Positions 1 to 64,000 of a stretch of DNA of 64,000 nt are shown here, in pieces. The DNA lies in the NCBI GenBank assembly GCA_027491255.1, contig JAIXWM010000175.1:1-64000 (forward strand), read 5' to 3'. The first letter of the stretch is position 1. The number at the start of each line of letters is the position of its first letter. This DNA is from Rubrivivax sp. GTDB taxonomy: Bacteria > Pseudomonadota > Gammaproteobacteria > Burkholderiales > Burkholderiaceae_C. The notes beneath the pieces were generated by a model. That model saw only the letters and a list, made by a program, of their open reading frames with translations. It was not told where the DNA came from and made no database searches. Position numbers and translations under genes: made by a program.

Positions 1-2682
1 CAGGCTGACGGCACCCGTGTCCGCAATCGCACTGCCACCGGCCAGCACCAAAGACCCGGCGCTGACGGTAGTGGCCCCGCTGTAGGTGTTCGTACCCGAC
101 AGCGTCACTGTCCCGCCACCCGTCTTGGTCAGCCCGAAGGCGCCACCGATCGCACCCGACAGCGCGAGGCTGCCGCTGCCACCCACCGTCGCGGCAGCGG
201 TCAGCGTGATGACGCCACTGCTGGCCGCGCCAGCGCCCGTGCCCACCAATGCACCCGCGCCGGCGATCCCAGCGCCGGCCAGGCTCAGGGCCTCGGCGCC
301 GATGTCGACGTTGTCGATTTCCAGCGCTGCACCGTTGGTCACCGTGGTGCCCGCCGCCGAGGTGCCCAGGGCAGCGGTGTTGGCCGCCACCAGGGTCCCG
401 GCGCCGACAGCGGTCACGCCGCTGTAGGTATTGGCCGCCGTCAGCACCGCAGTGCCGCTGCCGGTTTTTGTCAAGTCATGGCCAGTTCCGGAAACGATGC
501 CCGACACAGTCAGTTGAGTGCCACCTACATCGATCGTGCTGCTGGCGCCCATGACGACCGCACCCGCAAGGCTGCTGGTGCCGACCGAGGCGGCAAGCGT
601 TCCACCGTTGAGCGTGACGACCTCGGCGCCGACGGAAACACCTTGCAGATCCAGCGTCGCGCCGCTGGCCACGGTGACACCGCCGGCGGTAGTCCCCAAG
701 CCAGCCGCATTGGCGATGGCCAGCGTACCCGTGCTGACGGTCGTCGCGCCGGTGTAGGTGTTGGTACCCGAAAGCAGCAGCGTGCCGCTGCCGGTCTTGG
801 TCAAGCTGCCGCCCGAGCTGGTGAGCGCGGCAGCCCAGGTGATGTTCTGGCCGTTGGTGTCTATCTTGTAGGCCTGCGCGGCAGCGGTGCTGAAGCGACT
901 GGAATAGTCACTGGTGTTGCTGGCCGAGTGCTGCAGCGTACCCCCGTCAAAGCTGATGGTGCCGCTGCTGCCGATGGCATCTGATGAACCCAAGTTGAGC
1001 GTGCCTGCCGCCAGGAAAGTGCCGCCGGTGTAGGTGTTTGCACCGGTCAAGGTCACTGAACCGTTCCCGCTCTTCGTGAGGCTGCCGCCGCCGCTGAAGA
1101 CGCCCTCGAATTTGTACGCCCCGCTGCTGCCCGCAACGTTCAACTCCAAATGGAGGGCATTGCTGGTGCTGCCGATGGTCACGCCGGCATCGACCTGGAT
1201 TTCGCCGACGGCCTTCAGCGTCAGTGTGGCGTCTGCTCCTGCGTTCTTGACGATGTTGTCCTTGACACGGATATTGCCGCTCTGGTTGCCAGCAACATTT
1301 CCCGTGTCGATGGTGACATTGCTGCCAGACTCCAAGGACGCCACGATGCTGCTGGCGGGGATCACACTGCTGTCGCTGGACGGTACGTAGTTGTCGCTGT
1401 ATGCCGCACCGCTGGGCTGATCGCTGTCGCTGATCGTGATGTCGTAGGGGTCGATGAGCCAGGTCCCCGCATGCCCCTTGGGTGCCGCGGTGGAAACCTG
1501 AGCGGTCTTGGCAATCAGCAGCCTCGATGCCGAGGTGTCGATGAAGCCCCCATCGCCGCCGAGTTCGCCGCCTCTGGCGCTGAGACTGCCGCTGACCTCG
1601 ACGGTGCTCTGGGGGTTGCTCAGGTCCGCGATGACCGTGATCTCGCCGCCCTTGCCTGCGCTGCCCGGCGCGGCGTCGGCGCTGATGCGGCCACTGCTGC
1701 TGATGTTGCGGCTGGCACTCAGGCGGATCACGCCTCCGTGGTCGGTGATGCCGTCGGCCTGCAGGCTGCCGGTATTGCGCACCACGCCGCCCAGGACCTG
1801 GTTGGCCGCCTGAGCGGACAGGATGATCATGCCCCCAGGGGCCTGAACCGCCCTGCCGTTCTCAACCAGAGCGGCGACGGTGGCCGGTGTGACGATGACA
1901 TTGGCCAGGCCACCCTGGCCGTTGATCTGCATCTCAATGGCTTCGCCAGCCGCCAAGGCCACCGTGCCCATGCGGGCAATCACCACACCACTGTTGCGTA
2001 CTTCCGGCGCAAGCAATGCGATGTAGCCCCCCAGACCTGCCGTGAGCGTGCCTTCGTTGATCACCTGACCGGTCGCGCCCTGGCGGCTGAACTTCATCGA
2101 GCCGGCCATGAAGTCGGCATCGGCGATGCTGTGCGTGGTGGCCACCAAGGCCCCCACATCGACCCGCGCCGTCGGCGAGAAGTACACGCCCGCCGGGTTG
2201 CTCAGCACCACCTGGCCGTTCGCGTTGATCTGGCCAAAGATCTGGCTGGCCCGCTCGCCCTGGATGCGATTGAGCAGGACGCTGCTGGCCGAGGGCTGGG
2301 TGATGTTGACCCGTGCCTGCGAGCCGACGTCGAAACTTTGCCAGTTCAGCACTGCGCGCGAACTGGCCTGGTCGATCGTCATGAGCGCACCCGATTGGGC
2401 GATGCTCGCCTGCCCTGCGGCCAACTGGCCGCCGACCGGCAACTGAGATGCCGCCACCGTTTGCGCGAGCAGCACGTCCGGCCAAAACGGTGTCAGCAGA
2501 CCCGCCGCGACCAAGGCAGCGCGCAGGGGGCCGATGGACCAGGACGCCCCAAGGCCCGCGGCCCTCGGGCGTGACGTGCTGCCCACGAGCGCCGACGATC
2601 CGGAGCACGACTTCGCGATCTCGGGAACGACGACGAACGCCGAGATCCGCTTGCTCCAGAGGATGCGATAGATCTTGTTCAT
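1..2682 (-). CDS. Filamentous-haemagglutinin-type secreted adhesin, N-terminal part (3' end outside window)
   Basis: The frame is open from the ATG at 2682 to the window edge (894 codons). Residues 1-18, MNKIYRILWSKRISAFVV, match the extended signal peptide (ESPR) of type V secreted proteins, with a hydrophobic segment and likely cleavage near residue 74 (VLLAQ). Residues about 80-190 form a two-partner-secretion (haemagglutination activity) domain, including NPAGV followed by a VDVGALVATT stretch. A WLIDPYDI motif, typical of large adhesins, lies near residue 408. From about residue 530 there are four copies of a LTKTGSGT/NTYTG beta-strand repeat (PATR-like). The family is exported through an outer-membrane TpsB pore to act at the cell surface. 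No TpsB gene is in the window; it may lie beyond base 1. The Shine-Dalgarno is weak. The C-terminus is unseen, so an autotransporter barrel cannot be excluded. Confidence 0.9.
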   Translation of the reverse strand, partial: MNKIYRILWSKRISAFVVVPEIAKSCSGSSALVGSTSRPRAAGLGASWSIGPLRAALVAAGLLTPFWPDVLLAQTVAASQLPVGGQLAAGQASIAQSGALMTIDQASSRAVLNWQSFDVGSQARVNITQPSASSVLLNRIQGERASQIFGQINANGQVVLSNPAGVYFSPTARVDVGALVATTHSIADADFMAGSMKFSRQGATGQVINEGTLTAGLGGYIALLAPEVRNSGVVIARMGTVALAAGEAIEMQINGQGGLANVIVTPATVAALVENGRAVQAPGGMIILSAQAANQVLGGVVRNTGSLQADGITDHGGVIRLSASRNISSSGRISADAAPGSAGKGGEITVIADLSNPQSTVEVSGSLSARGGELGGDGGFIDTSASRLLIAKTAQVSTAAPKGHAGTWLIDPYDITISDSDQPSGAAYSDNYVPSSDSSVIPASSIVASLESGSNVTIDTGNVAGNQSGNIRVKDNIVKNAGADATLTLKAVGEIQVDAGVTIGSTSNALHLELNVAGSSGAYKFEGVFSGGGSLTKSGNGSVTLTGANTYTGGTFLAAGTLNLGSSDAIGSSGTISFDGGTLQHSASNTSDYSSRFSTAAAQAYKIDTNGQNITWAAALTSSGGSLTKTGSGTLLLSGTNTYTGATTVSTGTLAIANAAGLGTTAGGVTVASGATLDLQGVSVGAEVVTLNGGTLAASVGTSSLAGAVVMGASSTIDVGGTQLTVSGIVSGTGHDLTKTGSGTAVLTAANTYSGVTAVGAGTLVAANTAALGTSAAGTTVTNGAALEIDNVDIGAEALSLAGAGIAGAGALVGTGAGAASSGVITLTAAATVGGSGSLALSGAIGGAFGLTKTGGGTVTLSGTNTYSGATTVSAGSLVLAGGSAIADTGAVSL
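40..1090 (-). repeat. Four degenerate PATR-type repeats inside the adhesin gene
   Basis: The minus-strand protein repeats a pattern of LTK(T/S)G(S/N)GT, then NTY(T/S)G, then GTL. The DNA copies lie near 40-145, 395-480, 725-815 and 1000-1090, so the spacing is roughly 270-340 bases. The best conserved DNA core reads gtaggtgtt(g/c)gtacccg on the plus strand. These match the autotransporter-associated beta-strand repeat and are expected to extend a right-handed beta-helix. Confidence 0.8.
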
Positions 2683-4144
2683 GAATCTGAAGCTAGAAGG
2701 AAGGGCACCGCGGCGGGCACACGTCCGGGATGTGGGATCCGCACGCGGCGGACCGATAGACGATTCCTGAGCGCTTCATCACGACGCTGGGGTCAAGTTC
2801 GAACGGTTGGCAAGCCGCTCGGCCGGACAAGCACAGACCAAAGCAGCAGCCCTGAGGCCCGGTGCCGGCACGACACGCCTGGCCCGTCCGCGACGAAGAG
2901 GCCAGGCTCGCGCCAGACCCTCACCCAGCATCGACCTGCGCCGAGCGCGATTCGGCTCGACTGGTGAAGGAACCGGGTTCCGTCGGCAGCGCGGCTCACA
3001 CCGCCGAGCGCGCAGACGACTCGGCCGACCAAGAGCAGCCAGACCGCACGGCAACGCCCGACGACGGCCGCTGCAGCCAGAAACGCAACGGCCTGAGGCT
3101 GCCGGCACCCGGTCCGGTGCGGCGCAGACCGCATAGACGCACCTCGCGGTTGAACCCGATATCGAGATGTGCAATCCGGATTCCACAGTTTTCAAAGCGG
3201 ATCAGTATGAAATAAATTATTCAACATCTCCATGCCAACAACTCAAAATGATACGAATTAGGGTCAAAAATGTTTTCTCAACTTATTCCCGACATATGTC
3301 GCAATGCCGACGAAAATCAGTCAGATATCGCCAGCATCAAGCTCGACATCGGTGCATATGCACATTTTTGGTGCGTTCTTTCGGCCATATCCCAACTGAT
3401 TCGACGGAACAGCCCGTGCGGCACAGGTCACTCCGTCGGGATCTGCCGGTACCACCGCAGGCGCAAGGCCTCAGGCAGACAAGCCGACGCCGGAAAGCCG
3501 CCACCCAGCGACGACTCGCCCCGCCGCCGGCGACGTGAGCGAGGCCCTTTTCGGCACGGGAACGTCCAGACCTGCGCCTGCGCCAGACCTTCTGTCAACG
3601 AGCCGACAGGATGCAGCCGCCCACGGCAGAAAATAGAACCTTTTTGGTGCATAAATTCCATATTGGTGCATTTTTGAGTGTGAACCTGACAATCCCAGAG
3701 GGCGCGCATGCATTTAGTGCATCTCCCTGTCATCGCGCGGTCATGAGACTGCAGGCCATCGTCACCATCGTCGGAATATCGTCAACCTGAGGCGCACGGA
3801 AATCGACATCGCTGCGCAGCCGGCGCCTCACCGCGCGGCACGGGATCGACCGACCACACGGGCGTCGCCGGCGCGAAGCCTTCGAGCCCCATCATCGCCA
3901 GCCGCGCTGGGCCGCAGGCCGAACGCACGGTGCGGATCTCCTCCACGCAGCAGCGTCACCCCCCGCGCTGAGGAAGTCACCCTCGGCGCGCGGGTACGCC
4001 GCAGGCGAGACAGTCACTGGCCGTCAAGGTGACGCAGGGCACGCCATAAGGCATCCCGATGCGTTATGGTTAACCTGCCGCCCTGCAGGAAGCCCGGGTC
4101 ACCAGCCCGACACGCCGCCCGATACCGGGGCACATCCGCACGCG
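2683..4144. other. 1.46-kb region without a convincing gene
   Basis: Open frames here have Arg/Cys-rich shadow composition and no recognisable domain. Bases about 3160-3730 are clearly more AT-rich than the flanks and contain TTGGTGCAT twice (3644-3652 and 3663-3671), a related TTTTTGGTGCG at 3365-3375 and a TGCATATGCA palindrome near 3353-3362. This part could hold promoters for the adhesin (minus), but it is about 500 bases upstream of that start. Around 3790-3960 a short minus-strand coding-like stretch (GLEGFAPATPVWSVDP) might be a gene remnant; I could not assign it. Confidence 0.5.
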
Positions 4145-7100
4145 ATGACCAACCAGCCACCGAACATCGCCACCAGCCAACCCGAGCGGCCGCGCTGGGG
4201 CCGGGCTGCGCGTGCGCTGGCCTGGGTGCTGGGGGCGGTACTGGCCGTGCTCGCCCTCCCACCCGCGCTGGTGGCGGTGGGCGTGACGGTGGACGCCAGT
4301 CCCTGGCGTGCCCAGGTGGCTGCCGCCCTCGGGCAGGCTCTGCAGCGCGAGGTCCACTTCGACGGGCCGGCGCGCATCACTTTCTCGCTGAACCCCGAAC
4401 TGCAGGTGGGCGGCATCCGCGTGCGCAACCCGGCTGGATTCAGCGAGCCCGATTTCGCCACTTTCGGCGAGGGCCGCTTCAAGCTCGAGTTGCTGCCCCT
4501 GCTGCGCTACGCGCTGCACGTGCGTGACTTCACCGCCCAAGACGTGCGTGTGCGCCTGGAATTGCGAGCCGACGGGCGCAACAACTGGCAGTTCGGCAGC
4601 CCTGCGGCAAGCGGGCAGGCCGGGGCCGCCGCGCCGCAGCAGCCCGTCCCGTCGTCCGAACCGGCGGCGTCATCGGCATCAGCGCCGGCACCCGGTGGCG
4701 CCGCCGCGCCGGCGCTGCGGCGTGAGGATGTCGGTGGTGTGGCCATCGACCGGGTGCAGCTCGAGCGCATCGCGCTGGAGTTCGTCTCGCCCGGCGCGCC
4801 AGTGCGCCGCTTCAGCCTGGACAGCCTGGAAGGCCAGGCGCCCGAAGGGCAAGCGCTGCGCATGCGCATGCGCGGCCAGGTGCAGAACAGCTTCCCCTAC
4901 ACGGTGCAGATCCAGGGCGGCTCGCTGTCGGCGCTGGTGGCCGGGCGTGAGGCCTGGCCGCTGAAACTGGATCTGTCTTTCGCCGGCACACAGCTCGGCC
5001 TGGACGGCAGCCTGCTCGGCCGCCATCCCGATGGACGGGCCGACTTCGGCTTCCAACTCAACACCGCCGACCTGTCGCAGCTCGAGCGCCTGCTGCAAGT
5101 GCGCCTGCCGCCGGTGGGCGAGGTCAGCCTGGCGGCGCGGGTCGGCTGGTCGCCAGGGCGGCTGAGCCTGCGGGATCTGGTCGGACGCGTCGGCCGCAGC
5201 ACGCTCGGCGGCTCGCTGGAGTTCGTCACCTCGGGCGCGGTGCCCCGGGTGTCGGGCGCCCTGATCATGCCGATGCTGGACCTGCAGCCCTTCCTGGCAT
5301 CGCCGGGCGAAGCCGCGCCCGCATCGGTCGAGCCGACGAGCCTGCTCGACACCTACCGCGACTTGCAGGCACAGACCTTCGACCTGCGGCGCCTGGCCGA
5401 CGCCGAGGCCGACCTGCAGCTCCAGGTCGTGCAGTGGCTGAACCTGCCCGGCGAGGTGCGCGACGCCACGCTGGCGATCAAACTCGAGGGGGGACGTCTG
5501 GTCGCGCCGATGAGCGTGCAGGCCGCCGGAGCCCGTCTGCAAGGGGTGGCGGCGGTCGACGCCCGCGCCCCCAGCCCGGTGTTCGCGTTGAGCTTGTCAA
5601 GCCGCGACACGTCGCTGGGCGGGCTGGCCCGGCTGCTGGCCAACCTGAAGGGGCTGGAAGGACAGGTCGATCATTTCTCCTTCGGCCTGAACGCGCGCGG
5701 CGCCACTGTCGGCGATCTCGCGCAAACGCTGGCCGTGGACGTGGCCATCGACCAGGGCCGGCTGTCCTACGGCAATGCGCCGGGCGCGCGACCGGTCCGT
5801 CTGCGCCTGGACGAACTGCGCCTGGGACTGCCGGGCAGCAAGCCGCTGCAGGGCCGGATGCGCGGCGCGCTCGTCGACGAGGCCCTCAGCGTCGACATCG
5901 GCGCCGGCAGCCTGCCAGCACTGGCGCGCGGCGAGCCCTGGCCCCTGACGCTCGACGCCCGCGCATCGGGAGCGCGGCTGCAGGCGCGCGGCCAGGTCGA
6001 GCCGTTGGCACAGGCGCCCCGGGGTGAGCTGCAGCTGAACCTGCAGGCCCCCCGCGCCGGCAGCCTGGCGCGCTGGCTCGGCCTGTCGCCGCAGGCGCAG
6101 GCCCCCTTCGACCTCGGCGCGACGCTGTCGGTGCGGCCCGATCGCGTGCAGTTGCGCGACCTGACTCTCACGCTCGGGCACACGCGCATCCGGGGCAATC
6201 TGGCGCTGGACGGGCTCGGCTCGCCCGGCAAGCGTCCGCTGGCGCGGCTGCAGCTCGACCTGCCCGAAGTCGACGTGGCCGAGTTGCAGACCTTCCTGCA
6301 AACGCCGCCGCCGGCCGCGGCCACATCGCCTTCGCCTTCGCCGCCCCGCGCCGCACCCCTCACACCGCCGGCCGTAACAGCACCCGGGGTGCCCCCGCCC
6401 GACGCACGCACCCGCACGATGCTGGAACTGCCCATCCTGCCGCGCGGCGTCGACCTCAGCGACACGGACTTCGTGTTGACGATGAAGCGCATGCGTCTGC
6501 CCACGACCGAGGTCACCGGCCTGCGCTTCGAGGGCCGGGTGCGCGACGGGCACATGCCGGCCGCGCCTTTCAGCGCCATCGTCGCCGGCACACCCTTCCG
6601 CGGCAGCGCCGCCGCGGACCTGCGCGGCACGCTGCCGCAGGTGGCGCTGGCGCTGCACGCCGATCGGGTGGACGTGGGCGAGTTGCTGCGGCGGCTCCAG
6701 GTGGCCGAGGGCGTCGACGCCCGGGTCGAGGCGCTGCAGGTCGCCGCCGTGCTGCGCGGCTCGAACCTGGGACAAGCACTGGAGCGCTCGCAACTCGAGG
6801 CCGATCTGCGCGGCGGCCGCTGGACGCTGCGCAACCCAGCCGGCCAGCCGCTGGTGGGTGTGGCGCTGGCGCAGGGCCGGCTCGAGGCGATGCCCGGCGC
6901 CCCCCTGGCGCTGCGCCTGGACGGCGCCATCGACGACACGCCGGTCGCCATCCGTCTGGGCAGCGGGCGCCTGGCCGACCTGGCGCGCCCCGGCACGCGC
7001 GTGCCCTTCAGCCTGGCCGCCGAGGCCGCCGGTACACGCCTGGAGGTCGACGGCAGCGTGGCCGTGCCGCTCACCCAGCGGGGCGGCGACTTGACGCTGC

Positions 7101-8329
7101 GCCTGGGCGGACCGCGGCTGGACAGCTTGAACCGGCTCGCCCATGCCGACCTGCCGCCCTGGGGCCCGTGGTCGATGACGGGTCGCTTCGCCGTCACCGG
7201 CCAGGCCTACGAGATGCCGGCGCTGGCGCTGCGCGTGGGCCAGAGCCGGCTCGAGGGGCGCGGCGCCCTGGCCTTCGACGCGCAGCGCCCACGTGCCACA
7301 CTGGCGCTGCGCGCGCCGACGGTGCAGCTCGACGACTTCCGCTTCGGCGACTGGTCACCCACGGGCGCCGGCGCGAAACAGGCAGGCGCGCCGCCGAGGG
7401 CTGCGGCGACGGCTGCAGCCTCGGCGTCGGGCGTGGAGGCGCTGCGGGAGCAGGCGCGCGACGCCGCGCGGCAGGGCCAGCGCCTGTTGTCTCGGCAGAC
7501 GCTGCTGCGCCAGGAATTCACGCTGGACGTCGAAGTCGCCCAGGTGCAGTCGGGACGTGACCTGCTCGGCAGCGGCCGGCTGCAACTGCAACTGAAGGAC
7601 GGACGGCTGACGCTCGCGCCAGCCGAGGTGCGGGTGCCCGGCGGCTCGGCCCGGATGGAGCTGTCCTACGAGCCGCTCCAGGGTGACCAGGCGGTGGCCT
7701 TGACGTCCCGGCTGCGGGTCGAGCGCTTCGACTACGGTGTGCTGGCACGCCGCATCAAGCCCGACAGCGACCTGCAGGGCCTGTTCGACCTGAGCTTCGA
7801 CCTGAAGGCGCAGGCACCGCTCGAGCAGTTGATGCAGCGCGGCAGCGGCCAACTGGATGTGGCCGTCTGGCCGGTCAACCTGAAGGCCGGCGTGTTCGAC
7901 CTCTGGGCGGTGAACCTGTTCGCGGCGCTGCTGCCCACGCTCGACCCATCGAAGGCGTCACGCGTGAACTGCGCGGTGGCGCGCTTCTCCCTGAACGAGG
8001 GCCGACTGCGCGAGGAAACGCTGGTTGTCGACACGACCCGGCTGCGGGCCGGCGGCACGGTGCGCGTGGACTTCCACGACGAGTCGATCGCCGTGAGGCT
8101 GCAGCCGCGGGCCAAGCAGGCGCAGTTCTTCTCGCTGCCGGTGCCCGTGGAGGTCGGCGGCCGGCTCACCGACCCGAAGATCAGCGTCAGCCCCGGCTCG
8201 GCGCTCGGCGCCGCAGCCGGCTTCATCGGCTCTCTCGTCACGACACCGATCCGGCGCATGACCGAGCAGCCGCTGCCGGCCGACGGCAGCGACATCTGCC
8301 GCACGCCGGTGGCGCCTGCCGCGCCCTGA
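4145..8329 (+). CDS. AsmA-family envelope protein
   Basis: The 1394-residue product has a short cytoplasmic N-terminus, one membrane anchor (about residues 22-46, ALAWVLGAVLAVLALPPALV) and a long periplasmic part. The segment after the anchor, with FDGPARITFSLNPELQVGG and RVRNPAGFS, is typical of AsmA N-terminal domains, and the C-terminus (VEVGGRLTDPKISVSP) matches AsmA C-terminal ends. Pro/Ala-rich linkers lie near residues 155-190 and 715-755. AsmA-like proteins are beta-groove proteins linked to phospholipid transport between membranes and outer-membrane homeostasis. The gene stands alone and is convergent with the glycosyltransferase gene downstream. The ATG at 4145 begins the first stretch with a sensible anchor; no strong ribosome site is visible. 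Confidence 0.88.
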   Translation: MTNQPPNIATSQPERPRWGRAARALAWVLGAVLAVLALPPALVAVGVTVDASPWRAQVAAALGQALQREVHFDGPARITFSLNPELQVGGIRVRNPAGFSEPDFATFGEGRFKLELLPLLRYALHVRDFTAQDVRVRLELRADGRNNWQFGSPAASGQAGAAAPQQPVPSSEPAASSASAPAPGGAAAPALRREDVGGVAIDRVQLERIALEFVSPGAPVRRFSLDSLEGQAPEGQALRMRMRGQVQNSFPYTVQIQGGSLSALVAGREAWPLKLDLSFAGTQLGLDGSLLGRHPDGRADFGFQLNTADLSQLERLLQVRLPPVGEVSLAARVGWSPGRLSLRDLVGRVGRSTLGGSLEFVTSGAVPRVSGALIMPMLDLQPFLASPGEAAPASVEPTSLLDTYRDLQAQTFDLRRLADAEADLQLQVVQWLNLPGEVRDATLAIKLEGGRLVAPMSVQAAGARLQGVAAVDARAPSPVFALSLSSRDTSLGGLARLLANLKGLEGQVDHFSFGLNARGATVGDLAQTLAVDVAIDQGRLSYGNAPGARPVRLRLDELRLGLPGSKPLQGRMRGALVDEALSVDIGAGSLPALARGEPWPLTLDARASGARLQARGQVEPLAQAPRGELQLNLQAPRAGSLARWLGLSPQAQAPFDLGATLSVRPDRVQLRDLTLTLGHTRIRGNLALDGLGSPGKRPLARLQLDLPEVDVAELQTFLQTPPPAAATSPSPSPPRAAPLTPPAVTAPGVPPPDARTRTMLELPILPRGVDLSDTDFVLTMKRMRLPTTEVTGLRFEGRVRDGHMPAAPFSAIVAGTPFRGSAAADLRGTLPQVALALHADRVDVGELLRRLQVAEGVDARVEALQVAAVLRGSNLGQALERSQLEADLRGGRWTLRNPAGQPLVGVALAQGRLEAMPGAPLALRLDGAIDDTPVAIRLGSGRLADLARPGTRVPFSLAAEAAGTRLEVDGSVAVPLTQRGGDLTLRLGGPRLDSLNRLAHADLPPWGPWSMTGRFAVTGQAYEMPALALRVGQSRLEGRGALAFDAQRPRATLALRAPTVQLDDFRFGDWSPTGAGAKQAGAPPRAAATAAASASGVEALREQARDAARQGQRLLSRQTLLRQEFTLDVEVAQVQSGRDLLGSGRLQLQLKDGRLTLAPAEVRVPGGSARMELSYEPLQGDQAVALTSRLRVERFDYGVLARRIKPDSDLQGLFDLSFDLKAQAPLEQLMQRGSGQLDVAVWPVNLKAGVFDLWAVNLFAALLPTLDPSKASRVNCAVARFSLNEGRLREETLVVDTTRLRAGGTVRVDFHDESIAVRLQPRAKQAQFFSLPVPVEVGGRLTDPKISVSPGSALGAAAGFIGSLVTTPIRRMTEQPLPADGSDICRTPVAPAAP

Positions 8330-8335
8330 ACGGGC

Positions 8336-8367
8336 CGCCCGCAGACGGCGCCGTCCTGCTGCGGGCG
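8336..8367 (+). terminator. Candidate hairpin after the AsmA gene
   Basis: Bases 8336-8344 (cgcccgcag) pair perfectly with 8359-8367 (ctgcgggcg). The loop contains a further acggcgccgt palindrome. There is no T-tract, so this is at best a weak or Rho-assisted terminator between convergent genes. Confidence 0.35.
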
Positions 8368-8441
8368 CGCAACTCACCTGCAGGCCGTCCACCGCGGTGC
8401 CCTTCGGGTCCTGCAGGCGGTGCCGTCCTGCTGCGGGCGCG
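8350..8441. repeat. 20-bp direct repeat in the convergent intergenic region
   Basis: GCCGTCCTGCTGCGGGCGCG occurs at 8350-8369 and again, identically, at 8422-8441, 72 bases apart. The first copy overlaps the candidate hairpin. No function is assigned. Confidence 0.7.
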
Positions 8442-8528
8442 AGACCGGATGCGCGCCGACCGGGCGGCCCTCAGGCGACTGCGCCGCGCCCAGCAGGCCC
8501 GCGGCCTGCGCCGCCGTGGCGCCCGTGT

Positions 8529-10685
8529 TCAGCCAGGACCGTCCAGTGCGTCGGCCATGGCCCGCCGGTTGCGTCGCGCGGCCACGTACTGTGGCTGCAG
8601 CGCCAGCGCGCGGTCGAAGCAGTCGCGCGCCGCGGCCACACGGCCCCGGGCATGGAGCGCGACCCCGAGGTTGTTGTGGAACTCGGCGTCGCCGGGTGCC
8701 AGCGCGACCGCGGCCCGAAGGCAGGCGATCGCGTCGTCGTGCCGGCCGAGCGCCAGCAGCGCGGCACCGAGACGGCTGCGCGCCCCTGCATGACCGGGCG
8801 CGCGACGCGTCGCAATCTCCAGCAAACCTGCGGCCCGGTCTGCGTGCCCGGCACGGTAGGACTGCGACGCCGCCGCGAGCAGGGGCTCGATGCCTTGGCC
8901 CGAATCGGCCTCGACGCTGCCGTAGGCGCGTGCGGCGGACGTCGCGGAAGCGGCTTCCGCCCACTCGACCACGTCCAGGTGCGCCGGCGCCAGCCCCCGC
9001 TGCTGGCGCTCGAACGTCGCGATGTAAGCCGCCTCGATTCGCCGCGCGTACAAGGCCGGGTCAAAGATGCCCGAGCGGGCAATGCCCTCGGTCAGGCGGC
9101 GCCTGATCGGCGCCAGCGCCCCCGGGCCCAGCGCCAAGGCGACGGCCTGGTCCTCGTAGTCCTGGGGCGTGGCCACGACGAGTTCGTCCAGCCCCACCGT
9201 CCGCAGCAGGCTCGCAGCCAGGCGGCTGGCGAAGGACAGGCCGGGACGCGTCAGCACCGGCACGCCCATGCGCAGTGCGTCGCTCGCGGTCGTGCCCGCG
9301 CCGTAGGGGTGGCAGTCCAGCATCAGGTCGGCCAGCCGCATGCGCTCCAGGTGCTGATCCACCGGGAGGCTGCGCGCGAAGACCAGACGGGAGGCCGGGA
9401 CGCCGCGCTGGCGCGCGCTTTCGCGCAGATGGCGCTCGGCACTGTCGTGGGCCACCAGCAGCCACAGCACGCTGCCGGGCACGCGCTGCAGGATGCGCAT
9501 CCAGCCGTCGTAGACCTCGGGGCTGATCTTGTAGTTGGCGTTGAAGGAGGCAAAGACGAAGCCCTGGGCCGGCAGCCCGTGGTCGGCGCGGCCGGTTCGG
9601 CGCTTGCAGGGCTCACGCCGGGCCAGGTTGGGCTGGTAGCAGCCCGGCAGGCGAACGATCTTCTCGACGTAGTGCTCCAGGCTCGCGTCGGGGATGATCA
9701 CGTGATCGGCGATGTGGTAGTCGATCAGCGGGCTGCCCGGCGTGCCCGGGTAGCCGAGGAAGTTCACCTGCAGCGGCGCGGTGCGGAAGGAGAAGATCCC
9801 GGCACGCGCATTGTTCGTGTGGCCCTTCAGGTCCACGCCGATGTCCACGCGCAACTGCCGCGCCATGGCTGCGATCTCGCGGTCGGTGCGCGCGTGGACG
9901 TCGATGAAGCGGTCGACGGCGCCCGCGGCGCGGGCGCGCCACTCGTCCGCACGCGCCGGCCCGAAGGAAAACGCCGTCAGCTCGAAGCGCGAGCGGTCGT
10001 GCTGCTCGAGCATCTCCAGCATCAGATGCAGCGTCGCGTGGCTGAAGAAGTCCGACGAGAAGTAGCCCACGTGGATGCGCTGCGATGGCGCGCGCGGCAA
10101 GCGCGGCGCGATCGGCCCGAGCGATTCATCCGGCGGGAATCGATCCTGCGTGTAGATCTGGCTGCAACGGCGGTGCAGTTCGGGGTCGTCCACCATCGAC
10201 AGGACCTCGAAGGGCATCGCGGCCTTGCCGCCGGAATGCAAGGCCCGGCGCAAGGCCTGCAAGCCTTCGCACCAGCCGTCCCACAGCGACAGGTGCTGCT
10301 GCACGCGCAGCACCATGCCCAGCAGGTAGTCCTGGTCCGGCGCCAGCGCGTAGGCACGGCGGAAGGCCTGCAAGGCCTCTTCGAGCCGGTGCAGGTCCTC
10401 CAGCGCATTGCCACGATTGGCCAGGATCGCGGGGTGGTCCGGGTCGAGTTCCAGGGCCCGGCCCATCAGTTCGGCGGCAGCCAGGGGGTTGCCGGTTTGC
10501 GCTGCGACAACGCCCAGCAGGTGCAGCGCATCGACGTGCCGCGGCTCGGCCTGCAACACCTGCCGGTACAGCGCGCCCGCCTGCGCCAGTTCGCCGCGCT
10601 GGTGCAGCGCCAGGCCCCGTGCAAAGAGCGCGGCGGCCGGCGCCACCGCACCGGCCTCAGCGCGCGCCCGTCCAGTCGGGTTCAC
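8529..10685 (-). CDS. TPR-containing GT41 O-GlcNAc-transferase-like glycosyltransferase
   Basis: The 718-residue protein starts with about four TPR units (residues ~17-130). A GT41 (OGT/SPINDLY-type) catalytic region follows at about 190-560. Visible GT41 hallmarks are GYFSSDFFSHA, HTNNARAGIFSFRTAPLQV, FASFNANYKISPEV (the Lys aligns with the UDP-binding Lys of OGT) and PYGAGTTASDALRMG. Residues ~600-715 carry another block of TPRs, so the catalytic domain is flanked by TPRs on both sides. The family transfers sugar from UDP-GlcNAc or a similar donor to Ser/Thr of cytoplasmic proteins; the target here is unknown. The chosen ATG lies 29 bases inside the end of the crotonase gene, suggesting translational coupling. 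There is no nearby alternative ATG before residue ~70. Confidence 0.9.
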   Translation of the reverse strand: MNPTGRARAEAGAVAPAAALFARGLALHQRGELAQAGALYRQVLQAEPRHVDALHLLGVVAAQTGNPLAAAELMGRALELDPDHPAILANRGNALEDLHRLEEALQAFRRAYALAPDQDYLLGMVLRVQQHLSLWDGWCEGLQALRRALHSGGKAAMPFEVLSMVDDPELHRRCSQIYTQDRFPPDESLGPIAPRLPRAPSQRIHVGYFSSDFFSHATLHLMLEMLEQHDRSRFELTAFSFGPARADEWRARAAGAVDRFIDVHARTDREIAAMARQLRVDIGVDLKGHTNNARAGIFSFRTAPLQVNFLGYPGTPGSPLIDYHIADHVIIPDASLEHYVEKIVRLPGCYQPNLARREPCKRRTGRADHGLPAQGFVFASFNANYKISPEVYDGWMRILQRVPGSVLWLLVAHDSAERHLRESARQRGVPASRLVFARSLPVDQHLERMRLADLMLDCHPYGAGTTASDALRMGVPVLTRPGLSFASRLAASLLRTVGLDELVVATPQDYEDQAVALALGPGALAPIRRRLTEGIARSGIFDPALYARRIEAAYIATFERQQRGLAPAHLDVVEWAEAASATSAARAYGSVEADSGQGIEPLLAAASQSYRAGHADRAAGLLEIATRRAPGHAGARSRLGAALLALGRHDDAIACLRAAVALAPGDAEFHNNLGVALHARGRVAAARDCFDRALALQPQYVAARRNRRAMADALDGPG

Positions 10686-11484
10686 GCTTGTCGATGAAGG
10701 CCTGCACCCCCTCCAGAGCGGAGGGCTCCATCATGTTGCAGGCCATGGTCTCGCCGGCGTCGGCGTAGGCCTGCTCGATGCCCGTCTCGAGCTGCCGGTA
10801 GAACAGTCCCTTGCCCATGGCGATGGCCGCGCGCGGCTTGGCCACGATGCTGGCCACCAGCGCCTCCAACTCGGCGTCGAGATCGGCCGCATCGACGACG
10901 CGATTGACGAGGCCGCGAGCGCGCGCTTCCTCGGCGCCGATGAAGGCGCCGGTGACCAGCATCTCGAAGGCCTGCTTGCGCGGCAGGTTGCGGCTGAGCG
11001 CAACGCTCGGCGTGGAGCAGAACAAGCCGAGGTTGACGCCGCTGACGGCAAAGCGCGCCTCGCGGGCGGCCACGGCCAGATCGCACATCGCCACGAGCTG
11101 GCAGCCGGCGGCGGTGGCGATGCCGTGCACGCGCGCGATCACCGGCACAGGCAGGCGCTGGATCGTCATCATCATGCGCCCGCACTGGGCGAACAGCCGC
11201 TCGTAGTAGCCCTGCGACGGTTCGGCGCGCATCTCCTTCAGGTCATGTCCGGCGCAGAAGGCCTTGCCCGCGGCAGCGATCACGACCACGCGCGCACCGG
11301 CATCGGCGGCCACGCCGTCGAGCTCGGTCTGCAGCGCCTCGAGCATCGCCTCGGACAAGGCGTTGAAGGCCTGGGGCCGGCTCAGCGTCAGGCGCACGAC
11401 GCCGCGCGCGTCGCGCTCACGCAGCACGAGTGGGGGAGTCGTGGTCGGCTGTGGGGTGGGGGGCATTGGGGATGTCAGGTCCAT
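10657..11484 (-). CDS. Enoyl-CoA hydratase/isomerase-family protein (ECHDC3-like crotonase)
   Basis: This 275-residue crotonase-fold protein shows the oxyanion-hole segments FCAGHD (residues 76-81) and HGIATAAGCQL (120-130). The two catalytic Glu positions of true enoyl-CoA hydratases are absent: the region reads SGVNLGLFCSTPSVALSR (148-165) instead of QPE...PGAGG. That pattern is the one seen in ECHDC3-type proteins, whose reaction is unclear. The start at 11484 is supported by an AGGAG eight bases upstream. It lies 68 bases downstream of an acyl-CoA synthetase gene on the same strand, so a role on an acyl-CoA ester is likely. Hydratase activity should not be assumed. Confidence 0.9.
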   Translation of the reverse strand: MDLTSPMPPTPQPTTTPPLVLRERDARGVVRLTLSRPQAFNALSEAMLEALQTELDGVAADAGARVVVIAAAGKAFCAGHDLKEMRAEPSQGYYERLFAQCGRMMMTIQRLPVPVIARVHGIATAAGCQLVAMCDLAVAAREARFAVSGVNLGLFCSTPSVALSRNLPRKQAFEMLVTGAFIGAEEARARGLVNRVVDAADLDAELEALVASIVAKPRAAIAMGKGLFYRQLETGIEQAYADAGETMACNMMEPSALEGVQAFIDKREPDWTGAR

Positions 11485-11552
11485 CGTGGTCTCCTGCTCA
11501 GGACAGCGGCACGGGCCCACCGGCTGCAGGTGTGCCCGGTACATTCGCAAGC

Positions 11553-13202
11553 CTACTCGATCGCCGAGGCGCTCTTCGCGCGCTCGCGCAGTTGGAACTT
11601 CTGGATCTTGCCCGTGCTCGTCTTCGGGATGGGCTCGAAGCGGATCTCGCGCGGCACCTTGTAGCCCGCCAGCAGGCCGCGGCAGTGGGCGACCAGTTCC
11701 TCGGAAGTGACCTGCGAGTCGGGTTTGGTCTCCACATAGGCCACCGGCATCTCACCCCACTTCGGGTCGGGCCTGGCCACCACTGCGCAGGCCATCACGG
11801 CGGGGTGGCGGTACAGCGCGTCCTCGACCTCGATCGAGCTGATGTTCTCGCCGCCGGAAATGATGATGTCCTTGCTGCGGTCGCGGATCTTGACGTAGCG
11901 GTCGGCCTCGATCACCGCCAGGTCGCCGGTGTGGAACCAGCCACCGGCGAAGGACTTGAGCGTCGCCGCCGGGTTCTTCAGGTAGCCCTTCATGACGATG
12001 TTGCCGCGGAAGAAGATCTCGCCCATGGTCTGGCCGTCGGCCGGCGTGGGCTGCATCGATTCCGCGTCGAGCACGGTCATGCCCTCCTGCAGCGCATAGC
12101 GCACACCCTGGCGGCCGTTCAGCCGCGCCTGCTCGGACAGCGACTGCTGCGCCCAGCTCGGGCGCTTGACCGCCACAGCCGCCGGGCCGTAGACCTCGGT
12201 CAGGCCGTAGACGTGGGTGATGTCGAAGCCGATGCGCGCCATGCCTTCGATCATGGCCGCCGGCGGCGCCGCGCCCGCGACCATGCCGCGCACCCCGGGC
12301 GGGACACCGGCGCGCAGTTCCGCCGGGGCATTGATGATGAGGTTGTGCACGATCGGGGCGGCGCAATAGTGGGTGACGCCGTGTTCGCGCATCGCGTCCA
12401 GGATCGCCTTGGCCTCGACACGGCGCAGGCACACGTGCGTGCCGCCGAGCATGGCCACGGTCCAGGGGAAGCACCAGCCGTTGCAGTGGAACAGCGGCAG
12501 CGTCCACAGGTAGATCGGGAAGTGCGGCATCGTCCAGGTGGTCGCGTTGGACACCGCATTCAGGTAGGCGCCGCGGTGGTGCGTGACCACGCCCTTGGGG
12601 TCGCCGGTGGTGCCGCTGGTGTAGCTGACCGCGATCGCGTCCCACTCGTCGGCAGGCCCCTCCAGGCGCGCCAGCGGCGCGTGCGCGGCGAGCAGCGCCT
12701 CGTATTCATGCGTGCCCAGCCGCTCGCCGGGGCCGGTGTACTCGCTGTCGCAGACATCGACGACGACGATCTCCCGCCCGTGCTCGGCGCGCAGGATCTG
12801 CAGCGCCTGCGCAACGACCGGCGCGAACTCGCGGTCGGTCAGCAGCACGCGCGCTTCGCAGTGGTTCATCTGCCAGGCCAGCAGGCGCGCGTCCAGCCGC
12901 GTGTTGAGCGTGTTCAGCACCGCATTCAAGGCCGGGACGGCGTAGTGGGCCTCCACCATTTCCGGCGTGTTGGCGAGCATCGTGCTCACCGTACTGGAGC
13001 GGTCGACCCCGAGCGCGCGCAGCGCAGCGGCCAGGCGCGCCGAACGCTCGCGCGTCTGCGCCCAGGTGTGGCGACGCGCGCCGTGCACGACGGACGGCAG
13101 GTCGCCGAAGACCTCGGCGCTGCGCTCGACGAAGCTGACGGGAGACAGCGCGACGAAGTTGGCGGGGTTCTTGTCCAGGTCTCGGTCGTAGATGTTGCTC
13201 AT
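11553..13202 (-). CDS. AMP-forming acyl-CoA synthetase
   Basis: The 549-residue protein is an ANL-superfamily adenylating enzyme that should activate a carboxylic acid with ATP and CoA. The phosphate-binding motif YTSGTTGDPKGV lies near residue 180, HVYGLTEVYGPA is the A5 region, GWFHTGDLAVIE the A7 region, and the C-terminal lysine motif is PKTSTGKIQKF. Overall it resembles medium-chain or AlkK-type synthetases. The start at 13202 (MSNIYDRDLDKN) was chosen because AGGATCC lies just upstream; an in-frame extension to 13244 is proline-rich and unlike the family. It is the first gene of a minus-strand unit with the crotonase and GT41 genes, and is divergent from the ABC importer. Confidence 0.92.
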   Translation of the reverse strand: MSNIYDRDLDKNPANFVALSPVSFVERSAEVFGDLPSVVHGARRHTWAQTRERSARLAAALRALGVDRSSTVSTMLANTPEMVEAHYAVPALNAVLNTLNTRLDARLLAWQMNHCEARVLLTDREFAPVVAQALQILRAEHGREIVVVDVCDSEYTGPGERLGTHEYEALLAAHAPLARLEGPADEWDAIAVSYTSGTTGDPKGVVTHHRGAYLNAVSNATTWTMPHFPIYLWTLPLFHCNGWCFPWTVAMLGGTHVCLRRVEAKAILDAMREHGVTHYCAAPIVHNLIINAPAELRAGVPPGVRGMVAGAAPPAAMIEGMARIGFDITHVYGLTEVYGPAAVAVKRPSWAQQSLSEQARLNGRQGVRYALQEGMTVLDAESMQPTPADGQTMGEIFFRGNIVMKGYLKNPAATLKSFAGGWFHTGDLAVIEADRYVKIRDRSKDIIISGGENISSIEVEDALYRHPAVMACAVVARPDPKWGEMPVAYVETKPDSQVTSEELVAHCRGLLAGYKVPREIRFEPIPKTSTGKIQKFQLRERAKSASAIE

Positions 13203-13472
13203 GGGCGGATCCTGTGGGTCGGGGCGGCCTGGCATTCGTGCCACGGCACATGCACGTATGGTAGGCGCACGTCACGGCCGCGCGCGCGGCAGAGCCGCAG
13301 AGCGCCCACGCGCGAGCGCACCGCCACGAGGCATCAACGCCCCAATACGACGCCACATCAGGGAAACCCCGGGGTCTGGATGCACCACGAACGGGCGCGC
13401 ACAGAGCCGAAACCGCGCACGCTCCTTGCACAATCCACCAACGCTTCTTCACTTTCCCCTGGAGTTCCCGCC
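13203..13472. promoter_or_regulatory. Divergent intergenic region between acyl-CoA synthetase and ABC importer genes
   Basis: These 270 bases must hold promoters for the minus-strand acyl-CoA synthetase unit and the plus-strand ABC operon. I see no clean -35/-10 pair and no unambiguous operator. Confidence 0.4.
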
Positions 13473-14507
13473 ATGAAACCTGTTCACGTGACCCGCCGCA
13501 GCTTGCTGGCCGTCGCTTGCGCCACCACCGTCTTCAGCGGCGCGGCCCTTGCGCAGACGCCCGTCAAGTTCCAGTTGGACTGGCGCTTCGAGGGCCCGGC
13601 CGCGCTGTTCCTGGCCTCCACGGCCAAGGGCTACTACAAGGCCGCCGGCCTGGACGTGACCATCGACGCCGGCAACGGCTCGGGCGGCACGGTCACCCGC
13701 GTGGCCTCGGGCACCTACGACATGGGCTTCGCCGACCTGGCCGCGCTGATGGAGTTCCACGCCAACAACCCCGACGCGCCGAACAAGCCGGTGGCCATCA
13801 TGATGGTCTACAACAACACGCCGGCGGCGGTGCTGACGCTGAAGAAGAACAACATCACCAAGCCTTCGGACCTGGAAGGCAAGAAGCTCGGCGCCCCGGT
13901 CTTCGACGCGGGCCGTCGCGGCTTCCCGATCTTCGCCAAGGCCAACGGCATCAAGAACGTGCAGTGGACCAGCATGGATCCGCCACTGCGCGAGACCATG
14001 CTCGCGCGCGGTGACATCGACGCCATCACCGGTTTCTCGTTCACCTCGCTGCTGAACCTCGAGGCGCGCAACGTCAAGACCGAGGACATCGTCGTGATGC
14101 CCTATGCCGATTTCGGCGTCAAGCTCTACGGCAACGTGATCATCGCGAGCCCGAAGTTCCTGCAGGCCAACCCGGCGGCCGCCAAGGCCTTCCTCACCGC
14201 CTTCGCCAAGGGCGCCAAGGAAGTGATGGCCAACCCCGACCCGGCCATCGACTACATCAAGCAGCGTGACGGGATCATCGACGTCGCCCTCGAGCGCCGG
14301 CGCCTGCGCATGGCCATCGACGCCGTCGTCGCGAGCCCGGATGCGCGCAAGGAAGGCTTTGGCGTCGTCGTGCCGGCGCGCCTGAAGACCATGGCCGAGC
14401 AGGTTTCCGAGGCCTTCACCACCAAGACCCCGGTCAATGCGACGGCCGTCTGGACCGACGCCTACCTGCCTTCCAAGGCCGATCTGGACATCCTGCCCAG
14501 GAAGTGA
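13473..14507 (+). CDS. ABC transporter substrate-binding protein, NMT1/THI5-like
   Basis: The 344-residue product begins with a Sec-type signal (residues 1-27, ending AALAQT) after an Arg-rich start, so it should be periplasmic. The mature part, VKFQLDWRFEGPAALFLASTAKGYYKAAGL, is characteristic of the NMT1/THI5/SsuA family that binds thiamine-precursor pyrimidines, sulfonates, nitrate or related small molecules. Other family features are DLEGKKLGAPVFDAGR and the domain-swap segment near residues 130-200. It heads an operon with ATPase, permease and deaminase genes, and a hairpin separates it from the ATPase gene. The ligand is not determinable here; the deaminase hints at a nitrogen heterocycle. 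Confidence 0.9.
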   Translation: MKPVHVTRRSLLAVACATTVFSGAALAQTPVKFQLDWRFEGPAALFLASTAKGYYKAAGLDVTIDAGNGSGGTVTRVASGTYDMGFADLAALMEFHANNPDAPNKPVAIMMVYNNTPAAVLTLKKNNITKPSDLEGKKLGAPVFDAGRRGFPIFAKANGIKNVQWTSMDPPLRETMLARGDIDAITGFSFTSLLNLEARNVKTEDIVVMPYADFGVKLYGNVIIASPKFLQANPAAAKAFLTAFAKGAKEVMANPDPAIDYIKQRDGIIDVALERRRLRMAIDAVVASPDARKEGFGVVVPARLKTMAEQVSEAFTTKTPVNATAVWTDAYLPSKADLDILPRK

Positions 14508-14584
14508 GACTGCAGCGCCCGCGCGCCCTGCGCGTGCCAGCCGCGTCTGGCACCCGTGCATGCGCGGGGCGGATGGCTCCCTCC

Positions 14585-14613
14585 AGAGGCCCGGGCAATC
14601 CTCCCGGGCCTCT
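14585..14613 (+). terminator. Intra-operon hairpin after the binding-protein gene
   Basis: Bases 14585-14595 (agaggcccggg) pair perfectly over 11 bp with 14603-14613 (cccgggcctct) around a 7-base loop. Only a short TT follows. In ABC importer operons such hairpins often stabilise or partly terminate the binding-protein mRNA, giving it excess expression. That role is inferred. Confidence 0.65.
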
Positions 14614-14631
14614 TTGCGCTGAAGGATCCCG

Positions 14632-15453
14632 ATGACGACTCCCTTCGTCGACTTCCAGAACGTCTGGCTCGCCTACAACGACGAGCTGCTGGCGCAGAAC
14701 CATTTCGCGGTCGAAGACATCTCGCTGCAGGTCCACGAGGGCGAGTTCATCGCCATCGTCGGCCCCTCGGGCTGCGGCAAGTCCACCTTCATGAAGCTGA
14801 CCACCGGCCTGAAGATGCCGAGCAAGGGCAGCATCCGCATCGGCGGCGAGCCGGTGACCGGCCCGCTCAAGATCAGCGGCATGGCCTTCCAGGCGCCGAG
14901 CCTGCTGCCCTGGCGCACGACGGTCGACAACGTGCTGCTGCCGCTGGAGATCGTCGAGCCCTACCGTTCCAGCTTCAAGGCCCGCCGCAAGGAATACGAG
15001 GAAAAGGCGCGCGCGCTGCTCAAGAGCGTGGGCCTGGGCGGCTACGAGGACAAGTTCCCCTGGCAGCTCTCGGGCGGCATGCAGCAGCGCGCCAGCATCT
15101 GCCGCGCGCTGGTGCACGAACCGAAGATGCTGCTGCTCGACGAGCCCTTCGGCGCGCTCGACGCCTTCACGCGCGAGGAGCTCTGGTGCGCGCTGCGCGA
15201 CCTGCACGCGGCCAAGAAGTTCAACGTGATCCTGGTCACGCACGACCTGCGCGAGAGCGTTTTCCTCGCCGACACGGTCTACGTGATGAGCCGCAGCCCG
15301 GGGCGCTTCGTCGTCAAGCGCGACATCGACCTGCCGCGCCCGCGCGACCTCGAGATCACCTACACGCCGAAGTTCACCGACCTCGTGCACGAGTTGCGCG
15401 GCCACATCGGCGCGATCCGCCAGCCGGTGGGCGGTGGCACGCTGCCGCAGTAG
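14632..15453 (+). CDS. ABC transporter ATP-binding protein (nitrate/sulfonate/bicarbonate class)
   Basis: The 273-residue cytoplasmic ATPase has Walker A GPSGCGKST (44-52), Q-loop FQAPSLLPWRT, signature LSGGM (146-150), Walker B MLLLDEP (166-172) followed by FGALD, and switch His in VTHDLRES. It belongs to the SsuB/TauB class that powers NMT1/SsuA-type importers. A ribosome site, AAGGATCC, lies just upstream of the ATG. The permease gene follows after 70 bases. Confidence 0.93.
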   Translation: MTTPFVDFQNVWLAYNDELLAQNHFAVEDISLQVHEGEFIAIVGPSGCGKSTFMKLTTGLKMPSKGSIRIGGEPVTGPLKISGMAFQAPSLLPWRTTVDNVLLPLEIVEPYRSSFKARRKEYEEKARALLKSVGLGGYEDKFPWQLSGGMQQRASICRALVHEPKMLLLDEPFGALDAFTREELWCALRDLHAAKKFNVILVTHDLRESVFLADTVYVMSRSPGRFVVKRDIDLPRPRDLEITYTPKFTDLVHELRGHIGAIRQPVGGGTLPQ

Positions 15454-15523
15454 CCGCGCCTGCGCCGCCCCCTTCGCACGCCCTGCCCGCCGCCCCGACA
15501 CCCCGAACCCGCGAGCCCCGCCC

Positions 15524-16294
15524 ATGAAGATGTCGAAGTCGCTCGAACGCTGGTCACCACTGCTGCTGCTGGCGATCATCCTGTTCATCTGGGAACTGGG
15601 CGTGCGCCTGTTCAAGGTGCCCGACTTCATCTTCCCCGGGCCGGTGCAGATCACGCAGCAGTTCGGCCAGTTCACCGGCGCGCTGATGGATGCCGCCTGG
15701 AAGACCTTCTGGGTCACGATGGTGGGCTTCGGTCTGTCCATCGTGGTGGGCGTGCTGCTGGGCTTCCTGATCGGCAGCTCGCGCCTGGCCTACACGGCGA
15801 TCTACCCGTTGATGGTGGCGTTCAACGCGGTGCCCAAGGCCGCGGTCGTCCCCATCCTGGTGGTCTGGTTCGGCATCGGCCTCGGGCCCGGCATCCTGAC
15901 AGCCTTCCTGATCTCCTTCTTCCCGATCACGGTCAACATCGCCACCGGCCTGGCGACGCTCGAGCCCGAGCTCGAGGACGTGCTGCGCGTGCTGGGCGCA
16001 CGGCGCTGGGATGTGCTGATCAAGGTCGGCCTGCCGCGCTCGATGCCCTACTTCTACGGCTCGCTGAAGGTCTCGATCACGCTGGCCTTCGTCGGCACCG
16101 TGCTGGCCGAGATGACGGCCGGCGACTCGGGTATCGGCTACCTGATGCAGACGGCCGGCTCGCAGCAGCGACTGCCACTGGCCTTTGCCGGGCTGGTGGT
16201 CATCGGCGTGATGGCGATGTTGATGTACGAGCTGTTCTCGTGGATCGAGAAGCGCACGACCGGGTGGGCGCACCGCGGCTCGCAAGCCATCTGA
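15524..16294 (+). CDS. ABC transporter permease (SsuC/TauC class)
   Basis: The 256-residue inner-membrane protein has about six hydrophobic segments, starting with LLLLAIILFIWELGV. It carries the EAA-type cytoplasmic loop LEDVLRVLGARRWDVLIKVGLPRSMPY that docks on the ATPase. Length and order fit SsuC/TauC permeases. Starts at 15524 (MKMSK) or 15530 are both possible. The stop overlaps the start of the deaminase gene (ATGA at 16293-16296 region), implying translational coupling. Part of this gene reappears as a decayed fragment at 20483-20685. Confidence 0.92.
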   Translation: MKMSKSLERWSPLLLLAIILFIWELGVRLFKVPDFIFPGPVQITQQFGQFTGALMDAAWKTFWVTMVGFGLSIVVGVLLGFLIGSSRLAYTAIYPLMVAFNAVPKAAVVPILVVWFGIGLGPGILTAFLISFFPITVNIATGLATLEPELEDVLRVLGARRWDVLIKVGLPRSMPYFYGSLKVSITLAFVGTVLAEMTAGDSGIGYLMQTAGSQQRLPLAFAGLVVIGVMAMLMYELFSWIEKRTTGWAHRGSQAI

Positions 16295-16767
16295 TGAGCC
16301 CCGACCAGGCGGTGCACTGGCTGCGTCTCGCCAACGCGGTGGCGCGCGCCGCCGTGGATGCCGGCCACCACCCCTTCGGCGCGCTACTGGTGGGCCCCGA
16401 CGGGCAGACCGTGCTGCTGGAGCAGGGCAACGTCGACAGCGTCAACCACGCGGAGTCGGTACTCGCACGCGAGGCAGCACGCCGCTTCGACGCCGCCACG
16501 CTGTGGGCAAGCACACTCGTCACCACCGTCGAGCCCTGCGCGATGTGCGCCGGCACGCAGTACTGGGCCCACATCGGACGCCTGGTCTACGGCATGACCG
16601 AGCGCCGGCTGCTCGAACTGACCGGCAACCACACCGAGAACCCGACGCTGGACCTGCCCTGCCGCGAGGTCTTCGCGCGCGGCCAGAAGACGGTGCAGGT
16701 CATCGGGCCCGTGGCCGAGGTCGAGGAAGAGATCGCCGCGCTGCACCGCGGGTTCTGGCAGCGCTGA
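16294..16767 (+). CDS. Cytidine/deoxycytidylate-family deaminase (guanine-deaminase-like)
   Basis: The 157-residue protein has the zinc site of the family: H52 and E54 in NHAES, and C82/C85 in EPCAMCAG. The N-terminal HPFGALLV stretch and short length resemble GuaD/nucleoside deaminases more than tRNA-specific TadA. It would hydrolytically deaminate a purine or pyrimidine-like base in the cytosol. The ATG overlaps the permease TGA, so it is co-translated with the importer, and the imported ligand or its product is a plausible substrate. The last 150 bases are duplicated at 20686-20835. It ends 10 bases before the convergent reductase gene. Confidence 0.88.
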   Translation: MSPDQAVHWLRLANAVARAAVDAGHHPFGALLVGPDGQTVLLEQGNVDSVNHAESVLAREAARRFDAATLWASTLVTTVEPCAMCAGTQYWAHIGRLVYGMTERRLLELTGNHTENPTLDLPCREVFARGQKTVQVIGPVAEVEEEIAALHRGFWQR

Positions 16768-16777
16768 CGAACCAGGC

Positions 16778-17725
16778 TCAGAAATCCAGCACGATCCGTC
16801 CCTCGCCCCGGGACACGCAGGTCATCATCGCGCGGCAGCGGCCCGCATCGTCCAGCACCACGTCGCGGTGCAGCACGGTGCCCGCTGCGACGGGCCGTTC
16901 GCAGGCCCCGCACACGCCGATCCGGCAGGCCGAGGCGACGATGAAGCCGGCCTCGCGCAGCACGTCCAAGGCCGAGTGGTGCGCCGGCACCGGCAGCACC
17001 TGGCCCGTGGACCGGATCTGCAGCTCGAAGGCCTGCGGCGGGGTGGCATCGGCAAGCGGCACGAAGGCTTCGGCATGCACCCGCGACGGTGCCCAGCCCG
17101 CGGTGGCCGCGCGCACCGCCGCCGCCAGCGTGGGCGGGCCGCAGACGTAGACGTGCGTGCCCTCGTCCCGGCCGGCCAGCACCCGCGCCGCATCGAATCG
17201 CCGGCCGCCGGACGCCTTGGACAGCCAGGGCTGCAGCCGGGGGCCGAGCAGCGCCTCCAACTCGGCCAGGAAGGGGGCCGCGGCGTGGTCAGGAGCGGCG
17301 TAGTGCATCTCGAGCGCCTCGCCAGCCTGCGCCAGATGCCTGGCCATCGCCACCAGCGGTGTCACCCCGATGCCGCCGGCCACCAGCACGTGGCAGCGCG
17401 CGCCCGCGGAAAGCCGGAAATGGTTGCGCGGCGCGCTGACATGCGCCTGCACGCCGGGCCGCAGGTGCTCGTGGATCCAGCGCGAGCCCCCGCGCCCCTG
17501 CGGCTCGAGCTTGACGGCGATGACGTAGCGCGTGGGGTCGGCCGGGTCGCCACACAGCGAATACTGCCGCACCTGCCCGTTGCCGAGGTGCACGTCGACA
17601 TGGCTGCCCGGCTCGGGCGCCGGCAGGGTCGGCCTGCGCGGATGGCGCAGCATGATGCGCCGCACCTGCGCGCCGAGGTCCTCGACCCCGACCACGTCGA
17701 GCTTCATGATCAGGCGCGCCGTCAC
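16778..17725 (-). CDS. VanB-type FMN/2Fe-2S oxygenase reductase
   Basis: The 315-residue protein has a flavin-binding barrel (RQYSLCGDP), an NAD-binding domain (GGIGVTPLVAMARH; YVCGPPTLAAAV) and a C-terminal plant-type ferredoxin domain with CRIGVCGACERPV and a final CVSR. This is the phthalate-dioxygenase-reductase/VanB layout, which passes electrons from NAD(P)H to a Rieske oxygenase or similar enzyme. No oxygenase lies beside it; the nearest Rieske alpha/beta pair is about 20 kb away. It follows the MOSC gene by 37 bases. MKLDVVG at residue 7 is an alternative start. Confidence 0.92.
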   Translation of the reverse strand: MTARLIMKLDVVGVEDLGAQVRRIMLRHPRRPTLPAPEPGSHVDVHLGNGQVRQYSLCGDPADPTRYVIAVKLEPQGRGGSRWIHEHLRPGVQAHVSAPRNHFRLSAGARCHVLVAGGIGVTPLVAMARHLAQAGEALEMHYAAPDHAAAPFLAELEALLGPRLQPWLSKASGGRRFDAARVLAGRDEGTHVYVCGPPTLAAAVRAATAGWAPSRVHAEAFVPLADATPPQAFELQIRSTGQVLPVPAHHSALDVLREAGFIVASACRIGVCGACERPVAAGTVLHRDVVLDDAGRCRAMMTCVSRGEGRIVLDF

Positions 17726-17762
17726 GGGCGCTCCCGCAGCGCGTCCGGTCGGGCCGACCGCT

Positions 17763-18251
17763 TCACAGCGGCTCGATCGTGTCGCCGGGACGGATGACGC
17801 CGCCGGTCTCGATCGCGCAGTTCAACCCGGCGCGGTTGTACAGCGGCAGGTACAGCGGCCGACCCAGCAACTGCTCCAGGTACTTGCACGGAAAGTTGAT
17901 GCGCGCGCCGCGCAGCACCGCCGCCCCGACGCGAAAGCGCCGGCCCACCAGGTGGCCGAGCGGCACGCCGCGCACCGTCAGGTTGCGGCGGTGCTCGTGC
18001 GGGGACAGCACGATCGGGCCGTCCTGCAGCGGGGGGTCGTTGCGCGCCAGCGCGTCCAGCACCTCGGCCTCGATCAGCGTGATCTCGCGCATGGCCGGCA
18101 GCTGCGAGTAGGTGCCGTTGCCCAGGAAGTAGCGGTCGCCCTCGATACCACGCCCCGCCACCAGCGTCGCCTCGGCCTGCTCCTCCATCTCGTAGGAGGC
18201 GGCCGGGGCCGTGTGGATGTGCAGCAGCGTGCCGCGCCAGGGAGCCGACAT
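17763..18251 (-). CDS. MOSC-domain protein
   Basis: The 162-residue product is a single MOSC domain. Visible features are GRGIEGDRYF (33-42), HRRNLTVRG (87-95) and a conserved Cys122 in NFPCKYLEQL. MOSC domains bind sulfurated molybdenum cofactor or act in metal-sulfur transfer; stand-alone members detoxify N-hydroxylated bases or adducts together with reductases. It begins three bases after the TctC stop and is followed by the VanB-type reductase, a pairing that suggests the reductase could serve it. Confidence 0.9.
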   Translation of the reverse strand: MSAPWRGTLLHIHTAPAASYEMEEQAEATLVAGRGIEGDRYFLGNGTYSQLPAMREITLIEAEVLDALARNDPPLQDGPIVLSPHEHRRNLTVRGVPLGHLVGRRFRVGAAVLRGARINFPCKYLEQLLGRPLYLPLYNRAGLNCAIETGGVIRPGDTIEPL

Positions 18252-18254
18252 CGC

Positions 18255-19241
18255 TCAGTCGGCCTTGATGCCGGCGTCGCTGACGACCTTGCGGTAGATC
18301 GGCTCCTCGCGCGCCATGGTCTCGGCCAGGGTGCGCGGCAGGCCGTCCAGCGCATCCACGCCCAGGGCTGCGAAGCGCTGCAGCACCTCGGGGGACTTCA
18401 GCGCCGCGGCCAGCTCGCGGCTCAGGTAGTCCACCTGCGCCTGCGGCATCCGGGCCGGACCGAGCAGCGCGAACCACAGGCCCAGGTGCACCTTCGGGTA
18501 GCCGGCCTCGGCGAAGGTCGGCACCTCGGGCAATTCAGGGGCGCGCTTGTCGCCGGTGAAGGCCAGGCCGACGATCTCGCCCTTGCGGATGAAGGGCAGC
18601 GCGGTCGACTTGCCCATGATGTTGACCGGTATCCGCCCGGCCAGCGTGTCGGCCGTGCCCTGGCCCGCGTCCTTGTACGGGATGTGGTTCAGCGCGATGC
18701 CCGCCTCGCTGCGGAATAACTCGACCGTCAGGTGCGCGGCCGAGCCGATCAAGGGCGAGGTGTAGTCGGTGCCGGTGGGCGAGCGCTTCGTGGCCGCCAC
18801 CAGGTCGGCCACGTTGCGCCAGCCGGTCTTGGCCGAGGCCACGAGCAGGTTGTCCGCGCGCGCCACCAGGCCGATCGGCGTGAAGGCTTCGCTCACCTTG
18901 TAGGGAACCGAGCGGTACATCGCCGGCGAGATCAGCAGGTTGTTGGCCGACAACAGCAGCGTGTAGCCGTCGGGCGCGCTGCGCGCCACGACATCGCTGC
19001 CGATGATGCCGCCGGCCCCTGGCCGGTTGTCCACCGTCCAGGGCTGCCCGGTGCGCCGCTTCATCTCGTCGGCGATCACGCGCGCCACCGGATCGGTGAG
19101 GCTGCCCGGCGCCGCCGGCACGACGAGCCGCACGGGCTTGTCCGGATAGCCGGCCTGCGCGGCGGCCAGCGGGCACCAGGCCCCGAGCAAGAGCGCAACA
19201 GCCCCGGCCCCCAGGGTGGAACGACGAAGGAAGGACACCAT
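18255..19241 (-). CDS. Bug/TctC-family periplasmic solute-binding protein
   Basis: The 328-residue protein has a signal peptide (residues ~1-29, ending PLAAAQAG) and the family opening YPDKPVRLVVPAAPGS. Other markers are ADEMKRRTGQPWTVDNRPGAGG and the ligand-loop region around PNGYT-like APDGYTLL. Bug proteins bind carboxylates such as nicotinate, glutamate or aromatic acids for tripartite transport or sensing. The start is ATG 19241, with GAGGTG just upstream; an in-frame GTG lies at 19247. No TctA/TctB membrane genes are adjacent, which is common for this expanded family. Confidence 0.92.
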   Translation of the reverse strand: MVSFLRRSTLGAGAVALLLGAWCPLAAAQAGYPDKPVRLVVPAAPGSLTDPVARVIADEMKRRTGQPWTVDNRPGAGGIIGSDVVARSAPDGYTLLLSANNLLISPAMYRSVPYKVSEAFTPIGLVARADNLLVASAKTGWRNVADLVAATKRSPTGTDYTSPLIGSAAHLTVELFRSEAGIALNHIPYKDAGQGTADTLAGRIPVNIMGKSTALPFIRKGEIVGLAFTGDKRAPELPEVPTFAEAGYPKVHLGLWFALLGPARMPQAQVDYLSRELAAALKSPEVLQRFAALGVDALDGLPRTLAETMAREEPIYRKVVSDAGIKAD

Positions 19242-19440
19242 GTTCACCTCGACGGAAGACGCGGCCGACGGGGCCGCACGCAGCCAATGCGGTGCAGTCT
19301 AGAGACGGCAGGCTGTTCGCGATAGCGTCATTTTTCGAGCGTGGTGGTGCAGCCGATGCAGCACGGCGCAGGCCATGGCGGGCCGCTGCGACGCAGAGCC
19401 GCCCGCGCCGGCGTGCACGCCGGGAGCGGGCGAAGAACTC

Positions 19441-20349
19441 TCAGGCTTCAGCCGCCTGCAGGCGCGCGATCTCCTCGGCCGCGACGCGGACGAAGGCGTC
19501 GAGTGCCGGTGGCAGCGTGCGCTCCACGCGCACGTAGATGCCCAGGTGGCTGGTGATCGCGGGCCGCAAGGGCAGGTGCACCAGTTCGCCGAGGCCGATC
19601 TCGCGTTCGATGCCGAAGCGGTTCAGGAAGGCCACGCCCAGGCCCCGTGCGGCCAGGCCCTTCATCAAGTCCAGCGAGGCGGTCTCGAGCCGGATGTCCA
19701 GCGGGCGCTTGCAGGCGCCCAGCAGCGGCGCGATGTCGGCGTGGAAGGACAGGTCTGGGCTCGGCAGCACCATCGGGTGGCGCACGCAGTCGGCAAAGCC
19801 CACCGTGCCCAGGCCGGTGAGCGGATGCCCCGTAGGCACCACGGCCCCGAGCGCGAAGGCCCCGACGGCCAGCTGACGCAAGCCCGGAACCTTGCGCGGC
19901 AGAAAAGCGAGCGCTGCATCGGCATCGCCCGCTTCGACCAGCCCGGCCGCCTCGGCCGAGGTGGCGACCCGCACCCGGATCTCGATGGCCGGGTAGCGCC
20001 GGGCCATCGTCTGCAGCACCTCGGGCAGGAAGGCCGCCGTCAGCGCGGCCACGGTCACGACCTCCAGCGTGCCACGTTGCAGACCCTGCAGCGCCGCGAG
20101 CTCGCCGTGCATGCGCTCGGCGTCGTGAAGCACGTGGATCACGTGCGCCGCGACGATCTCGCCGACCGGCGTCAGCCGCAGGCCGCGCGGCAGGCGCTCG
20201 AACAGGGGCGAGCCGATCTCGTCCTCCCACTGCAGCAGTTGCCGGTTCAGCGCCGACGACGAGATGTGCAGCCGGCGTGCCGCCTCACGGATCGATCCGC
20301 AGCGCCGGATGGTGTCGAAGTTGCGAAAGCTGCGCGCGTGCAGTGTCAC
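19441..20349 (-). CDS. LysR-family transcriptional regulator
   Basis: The 302-residue protein has an N-terminal winged helix (SFRNFDTIRRCGSIREAARRL, with HISSSALNRQLLQWEDEIGSPLF) and a LysR substrate-binding domain from about residue 90. I chose the GTG at 20349 because AGAGGGG lies upstream at good spacing; a TTG start at 20385 is possible. It sits 200 bases upstream of the TctC-MOSC-VanB unit on the same strand and probably controls it. The effector is unknown. Confidence 0.9.
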   Translation of the reverse strand: MTLHARSFRNFDTIRRCGSIREAARRLHISSSALNRQLLQWEDEIGSPLFERLPRGLRLTPVGEIVAAHVIHVLHDAERMHGELAALQGLQRGTLEVVTVAALTAAFLPEVLQTMARRYPAIEIRVRVATSAEAAGLVEAGDADAALAFLPRKVPGLRQLAVGAFALGAVVPTGHPLTGLGTVGFADCVRHPMVLPSPDLSFHADIAPLLGACKRPLDIRLETASLDLMKGLAARGLGVAFLNRFGIEREIGLGELVHLPLRPAITSHLGIYVRVERTLPPALDAFVRVAAEEIARLQAAEA

Positions 20350-20482
20350 GGGGGCCCCTCTGCGCTCCGAGGCAACCCGGAGCAACCATCATTGTGCGGG
20401 CGGCGCGCCGATTTCGGCCGGATCGCAGCTTCCCCGTCCGTCCACGTCCCGCACCGAACGCGCCTCCTCGAGGCCCGCAACC

Positions 20483-20835
20483 ATGAAGATCTCCACGTCC
20501 GTCGAACACAGATATCGGCTGATCTTGATGACCGTCATCCTGCGTGCGCGGGAACTCGGTGTGTGTCGGTCCAAGGAGTCTGGTTCGGCATCGGCCCCAG
20601 GCTCGGCATCCTCAGGGACTTCCTGATCGCCTTCTTCCCGGTCACGGTCCACAGCGCCACCAGCTTGTCCACGCTTGGGCCCGGGCTGACCGGCAACCAC
20701 ACCGAGAACGCGACGCAGGACCAGCACTGCCGCGAGGTCTTCGCGCGCGGGCAGAAGGCGTTGCAGGTCACCGGGCCCGTGGCCGAGGTCGAGGAAGAGA
20801 CCGCCGCGCTGCACCGCGGGTTGCGGCGGCGTTGA
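20483..20835 (+). pseudogene. Chimeric remnant of the ABC permease and deaminase genes
   Basis: Three pieces copied from 15.5-16.8 kb are joined here. Bases 20483-~20577 match the permease start (MKISTSVEH versus MKMSKSLER; ELGVC versus ELGVR). Bases 20578-~20685 match the permease interior from 15863 (VWFGIG...LIAFFPVTV). Bases 20686-20835 match the deaminase C-terminus from 16618 to its stop. By my count about 14 of the last 150 bases differ. The first piece is in a different frame from the other two, and two internal deletions are implied, so no functional product is expected. Orientation is the same as the intact operon, about 5 kb away. Confidence 0.88.
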
Positions 20836-20879
20836 GCGTCCTCGGATGTCAGGTGCGCCAGCGGGTCGGACCGCGAGCC

Positions 20880-22433
20880 TCAGCGCTGCGCTGCCGCGTC
20901 GATGATTTCCTGGGCATCCTCGGGCTCCAGCACACCGAGCTGGCGCGCCGAGGCTGCTGCGGCTGCAACGCGCTCCCGATAGACGAGGGGCGTGGGGTAC
21001 AGCGCTTTGAGCTTCTCCTGTGAAAACGGCGATTCGCTGCCCAGCAGGAAGCAGAAGTTCGCCCCCTGCCCGGCGAACTTGTTGGACCCCTGATACCCGG
21101 CCAGCGGAACCTCGATGGCCGGCAGGCGCACGCCGCCCACGGCATTGCCATGCCCGTCCCGCTGAATGCCGCCGTCGCGCAAGGCCATCCGCTCGACGGC
21201 GGCGGGGGCAGTGCCGTTGCGCACCCAGCGATCCAGCGCGCCATGCGCCGCATTGAGCGCATAGCGGTGCGGGAACGTGGTGATCTTGTTCACACAGGTG
21301 ATGGACAGGGCCGGAAAAGGCGTGTTGCGGAAATCGCGATCGGCGGTGGTGCGGCTTCGGCTGTCCTGGCTGGAATGACCTGCGCCGGCAACCTCCCACA
21401 GCCTGAAGCGTGTGTCGTCAGGTCGACGTGCCGCCACCGTACCCGGCACGTCGGTTTCCGTGTTGATGTTCAGCACCGGAACACCCGCGTCGCGCAGCGC
21501 CTGCTGCGGCGCATCGCGCGCAAACACCGGCGCGCACTGGTTGAGCGGCGTCCAATTCCCGGTCCGCGAGGCCACCAGATAGCCGTCAAAGGGCGGCGGC
21601 ACGTCGGCAGCACGCATCGCGGGCAGGACCGTGTTGATGTAGGTGACCAGGTAGTTGGCGGTCTGCGAGTACCCGGAGGCCAAGAGCCATTGAACCGGAT
21701 AGCCGGCCAGTGGGCCGGCGGGGCTTCGAAGCAGGGCCCCAGCCTGGCTGAGGATGTCCCACGCGAGACCATCCTCGCTGTCCTTGAACGACGTGACGCC
21801 ACTGCCCTGAGGCTCACATACCCCGGGCTGCGGGTTGGGGAAGGAAAGGTCCTGGTAGCGCTTGGGCGAGTTCTTGAGATCGAACTGCGATGCCATGGTC
21901 CGCGCGGCCACCGGCTTGACCGTCAGCCCGACATAGATGTCTCCGCGCCGCAGCAAGTGCTCGAGGGACAAGGCGCCCAGGACGTCCTGGTCATAGCGCG
22001 CCGTCGGATTGAGCAGTTCAAGCCACACCGTGCCGCTGAAACGTGCGGGGTCGGCCGGCTTGCGAACGATGAAGCGCGTCGTGTATTTCACCCCAGCCGA
22101 TGCGACCGTGGCCAGTCCGTCCGGGCCATGGGCGTACACATTCGCACGGCCTGACTGCAGGAACTCGCTCTCGATCTGACCGGCCGCGGCGATCTGGTCG
22201 GCCCGCGATCCGAAGGGCCGCGAGGTCGGCGACACGGGGATCTCGCTGAAAACCGGCAGCGGCAGCGCCTGCGCCGCGACGGGTGGTGCGAACCCGCACC
22301 ACACCGCGCCAACACAGACCGACGCCAGCCTCAAGATGCCGATCCGCCCCGTGGCGACGGTCGCAGAAAACGCAAGCGCTGCCCCGTTCGCAGGCTCTTG
22401 AATAGATGCAATAGCATCGACCATGCTTCTCAT
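20880..22433 (-). CDS. Secreted alpha/beta-hydrolase-domain protein (PF20091-like)
   Basis: The 517-residue protein has a hydrophobic segment around residues 31-58 ending PVAAQA, consistent with an export signal after a long N-region. The body shows a nucleophile elbow ASGYSQTANY, TVWLELLNPTARYD near the front, VLNINTETDVPG and a late LWEVAGAGHSS that could supply the catalytic His. This matches the family annotated as alpha/beta hydrolase domain (Abhydrolase_10), whose substrates are mostly unknown. The ATG at 22433 has a good AGGAGGG upstream. A frame continuing to 23294 is antisense-biased sequence over the SOUL gene and was not used. Confidence 0.85.
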   Translation of the reverse strand: MRSMVDAIASIQEPANGAALAFSATVATGRIGILRLASVCVGAVWCGFAPPVAAQALPLPVFSEIPVSPTSRPFGSRADQIAAAGQIESEFLQSGRANVYAHGPDGLATVASAGVKYTTRFIVRKPADPARFSGTVWLELLNPTARYDQDVLGALSLEHLLRRGDIYVGLTVKPVAARTMASQFDLKNSPKRYQDLSFPNPQPGVCEPQGSGVTSFKDSEDGLAWDILSQAGALLRSPAGPLAGYPVQWLLASGYSQTANYLVTYINTVLPAMRAADVPPPFDGYLVASRTGNWTPLNQCAPVFARDAPQQALRDAGVPVLNINTETDVPGTVAARRPDDTRFRLWEVAGAGHSSQDSRSRTTADRDFRNTPFPALSITCVNKITTFPHRYALNAAHGALDRWVRNGTAPAAVERMALRDGGIQRDGHGNAVGGVRLPAIEVPLAGYQGSNKFAGQGANFCFLLGSESPFSQEKLKALYPTPLVYRERVAAAAASARQLGVLEPEDAQEIIDAAAQR

Positions 22434-22702
22434 GATGCCCTCCTGCTGATCCGGCGCGAAGGCTCTCTCGCGCGCAAAGCCGTCTGCGCCACGAAGGCAC
22501 GAAGTCAGCCCATCGCAGGCCCGCAACATGATTCTTGGCGAAATACCGCCCAGGGGCAAGCTTACGGCGCCGGTGACCCACTCGCCAAACTGGCGGTGCA
22601 CACCTGGCACGAGCAGCTGCAAGACCTCGACGCGGGACCGCCCGCCGGACGGCCCCTGCCGCAGCACGAGCGTACGCCCGCCTGGGCGGCTGACTTCAAC
22701 GC

Positions 22703-23371
22703 TCAGCGCAAGGCCAGCCAGATCTCGTTGCGCCGCAGGAACCACGGCGTGAATGGCGCGTTGTAGCGCGCCAGCACCGGTTCGCCCTGCGTGGCCACCC
22801 CCTCCTGGGCCAGCGTCGCCCTGAGCAAGCCCAGGTGCTCGTCGTCGTTTTCTTGCGACCAGCGGCCCGAATAGCGGATCACCGCCCACTGCGTCGCGGG
22901 CACCAGACGCAGCCGAACCCGCGGGTCCAGCGGCTCGGGTGCCGACTCCAGGGTCACGCCCTTGGGCAGCACGAACTGGACGAGCGTGCCCCCATCGGCC
23001 GCGGCCGACTGCGTCACCGGTGCGGTCATCTCCATCGTCACCGGCGCGGCCGTCTGCGTCACCGGCGCGGTCATCTCGAACTTCTTCTGGCCCTTGTTCT
23101 TGCCGAAGATGTAGCCTGCCAGGATGGGGAATGCCTGGCCGCCGGCCTCCTGGGCGCTGACCTTCAACACCACTTCGGCCACCACGTAAGGCGCGTACTG
23201 GCGCAGTTCCGTCTTGCCGAAGGTGCGCAGCACGGTGTACTGCGGCTCTTCGGTGGCGTGGCTTGTGCGGGGCATGGTCGTCAGCGCGAACCACAGCAGC
23301 GCCAGCAGCAGCAGCAGGGGCGTTCGCACTCGGTGCAGGGGTGGAGCGATCATGACCACAGCGTAGTCCAT
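22703..23371 (-). CDS. SOUL haem-binding-family protein
   Basis: The 222-residue protein has an N-terminal hydrophobic anchor or signal (LLLLLALLWFALTTM) and then a SOUL domain: PQYTVLRTFGKTELRQYAPYVVAEV, IFGKNKGQKKFEMTAPVTQ and a closing NAPFTPWFLRRNEIWLAL. A repeat of EMTAPVTQ (two copies about 14 residues apart) is seen. SOUL proteins bind haem or act in membrane and stress contexts; the bacterial role is not settled. Starts at 23371 (MDYAVV, with GAGAAG adjacent) or 23353 (MIAPPL) are possible. It is upstream of the hydrolase gene with a 269-base gap. Confidence 0.88.
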   Translation of the reverse strand: MDYAVVMIAPPLHRVRTPLLLLLALLWFALTTMPRTSHATEEPQYTVLRTFGKTELRQYAPYVVAEVVLKVSAQEAGGQAFPILAGYIFGKNKGQKKFEMTAPVTQTAAPVTMEMTAPVTQSAAADGGTLVQFVLPKGVTLESAPEPLDPRVRLRLVPATQWAVIRYSGRWSQENDDEHLGLLRATLAQEGVATQGEPVLARYNAPFTPWFLRRNEIWLALR

Positions 23372-23772
23372 CTTCTCATCTGGGCGCGCGGCGCTGGCGC
23401 AATTCGACGCAGGCACGCGAGTTGTCGGCAGCCCCGCCTCGCCGCTCGGCATCGAGGGCAACGGCGCCTGCATGGGCGTGCGCATGAGCTCGCTGCGCGC
23501 CAGCCGGGCGGGTAGTCGCAGCGCCTGTCAAGGCACGGCTCCAGCATGCGCCCGCCGAGAGGCTGTCGGCCGGCCCGCTGCGAGCCTCGCCCTGGAGGGC
23601 CGCCCTTCGCGAGCTGGTTGGGAACCCATGCACCGCGGCATTCGCCGCGGATCCCGACGCCTGCGCAGGGAAAGTCCGGGGCGCGTGACAAGATCAAGGC
23701 GCCGGGCGCCGATACTTCGCAGCCTCTCCCTCCCCTGCTGTGGGCACTGCGCGTGCCTGCACGCCCGCCCGC
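23372..23772. other. Divergent 400-base region before ureD
   Basis: No gene, RNA or clear promoter pair could be recognised. It should contain promoters for the SOUL gene (minus) and ureD (plus). Confidence 0.4.
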
Positions 23773-24603
23773 ATGGCCTGGACCGGCAGACTCCAGCTCG
23801 ACTACCGCCTCGACGGCCAGCGCACCATCGCGCACGACCGGCACGAGGGCCCGCTGCGCGTGCTGCAGCGCCTGTACCCCGAGGGCGACTCGATCTGCCA
23901 CCACGTGCTGGTGCATCCGCCCGGCGGCATCGCCGGCGGCGACGTGCTCGACATCGACGCCACGCTCGCACCTGGCTCGCACGCCGTCGTCACGACGCCC
24001 GGGGCGACGCGCTTCTACCGCAGCGCCGGCGCGAGCGCGGTGCAACGCGCGCGGCTGCGCCTGCAGGCTGACGCGCGGCTCGAGTGGCTGCCGTTGGAAA
24101 CGCTGGCCTACGACGGCTGCATCGCCGAGAACCACCTGCGGCTCGAGCTCGAGCCCGGCGCCCAGGCCATGGGCTGGGACGTGCTGGCCCTGGGCCTGCC
24201 TGCAGCGAACGCACCGTTTGCGCGAGGCAGCTACCTGCAGCACCTGGAATGGCCCGGTCACTGGCTCGAGCGCGCGCGCATCGCCGCCGACGACGCGCTG
24301 CTGCTCGACTCGCCGCTGGGTTGGGCCGGCCGGCGTGTGCTCGGCACGCTGTGGTTCGCCGGCCTGCCCCCGCGCGACACGGCGCTGCGCGAGGCGCTGC
24401 TCGACGGTGCGCGCGCCGTCATCGACGCCACGCCGCCAGACACGCCCGCCGGGGCGACGGCCCCGCACCCTGGCCTGGTGCTCGTGCGCGTGCTGGCAAG
24501 CCGTGTCGAGCCCGCGATGCGGCTGCTGCTGGCCGTGCGTGCGGCCTGGCGCCAGGCCGGCTGGGCGCTGCAGTCGCACCCGCCACGGGTGTGGTCGACC
24601 TGA
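23773..24603 (+). CDS. ureD: Urease accessory protein UreD (UreH), orphan
   Basis: The 276-residue product opens with MAWTGRLQLDYRLDGQRTIAHDRHEGPLRVLQRLYPEG. It continues with CHHVLVHPPGGIAGGD, LTTPGATRFYRS-type TTPGATRFYRSAG and LEWLPLETLAYDGC, all hallmarks of UreD. UreD binds apo-urease with UreF and UreG and passes nickel through an internal tunnel. Normally ureD is followed directly by ureABC; here the next gene is convergent and unrelated, and no other urease gene is in the window. The ATG at 23773 fits the family N-terminus; an upstream GTG at 23740 adds 11 residues. Confidence 0.92.
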   Translation: MAWTGRLQLDYRLDGQRTIAHDRHEGPLRVLQRLYPEGDSICHHVLVHPPGGIAGGDVLDIDATLAPGSHAVVTTPGATRFYRSAGASAVQRARLRLQADARLEWLPLETLAYDGCIAENHLRLELEPGAQAMGWDVLALGLPAANAPFARGSYLQHLEWPGHWLERARIAADDALLLDSPLGWAGRRVLGTLWFAGLPPRDTALREALLDGARAVIDATPPDTPAGATAPHPGLVLVRVLASRVEPAMRLLLAVRAAWRQAGWALQSHPPRVWST

Positions 24604-24645
24604 GAACGCTTCAGGGCGCAGGCTGAGGTCTGTCGCCCGGAACGA

Positions 24646-25866
24646 TCAACCCGGCAAGGCCATGGCGCAGGCATGCGCGCTGGACCAGGCCCACTGGAAG
24701 TTGTAGCCGCCCAGCCACCCAGTGACGTCGACGACCTCGCCGATGAAGTACAGGCCGGGTTGCTTCGACTCCATCGTGCGCGAGGACAGGTCGCGCGTGT
24801 CCACGCCCCCCAGGGTCACCTCGGCCTTGCGGTAGCCCTCGGTGTCCACCGGCTGGAGTTCCCAGCGCTTCAGCCGATCGGCCAGCAGCGTCAGCGCCTT
24901 GTTGGACACCTCGGCCACCGGGCGCTGCCAGTCGGCCTGCGATTGCACCCAGGCGTCGGCCAGACGGCTGGGCATCAGCGTGGCGAGTTCGTTGGCGACC
25001 CGGCGGCGCGAGGTGGCCTTGGCGCGCAGCAGGGAAGCCGTCAGGTCGGTGCCGGGCGCCAGGTCCAGCTCGATGGTCGTGCCCGGCTGCCAGTAGCTGG
25101 AGATCTGCAGCACGGCCGGCCCCGACAGGCCGCGGTGGGTGAACAGCAGGTCCTCGACGAAGGCGCCACGCGCGGGCCCGGCGCCGGTGGCGATGCCCAC
25201 CGGCAAGGCCAGCCCCGCCAGGCCGGCATAGGGCGCCCAGCCCTGGCCGTCGAAGGTCAGCGGCACCAGGCCCGGGCGTGGCTCGACCACGCGCAGACCG
25301 AACTGCCGGGCCACGCGATGGCCGAAATCGGTGGCGCCGATCTTGGGGATGGACAGGCCGCCGGTGGCGATCACCAGCGCGCGTGTGCGCACGCTGCCGC
25401 GGTCGGTGTCGAGTGCGTAGAGCGCATCGCCCCCATGGAGGATGGCCGTCACCTTGCAGGGCTGCCAGCGCTCCACGCCTGCGGCCTCGGCCTCGCGCAG
25501 CAGCATCTGGATGAGGTCCTCGGCCGAGCGGTCGCAGAAGAGTTGGCCCTTGTGCTTCTCGTGGAAGGCAATGCCATGGCGGCGGACCAGGCCGATGAAA
25601 TCGGCTGGCGTGTAGCGCGACAGCGCAGAGCGGCAGAACTGCGGGTTGGCACTGAGGAAGTGCCGGTGCGGCGCCTGCGGGTCCATGTCCCGATTGGTGA
25701 AATTCGCGCGGCCGCCGCCCGAGATGCGGATCTTCTCGGCGACCTTCTCGCTGTGGTCCAGCAGCAGCACGCGCAGGCCACGCTGGCCGGCGATGCCGGC
25801 GCAGAACAGCCCTGCGGCGCCGGCGCCGACGACAACGACATCCCACGGGGTGTCGGGGCCGTTCAT
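24646..25866 (-). CDS. BaiN/HI0933-family FAD-dependent oxidoreductase
   Basis: The 406-residue flavoprotein has the N-terminal dinucleotide motif VVVVGAGAAGLFCAG, the family signature KIRISGGGRANFTN, a middle ATGGLSIPKIGATDFGH segment and the C-terminal FIGEVVDVTGWLGGYNFQWAWSSA. These identify the HI0933/YhiN/BaiN family, whose physiological reaction is largely uncertain. I start it at 25866 (MNGPDTPWD) since the extension to 25923 is charged and non-conserved. It is convergent with ureD and lies about 170 bases downstream of the acyl-CoA synthetase gene. Confidence 0.92.
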   Translation of the reverse strand: MNGPDTPWDVVVVGAGAAGLFCAGIAGQRGLRVLLLDHSEKVAEKIRISGGGRANFTNRDMDPQAPHRHFLSANPQFCRSALSRYTPADFIGLVRRHGIAFHEKHKGQLFCDRSAEDLIQMLLREAEAAGVERWQPCKVTAILHGGDALYALDTDRGSVRTRALVIATGGLSIPKIGATDFGHRVARQFGLRVVEPRPGLVPLTFDGQGWAPYAGLAGLALPVGIATGAGPARGAFVEDLLFTHRGLSGPAVLQISSYWQPGTTIELDLAPGTDLTASLLRAKATSRRRVANELATLMPSRLADAWVQSQADWQRPVAEVSNKALTLLADRLKRWELQPVDTEGYRKAEVTLGGVDTRDLSSRTMESKQPGLYFIGEVVDVTGWLGGYNFQWAWSSAHACAMALPG

Positions 25867-26034
25867 CGCAGCGGCGAGTTGAATATGGTCATGATGCGAG
25901 TGTGCCCGGTCGCGCGACTTCACGAACCGTCATGGCAAGCGGTGGGGCCGGGAAGGCCGCGCGCGCTGGCGGTCCAGCCCGCAGGTTCGGCGCATCGCCG
26001 CAAGGTCACGACAGACCAGCCCTGCGGACCATCC

Positions 26035-27729
26035 TCACGCCGTCTTCTGCTCCGCCACGCCCAGTTCCTCCACCATCTGCTGGCGCATCAGGAACTTCTG
26101 GATCTTGCCGGTGATGGTCATCGGGAAGGCGTCGACGAACTTCACGTGGCGCGGGATCTTGTAGTGCGCGATCTGGCCCCGGCAGAACTCGCGGATCTCC
26201 TCGGCCGTGGCCTGCTGGCCGTCGCGCAGACGGATCCAGGCGCACACCTCCTCGCCGTACTTCGCGTCGGGCACGCCGATCACCTGCACGTCCTGCACCT
26301 TGGGGTGGCGGTAGAGGAACTCCTCGATCTCGCGCGGGTAGACGTTCTCGCCGCCGCGGATCACCATGTCCTTGAGGCGGCCGACGATGTTGACGTAGCC
26401 CGCCTCGTCCATCGTGGCGAGGTCACCGGTGTGCATCCAGCCCCCGGCGTCTATGGCCTCGCGGGTCTTGTCATCGTCGCCCCAGTAGCCGCGCATGACC
26501 GAGTAGCCGCGGGTGCAGAACTCGCCCGTCTGGCCGCGCGGCACCACCCGGCCCTGCGCATCGACGATCTTGACCTCGATGTGAGGCTGCACCCGCCCGA
26601 CGGTGGACACGCGTCGCTCCAGCGGGTCGTCCACCGAACTCTGCGTGGATACGGGCGAGGTCTCCGTCATGCCGTAGGCGATGGTGACCTCGCGCAGGTT
26701 CATCTGCGACTGCACCCGCTTCATCACCTCCACCGGGCAGGGCGAGCCGGCCATGATGCCGGTGCGCAGCGTGGCGAGATCGAACTCGGCGAAGCGCGGG
26801 TGGTCGAGCTCGGCGATGAACATCGTCGGCACGCCGTAGAGCGCGGTGCAGCGCTCCTCCTGCACCGCCTGCAGCACGGCCAGCGGGTCGAAGGCGTCGG
26901 CCGGGTAGACCATGGTCGCGCCGTGCGTCAGGCAGCCGAGGTTGCCCATGACCATGCCGAAGCAGTGGTACAGCGGCACGGGAATGCACAGGCGGTCCTC
27001 GTGCGTGAGGCGGATCGCCTCGCCGACGAAGTAGCCGTTGTTCAGGATGTTCTGGTGCGTCAGCGTTGCGCCCTTGGGGTAGCCCGTCGTGCCCGATGTG
27101 AACTGGATGTTGATCGGGTCGTCGAACTGCAGCGTCGCGGCCAGCTCGGCCAAGCGCGCATGCTCGGAGGCGCCGCCGCCGAGCGCGATGTCGTCGAAGT
27201 TCAGCATGCCGGCCGTTCGCTCGCCACCCAGGCGAACCACGGTGCGCAGGTGCGGCAGCGCGCGCGCGCTGAGCGCCCCGGGCGTGGCCGTGGCGAGCTC
27301 GGGCGCGAGGTCGTTGACGATCTCGAGGTAGTCGCTCGTCTTCAGCGCCGGCGCCAGCACCAGCGCCTTGCACTGCACCTTGTTCAGCGCGTACTCGAGC
27401 TCGGCGCGCCGGTAAGCCGGGTTGATGTTGACCAGGATGAGGCCGGCCTTGGCGCTGGCGAACTGCGTCAGCGTCCACTCCACGCAGTTGGGCGCCCAGA
27501 TGCCGATGCGATCCCCGGGCTCCAGCCCCAGCGCGAGCAGGCCGGCGGCGAGCGCGTCCACCCGCTGCCCGAGCTCGCGCCAGGTCCAACGCACACCCTG
27601 GTGGCGCACCACCAGGGCCTCGCGGTCGGGCCAGCGCTCGACGGTGCGGTCGAAACACTCACCAATGGTCTGGCCGAGCAGGCGCATCGGCGACGCGCCG
27701 TGGTCATAGGACGGGGCTGTGGAGGACAT
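26035..27729 (-). CDS. AMP-forming fatty-acyl-CoA synthetase
   Basis: This 564-residue ANL enzyme has [18 protein letters not shown] as phosphate loop, [16 protein letters not shown] as A5, [16 protein letters not shown] as A7, [20 protein letters not shown] as hinge and [13 protein letters not shown] with the catalytic Lys. The overall pattern is that of bacterial fatty-acyl-CoA synthetases, making acyl-CoA for beta-oxidation. AAGGAG precedes the ATG at 27729. The gene lies 257 bases downstream of the TerB-like gene and may be monocistronic. Confidence 0.93.
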
Positions 27730-27986
27730 CGTTGAGAACTCCTTTGCAACTGCGGGGCGTCGCATCCCCCAAGACCCACCTCACCGGCAGACGCCAGATC
27801 CATGGAGGGAGGCGCAAGACAAGCGGCATCGACTTCAACACGGGCGGCGAGACACCGGCGCGGTCAAGTGTCGCCCGACCAGGCTCGGTATTCGCACCAA
27901 GGGTGATGAACCCTGCCTCGACACGGCTCGCCAATCCGATGAACCGGTGCCCCGCGCATCGACGCGCTCAGCGGCAGGGCCCGGAT

Positions 27987-28403
27987 TCACGCGCCGAAGA
28001 CCGCACGGTTGTTCTTGACGACGATGGCCTGGAAGTAGGGCTGGAACTGGTCTTCGGACACGCCCATGGCGCTGAGCAGGCGACCGAACATCGCCTGCTC
28101 CTGCGGGGCGGCCACGCCATCGGCAAGCAGCGAGTCGCACGCATTGACGAGCAGGCACAGGCGCTGGCGGTCGTCGAGCACCCCGGGCGCGGCCTGGAGG
28201 AACTCGTCGAAGCTCGCTGCCCGCCAGTACTTCACCGCGGTGTCCAGCAGCGCGCGGTCGGCGCCGACGATGCCGCGCAACTGCCCGAGCTCCTCCTCGC
28301 CAATCTGTCCGTCGGCGGCCATCATGTAAAGCACACCCACCGCCAGGGCGACACGAGGCTGCAGTTTCGGGCGCTCGTTCTTGAACATGTCGAAAAGACC
28401 CAT
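27987..28403 (-). CDS. TerB-like (tellurite-resistance-type) helical protein
   Basis: The 138-residue protein, starting MGLFDMFKNERPKLQPRVAL, is all-helical in appearance. It has the TerB-domain pattern MAADGQIGEEELGQLRGIV and SLLADGVAAPQEQAMFGRLLSAMG with acidic DG turns. Such domains bind divalent metal and occur in stress or membrane-associated roles; a tellurite function is not shown. A clear AAAGGAG lies upstream. The 177 bases before it (28404-28580) hold no other gene that I recognise. Confidence 0.82.
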   Translation of the reverse strand: MGLFDMFKNERPKLQPRVALAVGVLYMMAADGQIGEEELGQLRGIVGADRALLDTAVKYWRAASFDEFLQAAPGVLDDRQRLCLLVNACDSLLADGVAAPQEQAMFGRLLSAMGVSEDQFQPYFQAIVVKNNRAVFGA

Positions 28404-28580
28404 GGACGACTCCTTTGAAAAACGGAAGATGGCCTGCGCGCGACCGGCTCACACGCCAGACGACGACAACCCACAATTGGATCACGCAGAGCGCCTGCAA
28501 GCTGGCGGCTCAGCTCATGCCCGCCTCACAGGCGGTGCCAGCAGGCTCAGGCCCCGACAAGACACGGGGCCGCGCCGCCA

Positions 28581-29648
28581 TCAGACGGCCTCGTACACCG
28601 CAAAGACCTTGTTCGAATTGAACACGTGCGTGCCGACGAAGCGGCTCCAGGCCAGGCGGGCGCCCAGGGCCTGCATCGCGCCCAGCAACGGGCACCAGTT
28701 CAGCAGTTCCTGCTGGCCGGCAGCCTCGAAGTCGGCGGTCGTGCTGCGGCGCCAGGCCGCGTAGTCGCCACGCTGCAGCGCCTGGTACAGCGCGCGGTCG
28801 GCTGTGGTGTCGGGAAACAGGCGCCAGGTGCGGTCGCACAGGAAGGCGTGTGACCAGCTCGACGACGCGACCAGCGCGACGCGCCAGGAGGAGTCGCGCA
28901 GGATGCGCGCGGTGGCCGCGCCCAGGTCCATGCAGCGCGCCGGGGAGGGGCCGGGCGGGTCGAAGTCCAGCGCCGCGCCGAAAGGGCTCATGAAGCCGCG
29001 GGCCGAGATCACGCGCCGCCCGTAGCAGTTGATCGGCACCGCGATCGTCGGGTAGGGCCAGCCTTGGCGGTCGTGGTCGAGGTAGAGGATGGCATTGGTG
29101 AAGGCATGCGCCAGACTCGGGTGGTGCAGCGGCTTGTAGGCGTAGGCGACGTCGAAGCCGCTGTCGATCAGCCCGGTCACGAGGTGCCGCGCCACGTCGC
29201 GCCGACCGCGCACACGGTAGTGCTTGTCGGGCCCCTCGCCCCAGGCGTTGGGCTTGCCGGCCATCATCGACGAGCCCTGGGCGTGGCGCCAGGGATGCAC
29301 GTCGATGTCGTCATAGGCGCAGACGGTGAAGGCGGGGATCACGTCCTCGCGGAAGTTCTCGTACTGGTCATCGCCCCAGATGAGCACGACGTCGGGCTGG
29401 AATTCGTCGAGGGCGCGGCGCACCTAGCGGAACTCGGCGACCAGGGCGGCGCGGTGCGCCGCGGCGGCCGCCGTGCCCTCGTCATCACCCCACTCGGCGC
29501 GCGCGGCCTCGGGCCAGACCCGCGGGTCCTTGACCCCCTCGGGGATGCCCTGATCGCGCAGGGTGACGCGCAGGATGGTCGCCATCTGCTCGTCCGGCAG
29601 CGACAGCGGCGGGTAGTGCGACAAGCCCAGTCCCAGCAGCTCGGCCAT
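28581..29648 (-). pseudogene. LigB-type (class III) extradiol ring-cleavage dioxygenase interrupted by one amber codon
   Basis: A good ribosome site (GAGAGGAGAGGG) precedes the ATG at 29648, and the frame runs 74 codons to TAG at 29426-29424. The same frame then continues without gap for 280 more codons to 28581. The upstream part has LGLGLSHYPPLSL and ends LVAEFR. The downstream part begins RRALDEFQPDVVLIWGDDQYENF and contains SSWSHAFL, as expected for a LigB-type non-haem Fe(II) dioxygenase. The junction suggests that a codon such as AAG became TAG. A reinitiation GTG sits at 29423. The 356-codon span equals a full-length family member. It is the last gene on the minus strand after the MarR/LprI pair, so it probably belonged to the aromatic operon. 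Confidence 0.88.
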
Positions 29649-29708
29649 GGCCCTCTCCTCTCGGTCGAATCTTCGGGGGGACGCAGGCCGACGACCTGCC
29701 CCGCCACT

Positions 29709-31130
29709 TCAGCGCAGCTCCGCCAGACGCTGCCGGTAGGCGCGCGCCAGGCAGTCCCTGTCAGCGCAGGGCCGCATCGACTCACGCAACCAGCGCAGTT
29801 GCTCCTGGCGCAACTTGTCCTTGTCCGCGGCCGCGTCGCGCGCGCGCCGATAGGCCAGGCTGAGTTCCACGTCCAGACCGGCGAGTTCGCGGTCGGCACA
29901 GACCATCTTCTCGGTGGCGTGCGTCGCCTTGACGCAGTCGAAGCTCGGACCCGCCGGCGCCGCGGCGGGCGCCACCGCAGGCAAAGGCGCCGCAGGCACC
30001 TGGGCAGGCGCTGCCGCGGCCATCGGCGCGGGCGCGGGCACGGGAGCCTGGGGCGGCGCTGGCGCAAAGGGCGCCGCGGGCGCCGGTGCGGCAAGGGGCG
30101 CAGGCGCCAGGGCAGGCGCGGGTGCCGGCCGCGGGGCCGCGGCGGGTGCCGGCGCCAACGGCGGCAGCAGCGCGACCGGCAACGGCACCTTGCGCGTCAC
30201 CGCGAACGTCCAGTTCGACCGGTTCTCGGGCAGATAGACCGCCGTGCAGCGCTCGTTCTCGGCCTGGCCGGAGACATGGTCGTCGCGCACCTCGCGCTTC
30301 CACTGCTCGTCGCTCAGGCCACACAGGCCGTTGATCGCCTGGCGAATGCGTGCCACCGTGGTCGCCGTGCGGCTGGTGCTTCCAGCGAACTCCACGACGT
30401 TGCCGTCGCGGTCGTAGCGCAGTTCCACGCTGCGCAGTTCGATGCCGAACCAGCGGTCCTGCCGGTTCAGCCCGCCCGACTCCTGGAATGGTGCCCAGGC
30501 GCTCTTGCGCCCGCCGAAGGGCGAGGTCGCCGCCTCGAGCGCATTGGGCGCCCGCCCCGGTGCGGCAGACCCCGGGCGCGCTCCGGGCAGACCCACTGCG
30601 TCGAACTGGAAGATGAACTCGGGGCTGGCGACCTTCCCGCTCAGCGTCAGGCTGCTCTCGCGCAGGCAGTCGCCGTCGGAGCCCGGCAGGAACCGGCCGG
30701 AAAAGGCGACGGTCCGGCCCTTCTTCAACGCCGAGGCGGTCTGGAAAAGATCGCTCGCCGGGTCGATCAGCGTCTTGTCCAGCAGGTCGGAGAAGGCGTT
30801 GTTCCAGGTCTTGACCTGCACGTTCGGCGCAATCTCGATGCCCAGCACGCCCTTGCCGTCGCTGTTGGCGTCGATCGTGATGACCTTGCCGGTCCAGCCG
30901 CTGACCTCGCGATCGGGCAGCAGCTTGCACAGCGCACTCTCGCGCCGCTGCTTGGCGCCACCCTTCTGCATCGCGTTGTCGGCGCGCTTGAACTCCTGCT
31001 GCGCCTGCACGACGATCTCGACGAAGCGGCGCTGCTCGCCGGTCTGCGAAGGCAGGCTCTGGGCCTGGACTTGCAGCGCGGCAAGCCAAGCACAGGCCCA
31101 GGTCAGGCGCGACCAGGCGGCTGTCTTCAT
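29709..31130 (-). CDS. Exported protein with C-terminal LprI-like domain
   Basis: The 473-residue product has a signal peptide (residues 1-23, LAALQVQAQS). An uncharacterised N-terminal half with several Cys follows, then a Pro/Ala-rich linker of about 70 residues (near 325-395). The C-terminal domain (SFDCVKATHATEKMVCADRELAGLDVELSLAYRRA) matches the LprI/DUF1311 lysozyme-inhibitor-like fold, with Cys pairs at CVKA/VCAD and RPCADRDC. The domain is known from LprI to inhibit lysozyme; the function of this protein is not known. Its ATG overlaps the MarR stop codon (ATGA), so the two are co-translated. Confidence 0.8.
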   Translation of the reverse strand: MKTAAWSRLTWACAWLAALQVQAQSLPSQTGEQRRFVEIVVQAQQEFKRADNAMQKGGAKQRRESALCKLLPDREVSGWTGKVITIDANSDGKGVLGIEIAPNVQVKTWNNAFSDLLDKTLIDPASDLFQTASALKKGRTVAFSGRFLPGSDGDCLRESSLTLSGKVASPEFIFQFDAVGLPGARPGSAAPGRAPNALEAATSPFGGRKSAWAPFQESGGLNRQDRWFGIELRSVELRYDRDGNVVEFAGSTSRTATTVARIRQAINGLCGLSDEQWKREVRDDHVSGQAENERCTAVYLPENRSNWTFAVTRKVPLPVALLPPLAPAPAAAPRPAPAPALAPAPLAAPAPAAPFAPAPPQAPVPAPAPMAAAAPAQVPAAPLPAVAPAAAPAGPSFDCVKATHATEKMVCADRELAGLDVELSLAYRRARDAAADKDKLRQEQLRWLRESMRPCADRDCLARAYRQRLAELR

Positions 31131-31705
31131 CGCTGGCTTTCATTCTCGGTCTGCTCACGGCGGACGGCGCCGGATTCGTCCGTGGCGCCGGCCGCCCTGC
31201 GCTGCTCGATCATCCCGCGCAGGGTCCGCTTCAAGGCCTCGGCCTGGTCCAGACCGAAAGGCTGGAGCACGCGGGCCTCGTGTTCGCGCGCGAGCGCGAT
31301 CAGCGCAGAGACGGTACGCTGTCCCTCGGGGGTGATGCGCACGCGCGTGATGCGGCGGTCTGCCGTGTCGGCCAGCCGCTCGACCTGGCCGCGGGATTCC
31401 ATGCGGTCGAGCATGCGGGTCGCCGTCGGCCCCTTGTTCAGGGAAATCTGCGCGAGCTTGCCCGTGGTGAGCGTGTGGCCTCCCGACAGCGTGGCCAGCA
31501 CGCGCCACTCCGCCACCGACAGCCCGTGCGCCCGCACGACGCGGTGGAACTCGCCCGAGATCAGCTCGCTGGCCTGTGCGAGCAGCGCCGCGAGGTAGGT
31601 GTCGACAAAGGGCCGCTGTGCGTCGCTCGGGGCCACACCGGCACCGGGCGCCGCCGCGACCCCGCCCTGGGGGCTCGAGACGTTCCCGGAGTCGTCCACC
31701 CGCAT
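31127..31705 (-). CDS. MarR-family transcriptional regulator
   Basis: The 192-residue protein has a dimerisation region, then a winged helix: LSVAEWRVLATLSGGHTLTTGKLAQISLNKGPTATRMLDRMESRG. A wing region follows, with DRRITRVRITPEG. MarR proteins usually repress aromatic-catabolism or efflux genes until a phenolic or acyl-CoA ligand binds. It sits five bases after the SDR gene near the end of the dioxygenase operon, so it is likely the operon's regulator. A short TATTT/AAATA palindrome overlaps the promoter before iorA. Confidence 0.92.
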   Translation of the reverse strand: MRVDDSGNVSSPQGGVAAAPGAGVAPSDAQRPFVDTYLAALLAQASELISGEFHRVVRAHGLSVAEWRVLATLSGGHTLTTGKLAQISLNKGPTATRMLDRMESRGQVERLADTADRRITRVRITPEGQRTVSALIALAREHEARVLQPFGLDQAEALKRTLRGMIEQRRAAGATDESGAVRREQTENESQR

Positions 31706-31710
31706 TCGCC

Positions 31711-32481
31711 TCAGATGGTGAGCGTGCCCACGCTCGCGCCGCCGCAGACGTAGAGCACCTGGCCGGTGACGAAGCCGGCACCGGGGTCGGCGAAGAAGTC
31801 GACGGCGCGCGCCACGTCCTCGGGCGTGCCCAGGCGCTGCACCGGGATCGCCGCGGCCAGGCGCTGCTCGCGCTCGCTGTCAGCGGGCACGACGGCATGG
31901 AACATTTCGGTGCCGCGGATCGGCCCGGGCGCGACGACGTTGACGGTGATGCCCTCGGGTGCCAGTTCCAGCGCCCAGGTGCGCGCCAGGCCGATCATGC
32001 CGGCCTTGGTGGCCGCGTAGACGCTGCGCGTGGCCAGGCCGAGCGCGCCGCGCGAGGAGATCAGCACGATGCGGCCGAAGCCGCGCGCACGCATGCCCGG
32101 GCGCACGGCCTGCGCAATGGCGATCGCGCTGCCCAGGTGCAACTCGGTCAACGCGTCCAGATCCTCCAGTTGCACATCGGCCAGCAGCGCCGGGCGGATC
32201 ACGCCGGCGTTGTGAACGAAGGTGTCCACCCGGTGGCGCTGCGCCAGTGCGACGGCGACGGCTCGGGTGGCTTCCCGGTCGGTGAGATCGACCTCGACGC
32301 TGATCAGTCGCGGGTGGTCGATCGGCGTCGGACGCCGTGCCAGCGCCAGTACCGTCAGGCCGCGCGCGAGCAGGTGCTCGCAGATCGTCAGCCCGATCCC
32401 GGTGCTGGTGCCGGTGACGAGGGCGCAGGCGTCGGTGGCGGCAGGGGCTGGGTCACCCGCCAGGGGGACGGTGGGGTTCAT
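31711..32481 (-). CDS. Short-chain dehydrogenase/reductase
   Basis: The 256-residue SDR has an intact cofactor motif TGTSTGIG, the structural NNAG-type HNAG motif, and catalytic Ser-Tyr-Lys in ISSRGALGLATRSVYAATK. It could oxidise a dihydrodiol, a 3-hydroxyacyl-CoA or another alcohol in the pathway encoded upstream. The start at 32481 is preceded by GGAG at suitable spacing. An open frame extending to 33219 crosses the repeat array and the cyclase gene and was not used. Confidence 0.92.
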   Translation of the reverse strand: MNPTVPLAGDPAPAATDACALVTGTSTGIGLTICEHLLARGLTVLALARRPTPIDHPRLISVEVDLTDREATRAVAVALAQRHRVDTFVHNAGVIRPALLADVQLEDLDALTELHLGSAIAIAQAVRPGMRARGFGRIVLISSRGALGLATRSVYAATKAGMIGLARTWALELAPEGITVNVVAPGPIRGTEMFHAVVPADSEREQRLAAAIPVQRLGTPEDVARAVDFFADPGAGFVTGQVLYVCGGASVGTLTI

Positions 32482-32513
32482 GCACTGGGGCTCCGTATGG
32501 CAGGGTTGACTCA

Positions 32514-32569
32514 GGCTTTCGGGCTTTCGGGCTTTCGGGCTCTCGGGCTCTCGGGCTCTCAGGCCCCCG
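32514..32569. repeat. 8-bp tandem repeat array (about seven units)
   Basis: The plus strand reads GGCTTTCG three times (32514-32537), GGCTCTCG twice (32538-32553), GGCTCTCA (32554-32561) and a degenerate GGCCCCCG. The stop codon of the cyclase gene falls inside the sixth unit, so the rest of the array is downstream and non-coding. Confidence 0.95.
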
Positions 32570-33380
32570 GCACCAGCGCCAGCACGCGCAGCGGGCTGCC
32601 GCTGCCCTGCTCGATCTTCAGCGGCGGGCAGATCAGCACGCTGCCGGTGGGGGGCAACTGGTCCAGGTTGCACAGGCACTGCAGCCCGTAGCGCCCGGCC
32701 CCGTGCATGAAATAGTGGCAGGGATAGGGTGGGCGCAGGTGGTAACCCTGGCCGGCATCGGTGCCGATGGCCTCGGAGCCGAAGCCCAGCACGTCGCGCT
32801 GCTCGACCAGGAACTGCACCGCCTCGCTCGACGGCCCGGGCGTGTGCTGGCCGGTCTCGTCGAAGTTCTGGTAGGCCTCGGGGTCGCGGCGGCGGCTCCA
32901 GTCTGTGCGCATCAGCACCCAGGCGCCGGCTGGGATGCGGCCGTGCGCGCGCTCGAAGGCGTCGATGTCTGCCACTGTCAGCAGGTAGTCGGGGTCGGCG
33001 GCGGCCTGCTCGTGGCAGTCGATCACGCAGGCCGGGGCGACGAAGTGCTGCACCGGGATCGTGTCGACGGCATTGTTCGCAAGGTGACGGCCGGAGATCC
33101 AGTGGATGGGCGCGTCGAAGTGCGTGCCGGTGTGTTCGCCGCAGGAGAAGTTGTTCCAGTACCAGCCGGGGCCGCGCTCGTCGTAGCGCGAGACCTCCTC
33201 GATACGAAACGGCCAGCACTGCCCCATCTCGGGGGGCAGCGCGATCTGTGGGAACCCCGGGCTCAGCGTCTGCGTCAGGTCGACGACGCGGATGCCACCG
33301 CGCCCCAGCGCGCCGGCCAGGGCCGCCAGCAGCTGCGCTGGTGAGAGCTGCGGCGCGGTCGCGTGTGCGGTCTCGGTCAT
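32559..33380 (-). CDS. Cyclase-family metal-dependent hydrolase (kynurenine-formamidase/isatin-hydrolase-like)
   Basis: The 273-residue protein carries the family motif HTGTHFDAPIHW, which supplies manganese or zinc ligands, and GPSSEAVQFLVEQRDVLGFGSEAIGTDAG in the second half. Members hydrolyse amide or lactam bonds (N-formylkynurenine, isatin) or related polyketide esters. In an operon with a ring-hydroxylating dioxygenase and IorAB, opening an oxidised indole or cyclic intermediate is a possible role; this is inference. It begins four bases after the stop of the DUF35-SDR gene. The stop codon lies within an 8-bp repeat array. Confidence 0.88.
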   Translation of the reverse strand: MTETAHATAPQLSPAQLLAALAGALGRGGIRVVDLTQTLSPGFPQIALPPEMGQCWPFRIEEVSRYDERGPGWYWNNFSCGEHTGTHFDAPIHWISGRHLANNAVDTIPVQHFVAPACVIDCHEQAAADPDYLLTVADIDAFERAHGRIPAGAWVLMRTDWSRRRDPEAYQNFDETGQHTPGPSSEAVQFLVEQRDVLGFGSEAIGTDAGQGYHLRPPYPCHYFMHGAGRYGLQCLCNLDQLPPTGSVLICPPLKIEQGSGSPLRVLALVPGA

Positions 33381-33384
33381 GTCC

Positions 33385-34635
33385 TCAACCCCCTGCAGCG
33401 AGTTCGCGCTCGAGCACGCGCGGATCCTCGCGCCAGCGCTCCAGCCACTCCTGCGCCACGTCACCGGGGTAGACGTCCTCCACCCCGTCCTTCAGCGCCT
33501 GCACCACGGCCCGGGCCAATGCATCGGGCGCCAGCTTGGGCGGCGGCAGGTTCTGGTTCCACTCGTCGTCCACCGGCCCGGGGAAGACGTTGACGACCCG
33601 GATGCCCGCCGGCCGCATCTCGGCACGCAGGCACTGCGCCAGCGAGTGCGCCGCCGCCTTGCTGGCCGAGAACGTGCCGTGGGGTGGAAAGTTCGCCAGC
33701 GCGTAGATCGACAGCAGGTTGACCCAGGCCGTGGCGTGCGTCGTCCCGTCGGCCGAGCGCCCCTTGAGCGCCGGACCGAACTCCTGCGCCAGGCGCAGCA
33801 GGCCGAAGTAGTTGACGTCCATCTCGGCACGCGCGGCGTCGGTACCGCGGCGTGCGCCGATACCGTGCGCTCGGTGCACCTCGGCGTTGTTGACGACGAT
33901 GTCGACCTTGCCGCCGATCTCGCCGGCCAGTTCCACCACGCAGCGCCCGTCGGTCACGTCCAGCGGCACCAGCGTGACCTGCGGCAGCGCGCGCAGCGCA
34001 TCGAAGCCGGGCAGCTTCTTCCAGGGCTCGGCATGGCCGACCCAGACGATGTCGGCCCCGGCGGCGACGAAGGCACGCACCAGGGCCTGCCCGAGCGGCG
34101 TCTTGCCGTCGCTCACCAGCACCTTGCGGAACTTCGGGTCGCTGCCCATCTCGCGCAGCATCTTGTCGTCGGCCATGTGCGGGGTCTCCGGATCGGGAAG
34201 GGCGATGACGACGGCGCGACCGGCACGGTCCAGCCGGGCCGTCAGATGCACCGGCTGGCCCGCCGCGGCGACGTCGCCGTGCAGGTGGACGACCAGCGTC
34301 GGGCCGCTGTCCAGGCGCACCAGGCCCAGGCGCCAGGGCAGTCGCTCCCGGAAGAACAGGTCGTTGCTGTGATGCAGCGTCGTCGCCGCCAGCAGGCGCC
34401 CGGCACCGGACTGGACGCGCCAGCGCAGGCGCGCCGAAACGCAGGCATGGCAGGCGTCGCGCGGGGGGTACTGCACGGCGCCGCAGTCCTGGCACACCTG
34501 CAACTCGAGCCGGCCCTCGGCGGCGGCCGCCGTCAGGCCCAGGGCGACACGGCCGCGCGCCCACGGCGGCAGGTTCATCTGCGGCGTGCGCAGCACCGGG
34601 TTCTTGCGCGGCGGGCGCATCAGCGGCATCGTCAT
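33385..34635 (-). CDS. Fusion: DUF35 zinc-ribbon/OB-fold domain plus degenerate SDR domain
   Basis: The 416-residue protein joins two domains. Residues ~40-145 are a DUF35 unit with zinc-ribbon Cys48/51/62/65 (CQDCGAVQYPPRDACHAC) and an OB part. Residues ~168-400 are SDR-like, but the glycine motif reads SDGKTPLGQA, NNAG is NNAE, and the catalytic Tyr position is Phe322 (Ser309...Phe322-SASK326). DUF35 proteins bind acyl-CoA and pair with thiolase-fold partners. Here the partner gene lies just upstream and overlaps by an ATGA. A classical SDR reaction is unlikely from these residues; a binding or structural role is more plausible. The ATG at 34635 fits the overlap. Confidence 0.85.
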   Translation of the reverse strand: MTMPLMRPPRKNPVLRTPQMNLPPWARGRVALGLTAAAAEGRLELQVCQDCGAVQYPPRDACHACVSARLRWRVQSGAGRLLAATTLHHSNDLFFRERLPWRLGLVRLDSGPTLVVHLHGDVAAAGQPVHLTARLDRAGRAVVIALPDPETPHMADDKMLREMGSDPKFRKVLVSDGKTPLGQALVRAFVAAGADIVWVGHAEPWKKLPGFDALRALPQVTLVPLDVTDGRCVVELAGEIGGKVDIVVNNAEVHRAHGIGARRGTDAARAEMDVNYFGLLRLAQEFGPALKGRSADGTTHATAWVNLLSIYALANFPPHGTFSASKAAAHSLAQCLRAEMRPAGIRVVNVFPGPVDDEWNQNLPPPKLAPDALARAVVQALKDGVEDVYPGDVAQEWLERWREDPRVLERELAAGG

Positions 34636-35807
34636 GCGGGAGCCCCCAGGATGGCGGCGCCGGTGCACAGGCAGCGGTCGTAGGTGACCATGCCGTAGCC
34701 GCCGACCAGGCCCAGGCGCGCGCCGGCCACCTGCCGGCCTGCCGCCTGGCCGGTGAGCTGGCGCAGCGCCTCGTTGACGTTCATGAAGCCGCCCGCCGCC
34801 CCCGCCTGCCCCGACGACAGCTGCCCGCCCGAGGTGTTCAGCGGAAAGCTGCCATCGTGCGTGAAGCGGTGCGCGCGCACGAAGTCCGGGGCCTCGCCGA
34901 GCTCGCAGAACCCCAGGCCCTCGAGCTGCATCATCACGATGACCGGGTAGTCGTCGTAGGCCTGCACGAAGTCGATGTCAGCCGGCCGCGCGCCTGCCAT
35001 CGCGTACAGCTCGGGCAGGTCAACGCGCCAGCCGCCGCGCACCATCACCGGGTCGTCCTGGTAGGCGTTGTGGCGCTCGATCGTGCCGCGCAGGGTGACG
35101 TGGGCCAGGCCGAGGTCGCGCGCGCGCTGCTCGCTCATCACGAGGAAGGCCTCGGCGCCGGCGCAGGGCATCACGCAGTCGAACAGGTGGATGGGCTCGG
35201 CAATCGGGCGCGCGGCCAGGTACTCGTCCAGCGTCAGCGGCTTCCTGAAGAAGCGCGAGCCGTAGGCCAGCGCATTGGCGCGCTGGTCCACGCACAGGCG
35301 CCCGAAGTCCTCGCGGCGCGCGCCGCTGCTCGCCATGTAGTTTGCGGTGATGAAGGCAAACAGCGCGTTCGGCCCGCCCGAGCCGTAGGGGTAGGTCGCG
35401 TCGCGCGCGAACTGGCTGAACGAGCCCAGCATCAGGCGGAAGGAGTCGACGTGGTTGGTGTCGGCCGCCACGCAGGCGACGACGCTGGCGTCGCCGGCCT
35501 GCACCGCGCGCGCGGCGCGGCGCAGCGCCATCACGCCGCTGGCGCCGCCGTTGGGCAGGTGGTCGAGCCAGCGCGGGCTCAGGCCCAGGTGCTGCGTCAC
35601 GCCGACCGCGGTGTCGGGTCCGAGCGAGAAGCTGCTGACCGTCAGGCCGTCGATGTCGTCCTTGCGCAGGCCGCTCGCGTCCAGCAGCGAGCGCACCGCA
35701 CGGCCCAGGAACCAGTGCGCGCCGCGCGTCGAATAGCGCACATAGGGCACGGTCACCGGCACGCAGACGGCAACGCCCTCGTAACCGCGGCGGGACCCGC
35801 TTGCCAC
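34632..35807 (-). CDS. Thiolase-fold (lipid-transfer-protein/SCP2-type) protein lacking the usual catalytic Cys and His
   Basis: The 391-residue protein has the thiolase fold of the Ltp/SCP-x branch. Where thiolases have C-x-S-G, it reads NGGASG, so the nucleophile position is Gly88. The GHP motif near the C-terminal NTSGGQLSSGQAG is Gln-Ala instead. Ltp2-type retro-aldolases form complexes with DUF35 proteins and do not use the thiolase Cys, so an acyl-CoA retro-aldol or related reaction is a reasonable inference. The GTG start at 35807 lies four bases after the ligase stop, and the end overlaps the DUF35-SDR start by four bases. Confidence 0.88.
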   Translation of the reverse strand: MASGSRRGYEGVAVCVPVTVPYVRYSTRGAHWFLGRAVRSLLDASGLRKDDIDGLTVSSFSLGPDTAVGVTQHLGLSPRWLDHLPNGGASGVMALRRAARAVQAGDASVVACVAADTNHVDSFRLMLGSFSQFARDATYPYGSGGPNALFAFITANYMASSGARREDFGRLCVDQRANALAYGSRFFRKPLTLDEYLAARPIAEPIHLFDCVMPCAGAEAFLVMSEQRARDLGLAHVTLRGTIERHNAYQDDPVMVRGGWRVDLPELYAMAGARPADIDFVQAYDDYPVIVMMQLEGLGFCELGEAPDFVRAHRFTHDGSFPLNTSGGQLSSGQAGAAGGFMNVNEALRQLTGQAAGRQVAGARLGLVGGYGMVTYDRCLCTGAAILGAPA

Positions 35808-35811
35808 CGCC

Positions 35812-37491
35812 CTACCCCACCCGCCGCTTCAGCGCGCGCGTGTCCACACAGTGCGCCTGCCCGGGCAGCGCCTGCGCCAGCGCCTTCAGCTCGCCGCGCT
35901 GGATCTTCTGCGACGCCGTCAGCGGCAGCGCCTCCACGAAAGCCACCCAGCCCGGGGCCTTGTAGTAGGCCAGCCGTTGCAGCGCGTGCTCCACCAGCGC
36001 CGCGGCCAGCGACGCCTGCGCCTGCGCATCGGCCGGCTCGTGCAGCACCACGCAGGCCAGCACCTCGTCGCCGCGCACCGCGTCAGGCGTGGCGGCCACG
36101 GCGCAGGCCTTGACGGCCGGGTGCTGGTTCAGCACGCCCTCGACCTCGACGGCCGAGATGTTCTCGCCGCTGCGGCGGATCACGTTCTTGCGCCGGTCGA
36201 TGAAGTGCAACTGTCCGTCGGTGTCGCGGCTGACGATGTCGCCGGTGTGGAACCAGCCGCCGGCCCAGGCCTCGGCCGTCGCCTCCGGGTCCTTGAGGTA
36301 AGCGCTGAAGAAGCCATCGCGAGGATCGGCCCCGGCATGCCTCACCCACAGCTCGCCGGGCTCGCCGCGGGCCGGATCGCTGCCGTCGTCGGCCACCAGC
36401 CGGACCTCGACGTCCGCGCCCTCGCGGCCGAAGCAGTTGGTGCCGACCTGGCGCGGCTCGCGATGCGCCATCACCACCGCGCCGGCGCCGGTCTCGGTCA
36501 TGGCCCAGGCCTCCAGCAGCGGAAAGCCGAAGCGTGCTTCGAAAGGCGCGTGCAGGGCGCGCTCGACGCCAGCGCCGAAACCGAAGCGCACCGCGTGCAC
36601 GCGGTCGTCGTCGCGCGCAGGCGCCTTCATCAGCAGGGCCGGCATCACGCCCAGGTAGTGAACGACGCTGGCGCGACTGGCGCGCACGCTGTCCCACCAC
36701 GTGCCGGGATGGAAGCGGTCGAGCAGGATCAGGCAGCCGCCGGTGAGCACCATCGCCATCACCGAGTAGGCCTTCGCGTTCATGTGGACCAGCGGCAGCG
36801 GCGTCAGCATCCGCTCCTCGGCCGGCCTCAGCGCCGCCATGCCGCCGACTGCGGCGTACCAGGCGCCGGCATGCAGGTAGTAGCGATTGGTCAGCACGCA
36901 GCCCTTGGGGCGGCCTGTCGTGCCGCTGGTGTACAGCAGCCCGCACTCCGTGTGCAGGCCGGGCACGGCATCGGTCTGCGGCGGCGGCAGCGGCGCCGGG
37001 GGTGGCGCATCGTCGTCGGTCGTCAGAGCCAGCGCGCGGCCCGCGGCGCGGGCTGCGGCGGCGAGGTCGGCATGGCGGTGCGGCAGCGCGACCGCGAGCA
37101 CGATCTCGGAGTGGCCGACCAGGTATTCGAGCTCGGCCGAGCGCAGCTCGGCATTGATCGGCACGACCGAGATGCCCAGGCCGTTCAGCGCGAACCAGTG
37201 CAGCAGGAAGGCCGGGCGGTTCTCCAGCAGCAGGCCGACGCGGTGGCCGGCCCCGTAGCCGGCGCCTGCGTAGGCAGCCCGCAGCGACTGCACACGGGCC
37301 AGCGCCTGCGCGTAGCTGAGCTCGCCGGCCTCGATGCCGTAGACGGCGGCGGTCTCGGGCAAGACCTGGACGAAGGGTCGGTCGCCCCAGCGCGCGGCGG
37401 CGGCTGCGAAGGCCGCGGCGACGCTCGGCTGGGCCGCGGGCTCGAGGCCCGAGGCGTCGCGGGCTGGAAGCGAATCTGAAGAAGGGATCAT
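35812..37491 (-). CDS. AMP-forming carboxylate-CoA ligase
   Basis: The 559-residue ANL enzyme has YTSGTTGRPKGCVLTN, AWAMTETGAGAVVMAH, GWFHTGDIVSRDTDG, RRKNVIRRSGENISAVEVE and a C-terminal LTASQKIQRGEL with the catalytic Lys. It should turn the pathway acid into a CoA ester before the thiolase/DUF35 step. It starts 15 bases after the dioxygenase beta gene and ends four bases before the thiolase-fold gene, so it is firmly within the operon. Substrate class cannot be told from motifs; it is not a close match to benzoate-CoA ligase by eye. Confidence 0.92.
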   Translation of the reverse strand: MIPSSDSLPARDASGLEPAAQPSVAAAFAAAAARWGDRPFVQVLPETAAVYGIEAGELSYAQALARVQSLRAAYAGAGYGAGHRVGLLLENRPAFLLHWFALNGLGISVVPINAELRSAELEYLVGHSEIVLAVALPHRHADLAAAARAAGRALALTTDDDAPPPAPLPPPQTDAVPGLHTECGLLYTSGTTGRPKGCVLTNRYYLHAGAWYAAVGGMAALRPAEERMLTPLPLVHMNAKAYSVMAMVLTGGCLILLDRFHPGTWWDSVRASRASVVHYLGVMPALLMKAPARDDDRVHAVRFGFGAGVERALHAPFEARFGFPLLEAWAMTETGAGAVVMAHREPRQVGTNCFGREGADVEVRLVADDGSDPARGEPGELWVRHAGADPRDGFFSAYLKDPEATAEAWAGGWFHTGDIVSRDTDGQLHFIDRRKNVIRRSGENISAVEVEGVLNQHPAVKACAVAATPDAVRGDEVLACVVLHEPADAQAQASLAAALVEHALQRLAYYKAPGWVAFVEALPLTASQKIQRGELKALAQALPGQAHCVDTRALKRRVG

Positions 37492-37506
37492 CTCGACGGC
37501 TGCGAT

Positions 37507-37995
37507 CTACATGAAGAGCTGCATGTTGCCGAAGCTGGCATCGCAGTTGACCAGGTCCACGCGCTTGAGCCGGATGCGCAGCCCGGCCGGCGTGGCGGCC
37601 AAGGTGTGCGTGGCCCAGCCGGCGTACAGCTGCTGCTCGTCGCGCCGGGTCTCGACATAGTGGAAGGCGCAGCGCGTCACGTAGACGCCCGCCGCCTCGT
37701 CGCGCGACTCCACCGTCGGCGCCTGCAGCAGGTGGTGGCAGCGGCTGGCCGGCTGCTGCGAGTAGGTGCGCGCGCCGCGCAGGCGCTCCACCCGTACCTG
37801 GAGCAGCAACTTGTCCTCGTGCATCAGCGAGGCGTGCAGCCGTGCGTCCGTCTGGCCCGCAGCAAGCGGCATCCAATAGAAGCCGTCCTCGGCGAACAGC
37901 GCCAGCCAGTCCTCGAAGCGCAGTTCGTCGAGCAGGCGGGCCTCGGCGTAGACGAAGTCGGTCAGTTCGCGGTCGGTGGGGACAGGCGTGCTCAC
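37507..37995 (-). CDS. Aromatic-ring-hydroxylating dioxygenase, beta subunit
   Basis: The 162-residue protein has the SnoaL-like fold pattern of Rieske-oxygenase small subunits: FVYAEARLLDELRFEDWLALFAEDGFYWMPL near the start and RCHHLLQAP with TRCAFHYVETRRDEQQLYAGWATH later. Beta subunits have no cofactor and shape the alpha3-beta3 hexamer. The gene follows the alpha gene by 61 bases. Its length is usual for benzoate/anthranilate-type small subunits. Confidence 0.93.
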   Translation of the reverse strand: MSTPVPTDRELTDFVYAEARLLDELRFEDWLALFAEDGFYWMPLAAGQTDARLHASLMHEDKLLLQVRVERLRGARTYSQQPASRCHHLLQAPTVESRDEAAGVYVTRCAFHYVETRRDEQQLYAGWATHTLAATPAGLRIRLKRVDLVNCDASFGNMQLFM

Positions 37996-38056
37996 GGCAG
38001 GGGTCTCCGCTGGTCAGGGCGATGCGGTCGCGGGGCGAACCATGACGATGGCAAGG

Positions 38057-39430
38057 TCATGCCACCGCCCCGGCCGGCGGCGCCGATGCGGCTTCGGATG
38101 CGCCTGAACCCATGGTGGCCGTCATGTAGCGCACCCAGGCGCGCATCTGGTTGCGCATCTGCCATTCGTTCGTGCCGTTGGTCACGGCCGTGGCCTGGCC
38201 GCGCTCGGCCGGGTCGTACAGACGGCCGAGGTTGACCCAGTCGGCGCCACGGCTGCGCAAGCCCTCCTGGGAGCGCTCATAGACCTCCAGGTCGTCGTGG
38301 CCGACGACCGAGGTCGGCGCATTGATCAGGCGGTTGTACATCAGCGTGCGCTCGAACAGCAGGTCGGGCGCGCCCACGGGGCGGAAGGTCCAGGACTCCA
38401 CGAGCGTGCGGTCGGCCGCCAGGGGCTTGAACAGACGCAGCGTCTGGATCGGCCCCTTGACCATGATGTTCGGGAAGTAGATCGTGTTGTGGCGCACCTC
38501 ACCGAGGATGCGGCCGGCGCGCTCCTCGCCGTAGGCCGCGACCATGGCCTCCCAGTAGCCGGGAATGGGCGAGTAGCCGGCGTGCAGCGAGTCGGCCACG
38601 CCGGTGTGTCCGTGCCCGTGGTCCCAGACGCGAATACCCATCTTCTCGAAGAAGTCGTACGGGTTGACGAAGGGCGCGAACAGCTCCACGGCCATCGGCT
38701 TGGGCGTGCCCGGCGGCGCCGCCTGCCACACGCGCACGGCCGTGCCGGCCGAGGACTGGTGCGCCACCATCGGGTGGCAGGTGTCGGTCTGGTTGTCGAC
38801 CAGCATCTTCCAGTTGCAGCGGTGCAGGTAGCGGAAGACACCGCCCGCCACCTCGAGCCGCCCCTCTGGGGAACGGTCGACCATGTTGTCCAGCGTGCTC
38901 AGCGAGTCGCCGAAGTAGTCCTCGAAGCTCACGCCCACCGGGTTCAGGCGGCAGAAGACGAAGTCACGGTAGACATGCATCGCACCCACCGGCGCCAGGC
39001 CGCGGCGCGCCTCGGACTGCTGGAAGGCCGGGTTGGCGTAGCCCTCGCGCAGCGGCGTGGCCAGCAGCGAGCCGTCGGTACGGTAGGTCCAGGCGTGGTA
39101 AGGGCAGCGCAGGATGTTGCCCACATGCGCCGGCCCCTCGGGCACGAGCTGCACGCCCTTGTGCGCGCAGCGGTTGTGCAGCACACGCAGGCTGCCGTCG
39201 GCCTGGCGCACCATCACCACCGGCTGGTCGCCCACCGTCGTGGCATAGGCATCGCCGGGTTGCGGCGTCTGGCTGGCATGGCCCACATAGACCCAGGTGT
39301 TGGCGAACAAGTGCTCCATCTCGAGCGCGAAGATCTCGGGGTCGATGTAGCAGTCGCGGTGGACCTCGGTCTCGCGCACGAGCGCGGCGACGGCGTCGGG
39401 GCGGTCGCGGTAGCGGGAGGTTCTGGGCAT
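38057..39430 (-). CDS. Aromatic-ring-hydroxylating dioxygenase, alpha subunit (Rieske)
   Basis: The 457-residue catalytic subunit has Rieske 2Fe-2S ligands C88, H90, C109 and H112 (CAHKG; CPYHAW), the NWK motif, and mononuclear iron ligands H219 and H224 with bridging Asp216 (DTCHPMVAH). It would insert O2 into an aromatic acid or heterocycle, giving a cis-diol or oxidised ring, and needs an electron donor. No ferredoxin or reductase is in this operon; a VanB-type reductase lies at 16.8 kb. The start at 39430 follows the iorB stop by 44 bases. The substrate is unknown; by general pattern it belongs with benzoate/anthranilate/indole-acid type enzymes. Confidence 0.94.
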   Translation of the reverse strand: MPRTSRYRDRPDAVAALVRETEVHRDCYIDPEIFALEMEHLFANTWVYVGHASQTPQPGDAYATTVGDQPVVMVRQADGSLRVLHNRCAHKGVQLVPEGPAHVGNILRCPYHAWTYRTDGSLLATPLREGYANPAFQQSEARRGLAPVGAMHVYRDFVFCRLNPVGVSFEDYFGDSLSTLDNMVDRSPEGRLEVAGGVFRYLHRCNWKMLVDNQTDTCHPMVAHQSSAGTAVRVWQAAPPGTPKPMAVELFAPFVNPYDFFEKMGIRVWDHGHGHTGVADSLHAGYSPIPGYWEAMVAAYGEERAGRILGEVRHNTIYFPNIMVKGPIQTLRLFKPLAADRTLVESWTFRPVGAPDLLFERTLMYNRLINAPTSVVGHDDLEVYERSQEGLRSRGADWVNLGRLYDPAERGQATAVTNGTNEWQMRNQMRAWVRYMTATMGSGASEAASAPPAGAVA

Positions 39431-39474
39431 GGCGGGCTCCTGCAGGAAAGGGGCGGTCGGGTCGGCGCGTCCTC

Positions 39475-41091
39475 TCAGCCGGCCAGTCCGTGACGGCGCA
39501 GCGCCGCCTGCAGCGACCGCCCATGCTCGTCGGCCAGCGCCGCATCGCGCAGTTCGGCCAGCAGCGCTGGCGCCGGGCGGGCCGCGCCACGCCAGACGAG
39601 GCGCAAGGTCTCGAAATTGCGCCAGCCGCGCGCGTGCGTGTCGCCATAGCCCTTGACCAGGCGCTGGCAGCGCGCGATCTCGACGGCCAGCGCCGGGTCG
39701 GTGGCGACGACGGCGCGCAGATCGGTCAGCCAGTCCTCGATGCGCGCGTTCTCGACCGCGTAGCGCAGCGTGGAACGGCGCCAGCGCCGCAGCAAGGCGA
39801 CGCCGGTGAGCATCAGGTAGCCGCGCAGCGAGCTCGTCTCGACGACGCGTCCGCGCGCGAACAGGCGCTCGACCCAGCGCCGCGGCGCCCCGGAGGCGAG
39901 CAGCCATCGGCCCACGGGCGCGGGCAGCGTCTCGGCGATCTCCTGCAGGCGCGGGTGCAGGTACTCCTGGATCGCGAGCAACTGGTCGTCACCGGCGCGC
40001 ACCTCTCCACGCACGCGAGCGAAACGCGAGTCGCGCGTCTTCAGGTCGGCCACCCGGATCGTGTCCTCCCAGCTCATCCACAGCGCCAGATGGCGCGCCA
40101 CCTCGCGCAGCAGCGTCGTCGTCTGCGGCTGCGCCGCCGCCCCGCGCGCCGCGGCGCGCACCGTGTCCAGGCGGTCGAGGTAGAGGCTGGCGTAGGCCGG
40201 GTCCTGGTAATCGATGCAGCGGCGCAGACCCTCGAGCACCAGTTCGAGGGCCTGGGCGTCTTCGGCAAGGGCCCGCGCGGCGCGGTCGATCAGGGCCTGC
40301 ACCGCCGGCTCGGCCGCCCGCGGCAGCCGGGCCGGTGGGGTGCTGGCGACCTGCGACGAAGTGGTGCCCGCAGCGCCACCCGGGGCGGCTGCCGCAGGCT
40401 GCGGCCCGCCCGCGGCGGTGGCCCGGTCATAGGCCGCGGCAAACGCCCGCAGGCTGGCCGCCACGCCCACCCCACCCTGCTCGATCGTCACCTCGAACTG
40501 CGCGCGCGTGAAGGGCAACTCGCCAGTGGCGGCGAGCGCGCCGAACAACACCGCGCTGATCACGCTGCCCGACTCCTCGGCTGCCAGCGCCATGTCGAAG
40601 CCGACGAAGCGGCGCGCCGCGCCGCGCGCCAGGTCGAGCAGCGCCGCACTGTCGGCGCGGCCGTCGCCCATGGCCGTCTTCTCGGCGATGGCGTAGACGC
40701 GGTGGGTCGAGGTGACGAGCGTCGTGCGTTGCGGCGTCACCAGACCCCGTTGCACCGCGCGCCCGGCCTCCATCAGCTCGGAGGCCAGCACGACATCGAC
40801 ATCACCCGGCATCGGCATCAGCGCCATCACCGGGGCCTGCCCGGCCTGCTGCGCTGCCGCCGCCGGGAAAATCTCGACGTAATAGATCGTCGCCCCCGTG
40901 CGCTGCGCGACGCCCGGCACCGAAGTCGTCTGGGCGAGGTGGCCGTGCTGCTCGGCCAGGCTGACGAGCCAGTCGGCCAGCACGCCGCCGCCCTCCCCGC
41001 CCATCGCCAGGACGGCGATCTTGATCAGACGCGGCCCGTCCGTGTCGGGCAGGGCCTGCGCCGCGGGCGCGGCCGGGGCATCAGAACGCAT
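39475..41091 (-). CDS. iorB: Indolepyruvate:ferredoxin oxidoreductase, beta subunit, with C-terminal extension
   Basis: The first ~200 residues are the POR gamma-type domain (VLAMGGEGGGVLADWL; TSVPGVAQRTGATIYYVEI). The remaining ~300 residues form the DUF6537-like extension found in proteobacterial IorB (RRWRRSTLRYAVENARIEDWL; RLVKGYGDTHARGWRNFE). A Pro/Ala linker separates the two near residues 225-265. With IorA it would oxidatively decarboxylate an aryl-pyruvate to an aryl-acetyl-CoA, reducing ferredoxin. The 538-residue frame starts 11 bases inside the end of iorA, so the two are coupled. True substrate may differ from indolepyruvate. Confidence 0.92.
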   Translation of the reverse strand: MRSDAPAAPAAQALPDTDGPRLIKIAVLAMGGEGGGVLADWLVSLAEQHGHLAQTTSVPGVAQRTGATIYYVEIFPAAAAQQAGQAPVMALMPMPGDVDVVLASELMEAGRAVQRGLVTPQRTTLVTSTHRVYAIAEKTAMGDGRADSAALLDLARGAARRFVGFDMALAAEESGSVISAVLFGALAATGELPFTRAQFEVTIEQGGVGVAASLRAFAAAYDRATAAGGPQPAAAAPGGAAGTTSSQVASTPPARLPRAAEPAVQALIDRAARALAEDAQALELVLEGLRRCIDYQDPAYASLYLDRLDTVRAAARGAAAQPQTTTLLREVARHLALWMSWEDTIRVADLKTRDSRFARVRGEVRAGDDQLLAIQEYLHPRLQEIAETLPAPVGRWLLASGAPRRWVERLFARGRVVETSSLRGYLMLTGVALLRRWRRSTLRYAVENARIEDWLTDLRAVVATDPALAVEIARCQRLVKGYGDTHARGWRNFETLRLVWRGAARPAPALLAELRDAALADEHGRSLQAALRRHGLAG

Positions 41092-43225
41092 ACCGCGCCC
41101 GCCGTGCCGCCGCGCGCCGTTGCAGCCAGCCGATCACGCGAGCGCGCAGCGCCTCGCGCCAGCGGTCGGCCCGCGTGGGATTGCTGACGATGCGCGCCTT
41201 GTAGAACGAGGGGCAGAGCACCGCCGCATGCGAGACCTCGCCGCAAAGCCCGCAACCGACGCAGGAGTCGACCACCGCCGCCACCGGGTCGGTGCGCAGC
41301 GGATCAGGGTTGGGCTTGACCGTCAGCGAAGGACAGCCGGACAGGCGGATGCAGGAGTGGTCGCCGGTGCAGGTGTCCGGGTCGACGCCGAAACGCTCGC
41401 GCACGACGCGTTCACCCGCCGCCACGCGCTGGCGCTGCAGCGGCTTCTCGCGCCGCTGGCGGTTGAGCATGCATTCGCTTTGCGCCACGATGACCTTGGG
41501 GCCGCGCTCGCGCGTGGTCAGCGCCTCCTTCAAGGCCGCCTTCATCTGAGCCAGGTCGTAGGTGTGGGTGACCGTGCGCACCCACTTCACGCCCACCCCG
41601 CGCACCGCCGACTCGATGGCGTGGCCGGTGCTTCGCGTCGGGTTGACGGCCTTGGAAGACAGGATGTCCTGCCCGCCGGTGGCCGAGGTGTAGCTGTTGT
41701 CGACGACCACCGTCAGGTTGTCCGAACGGTTGAACACCGCGTTGGCAATGCCGCTGGTCAGGCCGTTGTGCCAGAAGCCGCCGTCTCCCATGACGCTGAT
41801 CGCGCGCTTGGCTGCGGGCACGTTCAGCGCCGCGGCGCCGGCCGTGCCCAGACCGTACCCCATCGTCGTGTTGCCCAGGTTGAAGGGCGGCAGGATGGAG
41901 AACAGGTGGCAGCCGATGTCGGCCGAGACATGGTGCTCGCCGAGCTCGCGTTCGACCAGCTTCATCGCGGTGAAGATCGGCCGCTCAGGGCAGCCGGTGC
42001 AAAAGCCGGGCGGACGCGCGTGGACGGTGGCGCCGGCCGGCAGCTCGATCGGGCCGGCGCGCGGCGCCGCCAAGGCCTGCGGCGGCAGTCGATCGTGGCG
42101 CTCGAGGAAGGCGCGAACGCCGGCCAGCACCTCGGCGGCCGTGTACTCGCCAGCCACCGGCAGCACGTCCTTGCCGTGCAGCGCGGTGTCACAGCCTGCG
42201 GCGCGCAGGATGGCCGCCACGTTCTGCTCGAGGTAGTTGGGCTGCCCTTCCTCGACCATCAGCACTGCGCGCTTGCCGCGGCAGAAGCGCACCACCTCAT
42301 CGTCCACCAGCGGGTAGGTGACGTTCATCACGTACAGCGGTACGCGGCTGCGCCCGAAGACATCGGCCAGCCCCACGCGCTCGAGCACGCGCAGCAGCGT
42401 GTTGTAGTGCCCGCCCTGGACGACGATGCCCACGTCGTCGAAGCCGCCGGGCGCGGCGTCGAAGAACTCGTTGAGCCCCCGCTCCTGGATGAAGCGCACC
42501 GCCGCGGGCCAGCGCTGCTGGATCTTCTCCTTCTCGTGCAGGAAGCTCGCGGGGGGCAGCACGATGCGGCTCGTGTCACGGCGCGGCTGCTCCATCGCCT
42601 CGCGCAGCGTGAAGGCCGGGCGCTGGTTGGCGCTGGCAACGAACTGCCCGTGCACGTGGCAGGCGCGGATGCGCAGCTGCAGCATCACCGGGGTATTGCT
42701 GGCCTCGCTGAGCTCGAAGCCGTCCTTCACCGCCTTGACGATGGACGGCAGGTTGGGCCGCGGATCGAGCAGCCAGATCTGCGACTTCATCGCGAAGGCG
42801 TGGCTGCGCTCCTGCATGATGGAGCTGCCCTCGCCGTAGTCCTCGCCGACGATGATGAGCGCCCCGCCGGTGACGCCGCCCGAGGCGAGGTTGGCCAGCG
42901 CATCGCTCGCGACGTTGGTGCCCACCGTGCTCTTGAAGGTGCAGGCCCCACGCAGCGGATAGTTCACGCTGGCCGCCAGCGTGGCTGCGGCCGTGGCCTC
43001 GCTGGCGCTGTGCTCGAAGTGGATGCCGTGCTCGGCCAGGATGTCCTGCGCGTCCGCCAGCACGTCCATCAGATGCGAGATCGGCGCGCCCTGGTAGCCC
43101 GAGACGTAGGACACGCCCGACTCCAGCAGCGCCTTCGTCACGGCCAGGATGCCCTCGCCGTGGAAGACCTCGCCCTCACCCAGGCGCAGCTTGCGAACTT
43201 CTTCGACGAAGGATCTTTCGGCCAT
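41081..43225 (-). CDS. iorA: Indolepyruvate:ferredoxin oxidoreductase, alpha subunit
   Basis: The 714-residue protein has an N-terminal POR alpha domain (SGYQGAPISHLMDVLADA), a TPP-binding domain with GDGGFWHNGL and VVVDNSYTSATGG (around residues 475-505), and C-terminal Fe-S motifs CTGDHSCIRLSGCPS and CVGCGLCGEVSHAAVLCP. It oxidises 2-oxo acids with CoA and an electron acceptor. It is the first gene of the operon, with GGGAG nine bases before the ATG and a sigma70-like promoter about 100 bases upstream. How an oxygen-sensitive enzyme works beside an O2-using dioxygenase is a point of interest, though this long proteobacterial form is common in aerobes. Confidence 0.94.
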   Translation of the reverse strand: MAERSFVEEVRKLRLGEGEVFHGEGILAVTKALLESGVSYVSGYQGAPISHLMDVLADAQDILAEHGIHFEHSASEATAAATLAASVNYPLRGACTFKSTVGTNVASDALANLASGGVTGGALIIVGEDYGEGSSIMQERSHAFAMKSQIWLLDPRPNLPSIVKAVKDGFELSEASNTPVMLQLRIRACHVHGQFVASANQRPAFTLREAMEQPRRDTSRIVLPPASFLHEKEKIQQRWPAAVRFIQERGLNEFFDAAPGGFDDVGIVVQGGHYNTLLRVLERVGLADVFGRSRVPLYVMNVTYPLVDDEVVRFCRGKRAVLMVEEGQPNYLEQNVAAILRAAGCDTALHGKDVLPVAGEYTAAEVLAGVRAFLERHDRLPPQALAAPRAGPIELPAGATVHARPPGFCTGCPERPIFTAMKLVERELGEHHVSADIGCHLFSILPPFNLGNTTMGYGLGTAGAAALNVPAAKRAISVMGDGGFWHNGLTSGIANAVFNRSDNLTVVVDNSYTSATGGQDILSSKAVNPTRSTGHAIESAVRGVGVKWVRTVTHTYDLAQMKAALKEALTTRERGPKVIVAQSECMLNRQRREKPLQRQRVAAGERVVRERFGVDPDTCTGDHSCIRLSGCPSLTVKPNPDPLRTDPVAAVVDSCVGCGLCGEVSHAAVLCPSFYKARIVSNPTRADRWREALRARVIGWLQRRAAARRARYAF

Positions 43226-43500
43226 CGGCAGCGCTCCCTGCGCCGGGGCGCCCCGGAACAGGCGTCCTCAGACGATACGCAACGGTGCCGCCACCTGCGG
43301 CCTGCACCGACCTGCGAACACAGAGTGTAGGCAGCGATATTTCCAAAGTCAAATACTTCCGGACAGTGCGCGATCGGCACCGCGCCGCGCACGCCCCGCA
43401 CAGCGGCCGAGCGTTGTGGCGCTGGGCACGAAAGGCGCGTCCAAACGCCCCGGATCACGGCGCAAGCCACAGCCCTGGCCCGGGCTGTGGCGAGGGCTTT
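43226..43500. other. 275-base intergenic region upstream of iorA
   Basis: The region is AT-richer than its surroundings near 43320-43365 and carries the promoter described separately. No gene is seen. It lies between the FAD monooxygenase stop and the iorA start. Confidence 0.6.
43324..43352 (-). promoter_or_regulatory. Sigma70-like promoter for the iorA operon with a possible operator
   Basis: On the minus strand TTGACT (43352-43347) and TACACT (43329-43324) are separated by exactly 17 bases, close to the sigma70 consensus. Transcription should begin near 43317, giving a leader of about 90 bases. A TATTT...AAATA inverted repeat of 18 bases overlaps the -35 element and is a candidate MarR-type operator. 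The operator role is inference. Confidence 0.7.
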
Positions 43501-44643
43501 TCAAGGAAGGGTCAGCGGAACCGCCCAGGCGTCGTAGCCGTAGACCCAGTCGGCGTTGCCGGGCCCCTTCATCCACTCGTTGCCGCGCGAGGCGATCTGG
43601 ATGCGGGCGGTGCGCTCTCGGCGCGCCGCCTCGTAGGCCTGGAGCGCCCCCTCGATGCGCCCATGGTCCGCCACACCGGCCAGCGCGCGCCCCAGCACGA
43701 CGGCGTCCTCGATCGCCATACCGGCGCCCTGGGCCATGAAGGGCAGCATGGGGTGGCAGGCGTCACCGAGCAGCGTCACGGCCCCCACCGACCACGACGG
43801 CAGCGGATCGCGCTCGTACAGGGCACTCTTCAGCACGCGGTCGCAGGCGTCCAGCAGGCGCCGGGCGTCGGGGTGGAAGTCGCGGTAGACCTCGCGCAAC
43901 TCGTCGACGCTGCCCTCGGTCGTCCACGACTCCTCGGTCCAGCGCTCCTGGCCGGTGGTGGCGAAGACGAAGGTTTCGCGCCCTTGGTTGAGCGGGAAGG
44001 TGACGATCTGCGTCTGCGGGTTCGGGCCCCACCACTTGGTGAAAGCGTCGATCTCGGGCACCTCACGCACGCGCGGCGTGGGCACCACGGCACGAAAGGA
44101 GACCACGCCCGTGAAACGCGGGCTCTCGCGCCCGAAGAGCGCCGTGCGCACGCGCGAGTGAATACCGTCGGCGCCGATGACGACTCCGTGCCGAACCTGC
44201 GTGCCATCCTCGAAGGAGAGCACAACGCCGCCGTCGTCCTGCTCCAGGGTGGCCACGCGACGACCGAGCCGCACGTCGGACGCGGGAAACGCGGCGGCGA
44301 GCGCGGCCAGCAGGTCGGCACGGTGGATCGTGACCTGCGGCGCGCCGTAACGCTCCTCGGCCTGCCCACCCATGCCCAGGCGCGAGGTCTCGGCGCCGCT
44401 CAGGCCGTCTCGGCTGATGCGGAAGGTCGGCTGCGCGCCATCGCGACGGATGGACGCGCCGATCTCGCCACCCAGGCCATCCAGGGCCTTGACGACATTG
44501 GGGGTCAGGTTCACGTCGGCACCCACGCGGGCCCACTGCGAGGCCTGCTCGTGGACCGTGACGCGGTGCCCTGCGCGCCGCAGCGCGATCGCGGCCGTCA
44601 TACCGCCGATGCCGCCGCCGACGATGCCGATGTCCAGTGCCAT
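43501..44643 (-). CDS. FAD-dependent aromatic monooxygenase (salicylate-hydroxylase/NicC-like)
   Basis: The 380-residue flavoprotein has the ADP-binding motif GIVGGGIGGMTAAIAL (from residue 6), the DG motif GADGIHSRVR and the second FAD motif LLGDACHPMLPFMAQGAGMAIEDA. The C-terminal DWVYGYDAW segment resembles NicC-type 6-hydroxynicotinate monooxygenases. It would hydroxylate, often with decarboxylation, an aromatic hydroxy-acid using NAD(P)H. It follows the upstream SDR gene by 70 bases. Alternative substrates include salicylate-like acids; motifs do not decide. Confidence 0.92.
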   Translation of the reverse strand: MALDIGIVGGGIGGMTAAIALRRAGHRVTVHEQASQWARVGADVNLTPNVVKALDGLGGEIGASIRRDGAQPTFRISRDGLSGAETSRLGMGGQAEERYGAPQVTIHRADLLAALAAAFPASDVRLGRRVATLEQDDGGVVLSFEDGTQVRHGVVIGADGIHSRVRTALFGRESPRFTGVVSFRAVVPTPRVREVPEIDAFTKWWGPNPQTQIVTFPLNQGRETFVFATTGQERWTEESWTTEGSVDELREVYRDFHPDARRLLDACDRVLKSALYERDPLPSWSVGAVTLLGDACHPMLPFMAQGAGMAIEDAVVLGRALAGVADHGRIEGALQAYEAARRERTARIQIASRGNEWMKGPGNADWVYGYDAWAVPLTLP

Positions 44644-44713
44644 GGTGTGTTGCTCCCGTACCGCCTTGGCCGCAGCCTGCGCCATCCGAGCGCGAGCCGC
44701 TCGAAGGCGGACT

Positions 44714-45520
44714 TTAGTGCTCGGGGGACGCTGCCAGCCCGCCCCGCCGCAGCGTCGGCAGGCCCACGCCGCTCGCGTCGAAGCCGCCGTCCACGGCCAG
44801 CGTCTGGCCGTTGATGTAGCTCGCCTGAGGACTGCACAGGAAGCCCACGCCCGCCGCGATCTCCTCGGGCGTGCCGTAGCGGTTCAGAGGGATCGTGTCG
44901 TGGTAGTCGCTGCGGATCGCCACGGTGTGCACGAGCTTGGCCATCTCGGTATCCACCGGGCCCGGGGCAATGCAGTTCGCGCGGATGCCGGCATTGCCCA
45001 GTTCGATGGCCTGCTGCTTGGTCAGGTGGATGATGGCGCCCTTGCTTGTTCCGTAGGCCACGCGCATGGTGCTGGCGCGCAGGCCCGAGATCGAGGCGAT
45101 GTTGACGATGGCGCCGCCGCCGCCGCGCTTCATCACCGGCGCGCAGGCCTGGGTGCACAGGAAGGCGCCGTCGAGGTTGGTACCCATGACATGGCGCCAA
45201 TCGTCCCAGGTCGTCTCCTCGATGCGCTTGAAGACGGCGACACCAGCGTTGTTGACAAGCGCGTCGATGCGGCCGAAGCGCGCGTCGACGGCGGCCACGG
45301 CCGCCTCGACCTGCCCGGGCTGCGAGACGTCGGCGCGGACCGTGAAGACGCGCTGCGCATCGGCCAGCGCGGCCTCGGTCGCCGCCAGGGTCACACCATC
45401 CACGTCGAGCAGCGCGACACGGTAGCCGTGCGCGAGGAACCAGCGCCCGCAGGCCAGGCCGATGCCGCGTGCGCCGCCCGTGACCAGGGCGACGGGAACA
45501 ACGATGTTCGAAGAACTCAT
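44714..45520 (-). CDS. Short-chain dehydrogenase/reductase
   Basis: The 268-residue classical SDR has TGGARGIG, NNAG and catalytic IASISGLRASTMRVAYGTSKG (Ser-Tyr-Lys present), plus a C-terminal YINGQTLAVDGGF. It is probably NAD-dependent, since an Asp (LLDVDG) ends the second beta-strand. It may act on an alcohol or dihydrodiol. The ATG at 45520 fits the family N-terminus. It is the first gene of a pair with the FAD monooxygenase. Confidence 0.92.
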   Translation of the reverse strand: MSSSNIVVPVALVTGGARGIGLACGRWFLAHGYRVALLDVDGVTLAATEAALADAQRVFTVRADVSQPGQVEAAVAAVDARFGRIDALVNNAGVAVFKRIEETTWDDWRHVMGTNLDGAFLCTQACAPVMKRGGGGAIVNIASISGLRASTMRVAYGTSKGAIIHLTKQQAIELGNAGIRANCIAPGPVDTEMAKLVHTVAIRSDYHDTIPLNRYGTPEEIAAGVGFLCSPQASYINGQTLAVDGGFDASGVGLPTLRRGGLAASPEH

Positions 45521-45602
45521 GGGCAATGTCCGTTCGAGCAGGCCGCGCGGCAGGCAGTGCCCGCCACTGCGCGGAAGTCGGCAAAGGCCCGTCGGGAGAC
45601 GC

Positions 45603-46448
45603 TCACGCCGCCGCGCGCGGTGCGGTGACGGGAGGCGCCAGTTCGGCATGCTCGGCGAGCCAGCGCTCGGCCATCGTGCCGTCGCCTTCGGACGGGTGAA
45701 AGTCTGCGTCCAGATAGCGGCGCCAGGTGCGCCAGTGGCAACTCACCAACCCGGCCGTGCCGAACAGCGTGGCCCAGGCGCTGCGCCACGTGCCGAGCCG
45801 CCAAAGCGCGCCGTCGCGCCACAGGTTGTGCAGGGTCTGACGCGTCAGGTCGGTGGTGAAGTGCCAGGTGACCATGTAGAACAGGCGTCGGCGCCATTTC
45901 TCGTTGCCGCCGAGCGCGCGGTACAGGTCGAAGGCCGTGCAGCGGTGCTCGCTCTCTTCGCTCGAGTGCCACAGCCACAGGTCGCGCAGACGCGGTTGCG
46001 CGCCTTCGAGCTGCTGCGGGTGCGTCAACAGGTGCTCGGCGAGGATGGCGGTCAGGTGCTCGGTGGCCGCGGTGACGGCCAGCCAGGCGCGCGGCTCCTG
46101 CCCCGCCATCTTCTCGAGCCGACGGATGCGCCTGTGGATGCGCGGCTCCCAGTGGTTGACGAAGCCCTGCTTTTCAAGGTGCTCGTTGAACAACTGGTGG
46201 ATGCGGCGGTGCGTGGCCTCCTGGCCGATGAAGCCACGGGCTTCGGCCTCGAAGCGCTCGCGCGCCGAGCCCTCGAGCCGGGCCAGGCCCTTGCGCACCG
46301 AGTCGATGAAGACCTGCTCGCCTGCAGGAAAGCTCATCGACAGCGCGTTGAACAGCGCACTGCGGAAGGCGTCGCCACCGTTCCAGCGCCGGGGCAGCGG
46401 CGTCTTCAGGTCGACGAGGAGTCGGCGGATTACCAATTCGGAAGACAT
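45603..46448 (-). CDS. PF10118-type metal-dependent hydrolase family protein
   Basis: The 281-residue protein matches the family called predicted metal-dependent hydrolase, which looks like a ferritin-like helical bundle. Possible metal ligands are in GQEATHRRIHQLFNEHL, AATEHLTAILAEHLL and WHSSEESEHRCTAFDLY. The YMVTWHFTTDLTRQTL segment is also typical. The biochemical role is unknown; hydrolase is only the family label. It lies 12 bases downstream of purL on the same strand and may be co-transcribed with it. Confidence 0.85.
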   Translation of the reverse strand: MSSELVIRRLLVDLKTPLPRRWNGGDAFRSALFNALSMSFPAGEQVFIDSVRKGLARLEGSARERFEAEARGFIGQEATHRRIHQLFNEHLEKQGFVNHWEPRIHRRIRRLEKMAGQEPRAWLAVTAATEHLTAILAEHLLTHPQQLEGAQPRLRDLWLWHSSEESEHRCTAFDLYRALGGNEKWRRRLFYMVTWHFTTDLTRQTLHNLWRDGALWRLGTWRSAWATLFGTAGLVSCHWRTWRRYLDADFHPSEGDGTMAERWLAEHAELAPPVTAPRAAA

Positions 46449-46461
46449 GTGCCGGATTCTC

Positions 46462-49400
46462 TCATTGCACCCAGCGCCGCGCGTTGCGGAACATGCGCAT
46501 CCACGGGCTGGGCGCGGACTTGTCGCCGCCGCTCCAGCTCATCTGCACCTCGCGAAAGACGCGCTCGGGGTGCGGCATCATGGCCGTGAAGCGGCCGTCG
46601 GCCGTCGTCACGGCTGTCAGTCCGCCCGGGCTGCCGTTCGGGTTGAAGGGGTAGGCCTCGGTCGGACGGCCATGGTGGTCGACGAAGCGCATCGCTGCGC
46701 GCACTGCGGCGGCATCACCGCGCTGGGAGAAGTCGGCCCGACCTTCGCCGTGCGACACCGCGATCGGAATCCGGCTGCCCGCCATGCCGGCGAGGAAGAG
46801 GCTCGGGCTGTCCAGCACCTCCACCAGCGACAGTCGGGCCTCGAATTGCTCGCTGCGGTTGCGACGGAAGCGCGGCCAGTGCTGCGCGCCAGGAATCAGC
46901 TCCGCCAGTGCCGCCATCATCTGGCAGCCGTTGCACACGCCCAGCGCGAAGGTGTCGGCGCGCTCGAAGAAGGCGGCGAAGTCCGCACGCAACGCCGGGT
47001 TGAACAGGATGGAGCGGGCCCAGCCCTCTCCCGCCCCGAGGGTGTCGCCGTAACTGAAACCACCGCACGCAACCAGGCCCTGGAAGCCGTCCAGCCGCGC
47101 GCGGCCGGCCTGCAGGTCGCTCATGTGCACGTCCCAGGCCTCGAAGCCGACCTGGTCGAAGACCCACGCCATCTCCAGCTGCGAATTCACGCCCTGCTCG
47201 CGCAGGATGGCCACGCGGGGCCGCGCGGTGTGGACGAAGGGGGCGGCCACGTCCTCGGCGGCGTCGAAGGACAGGTGAACGTGCAAGCCCGGGTCGTCGT
47301 CGGCGGCGACGGCGGCGTGCTCGGCGTCGGCGCAGTCCGGATCGTCGCGCAGGCGCGCGATGCGCCAGCTCACCTCGTCCCAGGTCGACAGCAGCTGCGA
47401 CAGCGGCGCGCCGAACTGGAGCTTGGTGTCGCGCCAGACCTCGACGACGCCGCGGTCGTTGGGCTTGCCGATGTAGTGAGCGTGCCGGCTGAGCCCGTGC
47501 CGGCGCAGCACCGCCATGACCTCGTTGCGCGCCGCGGTCGGCACCTGCATCACGACGCCGAGCTCCTCGTTGAACAGCGCGCGCAGCGTCAGCTCCTTGC
47601 GTCGCTCGCCCACCTGGCTGGCCCAGTTCTTGGAGTCGCCGTACTCGGCCCGGCTGTCGCCGATGCCGTCACCCTCGGTGACGAGGATGTCGACGTTCAG
47701 GCTGACGCCCCGACGCCCGGCGAAGGCCATCTCGCACACCGCCGCCCACAGCCCGCCGTCGCTGCGGTCGTGGCAGGCCAGCAGCCAGCCGCGCGCGCGG
47801 ATGTCGGCCATGGCCGCGAACAGGGCCTTCAGCGCGGCCGGGTCGTCGAGGTCAGGCACCTCGTCGCCAAAGGCCCCGAGCACCTGCGCCAACATCGAGC
47901 CCCCCAGGCGCGCGCGGCCCTGCCCCAGGTCCACCAGCACGAGCGTGGTGTCGCCCGGCTGCAATTGCGGGGTGACGGTGTCGCGCACGTCGTCGAGCGT
48001 GGCGAAGGCGGTGACGATCAGCGACACCGGCGCCGTCACCTGCCGCGCCTGCCCGTCGTCAGCCGTCCAGCGCGTGCGCATCGACAGCGAATCCTTGCCC
48101 ACCGGGATGCCGATGCCCAGCGCCGGGCACAGCTCGAGGCCTACCGCGCGCACGGTGTCGTACAGGGCCGCGTCCTCGCCCGGCTCGCCACAGGCCGCCA
48201 TCCAATTCGCGCTGAGCTTGACGCGGTCGAGCGCGACCGGCGCCCCGAGCAGATTGGTCAGGGCCTCGCCCACCGCCATGCGGCCCGACGCCGGCGCGTC
48301 CAGTGCGGCCAGCGGCGTGCGCTCGCCCATCGCCATCGCCTCCCCGGCGAAACCTGCGTGGTCGGCCAGCGTGACGGCGCAGTCGGCCGTGGGTACCTGC
48401 CACGGGCCCACCATGGGGTCGCGATGGCTCAGGCCGCCGACGGTGCGGTCGCCGATCGTCACCAGAAAGCGCTTGCTCGCCACCGTCGGGTGGCGCAGCA
48501 CGTCCAGGGCCACCTGCTCCAGCGGCACACCGGTCAGCGCCAGCGCCTGGCCCTGGCGCGCCAGCCGCTGCACCTGGCGGTGCACCTTGGGCGGCTTGCC
48601 CAGCAGCACCTCCATCGGCATGTCGATGGCGCGCTCGCCCGCAGGGCCGTCCTCGAGCACCAGGGTGGCCTGCGCGCTCGCGGTGCCGACGACCGCGTGG
48701 GGACAGCGCTCGCGCACGCACAGGCGCTCGAACAAGGCGAGGCTGCCAGGGGCGATCGCCAGCACGTAGCGCTCCTGGCTCTCGTTGCACCAGATTTCCT
48801 TGGGCGCGAGGCCAGTCTCCTCGAGCGGGATGCGCCGCAGGTCGAAGACCGCGCCGAGACCGGCACCGTCGACCAACTCCGGGAAGGCGTTGCTCAGGCC
48901 GCCCGCGCCGACGTCGTGGATGGCCAGGATGGGGTTGTCGGCGCCGAGCGTCCAGCAGTGGTTGATGACCTCCTGGGCGCGGCGCTGGATCTCCGGGTTG
49001 CCGCGCTGGACCGAATCGAAGTCCAGCGCCGCGGTGTTGGTGCCGGCCGCCATCGAGCTCGCCGCCCCGCCGCCCATGCCGATGCGCATGCCCGGCCCGC
49101 CCAGTTGCACCAGCAGCGTGCCCGCGGGGAAGAGCACCTTGTGCGTCTGCGCGGCGTCGATCTGCCCCAGGCCGCCAGCGATCATGACGGGCTTGTGGTA
49201 GCCCCGCTGCACGCCCGCGACCTCCTGCTCGAAGGCGCGGAAGTAGCCGCCGAGATTGGGGCGCCCGAACTCGTTGTTGAATGCAGCGGCCCCCAGCGGG
49301 CCCTCGGTCATGATCTGCAGCGGGCTGGCAATGTGCGCCGGTCGGCCCACCCCGTCGCGCTCCCAGGGCTCGTCGGTGCCGGGCAGGCGCAGGTGGCTGG

Positions 49401-50472
49401 TCGAGAAGCCGCTCAGTCCCGCCTTGGGCCGCGCCCCACGCCCGGTCGCCCCCTCGTCGCGGATCTCGCCGCCTGCGCCGGTGGCCGCGCCCGGGAATGG
49501 CGAGATCGCGGTCGGGTGGTTGTGCGTCTCCACCTTCATCAACACGTGCGTCTCGCCGGCGAGCGCGCGGTAAGGCGCCGGGCCGTCGCCTACAGCCGGG
49601 CGCCATTGCACGGCCACACCCCCCTGCATCACTGCGGCGTTGTCGCTGTAGGCCACCACCGTGCGCTGCGGGGACATCGCCTCGGTGTGGCGGATCATCT
49701 GGAACATCGACAGCGGCTCGTCATGGCCGTCGATCGTGAAGCGGGCGTTGAAGATCTTGTGCCGGCAGTGCTCACTGTTGGCCTGGGCGAACATCATCAG
49801 CTCGACGTCGCCGGGGTTGCGGCCCAGTCGAGCGAAGGCCTGCGCCAGGTAGTCGATCTCGTCGTCCGACAGCGCGAGGCCGAAGTCGGCGTTGGCCTGT
49901 TCGAGCGCCGCGCGCCCGCGGCCGAGCACATCGACCTGCGCCATCGGCACACCCGGGCGGGCGTCGAACAGTGCGCGCGCAGCATCGCGCTCGAAGGCCA
50001 CGCTTTCCGTCATGCGGTCGTGCAGGACTTCGGCCAGGCGCGCGCGCACCGCCGCCTCGAGCGGTCGCGGCCCGCTGCCGAGCACCCCCTGCAGCACGCC
50101 CGCCTTGCGCTGGAGGCGGAACTCCGTCACGCGCTCGATGCGGCGCACCGGCAGCGCGCAGTTGCGGGCGATGTCGCTGGCCTTGCTGGCCCAGGGGGAC
50201 ACCGTGCCCAGGCGCGGCATCACGACGATCAAGTCACCCGCGCCACCACCCGCGGCGCCTGCCGCGGGGGTGCTGTCCAGCAGCGCGGCCAGACGCTGCT
50301 GCAGGCCCGCGTCCGGCGCCGCCTGCAGGGCCACCCAGTGCACGTGCCGAGCGTTCAGCGTCTGCAGCGAAGGCTCGACGGCCCGCAGCTGCTCGAGCAG
50401 GGTGCGGGCGCGCGCGCCGGACAAGGCGTCGCCGCCTTCGAAACAGGACAGATGCAGGGTGGTTTGGAGCAT
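46462..50472 (-). CDS. purL: Phosphoribosylformylglycinamidine synthase (FGAM synthase)
   Basis: The 1336-residue single-chain enzyme converts FGAR, glutamine and ATP to FGAM in de novo purine synthesis. N-terminal PurS-like and linker regions are followed by two AIRS-like halves ([33 protein letters not shown]) and a class I glutaminase domain from about residue 1087. The domain has the nucleophile Cys in GVCNGCQMM (about 1177) and SHGEG near 1239. Length is normal for proteobacterial PurL. The start is ATG 50472 ([14 protein letters not shown]); the frame further upstream is antisense to map. It is divergent from map. Confidence 0.97.
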
Positions 50473-50544
50473 GGTCGGCAAGGCGGGGCCGCAATGCCCT
50501 CGGTGCGATGACGATTCTAGGGACCGGGTGGGATAATCCGTCTC
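50473..50544. promoter_or_regulatory. Compact divergent promoter region of purL and map
   Basis: Only 72 bases separate the two starts. On the plus strand GATAAT (50532-50537) lies eight bases before the map ATG at 50545. On the minus strand TAGAAT (50519-50514) is a possible -10 for purL. Neither -35 is clean. Confidence 0.5.
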
Positions 50545-51384
50545 ATGCCGACCGCGTTGAAGACCACCGAAGAAATCGAGGGGATGCGCCTCGCCTGCCG
50601 CCTGGCCTCCGAAGTGCTGGACATGCTGAGCCCGCACGTGAAGCCGGGCGTCACCACGCGCGAGATCGATCGCCTCGCTCACGACTACATCACCCAGGTG
50701 CAGCGCGCCATCCCCGCGACGCTGGGCTACCAGCCGCAGGGCTACCCGGCCTACCCGGCGTCTCTGTGCACCTCGCCCAACGAGGTGGTCTGTCACGGAA
50801 TCCCCGACGACCGGCCGATGAAGAGCGGCGACATCGTCAACATCGACGTCACCGTCATCAAGAATGGCTGGCACGGCGACAACAGCCGCATGTACCTCGT
50901 CGGCGAGGCCTCGATCGCGGCGCGCCGGCTGTGCGCCGTCACCTACGAGGCGATGTGGAAGGGCATCGTGAAGGTGCGACCGGGCGCGCGCCTGGGCGAC
51001 GTGGGGCACGCGATCCAGACCCACGCCGAGCACCATGGCTACTCGATCGTGCGCGAGTTCTGCGGCCACGGCGTGGGGCGCAAGTTCCACGAGGAACCGC
51101 AGGTCCTGCACTATGGCCGACCTGGCACGCTGGAAGAGTTGGTGCCGGGCATGACATTCACGATCGAGCCGATGGTCAATGCCGGCCGGCGCGACATCAA
51201 GGAAGACCGCCGCGGCAACCGCCCCTACGACGGCTGGACGATCGTCACGCGCGACCGCTCGCTGTCGGCGCAGTGGGAGCACACCGTCCTCGTCACCGAG
51301 ACCGGCGTCGAGGTGCTGACGCTGTCGGCCGGCAGCCCGCCGCCGCCCGCCTTCGTGCAGGCGGCGGGCCTGGCGCTGGCCTGA
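50545..51384 (+). CDS. map: Type I methionine aminopeptidase
   Basis: The 279-residue enzyme removes initiator Met from nascent proteins. The five metal ligands by alignment with the E. coli enzyme are D101, D112, H175, E208 and E245, with H84 also conserved (VCHGIP). The C-terminus has about 12 extra residues rich in Pro/Ala. No Shine-Dalgarno is visible and a -10-like element lies immediately upstream, so the mRNA may be leaderless. glnD follows after about 60 bases. Confidence 0.97.
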
Positions 51385-51443
51385 AGGCCCCGGCCCTGCC
51401 GGACGCCACGGTGGAACGGGCCCTGAATCCTGTGTCGGCGGCC

Positions 51444-54041
51444 ATGCCGGAGCCGAGCCCGGCACCGGCGAGCCCCGCCGAAGGGCTGGCACGCCTGCGC
51501 GCGGGGTTTCGCGACGGCAAGGCAGCGCTGCTGGGAGCGTTCCTGCGCTCGCCGCCGACGGCGGTGGCCGCGCAGCGCCTCGTGCGCGGCCTGTCGCGGC
51601 ACGTCGACACGACACTGCGCTCGCTGCTCGCGCTCAGCCCCCTGCCTGAGGGCGCAGCCCTGGTGGCCGTGGGCGGCTACGGCCGCGGCGAACTGTTCCC
51701 GCATTCCGACGTCGATGTGCTGGTTCTGCTGCCGCCGCAGGCCAGCACCGACGGCCTCGGTGACTTCATCACCGCGTGCTGGGACATCGGGCTGGAGATC
51801 GGCTCCTCGGTGCGAACCATCGAGGACTGCGTCGCCGAGGCGCAACGCGACATCACGGTGCAGACCTCGCTGGTCGAGTCGCGTCCGGTGGCCGGCCCGC
51901 GCCGCCTGTACGAGCGCATGATGGCCGACACGCGGGCCGTGCTCGACCCGCGCGCCTTCCTGCGTGCCAAGTTGCTGGAGATGCAGCAGCGGCACGTGAA
52001 ATACCAGAAGACGCCGTACTCGCTGGAGCCGAACTGCAAGGAAAGCCCGGGCGGCCTGCGCGACCTGCAGGTGCCGGCCTGGGTGGCCCGCGCGGCGGGC
52101 TTCGGGAAGTCGTGGAGCGAACTGGCAGCCAGCGGCCTGCTCACGCCTTTCGAGGTGGCCCAATTGCGGCGCCACGAAGGCACCTTGAAACTGATCCGCG
52201 CCCGGCTGCACGCCGTGGCCGGCCGGCGCGAGGACCGCCTGGTCTTCGACCTGCAGACCGCGGTGGCCGAAAGCTGCGGCTACACGGCCACCCGCACTCA
52301 GCGCGCCTCCGAAGTGCTGATGCACCGCTACTACTGGGCGGCCAAGGCGGTGACGCAGCTCAACCAGATCCTGCTGCTGAACATGGAGGAGCGCATCGCG
52401 GGCAGCGCCGACGCGCCCATGCGGCGCATCAACGAGCGCTTCTTCGACCGCGGCGGCATGCTCGAAGTTGCGCGCGACGATCTGTACCTGCAGGAGCCGC
52501 ACGCCATCCTCGAAACCTTCCTGCTGCGCGAGCGCACGCCCGGCATCCAGGGCCTGTCGGCGCGCACCCTGCGTGCGCTGTACAACGCACGCGGCAGGAT
52601 GAACGGCGAGTTCCGCCACGACCCGGCGAACCGCCGCATGTTCATGCGCATCCTGCGCCAGCGCAGTGGCGTCACGCGCGCCCTGCGGCTGATGAACGAG
52701 ACCTCGGTCCTCGGCCGCTACCTTTGGGTCTTCCGCCGCATCGTCGGCCGCATGCAGCATGACCTGTTCCACGTCTACACCGTGGACCAGCACATCCTGA
52801 TGGTGCTGCGCAACGTGCGCCGTTTCTTCATCCCCGAGCACGCGCACGAATACCCGTTCTGCTCGCAACTCGCTTCGCAGTGGGACGATCCGGCGCTGCT
52901 GTGCATCGCCGCGCTGTACCACGACGTGGCCAAGGGTCGGGGCGGCGACCACTCCGACCTCGGCGCGCGCGAGGTGCGGCGCTTCTGCCAGGACCACGGC
53001 GTCGCGCGTGAGGGCACGGCGCTGGTGGAGTTCCTGGTCCAGCACCACCTGACCATGAGCCGCATCGCGCAGAAGGAAGATCTGAGCGACCCCGAGGTCA
53101 TCGCGCGTTTCGCGCGCCTGGTTGGCAACGAGCGCCGCCTGACCGCGCTGTACCTGCTGACCGTGGCCGACATCCGAGGCACCAGCCCGAAGGTGTGGAA
53201 CGCCTGGAAGGGCAAGCTGCTCGAGGACCTGTACCGCCACACGCTGCGCGCGCTCGGCGGCGCTCGGCCGCACCTCGAAGCCGACATCGAGGCACGCAAG
53301 CTCGAGGCGCGCAACCTGCTGGCGCTGCACTCGGCACTGCCCGGCACCGAGGAGCCGCTGTGGAAGTCGCTCGACCTGAGCTACTTCGCACGCCACGACG
53401 CCGCGGAGCTGGCCTGGCATGCGCGCGCGCTGTGGCGACACCTGAAGACAGCCGCGCCGGTCGTGCAGGCGCGTGTGTCCTCCGCCGGCGAGGGCCTGCA
53501 GGTGCTGGTCTACTCACCCGACCGCCCCGACCTGTTCGCCCGCATCTGCGGCTATTTCGACAGCGCCGGGTTCAGCATCCAGGACGCGCGGATCCACACC
53601 ACGCGCGCCGGTTATGCGCTCGACACCTTCCAGGTCGTCTCCGCCGTGCACGCCCCGTCGTCGCCCGCCGACTACCGCGACCTGATCTCTCTCGTGGAGA
53701 CGCAGGCTGTCCAGGCCCTGTCCTCCACCGGGCCGCTGCCGGAGCCCGCGCGCAGCCGCGTCTCGCGCCGCGTCAAGTACTTCCCGGTCGTCCCTCGCGT
53801 CGCGCTCAACCCTGACGAGCGCGCGCAGCGCTGGATCCTGAGCGTCAGCGCGAGCGACCGCGCCGGCCTGCTGTACGCCATCTCGCGCGTGCTCGCGCGC
53901 CACGCCGTGAACCTGCAGCTTGCCAAGGTCAGCACCTTGGGCGAGCGGGTCGAGGACACCTTCCTCGTCGACGGACCCGCGCTTCAACAGACGCGGCTGC
54001 AACTGCAGATCGAGACCGAACTGCTCGATGCAGTGGCTTGA
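51444..54041 (+). CDS. glnD: Bifunctional uridylyltransferase/uridylyl-removing enzyme of PII
   Basis: The 865-residue enzyme senses glutamine and uridylylates or deuridylylates PII proteins. It has the nucleotidyltransferase motif [18 protein letters not shown] (about 75-92), a GlnD PII-uridylyltransferase region, an HD domain ([13 protein letters not shown], about 491-503) and two C-terminal ACT domains ([15 protein letters not shown] near 687; [16 protein letters not shown] near 798). The ATG at 51444 gives normal length; an in-frame GTG at 51411 adds 11 residues. It is likely co-transcribed with map. Confidence 0.96.
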
Positions 54042-54074
54042 GGCCTGGCCTGTCCCGGCTCACCGCAGGTCACC

Positions 54075-55181
54075 ATGCCCCTGAACAGGATCGACGTCGA
54101 CGCCGCGCTGGCGCGACTGCAGGAGTTCGACGCCATCATCGACGCCCGCAGCCCGGGCGAGCATGCGCTCGACGCCCTGCCCGGCGCCGTCAACTGGCCC
54201 ACCCTGGACGACGCCGAACGCCACGAGGTGGGCACCGAGTACAAGCAGGTCTCCGCCTTCGAGGCGCGCAAGCGCGGTGCCATCCTCGCTGCGCGCAACA
54301 TCGCCCGCCACCTGGAGCGCGAGGCGATGGCGCTGCCGCGGCAGTGGAAGCCGCTCATCTACTGTTGGCGCGGCGGGCAGCGCTCGGGTGCGCTCGCGCT
54401 CGTGCTCGGCCAGATCGGGTTCGAGGTGTACGTGCTCGAGGGCGGCTACCGGGCCTTCCGGCGTCGCGTCGTGGCCGATCTCGAGTCCGCGGCACAGGGC
54501 CTGGCGCTGCGCGCGCTGTGCGGCCCGACCGGCTGCGGCAAAAGCCGGCTCCTGGGCGCCCTGCAGACCGCGGGCGCCCAGGTGCTCGACCTGGAGGCGC
54601 TGGCGCAGCACCGCGGCTCGGTGCTCGGCGCCCTGCCGAACGCGCCACAGCCTTCGCAAAAGTGCTTCGAGACGCGCCTGTGGCATGCGCTGCGCGCGTT
54701 CGACCCCGAGCGGCCGGTCTTCGTCGAGAGCGAGAGCCGCACGATCGGTCGCCTGCGCGTGCCCGAAGCCTTGCTGCAACGCATGCGCGCTGCGCCCTGC
54801 CTGCGGCTGTCCATGCCTGACACGGCCCGGGTAGACCTGCTGCTCGAGGACTACGCCCACTTCGCGGCCGATCCGGCGCTGCTGGCGCAGCGTCTGGACA
54901 CGCTGCGCGAAGCACGCGGTCATGCCGTGGTCGATGCCTGGCAGGCGGGGCTGGCCGCGGGACGCCTGCGCGAAATCGTCCAGGCGCTGCTCGTGGAGCA
55001 CTACGACCCGGTCTACCAGCGCTCGATGAGCCGCAACTTCATCGCCTTCGAGCACGCCCCCGCGATCGAGTTGCTTGACGGGTCCGAGCCCTCGATGCGG
55101 GCGGCGGTTGAGCAGGTGCAGCAAGTCGCGCAGGCGCTGGCGCCCGCCATCGCCCCAGCCGTCGGGCTCTCCGGCGCCTGA
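54075..55181 (+). CDS. mnmH: tRNA 2-selenouridine synthase
   Basis: The 368-residue protein has an N-terminal rhodanese domain with the catalytic Cys97 in YCWRGGQRSG and a C-terminal P-loop domain with GPTGCGKS (150-157). This layout defines MnmH (SelU/YbbB), which geranylates and then selenates 2-thiouridine at the wobble base of Lys, Glu and Gln tRNAs using selenophosphate. No selD is in the window. The gene follows glnD by 33 bases. Confidence 0.95.
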   Translation: MPLNRIDVDAALARLQEFDAIIDARSPGEHALDALPGAVNWPTLDDAERHEVGTEYKQVSAFEARKRGAILAARNIARHLEREAMALPRQWKPLIYCWRGGQRSGALALVLGQIGFEVYVLEGGYRAFRRRVVADLESAAQGLALRALCGPTGCGKSRLLGALQTAGAQVLDLEALAQHRGSVLGALPNAPQPSQKCFETRLWHALRAFDPERPVFVESESRTIGRLRVPEALLQRMRAAPCLRLSMPDTARVDLLLEDYAHFAADPALLAQRLDTLREARGHAVVDAWQAGLAAGRLREIVQALLVEHYDPVYQRSMSRNFIAFEHAPAIELLDGSEPSMRAAVEQVQQVAQALAPAIAPAVGLSGA

Positions 55182-55258
55182 ACGTCCGCGCTTGACGCAG
55201 ATCAGAAGCGACGTCGGCGCCACGCCGTGGCGCGCCGGCACCGCCTAGACTGCCCGTC

Positions 55259-56056
55259 ATGGAACGCATGCGCGCGGCGGTGGAGTCCGAGAGTTACGGG
55301 ATCCGGGAGGTCGCGCTGACCCAGCCGCTGACCTGGCTGGCACGCGGGGCGCGCGACCTGGCTCGCTGTCCTCTGCCGGGGCTGGTGCACGGGCTGGCGG
55401 CCGCGGCCTTCGCGGCGGTGCTGCTGGCCGTCGCGCACGACCAATTCTGGCTGCTCAGCGGGGCGTTCTCGGGCTTCCTGATCGTCGCCCCCGTCGTCGC
55501 CACAGCGCTGTACCGCATCAGCCGAAGCCTGCAGCGCGGCCAGCACACGACCCTGGCCCAGGCGGTGTCGGTGTGGTGGCCCGACGACGAGCGGCTCATC
55601 GTCTTCGGCGCCTTGCTGGCCTGCGCCGGCACCGGCTGGGTGCTGACGTCGGCGGCATTGATCACGGGCCATGCCCCGGCGCCCGTCGAGCAGCCCGCCG
55701 ACTTCGTCCGCCACGTCGTGCTGAACGAAGAGACGCTGCTGTTCGAGTTCTGGCTGCTGCTGGGCGGAATCATGGCGGCGCCGGTCTTCGCATCGTCGGT
55801 GATCGCGATCCCGATGCTGCTGGACCGCCCGGTGGGCGTGATGACGGCGGTCTTCACGAGCTGGCGCGCCGTGATGCACAACCCCGGCCCGCTGGCACTG
55901 TGGGCCGGACTGCTGCTGGCGCTGAGCGCCTTGGGCATGGTCACCGCGCTGGTGGGCCTGATCCCGGTCGTTCCCTGGCTGGCACACGCGAGCTGGCACG
56001 CATACCAGGATCTGGTGGACACCGACGACCTGCCACCGGCGCCACCCCGGCGCTGA
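55259..56056 (+). CDS. DUF2189 integral membrane protein
   Basis: The 265-residue protein has about six hydrophobic segments (for example GLAAAAFAAVLLAVA, GAFSGFLIVAPVVATALY, LWAGLLLALSALGMVTALVGL). The sequence GPLALWAGLL...PVVPWLAHASWHAYQDLVD is typical of DUF2189 proteins. Function is unknown. It lies 77 bases after mnmH and 29 bases before the DUF2788 gene. Confidence 0.88.
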   Translation: MERMRAAVESESYGIREVALTQPLTWLARGARDLARCPLPGLVHGLAAAAFAAVLLAVAHDQFWLLSGAFSGFLIVAPVVATALYRISRSLQRGQHTTLAQAVSVWWPDDERLIVFGALLACAGTGWVLTSAALITGHAPAPVEQPADFVRHVVLNEETLLFEFWLLLGGIMAAPVFASSVIAIPMLLDRPVGVMTAVFTSWRAVMHNPGPLALWAGLLLALSALGMVTALVGLIPVVPWLAHASWHAYQDLVDTDDLPPAPPRR

Positions 56057-56085
56057 TCAGCGGACCGGCTCAGCCTTTTCCCACC

Positions 56086-56301
56086 ATGTTCGGCTTCAGC
56101 GAGGAAGACATCGCGCAGTTCGGCCTGACCTTCGGGGTCGGCGCCTTCATGCTCTACATGGTCTTCATCATCTTCCAGCTCGCGCGCGAGTCGAAGGCGG
56201 GCAGATTAGGGACCTTCGTGCTCTTCCTGGCGCTGGGGTTCGGCCTCGTGGGCTTCGCAGCCAAGGGCCTCATCAAATACTTCATCAGCGGATCGGACTG
56301 A
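56086..56301 (+). CDS. DUF2788 small membrane protein
   Basis: The 71-residue protein, MFGFSEEDIAQFGLTFGV at the start, has two membrane helices (LTFGVGAFMLYMVFIIFQL; TFVLFLALGFGLVGFAAKG) joined by a short basic loop. This matches DUF2788, conserved in beta- and gammaproteobacteria with no known function. Two tandem hairpins follow the stop codon. Confidence 0.88.
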   Translation: MFGFSEEDIAQFGLTFGVGAFMLYMVFIIFQLARESKAGRLGTFVLFLALGFGLVGFAAKGLIKYFISGSD

Positions 56302-56303
56302 GC

Positions 56304-56455
56304 GGGCTCGCAGAGCTCGCCCGGTTCGGCAGGCGCGCGACCGTCCGCAGGGACGGTCGCACATCCAGTCCTCTCCCCACGGGCTCGCAGAGCTCGCCCG
56401 GTTCGGCAGGCGTGCAACCGTCCGCAGGGACGGTTGCACATCCAGCCTCACCCCA
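56304..56455. terminator. Two tandem 77-bp repeats, each with a strong hairpin (likely bidirectional terminators)
   Basis: Copies begin at 56304 and 56381 with gggctcgcagagctcgcccg. Copy 1 has gcgaccgtcc/ggacggtcgc (56337-56360, 10 bp, 4-base loop). Copy 2 has a 12-bp stem (56412-56439) in which a G-C pair of copy 1 is replaced by A-T on both arms. The last bases of copy 2 overlap the phaB stop region. The site lies between convergent DUF2788 and phaB genes. Confidence 0.8.
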
Positions 56456-57185
56456 TGTGCAGGCCGCCGTTGCAGCTGAAGTCGGCGCCGGTGGTGAAGC
56501 CGGAATCCTCGCCGGACAGCCACGCGACGATGGAGCCGATCTCGTCAGGAGAGCCCAGGCGCTTGACGGGGATCGTGGCGACGATCTTGTCCAGCACCTC
56601 GGGCTTGATCGCGCGCACCATGTCCGTGCCGATGTAGCCGGGGCTGACGGTGTTGACGGTCACACCCTTGCTGGCCATTTCCTGGGCCAGCGCCATCGTG
56701 AAGCCGTGCATGCCGGCCTTGGCGGCCGAGTAGTTGGTCTGGCCCGCCTGGCCCTTCTCGCCATTGACCGAGGAGATCTGGATGATGCGGCCCCAGCCGC
56801 GCTCGACCATGTCGGGCACGACTTGCTTGGTCACGTTGAACATGCTGTTCAGATTCGTGTCGATGACCGCATCCCAATCCTCGCGCGTCATCTTCATGAA
56901 CATGCGGTCGCGCGTGATGCCGGCGTTGTTGACCAGCACGTCGATCGGGCCGTGCTCGGCCTTGGCCTTGGCGAAGGCGTCGACCGTCGACTGCCAGTCG
57001 GCGACGTTGCCCACCGAGGCGTGGAAGGTGTAGCCGTCGGCCTTCTGTTCGTCCAGCCACTTGTTGAAGTCGCGCGTCGGCCCGCAGCCGGCGATGACCT
57101 TGAAGCCATCCTTGGCCAGGCGTCGGCAGATCGCGGTGCCGATGCCGCCCATGCCGCCGGTGACGTAAGCCACTTTTTGAGCCAT
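56448..57185 (-). CDS. phaB: Acetoacetyl-CoA reductase
   Basis: The 245-residue SDR reduces acetoacetyl-CoA to (R)-3-hydroxybutyryl-CoA with NADPH for polyhydroxybutyrate. It has TGGMGGIG, NNAG and catalytic Ser139, Tyr152 and Lys156 in QISSVNGEKGQAGQTNYSAAK, the QTNYSAAK form typical of PhaB. AAGGAGAGAG precedes the ATG. It follows phaC by 83 bases on the same strand. No phaA thiolase is in the window. Confidence 0.96.
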   Translation of the reverse strand: MAQKVAYVTGGMGGIGTAICRRLAKDGFKVIAGCGPTRDFNKWLDEQKADGYTFHASVGNVADWQSTVDAFAKAKAEHGPIDVLVNNAGITRDRMFMKMTREDWDAVIDTNLNSMFNVTKQVVPDMVERGWGRIIQISSVNGEKGQAGQTNYSAAKAGMHGFTMALAQEMASKGVTVNTVSPGYIGTDMVRAIKPEVLDKIVATIPVKRLGSPDEIGSIVAWLSGEDSGFTTGADFSCNGGLHMG

Positions 57186-57268
57186 GTTCTCTCTCTCCTT
57201 GGGTTGAAGTTGCGAAATTTCGTCGGCAGGCAGCCTGCAGGGCGCACGGCCCGCAGGCGCGGAGCCGA

Positions 57269-58948
57269 TCAGGCCTTGGCCTTGACGTAGCGCCCGGGCG
57301 CCGGCTCGATGACCGGGTGGGCGCGGCTGCCGTAGCGCTTGGGCGCAGCCACCATGGCGCCGCCGTGCGCAACAAGCCAGCCCGACCAGTCCGGCCACCA
57401 ACTGCCCTGGTGCTCGGTGGCGCCGGCAAGCCAGGCCTGCGAGTCGGCCGGCAGGTCTTCGTTGGTCCAGTAGCTGCGCTTGCGCTGAGCCGGCGGGTTG
57501 ATGACGCCCGCGATATGGCCGGAGGCCCCGAGCACGAACCTGCGCCGGCCCTTCACCAGGGGCACCGAGCGGTAGGCTGCGGTCCAGGGCACGATGTGGT
57601 CTTCACGCGAGCCGTAGATGTAGAACGGCGCCTTGATCGCGCCCAGGTCCAGCTTCTGGCCGCACACCGTCAGCGCACCGGGCTTCTTCAATTCGTTCTG
57701 CAGGTACATGTGGCGCAGGTACCAGCAGTACATCGGCCCAGGCAGGTTGGTCGCGTCGCCGTTCCAGTACAGCAGGTCGAAGGGCGGCGGTGCCTCCCCC
57801 TTGAGGTAATTGCCCACGACATAGTTCCAGACCAGGTCGTTCGGGCGCAGGAAGCTGAAGGTCGTCGCCAGTTCCTGACCGCGCAACAGTCCCGGCCCCC
57901 CAGGCGCTTGCGCGCCGATGGTCATCTCGCGCATGCGCACCAGCGATTCATCGACGAAGATGTCAAGGATGCCGGTGTCGGAGAAGTCCAGCAAGGTCGT
58001 CAGCAGCGTCACCGACTGCGCCGGCTGCTCTGCGCGCGCCGCCAGCACGGCCAGCGCGGTGGCCAGGATCGTGCCGCCGACGCAGAAGCCGAGCGTGTTG
58101 AGCGTGGGCGACTTGGTGATCGCGCGCACGACCTCGATCGCGCGGATGGGGCCTTCGGCGATGTAGTCGTCCCAAGTCCTGCCCTTGAGAGACTCGTCCG
58201 GGTTGCGCCAGCTGAGCACGAACAGCCGATGCCCCTGCTCCACCGCATAGCGGATGAGCGAATTGGACGGCTGCAGGTCCATGATGTAGTACTTGTTGAT
58301 GCACGGCGGCACGAACAGCATCGGACGCTCATGCACCTGGGCCGTCAACGGCTTGTACTCGATCAGCTGGAAGAGTTCGTTCTCGAAGACCACCGCACCT
58401 TCGGTACTGGCAACATTGCGGCCGATCTCGAAGACGCTTTCATCGGTCTGGGAGACGTGACCCTTGCGCAGATCGCCCAGCAGTTGCTGCATGCCCTTGG
58501 TCAGGCTCTCGCCGCGGGTGCTCAGGGCACGTTGCAGGGCCTCGGGGTTCGTCGCCAGGTAGTTGCTGGGACTCGCGGCATCGACCCACTGCTGCACCGC
58601 AAAGCGGATGCGGTTCTTGGTCTTGGGCTCGGCCTGCACGCGGTCGGCCATCTCCATCAGCGTGCGCGCGTTCAGCAGGTACATCTGCGCGACGTAGGCA
58701 GCCAGCGGATTGGCGGCCCACTCGCCCGCGGCAAATCGCCGGTCCTTCAGGGCCGCCTGCGGCGCCGCACTGCCCGCCGTCGGGTTCAGGCGCGCCAGTG
58801 AATCGTTCCACAGCCGGGTCGCCTCGCTGAGGTATTGCGACTGCAGGTCGGCCAAGCCCTGGGATGAGACCGACAGGCCCTGCATGGATTTCCACATCTC
58901 GGACATCGCGGCACCCATGGCCTGGGCGCCCTGCAGGGGGTCATTCAT
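57269..58948 (-). CDS. phaC: Class I poly(3-hydroxyalkanoate) synthase
   Basis: The 559-residue enzyme polymerises (R)-3-hydroxyacyl-CoA into PHB on granules. The lipase-like box GFCVGGT holds Cys289, with Asp450 (SREDHIVPW) and His478 (ASGHIAGV) completing the triad; spacing equals that in the Cupriavidus necator enzyme. The ATG at 58948 is used; a GTG at 58972 with GAGG upstream is an alternative that adds eight residues. The phaC-phaB order without phaA is common in Burkholderiales relatives. Confidence 0.96.
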   Translation of the reverse strand: MNDPLQGAQAMGAAMSEMWKSMQGLSVSSQGLADLQSQYLSEATRLWNDSLARLNPTAGSAAPQAALKDRRFAAGEWAANPLAAYVAQMYLLNARTLMEMADRVQAEPKTKNRIRFAVQQWVDAASPSNYLATNPEALQRALSTRGESLTKGMQQLLGDLRKGHVSQTDESVFEIGRNVASTEGAVVFENELFQLIEYKPLTAQVHERPMLFVPPCINKYYIMDLQPSNSLIRYAVEQGHRLFVLSWRNPDESLKGRTWDDYIAEGPIRAIEVVRAITKSPTLNTLGFCVGGTILATALAVLAARAEQPAQSVTLLTTLLDFSDTGILDIFVDESLVRMREMTIGAQAPGGPGLLRGQELATTFSFLRPNDLVWNYVVGNYLKGEAPPPFDLLYWNGDATNLPGPMYCWYLRHMYLQNELKKPGALTVCGQKLDLGAIKAPFYIYGSREDHIVPWTAAYRSVPLVKGRRRFVLGASGHIAGVINPPAQRKRSYWTNEDLPADSQAWLAGATEHQGSWWPDWSGWLVAHGGAMVAAPKRYGSRAHPVIEPAPGRYVKAKA

Positions 58949-59122
58949 GGGGTGGGGGGTCTTCGCGCTCACACTCGCCTCGTCGCGTTCGGTTCGTGGG
59001 GGCTGCAAGTCGGGGGTGCGGTCATTGCCGTCGGCCTGAAACGCCTGCAACAGCCCCAATGTAGGATGCGAAGCTTACCACGATATGACATTTCATTCCA
59101 CATCGAGAAAGGTCATTTCACG

Positions 59123-59353
59123 ATGTACCTCGTTGCCATCGGCTGGATGTATGTGGTCCTGATGATGACGGTGGCTGAGGCCCTGTCTTCACAGGGAACG
59201 CTGCTCGGCGCCTTCTTCACCTTCGTTCTGTACGGCTGCCTGCCGCTGGCCGTCGTGCTGTACCTGCTCGGCACCCCAGCGCGCCGCCGTGCACGACGAG
59301 CCGCGGAACAACAGGAGGCCGCCGCAGCAGACACAGGCACGCCCCGCCCATGA
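59123..59353 (+). CDS. Small two-helix membrane protein
   Basis: The 76-residue product has two hydrophobic segments (MYLVAIGWMYVVLMMTVAEAL; GAFFTFVLYGCLPLAVVLYLLG) and a basic, Arg-rich cytoplasmic tail. GAGAAAGG lies upstream of the ATG. I do not recognise a named family. It is divergent from phaC and is followed by a strong hairpin. Confidence 0.75.
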   Translation: MYLVAIGWMYVVLMMTVAEALSSQGTLLGAFFTFVLYGCLPLAVVLYLLGTPARRRARRAAEQQEAAAADTGTPRP

Positions 59354-59360
59354 GACCAGC

Positions 59361-59407
59361 CCCTGTGCATGACACAGGGCCGGCATCAGGCGGGACCTGC
59401 CGGCCCT
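59361..59407. terminator. Overlapping hairpins, bidirectional terminator
   Basis: Bases 59361-59367 and 59373-59379 form a 7-bp stem (ccctgtg/cacaggg). Bases 59376-59385 and 59398-59407 form a 10-bp stem (agggccggca/tgccggccct) followed by TT. The two share 59376-59379, so only one can form fully. The site separates the convergent small membrane gene and pgeF. Confidence 0.65.
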
Positions 59408-59408
59408 T

Positions 59409-60176
59409 TCAGTCGCGCAGCCAGATGGCCGCAGCCATGCGGCCCGTCACGCCATCGCGGCGAAACGAATAGAAGCGGGCCACGTCCTCGACCGTGCACC
59501 ATGGCCCGCCCGACACCCGCGTGACGCCGATGCGCGCCAAGCGCGCGCGCGCCAGCGCAGGCAGATCGGCCAGCCAGCGCGGGCGGCCGTCGGGGTGCTG
59601 GCGGGGCACGAAAGCCGCGCCGCCGCCAAAGGCTTCGAACACATCGGCGCCGACCTCGAATTGGCCTGGGCCGATGCATGGGCCGAGCCATGCGTGCAGT
59701 TCCCGCGGCAAGCACCGGGCCGCGGCAGCCACCGCCTCGACGGCAGCCTCGACGACACCGCCGGCCAGGCCGCGCCAGCCGGCATGCGCCGCGCCCACGG
59801 CCCGTCCGTTGCCCGCGGCCAGCAGCACGGGCAGGCAGTCGGCCACCTGAACCGTACACGCCACACCCGCAACAGCCGTCCAGGCGGCATCGGCCTGCAC
59901 CGTGCCGGATTCAGGGATGGCCGCGGCGTCGACCGCGCGCGTGCCGTGCACCTGCCGCAGCCACACCGGGCGTGCCCCGATCGTCCGGCCGAAGACAGCC
60001 CGGTGCTCGGCCACCGTCCGTGCGTCGTCGCCGACGTGGTCACCCAGGTTCCAGCCTGCCCACGGGCCCGTGCTGCGACCGCCGGCGCGCGTGCTCATGA
60101 AAGCGCCCACCCGCGCAGGCGCCTCCCACTCCACCGCCAGGCCGGCGCCTGGCGCCCGGGCCGCCTCAGACGGCAT
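59409..60176 (-). CDS. pgeF: Peptidoglycan editing factor / multicopper-oxidase-like laccase-domain protein
   Basis: The 255-residue protein has the YfiH/PgeF zinc-Cys/His site: QVHGTRAVD, ADCLPVLLA and AAHAGWRGLAGGVVE, followed by WLGPCIGPGQFEVG. Family members hydrolyse wrongly incorporated L-Ser-containing peptidoglycan precursors and also show purine nucleoside phosphorylase activity. The ATG at 60176 lies 11 bases inside the maiA gene, so the two are coupled. Longer upstream frames are maiA shadow. Confidence 0.93.
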   Translation of the reverse strand: MPSEAARAPGAGLAVEWEAPARVGAFMSTRAGGRSTGPWAGWNLGDHVGDDARTVAEHRAVFGRTIGARPVWLRQVHGTRAVDAAAIPESGTVQADAAWTAVAGVACTVQVADCLPVLLAAGNGRAVGAAHAGWRGLAGGVVEAAVEAVAAAARCLPRELHAWLGPCIGPGQFEVGADVFEAFGGGAAFVPRQHPDGRPRWLADLPALARARLARIGVTRVSGGPWCTVEDVARFYSFRRDGVTGRMAAAIWLRD

Positions 60177-60798
60177 CGGGGCAGGCTTCGGGCCGGGTCT
60201 TCTCGAAGGCGTCCAAGGACATGCAGGCGTCGAAGACGCGCATGACCTGCGGCACGTGGTCCAGTCGGCAGTCGAAACGCCGCGCGTTGAAGATCTGCGG
60301 CACGAGCACGCAGTCGGCCAGCGTCGGCGCATCGCCGTGGCAGAAGCGCGACGGCGATGCCAGAAGGCGCCGCTCGACGACCTCCAGCCCCGTTTCGACC
60401 CAGTGCCGGTACCAGCGGTCCTTTTCCTCTTCGGCCACCTTCAGCGACTGCACCAGGTAGCGAAGTACGCGCAGGTTGTTCAGCGGGTGGATCTCGCAGG
60501 CGATGTCGAGCGCGAGCGAGCGCACCCGCGCCCGGCCGGGCGCGTCCCGCGGCAGCAACGCCGGCTCGGGGTGGGTCTCGTCAAGATACTCGATGATGGC
60601 CAGAGACTGCGTCAGCACCTGATCGCCGTCGCGCAGCAGCGGCACCAGGCGCGCTGCCGACACCTCGGCATAGGACGGTGCCAACTGCTCGTTGCGCTGA
60701 AGGTGCACCGATCGGTAGTCGTAGTCCAGGCCCTTGAGCGCGAGCGCGATGCGCACGCGGTACGAGGCCGACGAGCGGAAGTAGTTGAAAAGCTCCAT
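60166..60798 (-). CDS. maiA: Maleylacetoacetate isomerase (zeta-class GST)
   Basis: The 210-residue protein begins MELFNYFRSSASYRVRIALALKG with the zeta-class SSxSxRVR motif, and has QSLAIIEYLDETHP for glutathione binding and the family segment DIACEIHPLNNLRVL. It isomerises maleylacetoacetate to fumarylacetoacetate with glutathione in tyrosine and gentisate/homogentisate breakdown. Fumarylacetoacetase is not in the window. A maleylpyruvate isomerase role is an alternative. Confidence 0.92.
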   Translation of the reverse strand: MELFNYFRSSASYRVRIALALKGLDYDYRSVHLQRNEQLAPSYAEVSAARLVPLLRDGDQVLTQSLAIIEYLDETHPEPALLPRDAPGRARVRSLALDIACEIHPLNNLRVLRYLVQSLKVAEEEKDRWYRHWVETGLEVVERRLLASPSRFCHGDAPTLADCVLVPQIFNARRFDCRLDHVPQVMRVFDACMSLDAFEKTRPEACPDAV

Positions 60799-60910
60799 GC
60801 GGGGCTCCGAAGTGGCAAGAAGCCGCCGGTCGGCGGCTGCCGGGGATGGGATTCGCGTTCATGATGCCATGCCCGTGCCGCGGTCCGCGCCTGCTCGCTA
60901 CACTGCGCCC

Positions 60911-61456
60911 ATGCTGACCCGTCCGCGCATCCGCCACTGCCGCGCCTGCGGTCATGAGGTGGCCTACCGGGTCCCGGCCGACGACAACCGGGAACGCGCC
61001 GTCTGCCTGAGCTGCCAGCATATCGACTACGAAAATCCGCTGAACGTCGTCGGCACCGTCCCGTTCTGGGAGGACCAGGTCCTGCTGTGCCGGCGCAACA
61101 TCGAGCCCCGGCACGGATTCTGGACACTGCCCGCGGGCTTCATGGAACTCGGCGAGTCCACCGAAGCCGGCGCGCTGCGGGAAACCGACGAGGAAGCGGG
61201 CGCGCGGATCGAATTGCTGGGTCTGTTCTCGGTGCTGAACGTGGTGCGCGTCGGCCAGGTTCACCTGTATTACCGGGCGCGCCTCGAGGACACGAACTTC
61301 GCCCCGGGTCCCGAGACCATCGAAGCCCGGCTCTTCCGGGAGGAAGAGATTCCCTGGGAGTCCCTGGCCTTCCGCACCGTGCGTGTCACCCTCGAGCGCT
61401 ACTTCTCCGACCGGCGTTCCGGTCATTTCGGCATCCACTGCGCCGACATCGGCTGA
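60911..61456 (+). CDS. Nudix hydrolase with N-terminal zinc ribbon
   Basis: The 181-residue protein has a zinc ribbon (Cys10, 13, 32, 35) and a complete Nudix box GFMELGESTEAGALRETDEE (from residue 76). This class hydrolyses nucleoside diphosphate derivatives such as NADH, FAD or ADP-ribose. The ATG at 60911 was chosen from family N-terminus. Its last 34 bases overlap the end of the GGDEF/EAL gene on the other strand. Confidence 0.92.
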   Translation: MLTRPRIRHCRACGHEVAYRVPADDNRERAVCLSCQHIDYENPLNVVGTVPFWEDQVLLCRRNIEPRHGFWTLPAGFMELGESTEAGALRETDEEAGARIELLGLFSVLNVVRVGQVHLYYRARLEDTNFAPGPETIEARLFREEEIPWESLAFRTVRVTLERYFSDRRSGHFGIHCADIG

Positions 61457-63147
61457 CCTGCCGTGGCGCTCTGGCGCCCGACAGTTCCGAAAGCATCACC
61501 GGACGCTGCCACTGCCTGACCGCTGACCGTGTCGAACCCCGCCTCACGAAGCCACGCAGTATCGGCAGGGTCTGTGACCTCCCGGGCATGCAGCCCGCAG
61601 CCAAGCGCCTTCGCCAACAGGGACAGTTGCCAGACCAATGCCAGGGCGCCGGCATCCGACCCGGCCTGACGCAGGAAGCGCACGTCCACGGACACCTGGC
61701 TCACCCCCAGATCGGCCAACGCGTGCAGCCAAGGCCAGGAACCGCCACGCAACAAGAGCGACACCGTGGCGCCCGCGGCAGCCCAAGGCAGCACCGCCGC
61801 GCGCAGCGCTGCCATCGTGAGCGGAGGGACGGCCTCGATTTCCAGCGTCAGCCCCGCTGCAGCCACCGGCATGGCGACCAGGCGGCGGGTCACGCTCGCC
61901 ACGAAGTCGGCGTCGACCGCCGAGGCTGCGGACAGCGGCACGATGAGCCGGCCCGCAGGCGAGACCTCGCCAAGCGCCAGCACGACGGTGGCGAGTTCGG
62001 CCTGCGCCAGCAAGCCTGCCGGGCCGAGCCGGGGGCGCCAGCGACGCGGCCCGAGCCAGGCCTCGCCCGCCGTACTGCGCAATCGCAGCGCGCACAAGCG
62101 CGCCACGGCTTGGCCCGCTGGGTCGACGACCGGCGCGAAGCCGAGAGCCAATTCGCCCGCCGGGCCGCAGGCCATTCGCCACAGCTCGCCGGCGTCGACG
62201 TCCTCGCCAGGCGCCGGACGGGATCCCATGCGGGCGCCGGATGCGCCTCGCACAGCCGGATTGAAGGCACCGGCCTCCACCTGCGCGAGCATCTCGTCGG
62301 CCTGGGCCAGTGCCTGGGACGCATCGCAGGCACGCAGCGCATCGACGCCCGCCACCAGCATCTCGGCGCCGCCGGAACTCGCTTTGGCAGCCGGTTCGAG
62401 CGCACTGTGCAGCGCAGCCGCCGTTTCCTCGGCCAGACCGGCGACAGGCAGCAGCAGGGCGAAGTCGCCGCCCGCCAGCCGGCCCGCGAGCGCGCCGGGC
62501 ACCCGGTCGTGGTAACTCCTCAGGGCGCCGCCGACAGCCGCCAGCAGCCCGTCGCCGGCCTCGCGCCCGGACCGCCGGTTGAGCCGATCGAGCCCCCGCA
62601 CGCGCAGAAGCAGCAAGGCGCCGGCAGGATCGGGCGAAAGGTCTGGACCCGCGAGCACCCCTGCGCCGAGGTGCACATCGAGACCCGCCACGAAGCCGCG
62701 TCGGCTCGGCAAGCCCGTCAGCGGGTCGGTGCGAACCTGACGCCACAGGCGTTCCAGCAAGTCCTGCTGGGCCCGAAGCCAGGCCCGGCGCTCGCCCTCG
62801 ATACGCGTCAGGCGATCCGGATCGCGCGCCCCTGGGCGGCGCAGCCTGTCCGGATGAATCAAGAGCGCATCACCGTCAACGTTGCGCTGCGGACGGCACG
62901 GTCCGTCATCTGCACGCCGAAGCCGATGTCGCTGCGGCCAAGAAAGCGCCGCCGCGCCGACGAGGCACCCGGCCAGGAAAGCCAGCAGCCACATTCCGGT
63001 GGTCCGCAGCGCGACGAGTTCCGCCGCAGAAGCTGCCAACGGCAGTGCCATACCACCGCTGACCAAGAAAGGCCGGACGGCGCGGCCGAAGGCAGCCGCC
63101 GTTACGCCACCGGCATCAACAAACTCAGGATCAGCCCTTCGATTCAT
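61423..63147 (-). CDS. Membrane protein with degenerate GGDEF and EAL domains
   Basis: The 574-residue protein has two membrane helices (VSGGMALPLAASAAELVAL; GMWLLAFLAGCLVGAAAL), then a GGDEF-like domain (RTDPLTGLPSRRGFVAGL) whose signature reads LAGGDF, and an EAL-like domain. The EAL signature is missing, and the late HAREVTDPADTAWLREAGFDTVSGQ corresponds to the usual EGVET...GY region. Metal-binding acidic residues are mostly absent, so it should neither make nor cleave c-di-GMP and may bind it or act as an adaptor. Start choice is uncertain: 63147 gives the membrane helices at once; 63282 adds 45 residues. Confidence 0.82.
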   Translation of the reverse strand: MNRRADPEFVDAGGVTAAAFGRAVRPFLVSGGMALPLAASAAELVALRTTGMWLLAFLAGCLVGAAALSWPQRHRLRRADDGPCRPQRNVDGDALLIHPDRLRRPGARDPDRLTRIEGERRAWLRAQQDLLERLWRQVRTDPLTGLPSRRGFVAGLDVHLGAGVLAGPDLSPDPAGALLLLRVRGLDRLNRRSGREAGDGLLAAVGGALRSYHDRVPGALAGRLAGGDFALLLPVAGLAEETAAALHSALEPAAKASSGGAEMLVAGVDALRACDASQALAQADEMLAQVEAGAFNPAVRGASGARMGSRPAPGEDVDAGELWRMACGPAGELALGFAPVVDPAGQAVARLCALRLRSTAGEAWLGPRRWRPRLGPAGLLAQAELATVVLALGEVSPAGRLIVPLSAASAVDADFVASVTRRLVAMPVAAAGLTLEIEAVPPLTMAALRAAVLPWAAAGATVSLLLRGGSWPWLHALADLGVSQVSVDVRFLRQAGSDAGALALVWQLSLLAKALGCGLHAREVTDPADTAWLREAGFDTVSGQAVAASGDAFGTVGRQSATAGQPMSAQWMPK

Positions 63148-63454
63148 CAGGAATGGGGCAGCAGCCGGTAGACCTGCGCGCAGGGGGCGACCAGGCAGCA
63201 TCGGTAAGGGGCAACAGCGCAGCACCCGGATCTTGCGGGCCCAAGCCGCGGCCCGCCTTGAGGAAACCGAGCCTGGCTGCAACTCTGGCGCAAGCGAGCG
63301 ACACGCTTGTCTACCAGGGCGCTCGGCTTTTCACTGCAGACCCGGTCCCCACTAGGTGCATACTTCGTCCGGTGTGCACATTCGACGTCGGCGCGCGCGC
63401 AGCGGCCGCAGCCGACGCCTGGGAAACCCGCCGCTGAAACCCGAGGACTCCGAC
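63148..63454. other. Divergent 300-base region before the HiPIP gene
   Basis: Part may be the N-terminus of the GGDEF/EAL protein if translation begins at 63282. Nothing else is recognisable; promoters for both genes must lie here or nearby. Confidence 0.4.
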
Positions 63455-63760
63455 ATGCAAACCCGCCGCCAATTCATCCAGATCGTCCCCGTCGCCGGCG
63501 CGACGCTGATGGCCGGGCGCGAAGCTCTGGCCCAGGCCAAGCTCGAAGAGAACGACGCCCAGGCGAAGGCCCTGGGTTACGCGCACGACGCGACCAAGGT
63601 CGACGCAAAGAAGCAGCCCAAGTGGGCCAAGGGCCAGACCTGCGCCAACTGCCAGCTCTTCCAGGGCAAGGCGTCTGACGCCTGGGGCGGCTGCCCGCTC
63701 TTCGGCGGCAAGCAGGTCAATGCCAAGGGCTGGTGCAACGCCTGGGTCAAGAAGGCCTGA
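63455..63760 (+). CDS. High-potential iron-sulfur protein (HiPIP)
   Basis: The 101-residue preprotein has a Tat-like signal (MQTRRQFIQI...EALAQA) and a mature 4Fe-4S domain with Cys63, Cys66, Cys80 and Cys94 (TCANCQLF; GGCPLFGG; GWCNAW). HiPIPs are periplasmic electron carriers between the cytochrome bc1 complex and terminal oxidases or photosynthetic reaction centres. Size and spacing match betaproteobacterial HiPIPs. A hairpin terminator follows. Confidence 0.95.
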   Translation: MQTRRQFIQIVPVAGATLMAGREALAQAKLEENDAQAKALGYAHDATKVDAKKQPKWAKGQTCANCQLFQGKASDAWGGCPLFGGKQVNAKGWCNAWVKKA

Positions 63761-63803
63761 GCGCGTGATTCAATGGTCGGCCCGCACGGGGTCGGCACGA
63801 CGA

Positions 63804-63825
63804 AAAGGGCCCCACGGGGCCCTTT
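63804..63825 (+). terminator. Hairpin terminator after the HiPIP gene
   Basis: aaagggccc (63804-63812) pairs with gggcccttt (63817-63825) around a 4-base loop, with a T-rich tail (ctcattt). It lies between convergent HiPIP and lpdA genes and could act in both directions. Confidence 0.7.
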
Positions 63826-63885
63826 CTCATTTCCGACAGGCGCAGCAACCGCCGACGTCCGCCTGACAGCGACTCGAGATCTCGA

Positions 63886-64000
63886 TTACTTTCGCATCGG
63901 CGGCAAGTCGGTGCAAGAACCGTGCGCGGCCTCCGCCGCCAGGCCGATGCTCTCGCCCAGCGTCGGGTGCGGATGGATGGTCTTGCCGATGTCGACCTCG
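63886..64000 (-). CDS. lpdA: Dihydrolipoyl dehydrogenase, C-terminal end (5' part outside window)
   Basis: The last 37 codons are visible, ending at TAA 63888-63886. The peptide EVDIGKTIHPHPTLGESIG contains the HPHPT-LGE active-site His/Glu of E3, and the tail AHGSCTDLPPMRK is that of pyruvate-dehydrogenase E3 in Burkholderiales. The enzyme reoxidises lipoyl groups with NAD in 2-oxo-acid dehydrogenase complexes. Only the interface domain end is seen. Confidence 0.92.
   Translation of the reverse strand, partial: EVDIGKTIHPHPTLGESIGLAAEAAHGSCTDLPPMRK

Follow-up and report, generated by a model that had tools for sequence, protein, structure and literature searches.

The iad locus and its DUF35-SDR fusion gene

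The window, a stretch of 64,000 nucleotides of Rubrivivax sp. DNA (contig JAIXWM010000175.1), carries on its minus strand a run of genes in the order IorA-like, IorB-like, Rieske alpha, Rieske beta, ligase, IadG, IadH, IadI, SDR and MarR (Table 1). With iadA/iadB, iadDE, iadF, iadG, iadH, iadI, iadJ and a MarR-family gene all present, this is an iad-type locus for the degradation of auxin (indole-3-acetic acid), as described in Variovorax (PMC9613470, PMC12633357), and the fusion gene studied here occupies the place of iadH. The same gene order, with a fusion 82% identical, was found in Variovorax sp. Root473 (L015), a strain studied in PMC11630574, and in V. paradoxus NBRC 15149 (L060); the IadH of V. 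paradoxus CL014, annotated as an alcohol dehydrogenase, is apparently an orthologue of the window's fusion. The iad pathway is an auxin-degrading route tied to the rescue of root growth by Variovorax and is being engineered into other root bacteria.

Table 1. Features of the iad locus in the window (nucleotide positions in the window; aa, amino acid positions in IadH).
Feature	Position	Strand	Basis
MarR-family regulator, iadR-like by position	31127..31705	-	
iadJ, SDR (TGTSTGIG, HNAG and SRG...YAATK intact)	31711..32481	-	
iadI, predicted isatin hydrolase	32559..33380	-	phmmer to 5nmp
iadH, DUF35 zinc ribbon/OB (aa 34-135), linker and pseudo-SDR (aa 166-416)	33385..34635	-	
IadH pseudo-SDR part, aa 166-416	33388..34140	-	5u4s_B structural match; motif loss 112/112
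Lys326 codon	33658-33660	-	
Phe322 codon (TTC)	33670-33672	-	
Ser309 codon	33709-33711	-	
Asp176 codon (lost first Gly of SDR motif)	34108-34110	-	
IadH DUF35 part, about aa 34-135	34231..34536	-	Pfam; PDB sequence match
Zinc Cys codons of IadH (Cys48, Cys51, Cys62, Cys65)	34492-34494, 34483-34485, 34450-34452, 34441-34443	-	
iadG, SCP2-thiolase-like fold, predicted retro-aldolase	34632..35807	-	sequence and model
iadF, acyl-CoA ligase	35812..37491	-	Pfam AMP-binding
iadE, Rieske oxygenase beta subunit	37507..37995	-	
iadD, Rieske oxygenase alpha subunit	38057..39430	-	
iadB, indolepyruvate oxidoreductase subunit beta family (IorB-like)	39475..41091	-	NCBIfam NF006179, above cut-off
iadA, IorA-like TPP-dependent 2-oxoacid:ferredoxin oxidoreductase subunit	41081..43225	-	TIGR03336, E 1e-84, below cut-off

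Regarding the redox enzymes of the locus, IadJ would be the sole dehydrogenase that the pathway needs here. No gene for the reductase IadC was detected beside iadD, and five homologs of 38-44% identity are located elsewhere in the genome; the window has a flavin/ferredoxin reductase gene (16784-17707, minus strand) whose product is 38% identical to an iadC-type reductase. IadA and IadB (39475-43225) may convert isatinate (a 2-oxo acid, 2-aminophenylglyoxylate) to anthranilate or its CoA ester, and a LigB-type extradiol dioxygenase gene or gene fragment lies near the iad cluster (28581-29423, minus strand).

The iadH open reading frame encodes 416 aa, from an ATG at 34635 to a stop codon ending at 33385, and its start overlaps the stop of iadG by 4 bases. 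Three Pfam domains, zf-ChsH2 (36-68), OB_ChsH2_C (72-132) and adh_short (172-363), were each detected above cut-off, with the DUF35 models PF12172 and PF01796 among the matches, while for IadG, IadH and IadI no NCBIfam model reached its cut-off. The initial annotation, made from the letters of the window, had described a DUF35 domain fused to an SDR domain with Cys48/51/62/65, Ser309, Phe322, Lys326 and NNAE, and all of these are borne out by the translation and by Pfam, Phe322 lying in the motif FSASK; the identity of the locus as iad, the aldolase-type residues in the active site of the partner and the isatin hydrolase gene that follows are additions to that annotation. The zinc-ribbon Cys residues are invariant in 86 of 86 homologues. 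The best PDB sequence match of the DUF35 part is ChsH2(DUF35) (6ok1_B, E 6.7e-6), a membership assigned from sequence, the VIA-align matches of the IadH model being filled by SDRs. In the main texts searched of the papers on IadH, neither DUF35 nor the loss of SDR motifs is mentioned.

Motif loss and selection in the SDR part of IadH

When 112 full-length fusions, drawn from Beta- and Alphaproteobacteria, are aligned with 24 unfused proteins (the nearest single SDRs plus IadJ), the losses are seen to extend across the whole fusion family. The cofactor loop reads TDGKTxxGQ where classical SDRs have TGxxxGxG; the alteration of the glycine motif, already remarked on in the initial annotation, is general, the first Gly being replaced in all 112 fusions (Asp in 107, Asn in five) and the second being absent from 110. 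At residue 322 Phe is present in 89 fusions, Tyr in 14, Thr in four, His in two, and Val, Ala and Pro make up the remaining substitutions (T/H/V/A/P together nine). Lys326 is kept in 91 fusions and lost in 21, with the loss affecting most of the Alphaproteobacteria, and Ser309 is lost in five; a complete S-Y-K was detected in only six fusions, which also do not have the first Gly. Copies from Burkholderiales retain both Ser309 and Lys326, for which a residual local role is possible. Of the features of classical SDRs, the model of IadH has the Rossmann fold, and the protein has neither the cofactor loop nor, with Phe322, the S-YxxxK motif.

The unfused relatives have an intact TGAxxGIG-type loop where it is covered, keep the Lys and in most cases have NNAG; the Tyr is kept in most of them, one subgroup and the solved structure 5u4s having Leu. 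Four loci (L121, L130, L131 and L135) encode single-domain SDRs near the IadH domain in which the Tyr is Leu and a TG(A/T)xxGIG-type loop is intact.

In the phylogeny the fusions group as a single clade with an SH-aLRT of 96 and a long stem. On this tree residue 322 has changed at least 14 times and residue 326 at least nine times. Phe322 had been singled out as the key feature, with its conservation among homologues proposed as a check; the residue is variable among the 112 fusions, and the number of changes on the tree rules it out as a conserved specialisation. Judged by sequence, the replacement of Tyr by Phe belongs to a wider release of the IadH family from catalytic constraint, and the SDR domain is predicted to be non-redox throughout, as had been suggested at the outset. 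In the most divergent member, from Paroceanicella, Pfam finds no SDR domain and the zinc ribbon is still present. Residues conserved only in the fusions (R170, R255, R293, D296, W359, Q361 and R400) may delineate a surface or pocket that has its own function.

The SDR part is under purifying selection, with a dN/dS of about 0.14 compared with 0.20 for the DUF35 part (87 close orthologues), and can therefore be regarded as inert yet constrained rather than decayed. Its fold is intact in the predicted model of IadH (pLDDT 83.5), which matches 5u4s_B with Z 33.5 and an rmsd of 1.6 over 236 residues. This SDR of Burkholderia cenocepacia (PRK08264-like) is the nearest solved relative, at 35% identity; unlike IadH it has a single domain, and it was crystallised with NADP. 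The assembly copy (L001) and an independent, 97% identical contig (L011) have the same TTC codon for Phe322, so Phe322 is not a sequencing error. This identity and the dN/dS value rule out both a sequencing error and local decay at the Tyr codon, alternatives that the initial annotation had allowed for, and no fusion keeps the first Gly.

The search for DUF35-SDR fusions outside the IadH family yielded no independent fusion among the PF01796 loci scanned in 150 Pseudomonadota genomes, where an SDR in the same frame was found only in the window's copy; these loci are the sites for which a locus was retrieved, the G150 copy, a known IadH, being among the sites without one. Within this Pseudomonadota scan the DUF35-SDR fusion looks rare.

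IadG, IadI and removal of the auxin side chain

Of 111 loci, 106 have iadG directly next to iadH and in the same orientation, most of the others being cut contigs, and this linkage agrees with the earlier proposal that the SDR fusion belongs with the adjacent thiolase-fold protein. IadH keeps company with IadG wherever the contig allows, while IadI, IadJ and the oxygenase can be missing.

IadG is annotated as an acetyl-CoA acetyltransferase. Its key positions are Y284-D285-D286-Y287, G87-G88 at the position of the thiolase Cys, Q329 and Q334. The YDDY motif is invariant in 101 of 101 IadG copies and aligns with YDCY in Sal and with YDHF in Ltp2, the Tyr of which is the catalytic base (PMC12329534). 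At the position of the thiolase nucleophile IadG has Gly-Gly, as does Sal, and no Cys was detected there in any of the 101 copies; Gln329 and Gln334 correspond to Gln347 and Gln352 of CtSal. Cys304 is needed by CtSal, the A, S and H mutants being dead (PMC12329534). In IadG, Asp286 replaces this Cys and Gln334 replaces Tyr344 of Ltp2, both invariantly, substitutions that also count against an aldolase function. Among solved structures the best sequence match is Sal (9myr, E 1e-50), followed by 4u4e and Ltp2 (6ok1), and the IadG model (pLDDT 79.8) matches Sal-Shy(DUF35) (9myr) with Z 44.9 and Ltp2-ChsH2(DUF35) (6ok1) with Z 42.3, compared with about 32 for ordinary thiolases. Because its second catalytic residue differs (Asp286, Gln334), IadG would form a separate aldolase-like group, neither Sal nor Ltp2, with a predicted acid-base pair.

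Two known systems are close in make-up. In the actinobacterial steroid aldolase-hydratase ChsH2-Ltp2 (with ChsH1), as in IadGH, DUF35 is fused to an inert enzyme domain and the partner is an SCP2-thiolase-like retro-aldolase, which in Ltp2 acts on a tertiary beta-hydroxyacyl-CoA. The inert domain of ChsH2 is a MaoC, located N-terminal to DUF35 and paired with the active ChsH1, whereas that of IadH is an SDR and C-terminal; Ltp2 has YDHF with Tyr344 and a steroid substrate, whereas IadG has YDDY with Gln334 and presumably an oxindole substrate. The MaoC domain of ChsH2 holds the substrate rings. It is inert, and the DUF35 domain of Shy is the part that binds the aldolase (PMC11321319). In Shy-Sal, the proteobacterial bile-acid hydratase-aldolase, DUF35 is likewise fused to an enzyme domain, and Sal is nearest to IadG by both sequence and structure; Shy, however, has an active MaoC domain and a Cys3His1 zinc site, in contrast to the Cys4 ribbon and inert SDR of IadH, and where IadG has YDDY, Sal has YDCY, the Cys of which is essential.

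Regarding the product, IadI is by sequence an isatin hydrolase, with phmmer matches to the isatin hydrolases 5nmp (E 2.6e-109) and 4j0n (E 7e-82) compared with 4e-5 for kynurenine formamidase, and it carries the metal motif HTGTHFDAP. Deletion of iadF, iadG or iadH in V. paradoxus leads in each case to the build-up of C10H9NO4 and the loss of anthranilate (PMC12633357); since the three deletions give the same block, IadH is placed at the step of IadG. For V. paradoxus CL14, both isatin and isatinate have been reported (PMC9613470). In the iadI deletion and with iadCDEFGH_J, a compound with the formula of dioxindole, C8H7NO2, accumulates rather than isatin, from which Jiang et al. infer reductive removal (PMC12633357). 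This result counts against cleavage by an aldolase, and we infer that C8H7NO2, isatin plus 2 H, is isatin reduced by other enzymes.

Dioxindole-3-acetyl-CoA has a tertiary alcohol at the beta carbon, which bars thiolysis and the formation of a 3-oxoacyl-CoA, and its retro-aldol cleavage gives isatin and acetyl-CoA with no change in redox state. We consider it probable (about 0.72) that IadG and IadH constitute a DUF35-dependent retro-aldolase for this reaction, in which the SDR part has a structural or substrate-holding role. IadF would first couple CoA to the tertiary beta-hydroxy acid dioxindole-3-acetic acid (DOAA); IadG, docked on IadH through the DUF35 domain, would then cut the C3-CH2 bond with Tyr284 as base and probably Asp286 as acid, releasing isatin and acetyl-CoA; and IadI would open isatin to isatinate. 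An SDR without cofactor loop and catalytic residues fits this scheme because no redox step would take place between IadF and IadI. The scheme would remove the side chain without a reductant and explains why isatin and isatinate are seen. The hydratase-like function first suggested for the SDR part finds no place here, the substrate being already hydroxylated and no step calling for hydration. By analogy with the inert MaoC of ChsH2, the pseudo-SDR could serve in oligomerisation or could cradle the oxindole ring or the CoA. More tentatively, IadG-IadH might represent a non-steroid class of DUF35-dependent retro-aldolases, defined by a Tyr-Asp dyad, with the SDR serving as cradle or clamp for the oxindole-CoA or as assembly core.

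One alternative is modelled on BbsCD of anaerobic toluene degradation, the pseudo-SDR of IadH forming a heterotetramer with the active SDR IadJ and thereby linking a dehydrogenase to the aldolase. BbsC is regarded as an inactive pseudoenzyme SDR subunit (cited in PMC10818641) and BbsAB is a DUF35-thiolase (7pxp), a DUF35-thiolase pair and a pseudo-SDR thus occurring in the same pathway as in IadGH, and 90 of the 111 loci contain iadJ, which as a rule lies two genes downstream. We nevertheless judge this arrangement unlikely. The Bbs proteins are encoded by separate genes and perform true thiolysis, the solved structures nearest to the IadH SDR part did not include BbsC, and IadJ acts before IadF, so the two steps are not neighbouring. 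Of the 15 whole genomes in which the G-H fusion occurs, four have no IadJ orthologue (best matches 34-38%, the level of generic SDRs), and no IadJ was detected near the loci of Sagittula, Shinella, Pukyongiella, Novosphingobium and Paroceanicella; IadJ is accordingly not the constant partner such a complex would have, which leaves room for another SDR.

That IadH is a working, Tyr-independent alcohol dehydrogenase or isatin/ketone reductase making dioxindole appears quite improbable. Its annotation and the accumulation of C8H7NO2 agree with such an enzyme, 5u4s binds NADP despite having Leu at the Tyr position, and Asp226 and Asn249 are mostly retained in the fusions; the loss of the Gly residues, of Lys326 and of Ser309 in the numbers given above speaks against it, as do the Paroceanicella SDR, which has diverged beyond recognition by Pfam, and the step preceding the isatin hydrolase, which requires no reductant. 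A true thiolase-type complex (BbsAB- or PhlABC-like) that performs thiolysis or transfers acyl groups and carries the SDR as a passenger would share the fold, the DUF35 partnering and the acetyltransferase annotation, but is very improbable given the missing nucleophile Cys, the invariant YDDY, the tertiary alcohol of DOAA-CoA and an isatin hydrolase as the next enzyme.

The retro-aldolase scheme conflicts with the published assignments, in which IadG is called a ketothiolase, IadH is annotated as an alcohol dehydrogenase and IadI is called a kynurenine formamidase (preprint PMC12633357); the sequences of the three proteins speak against these names. Pairs of DUF35 and aldolase are already known for steroids; within the literature covered, the inert SDR in place of MaoC, the YDDY active site and the indole-derived substrate are new, and the titles, abstracts and cited main texts propose no mechanism that involves DUF35 or retro-aldol cleavage with auxin or DOAA. 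The findings suggest that DUF35, an inert enzyme fold and an aldolase are also combined outside steroid metabolism and with folds other than MaoC.

Variants of the locus

Loci with G-H-I, often together with F, and without the Rieske oxygenase and IadJ were detected on plasmids of Sagittula (L104), Shinella (L105), Agrobacterium (L100) and Pukyongiella (L103), and in the genomes G303 and G428. Strains with G-H-I and no oxygenase may import auxin that has already been oxidised, for instance to DOAA, or else different tertiary beta-hydroxy acids. Genes F-G-H without an adjacent isatin hydrolase were found in Novosphingobium (L102, L111) and Paroceanicella (L101), in which the product or the substrate may differ. 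If the more tentative reading of IadG-IadH as a non-steroid class of its own is true, the F-G-H module that some bacteria have without oxygenase would serve more generally to strip acetyl groups from tertiary beta-hydroxy acids. A contig filed under an Acidobacteria metagenome bin (L077) has a Burkholderiales-like iad locus with 78% IadH identity, which is likely to be a binning error or a recent transfer.
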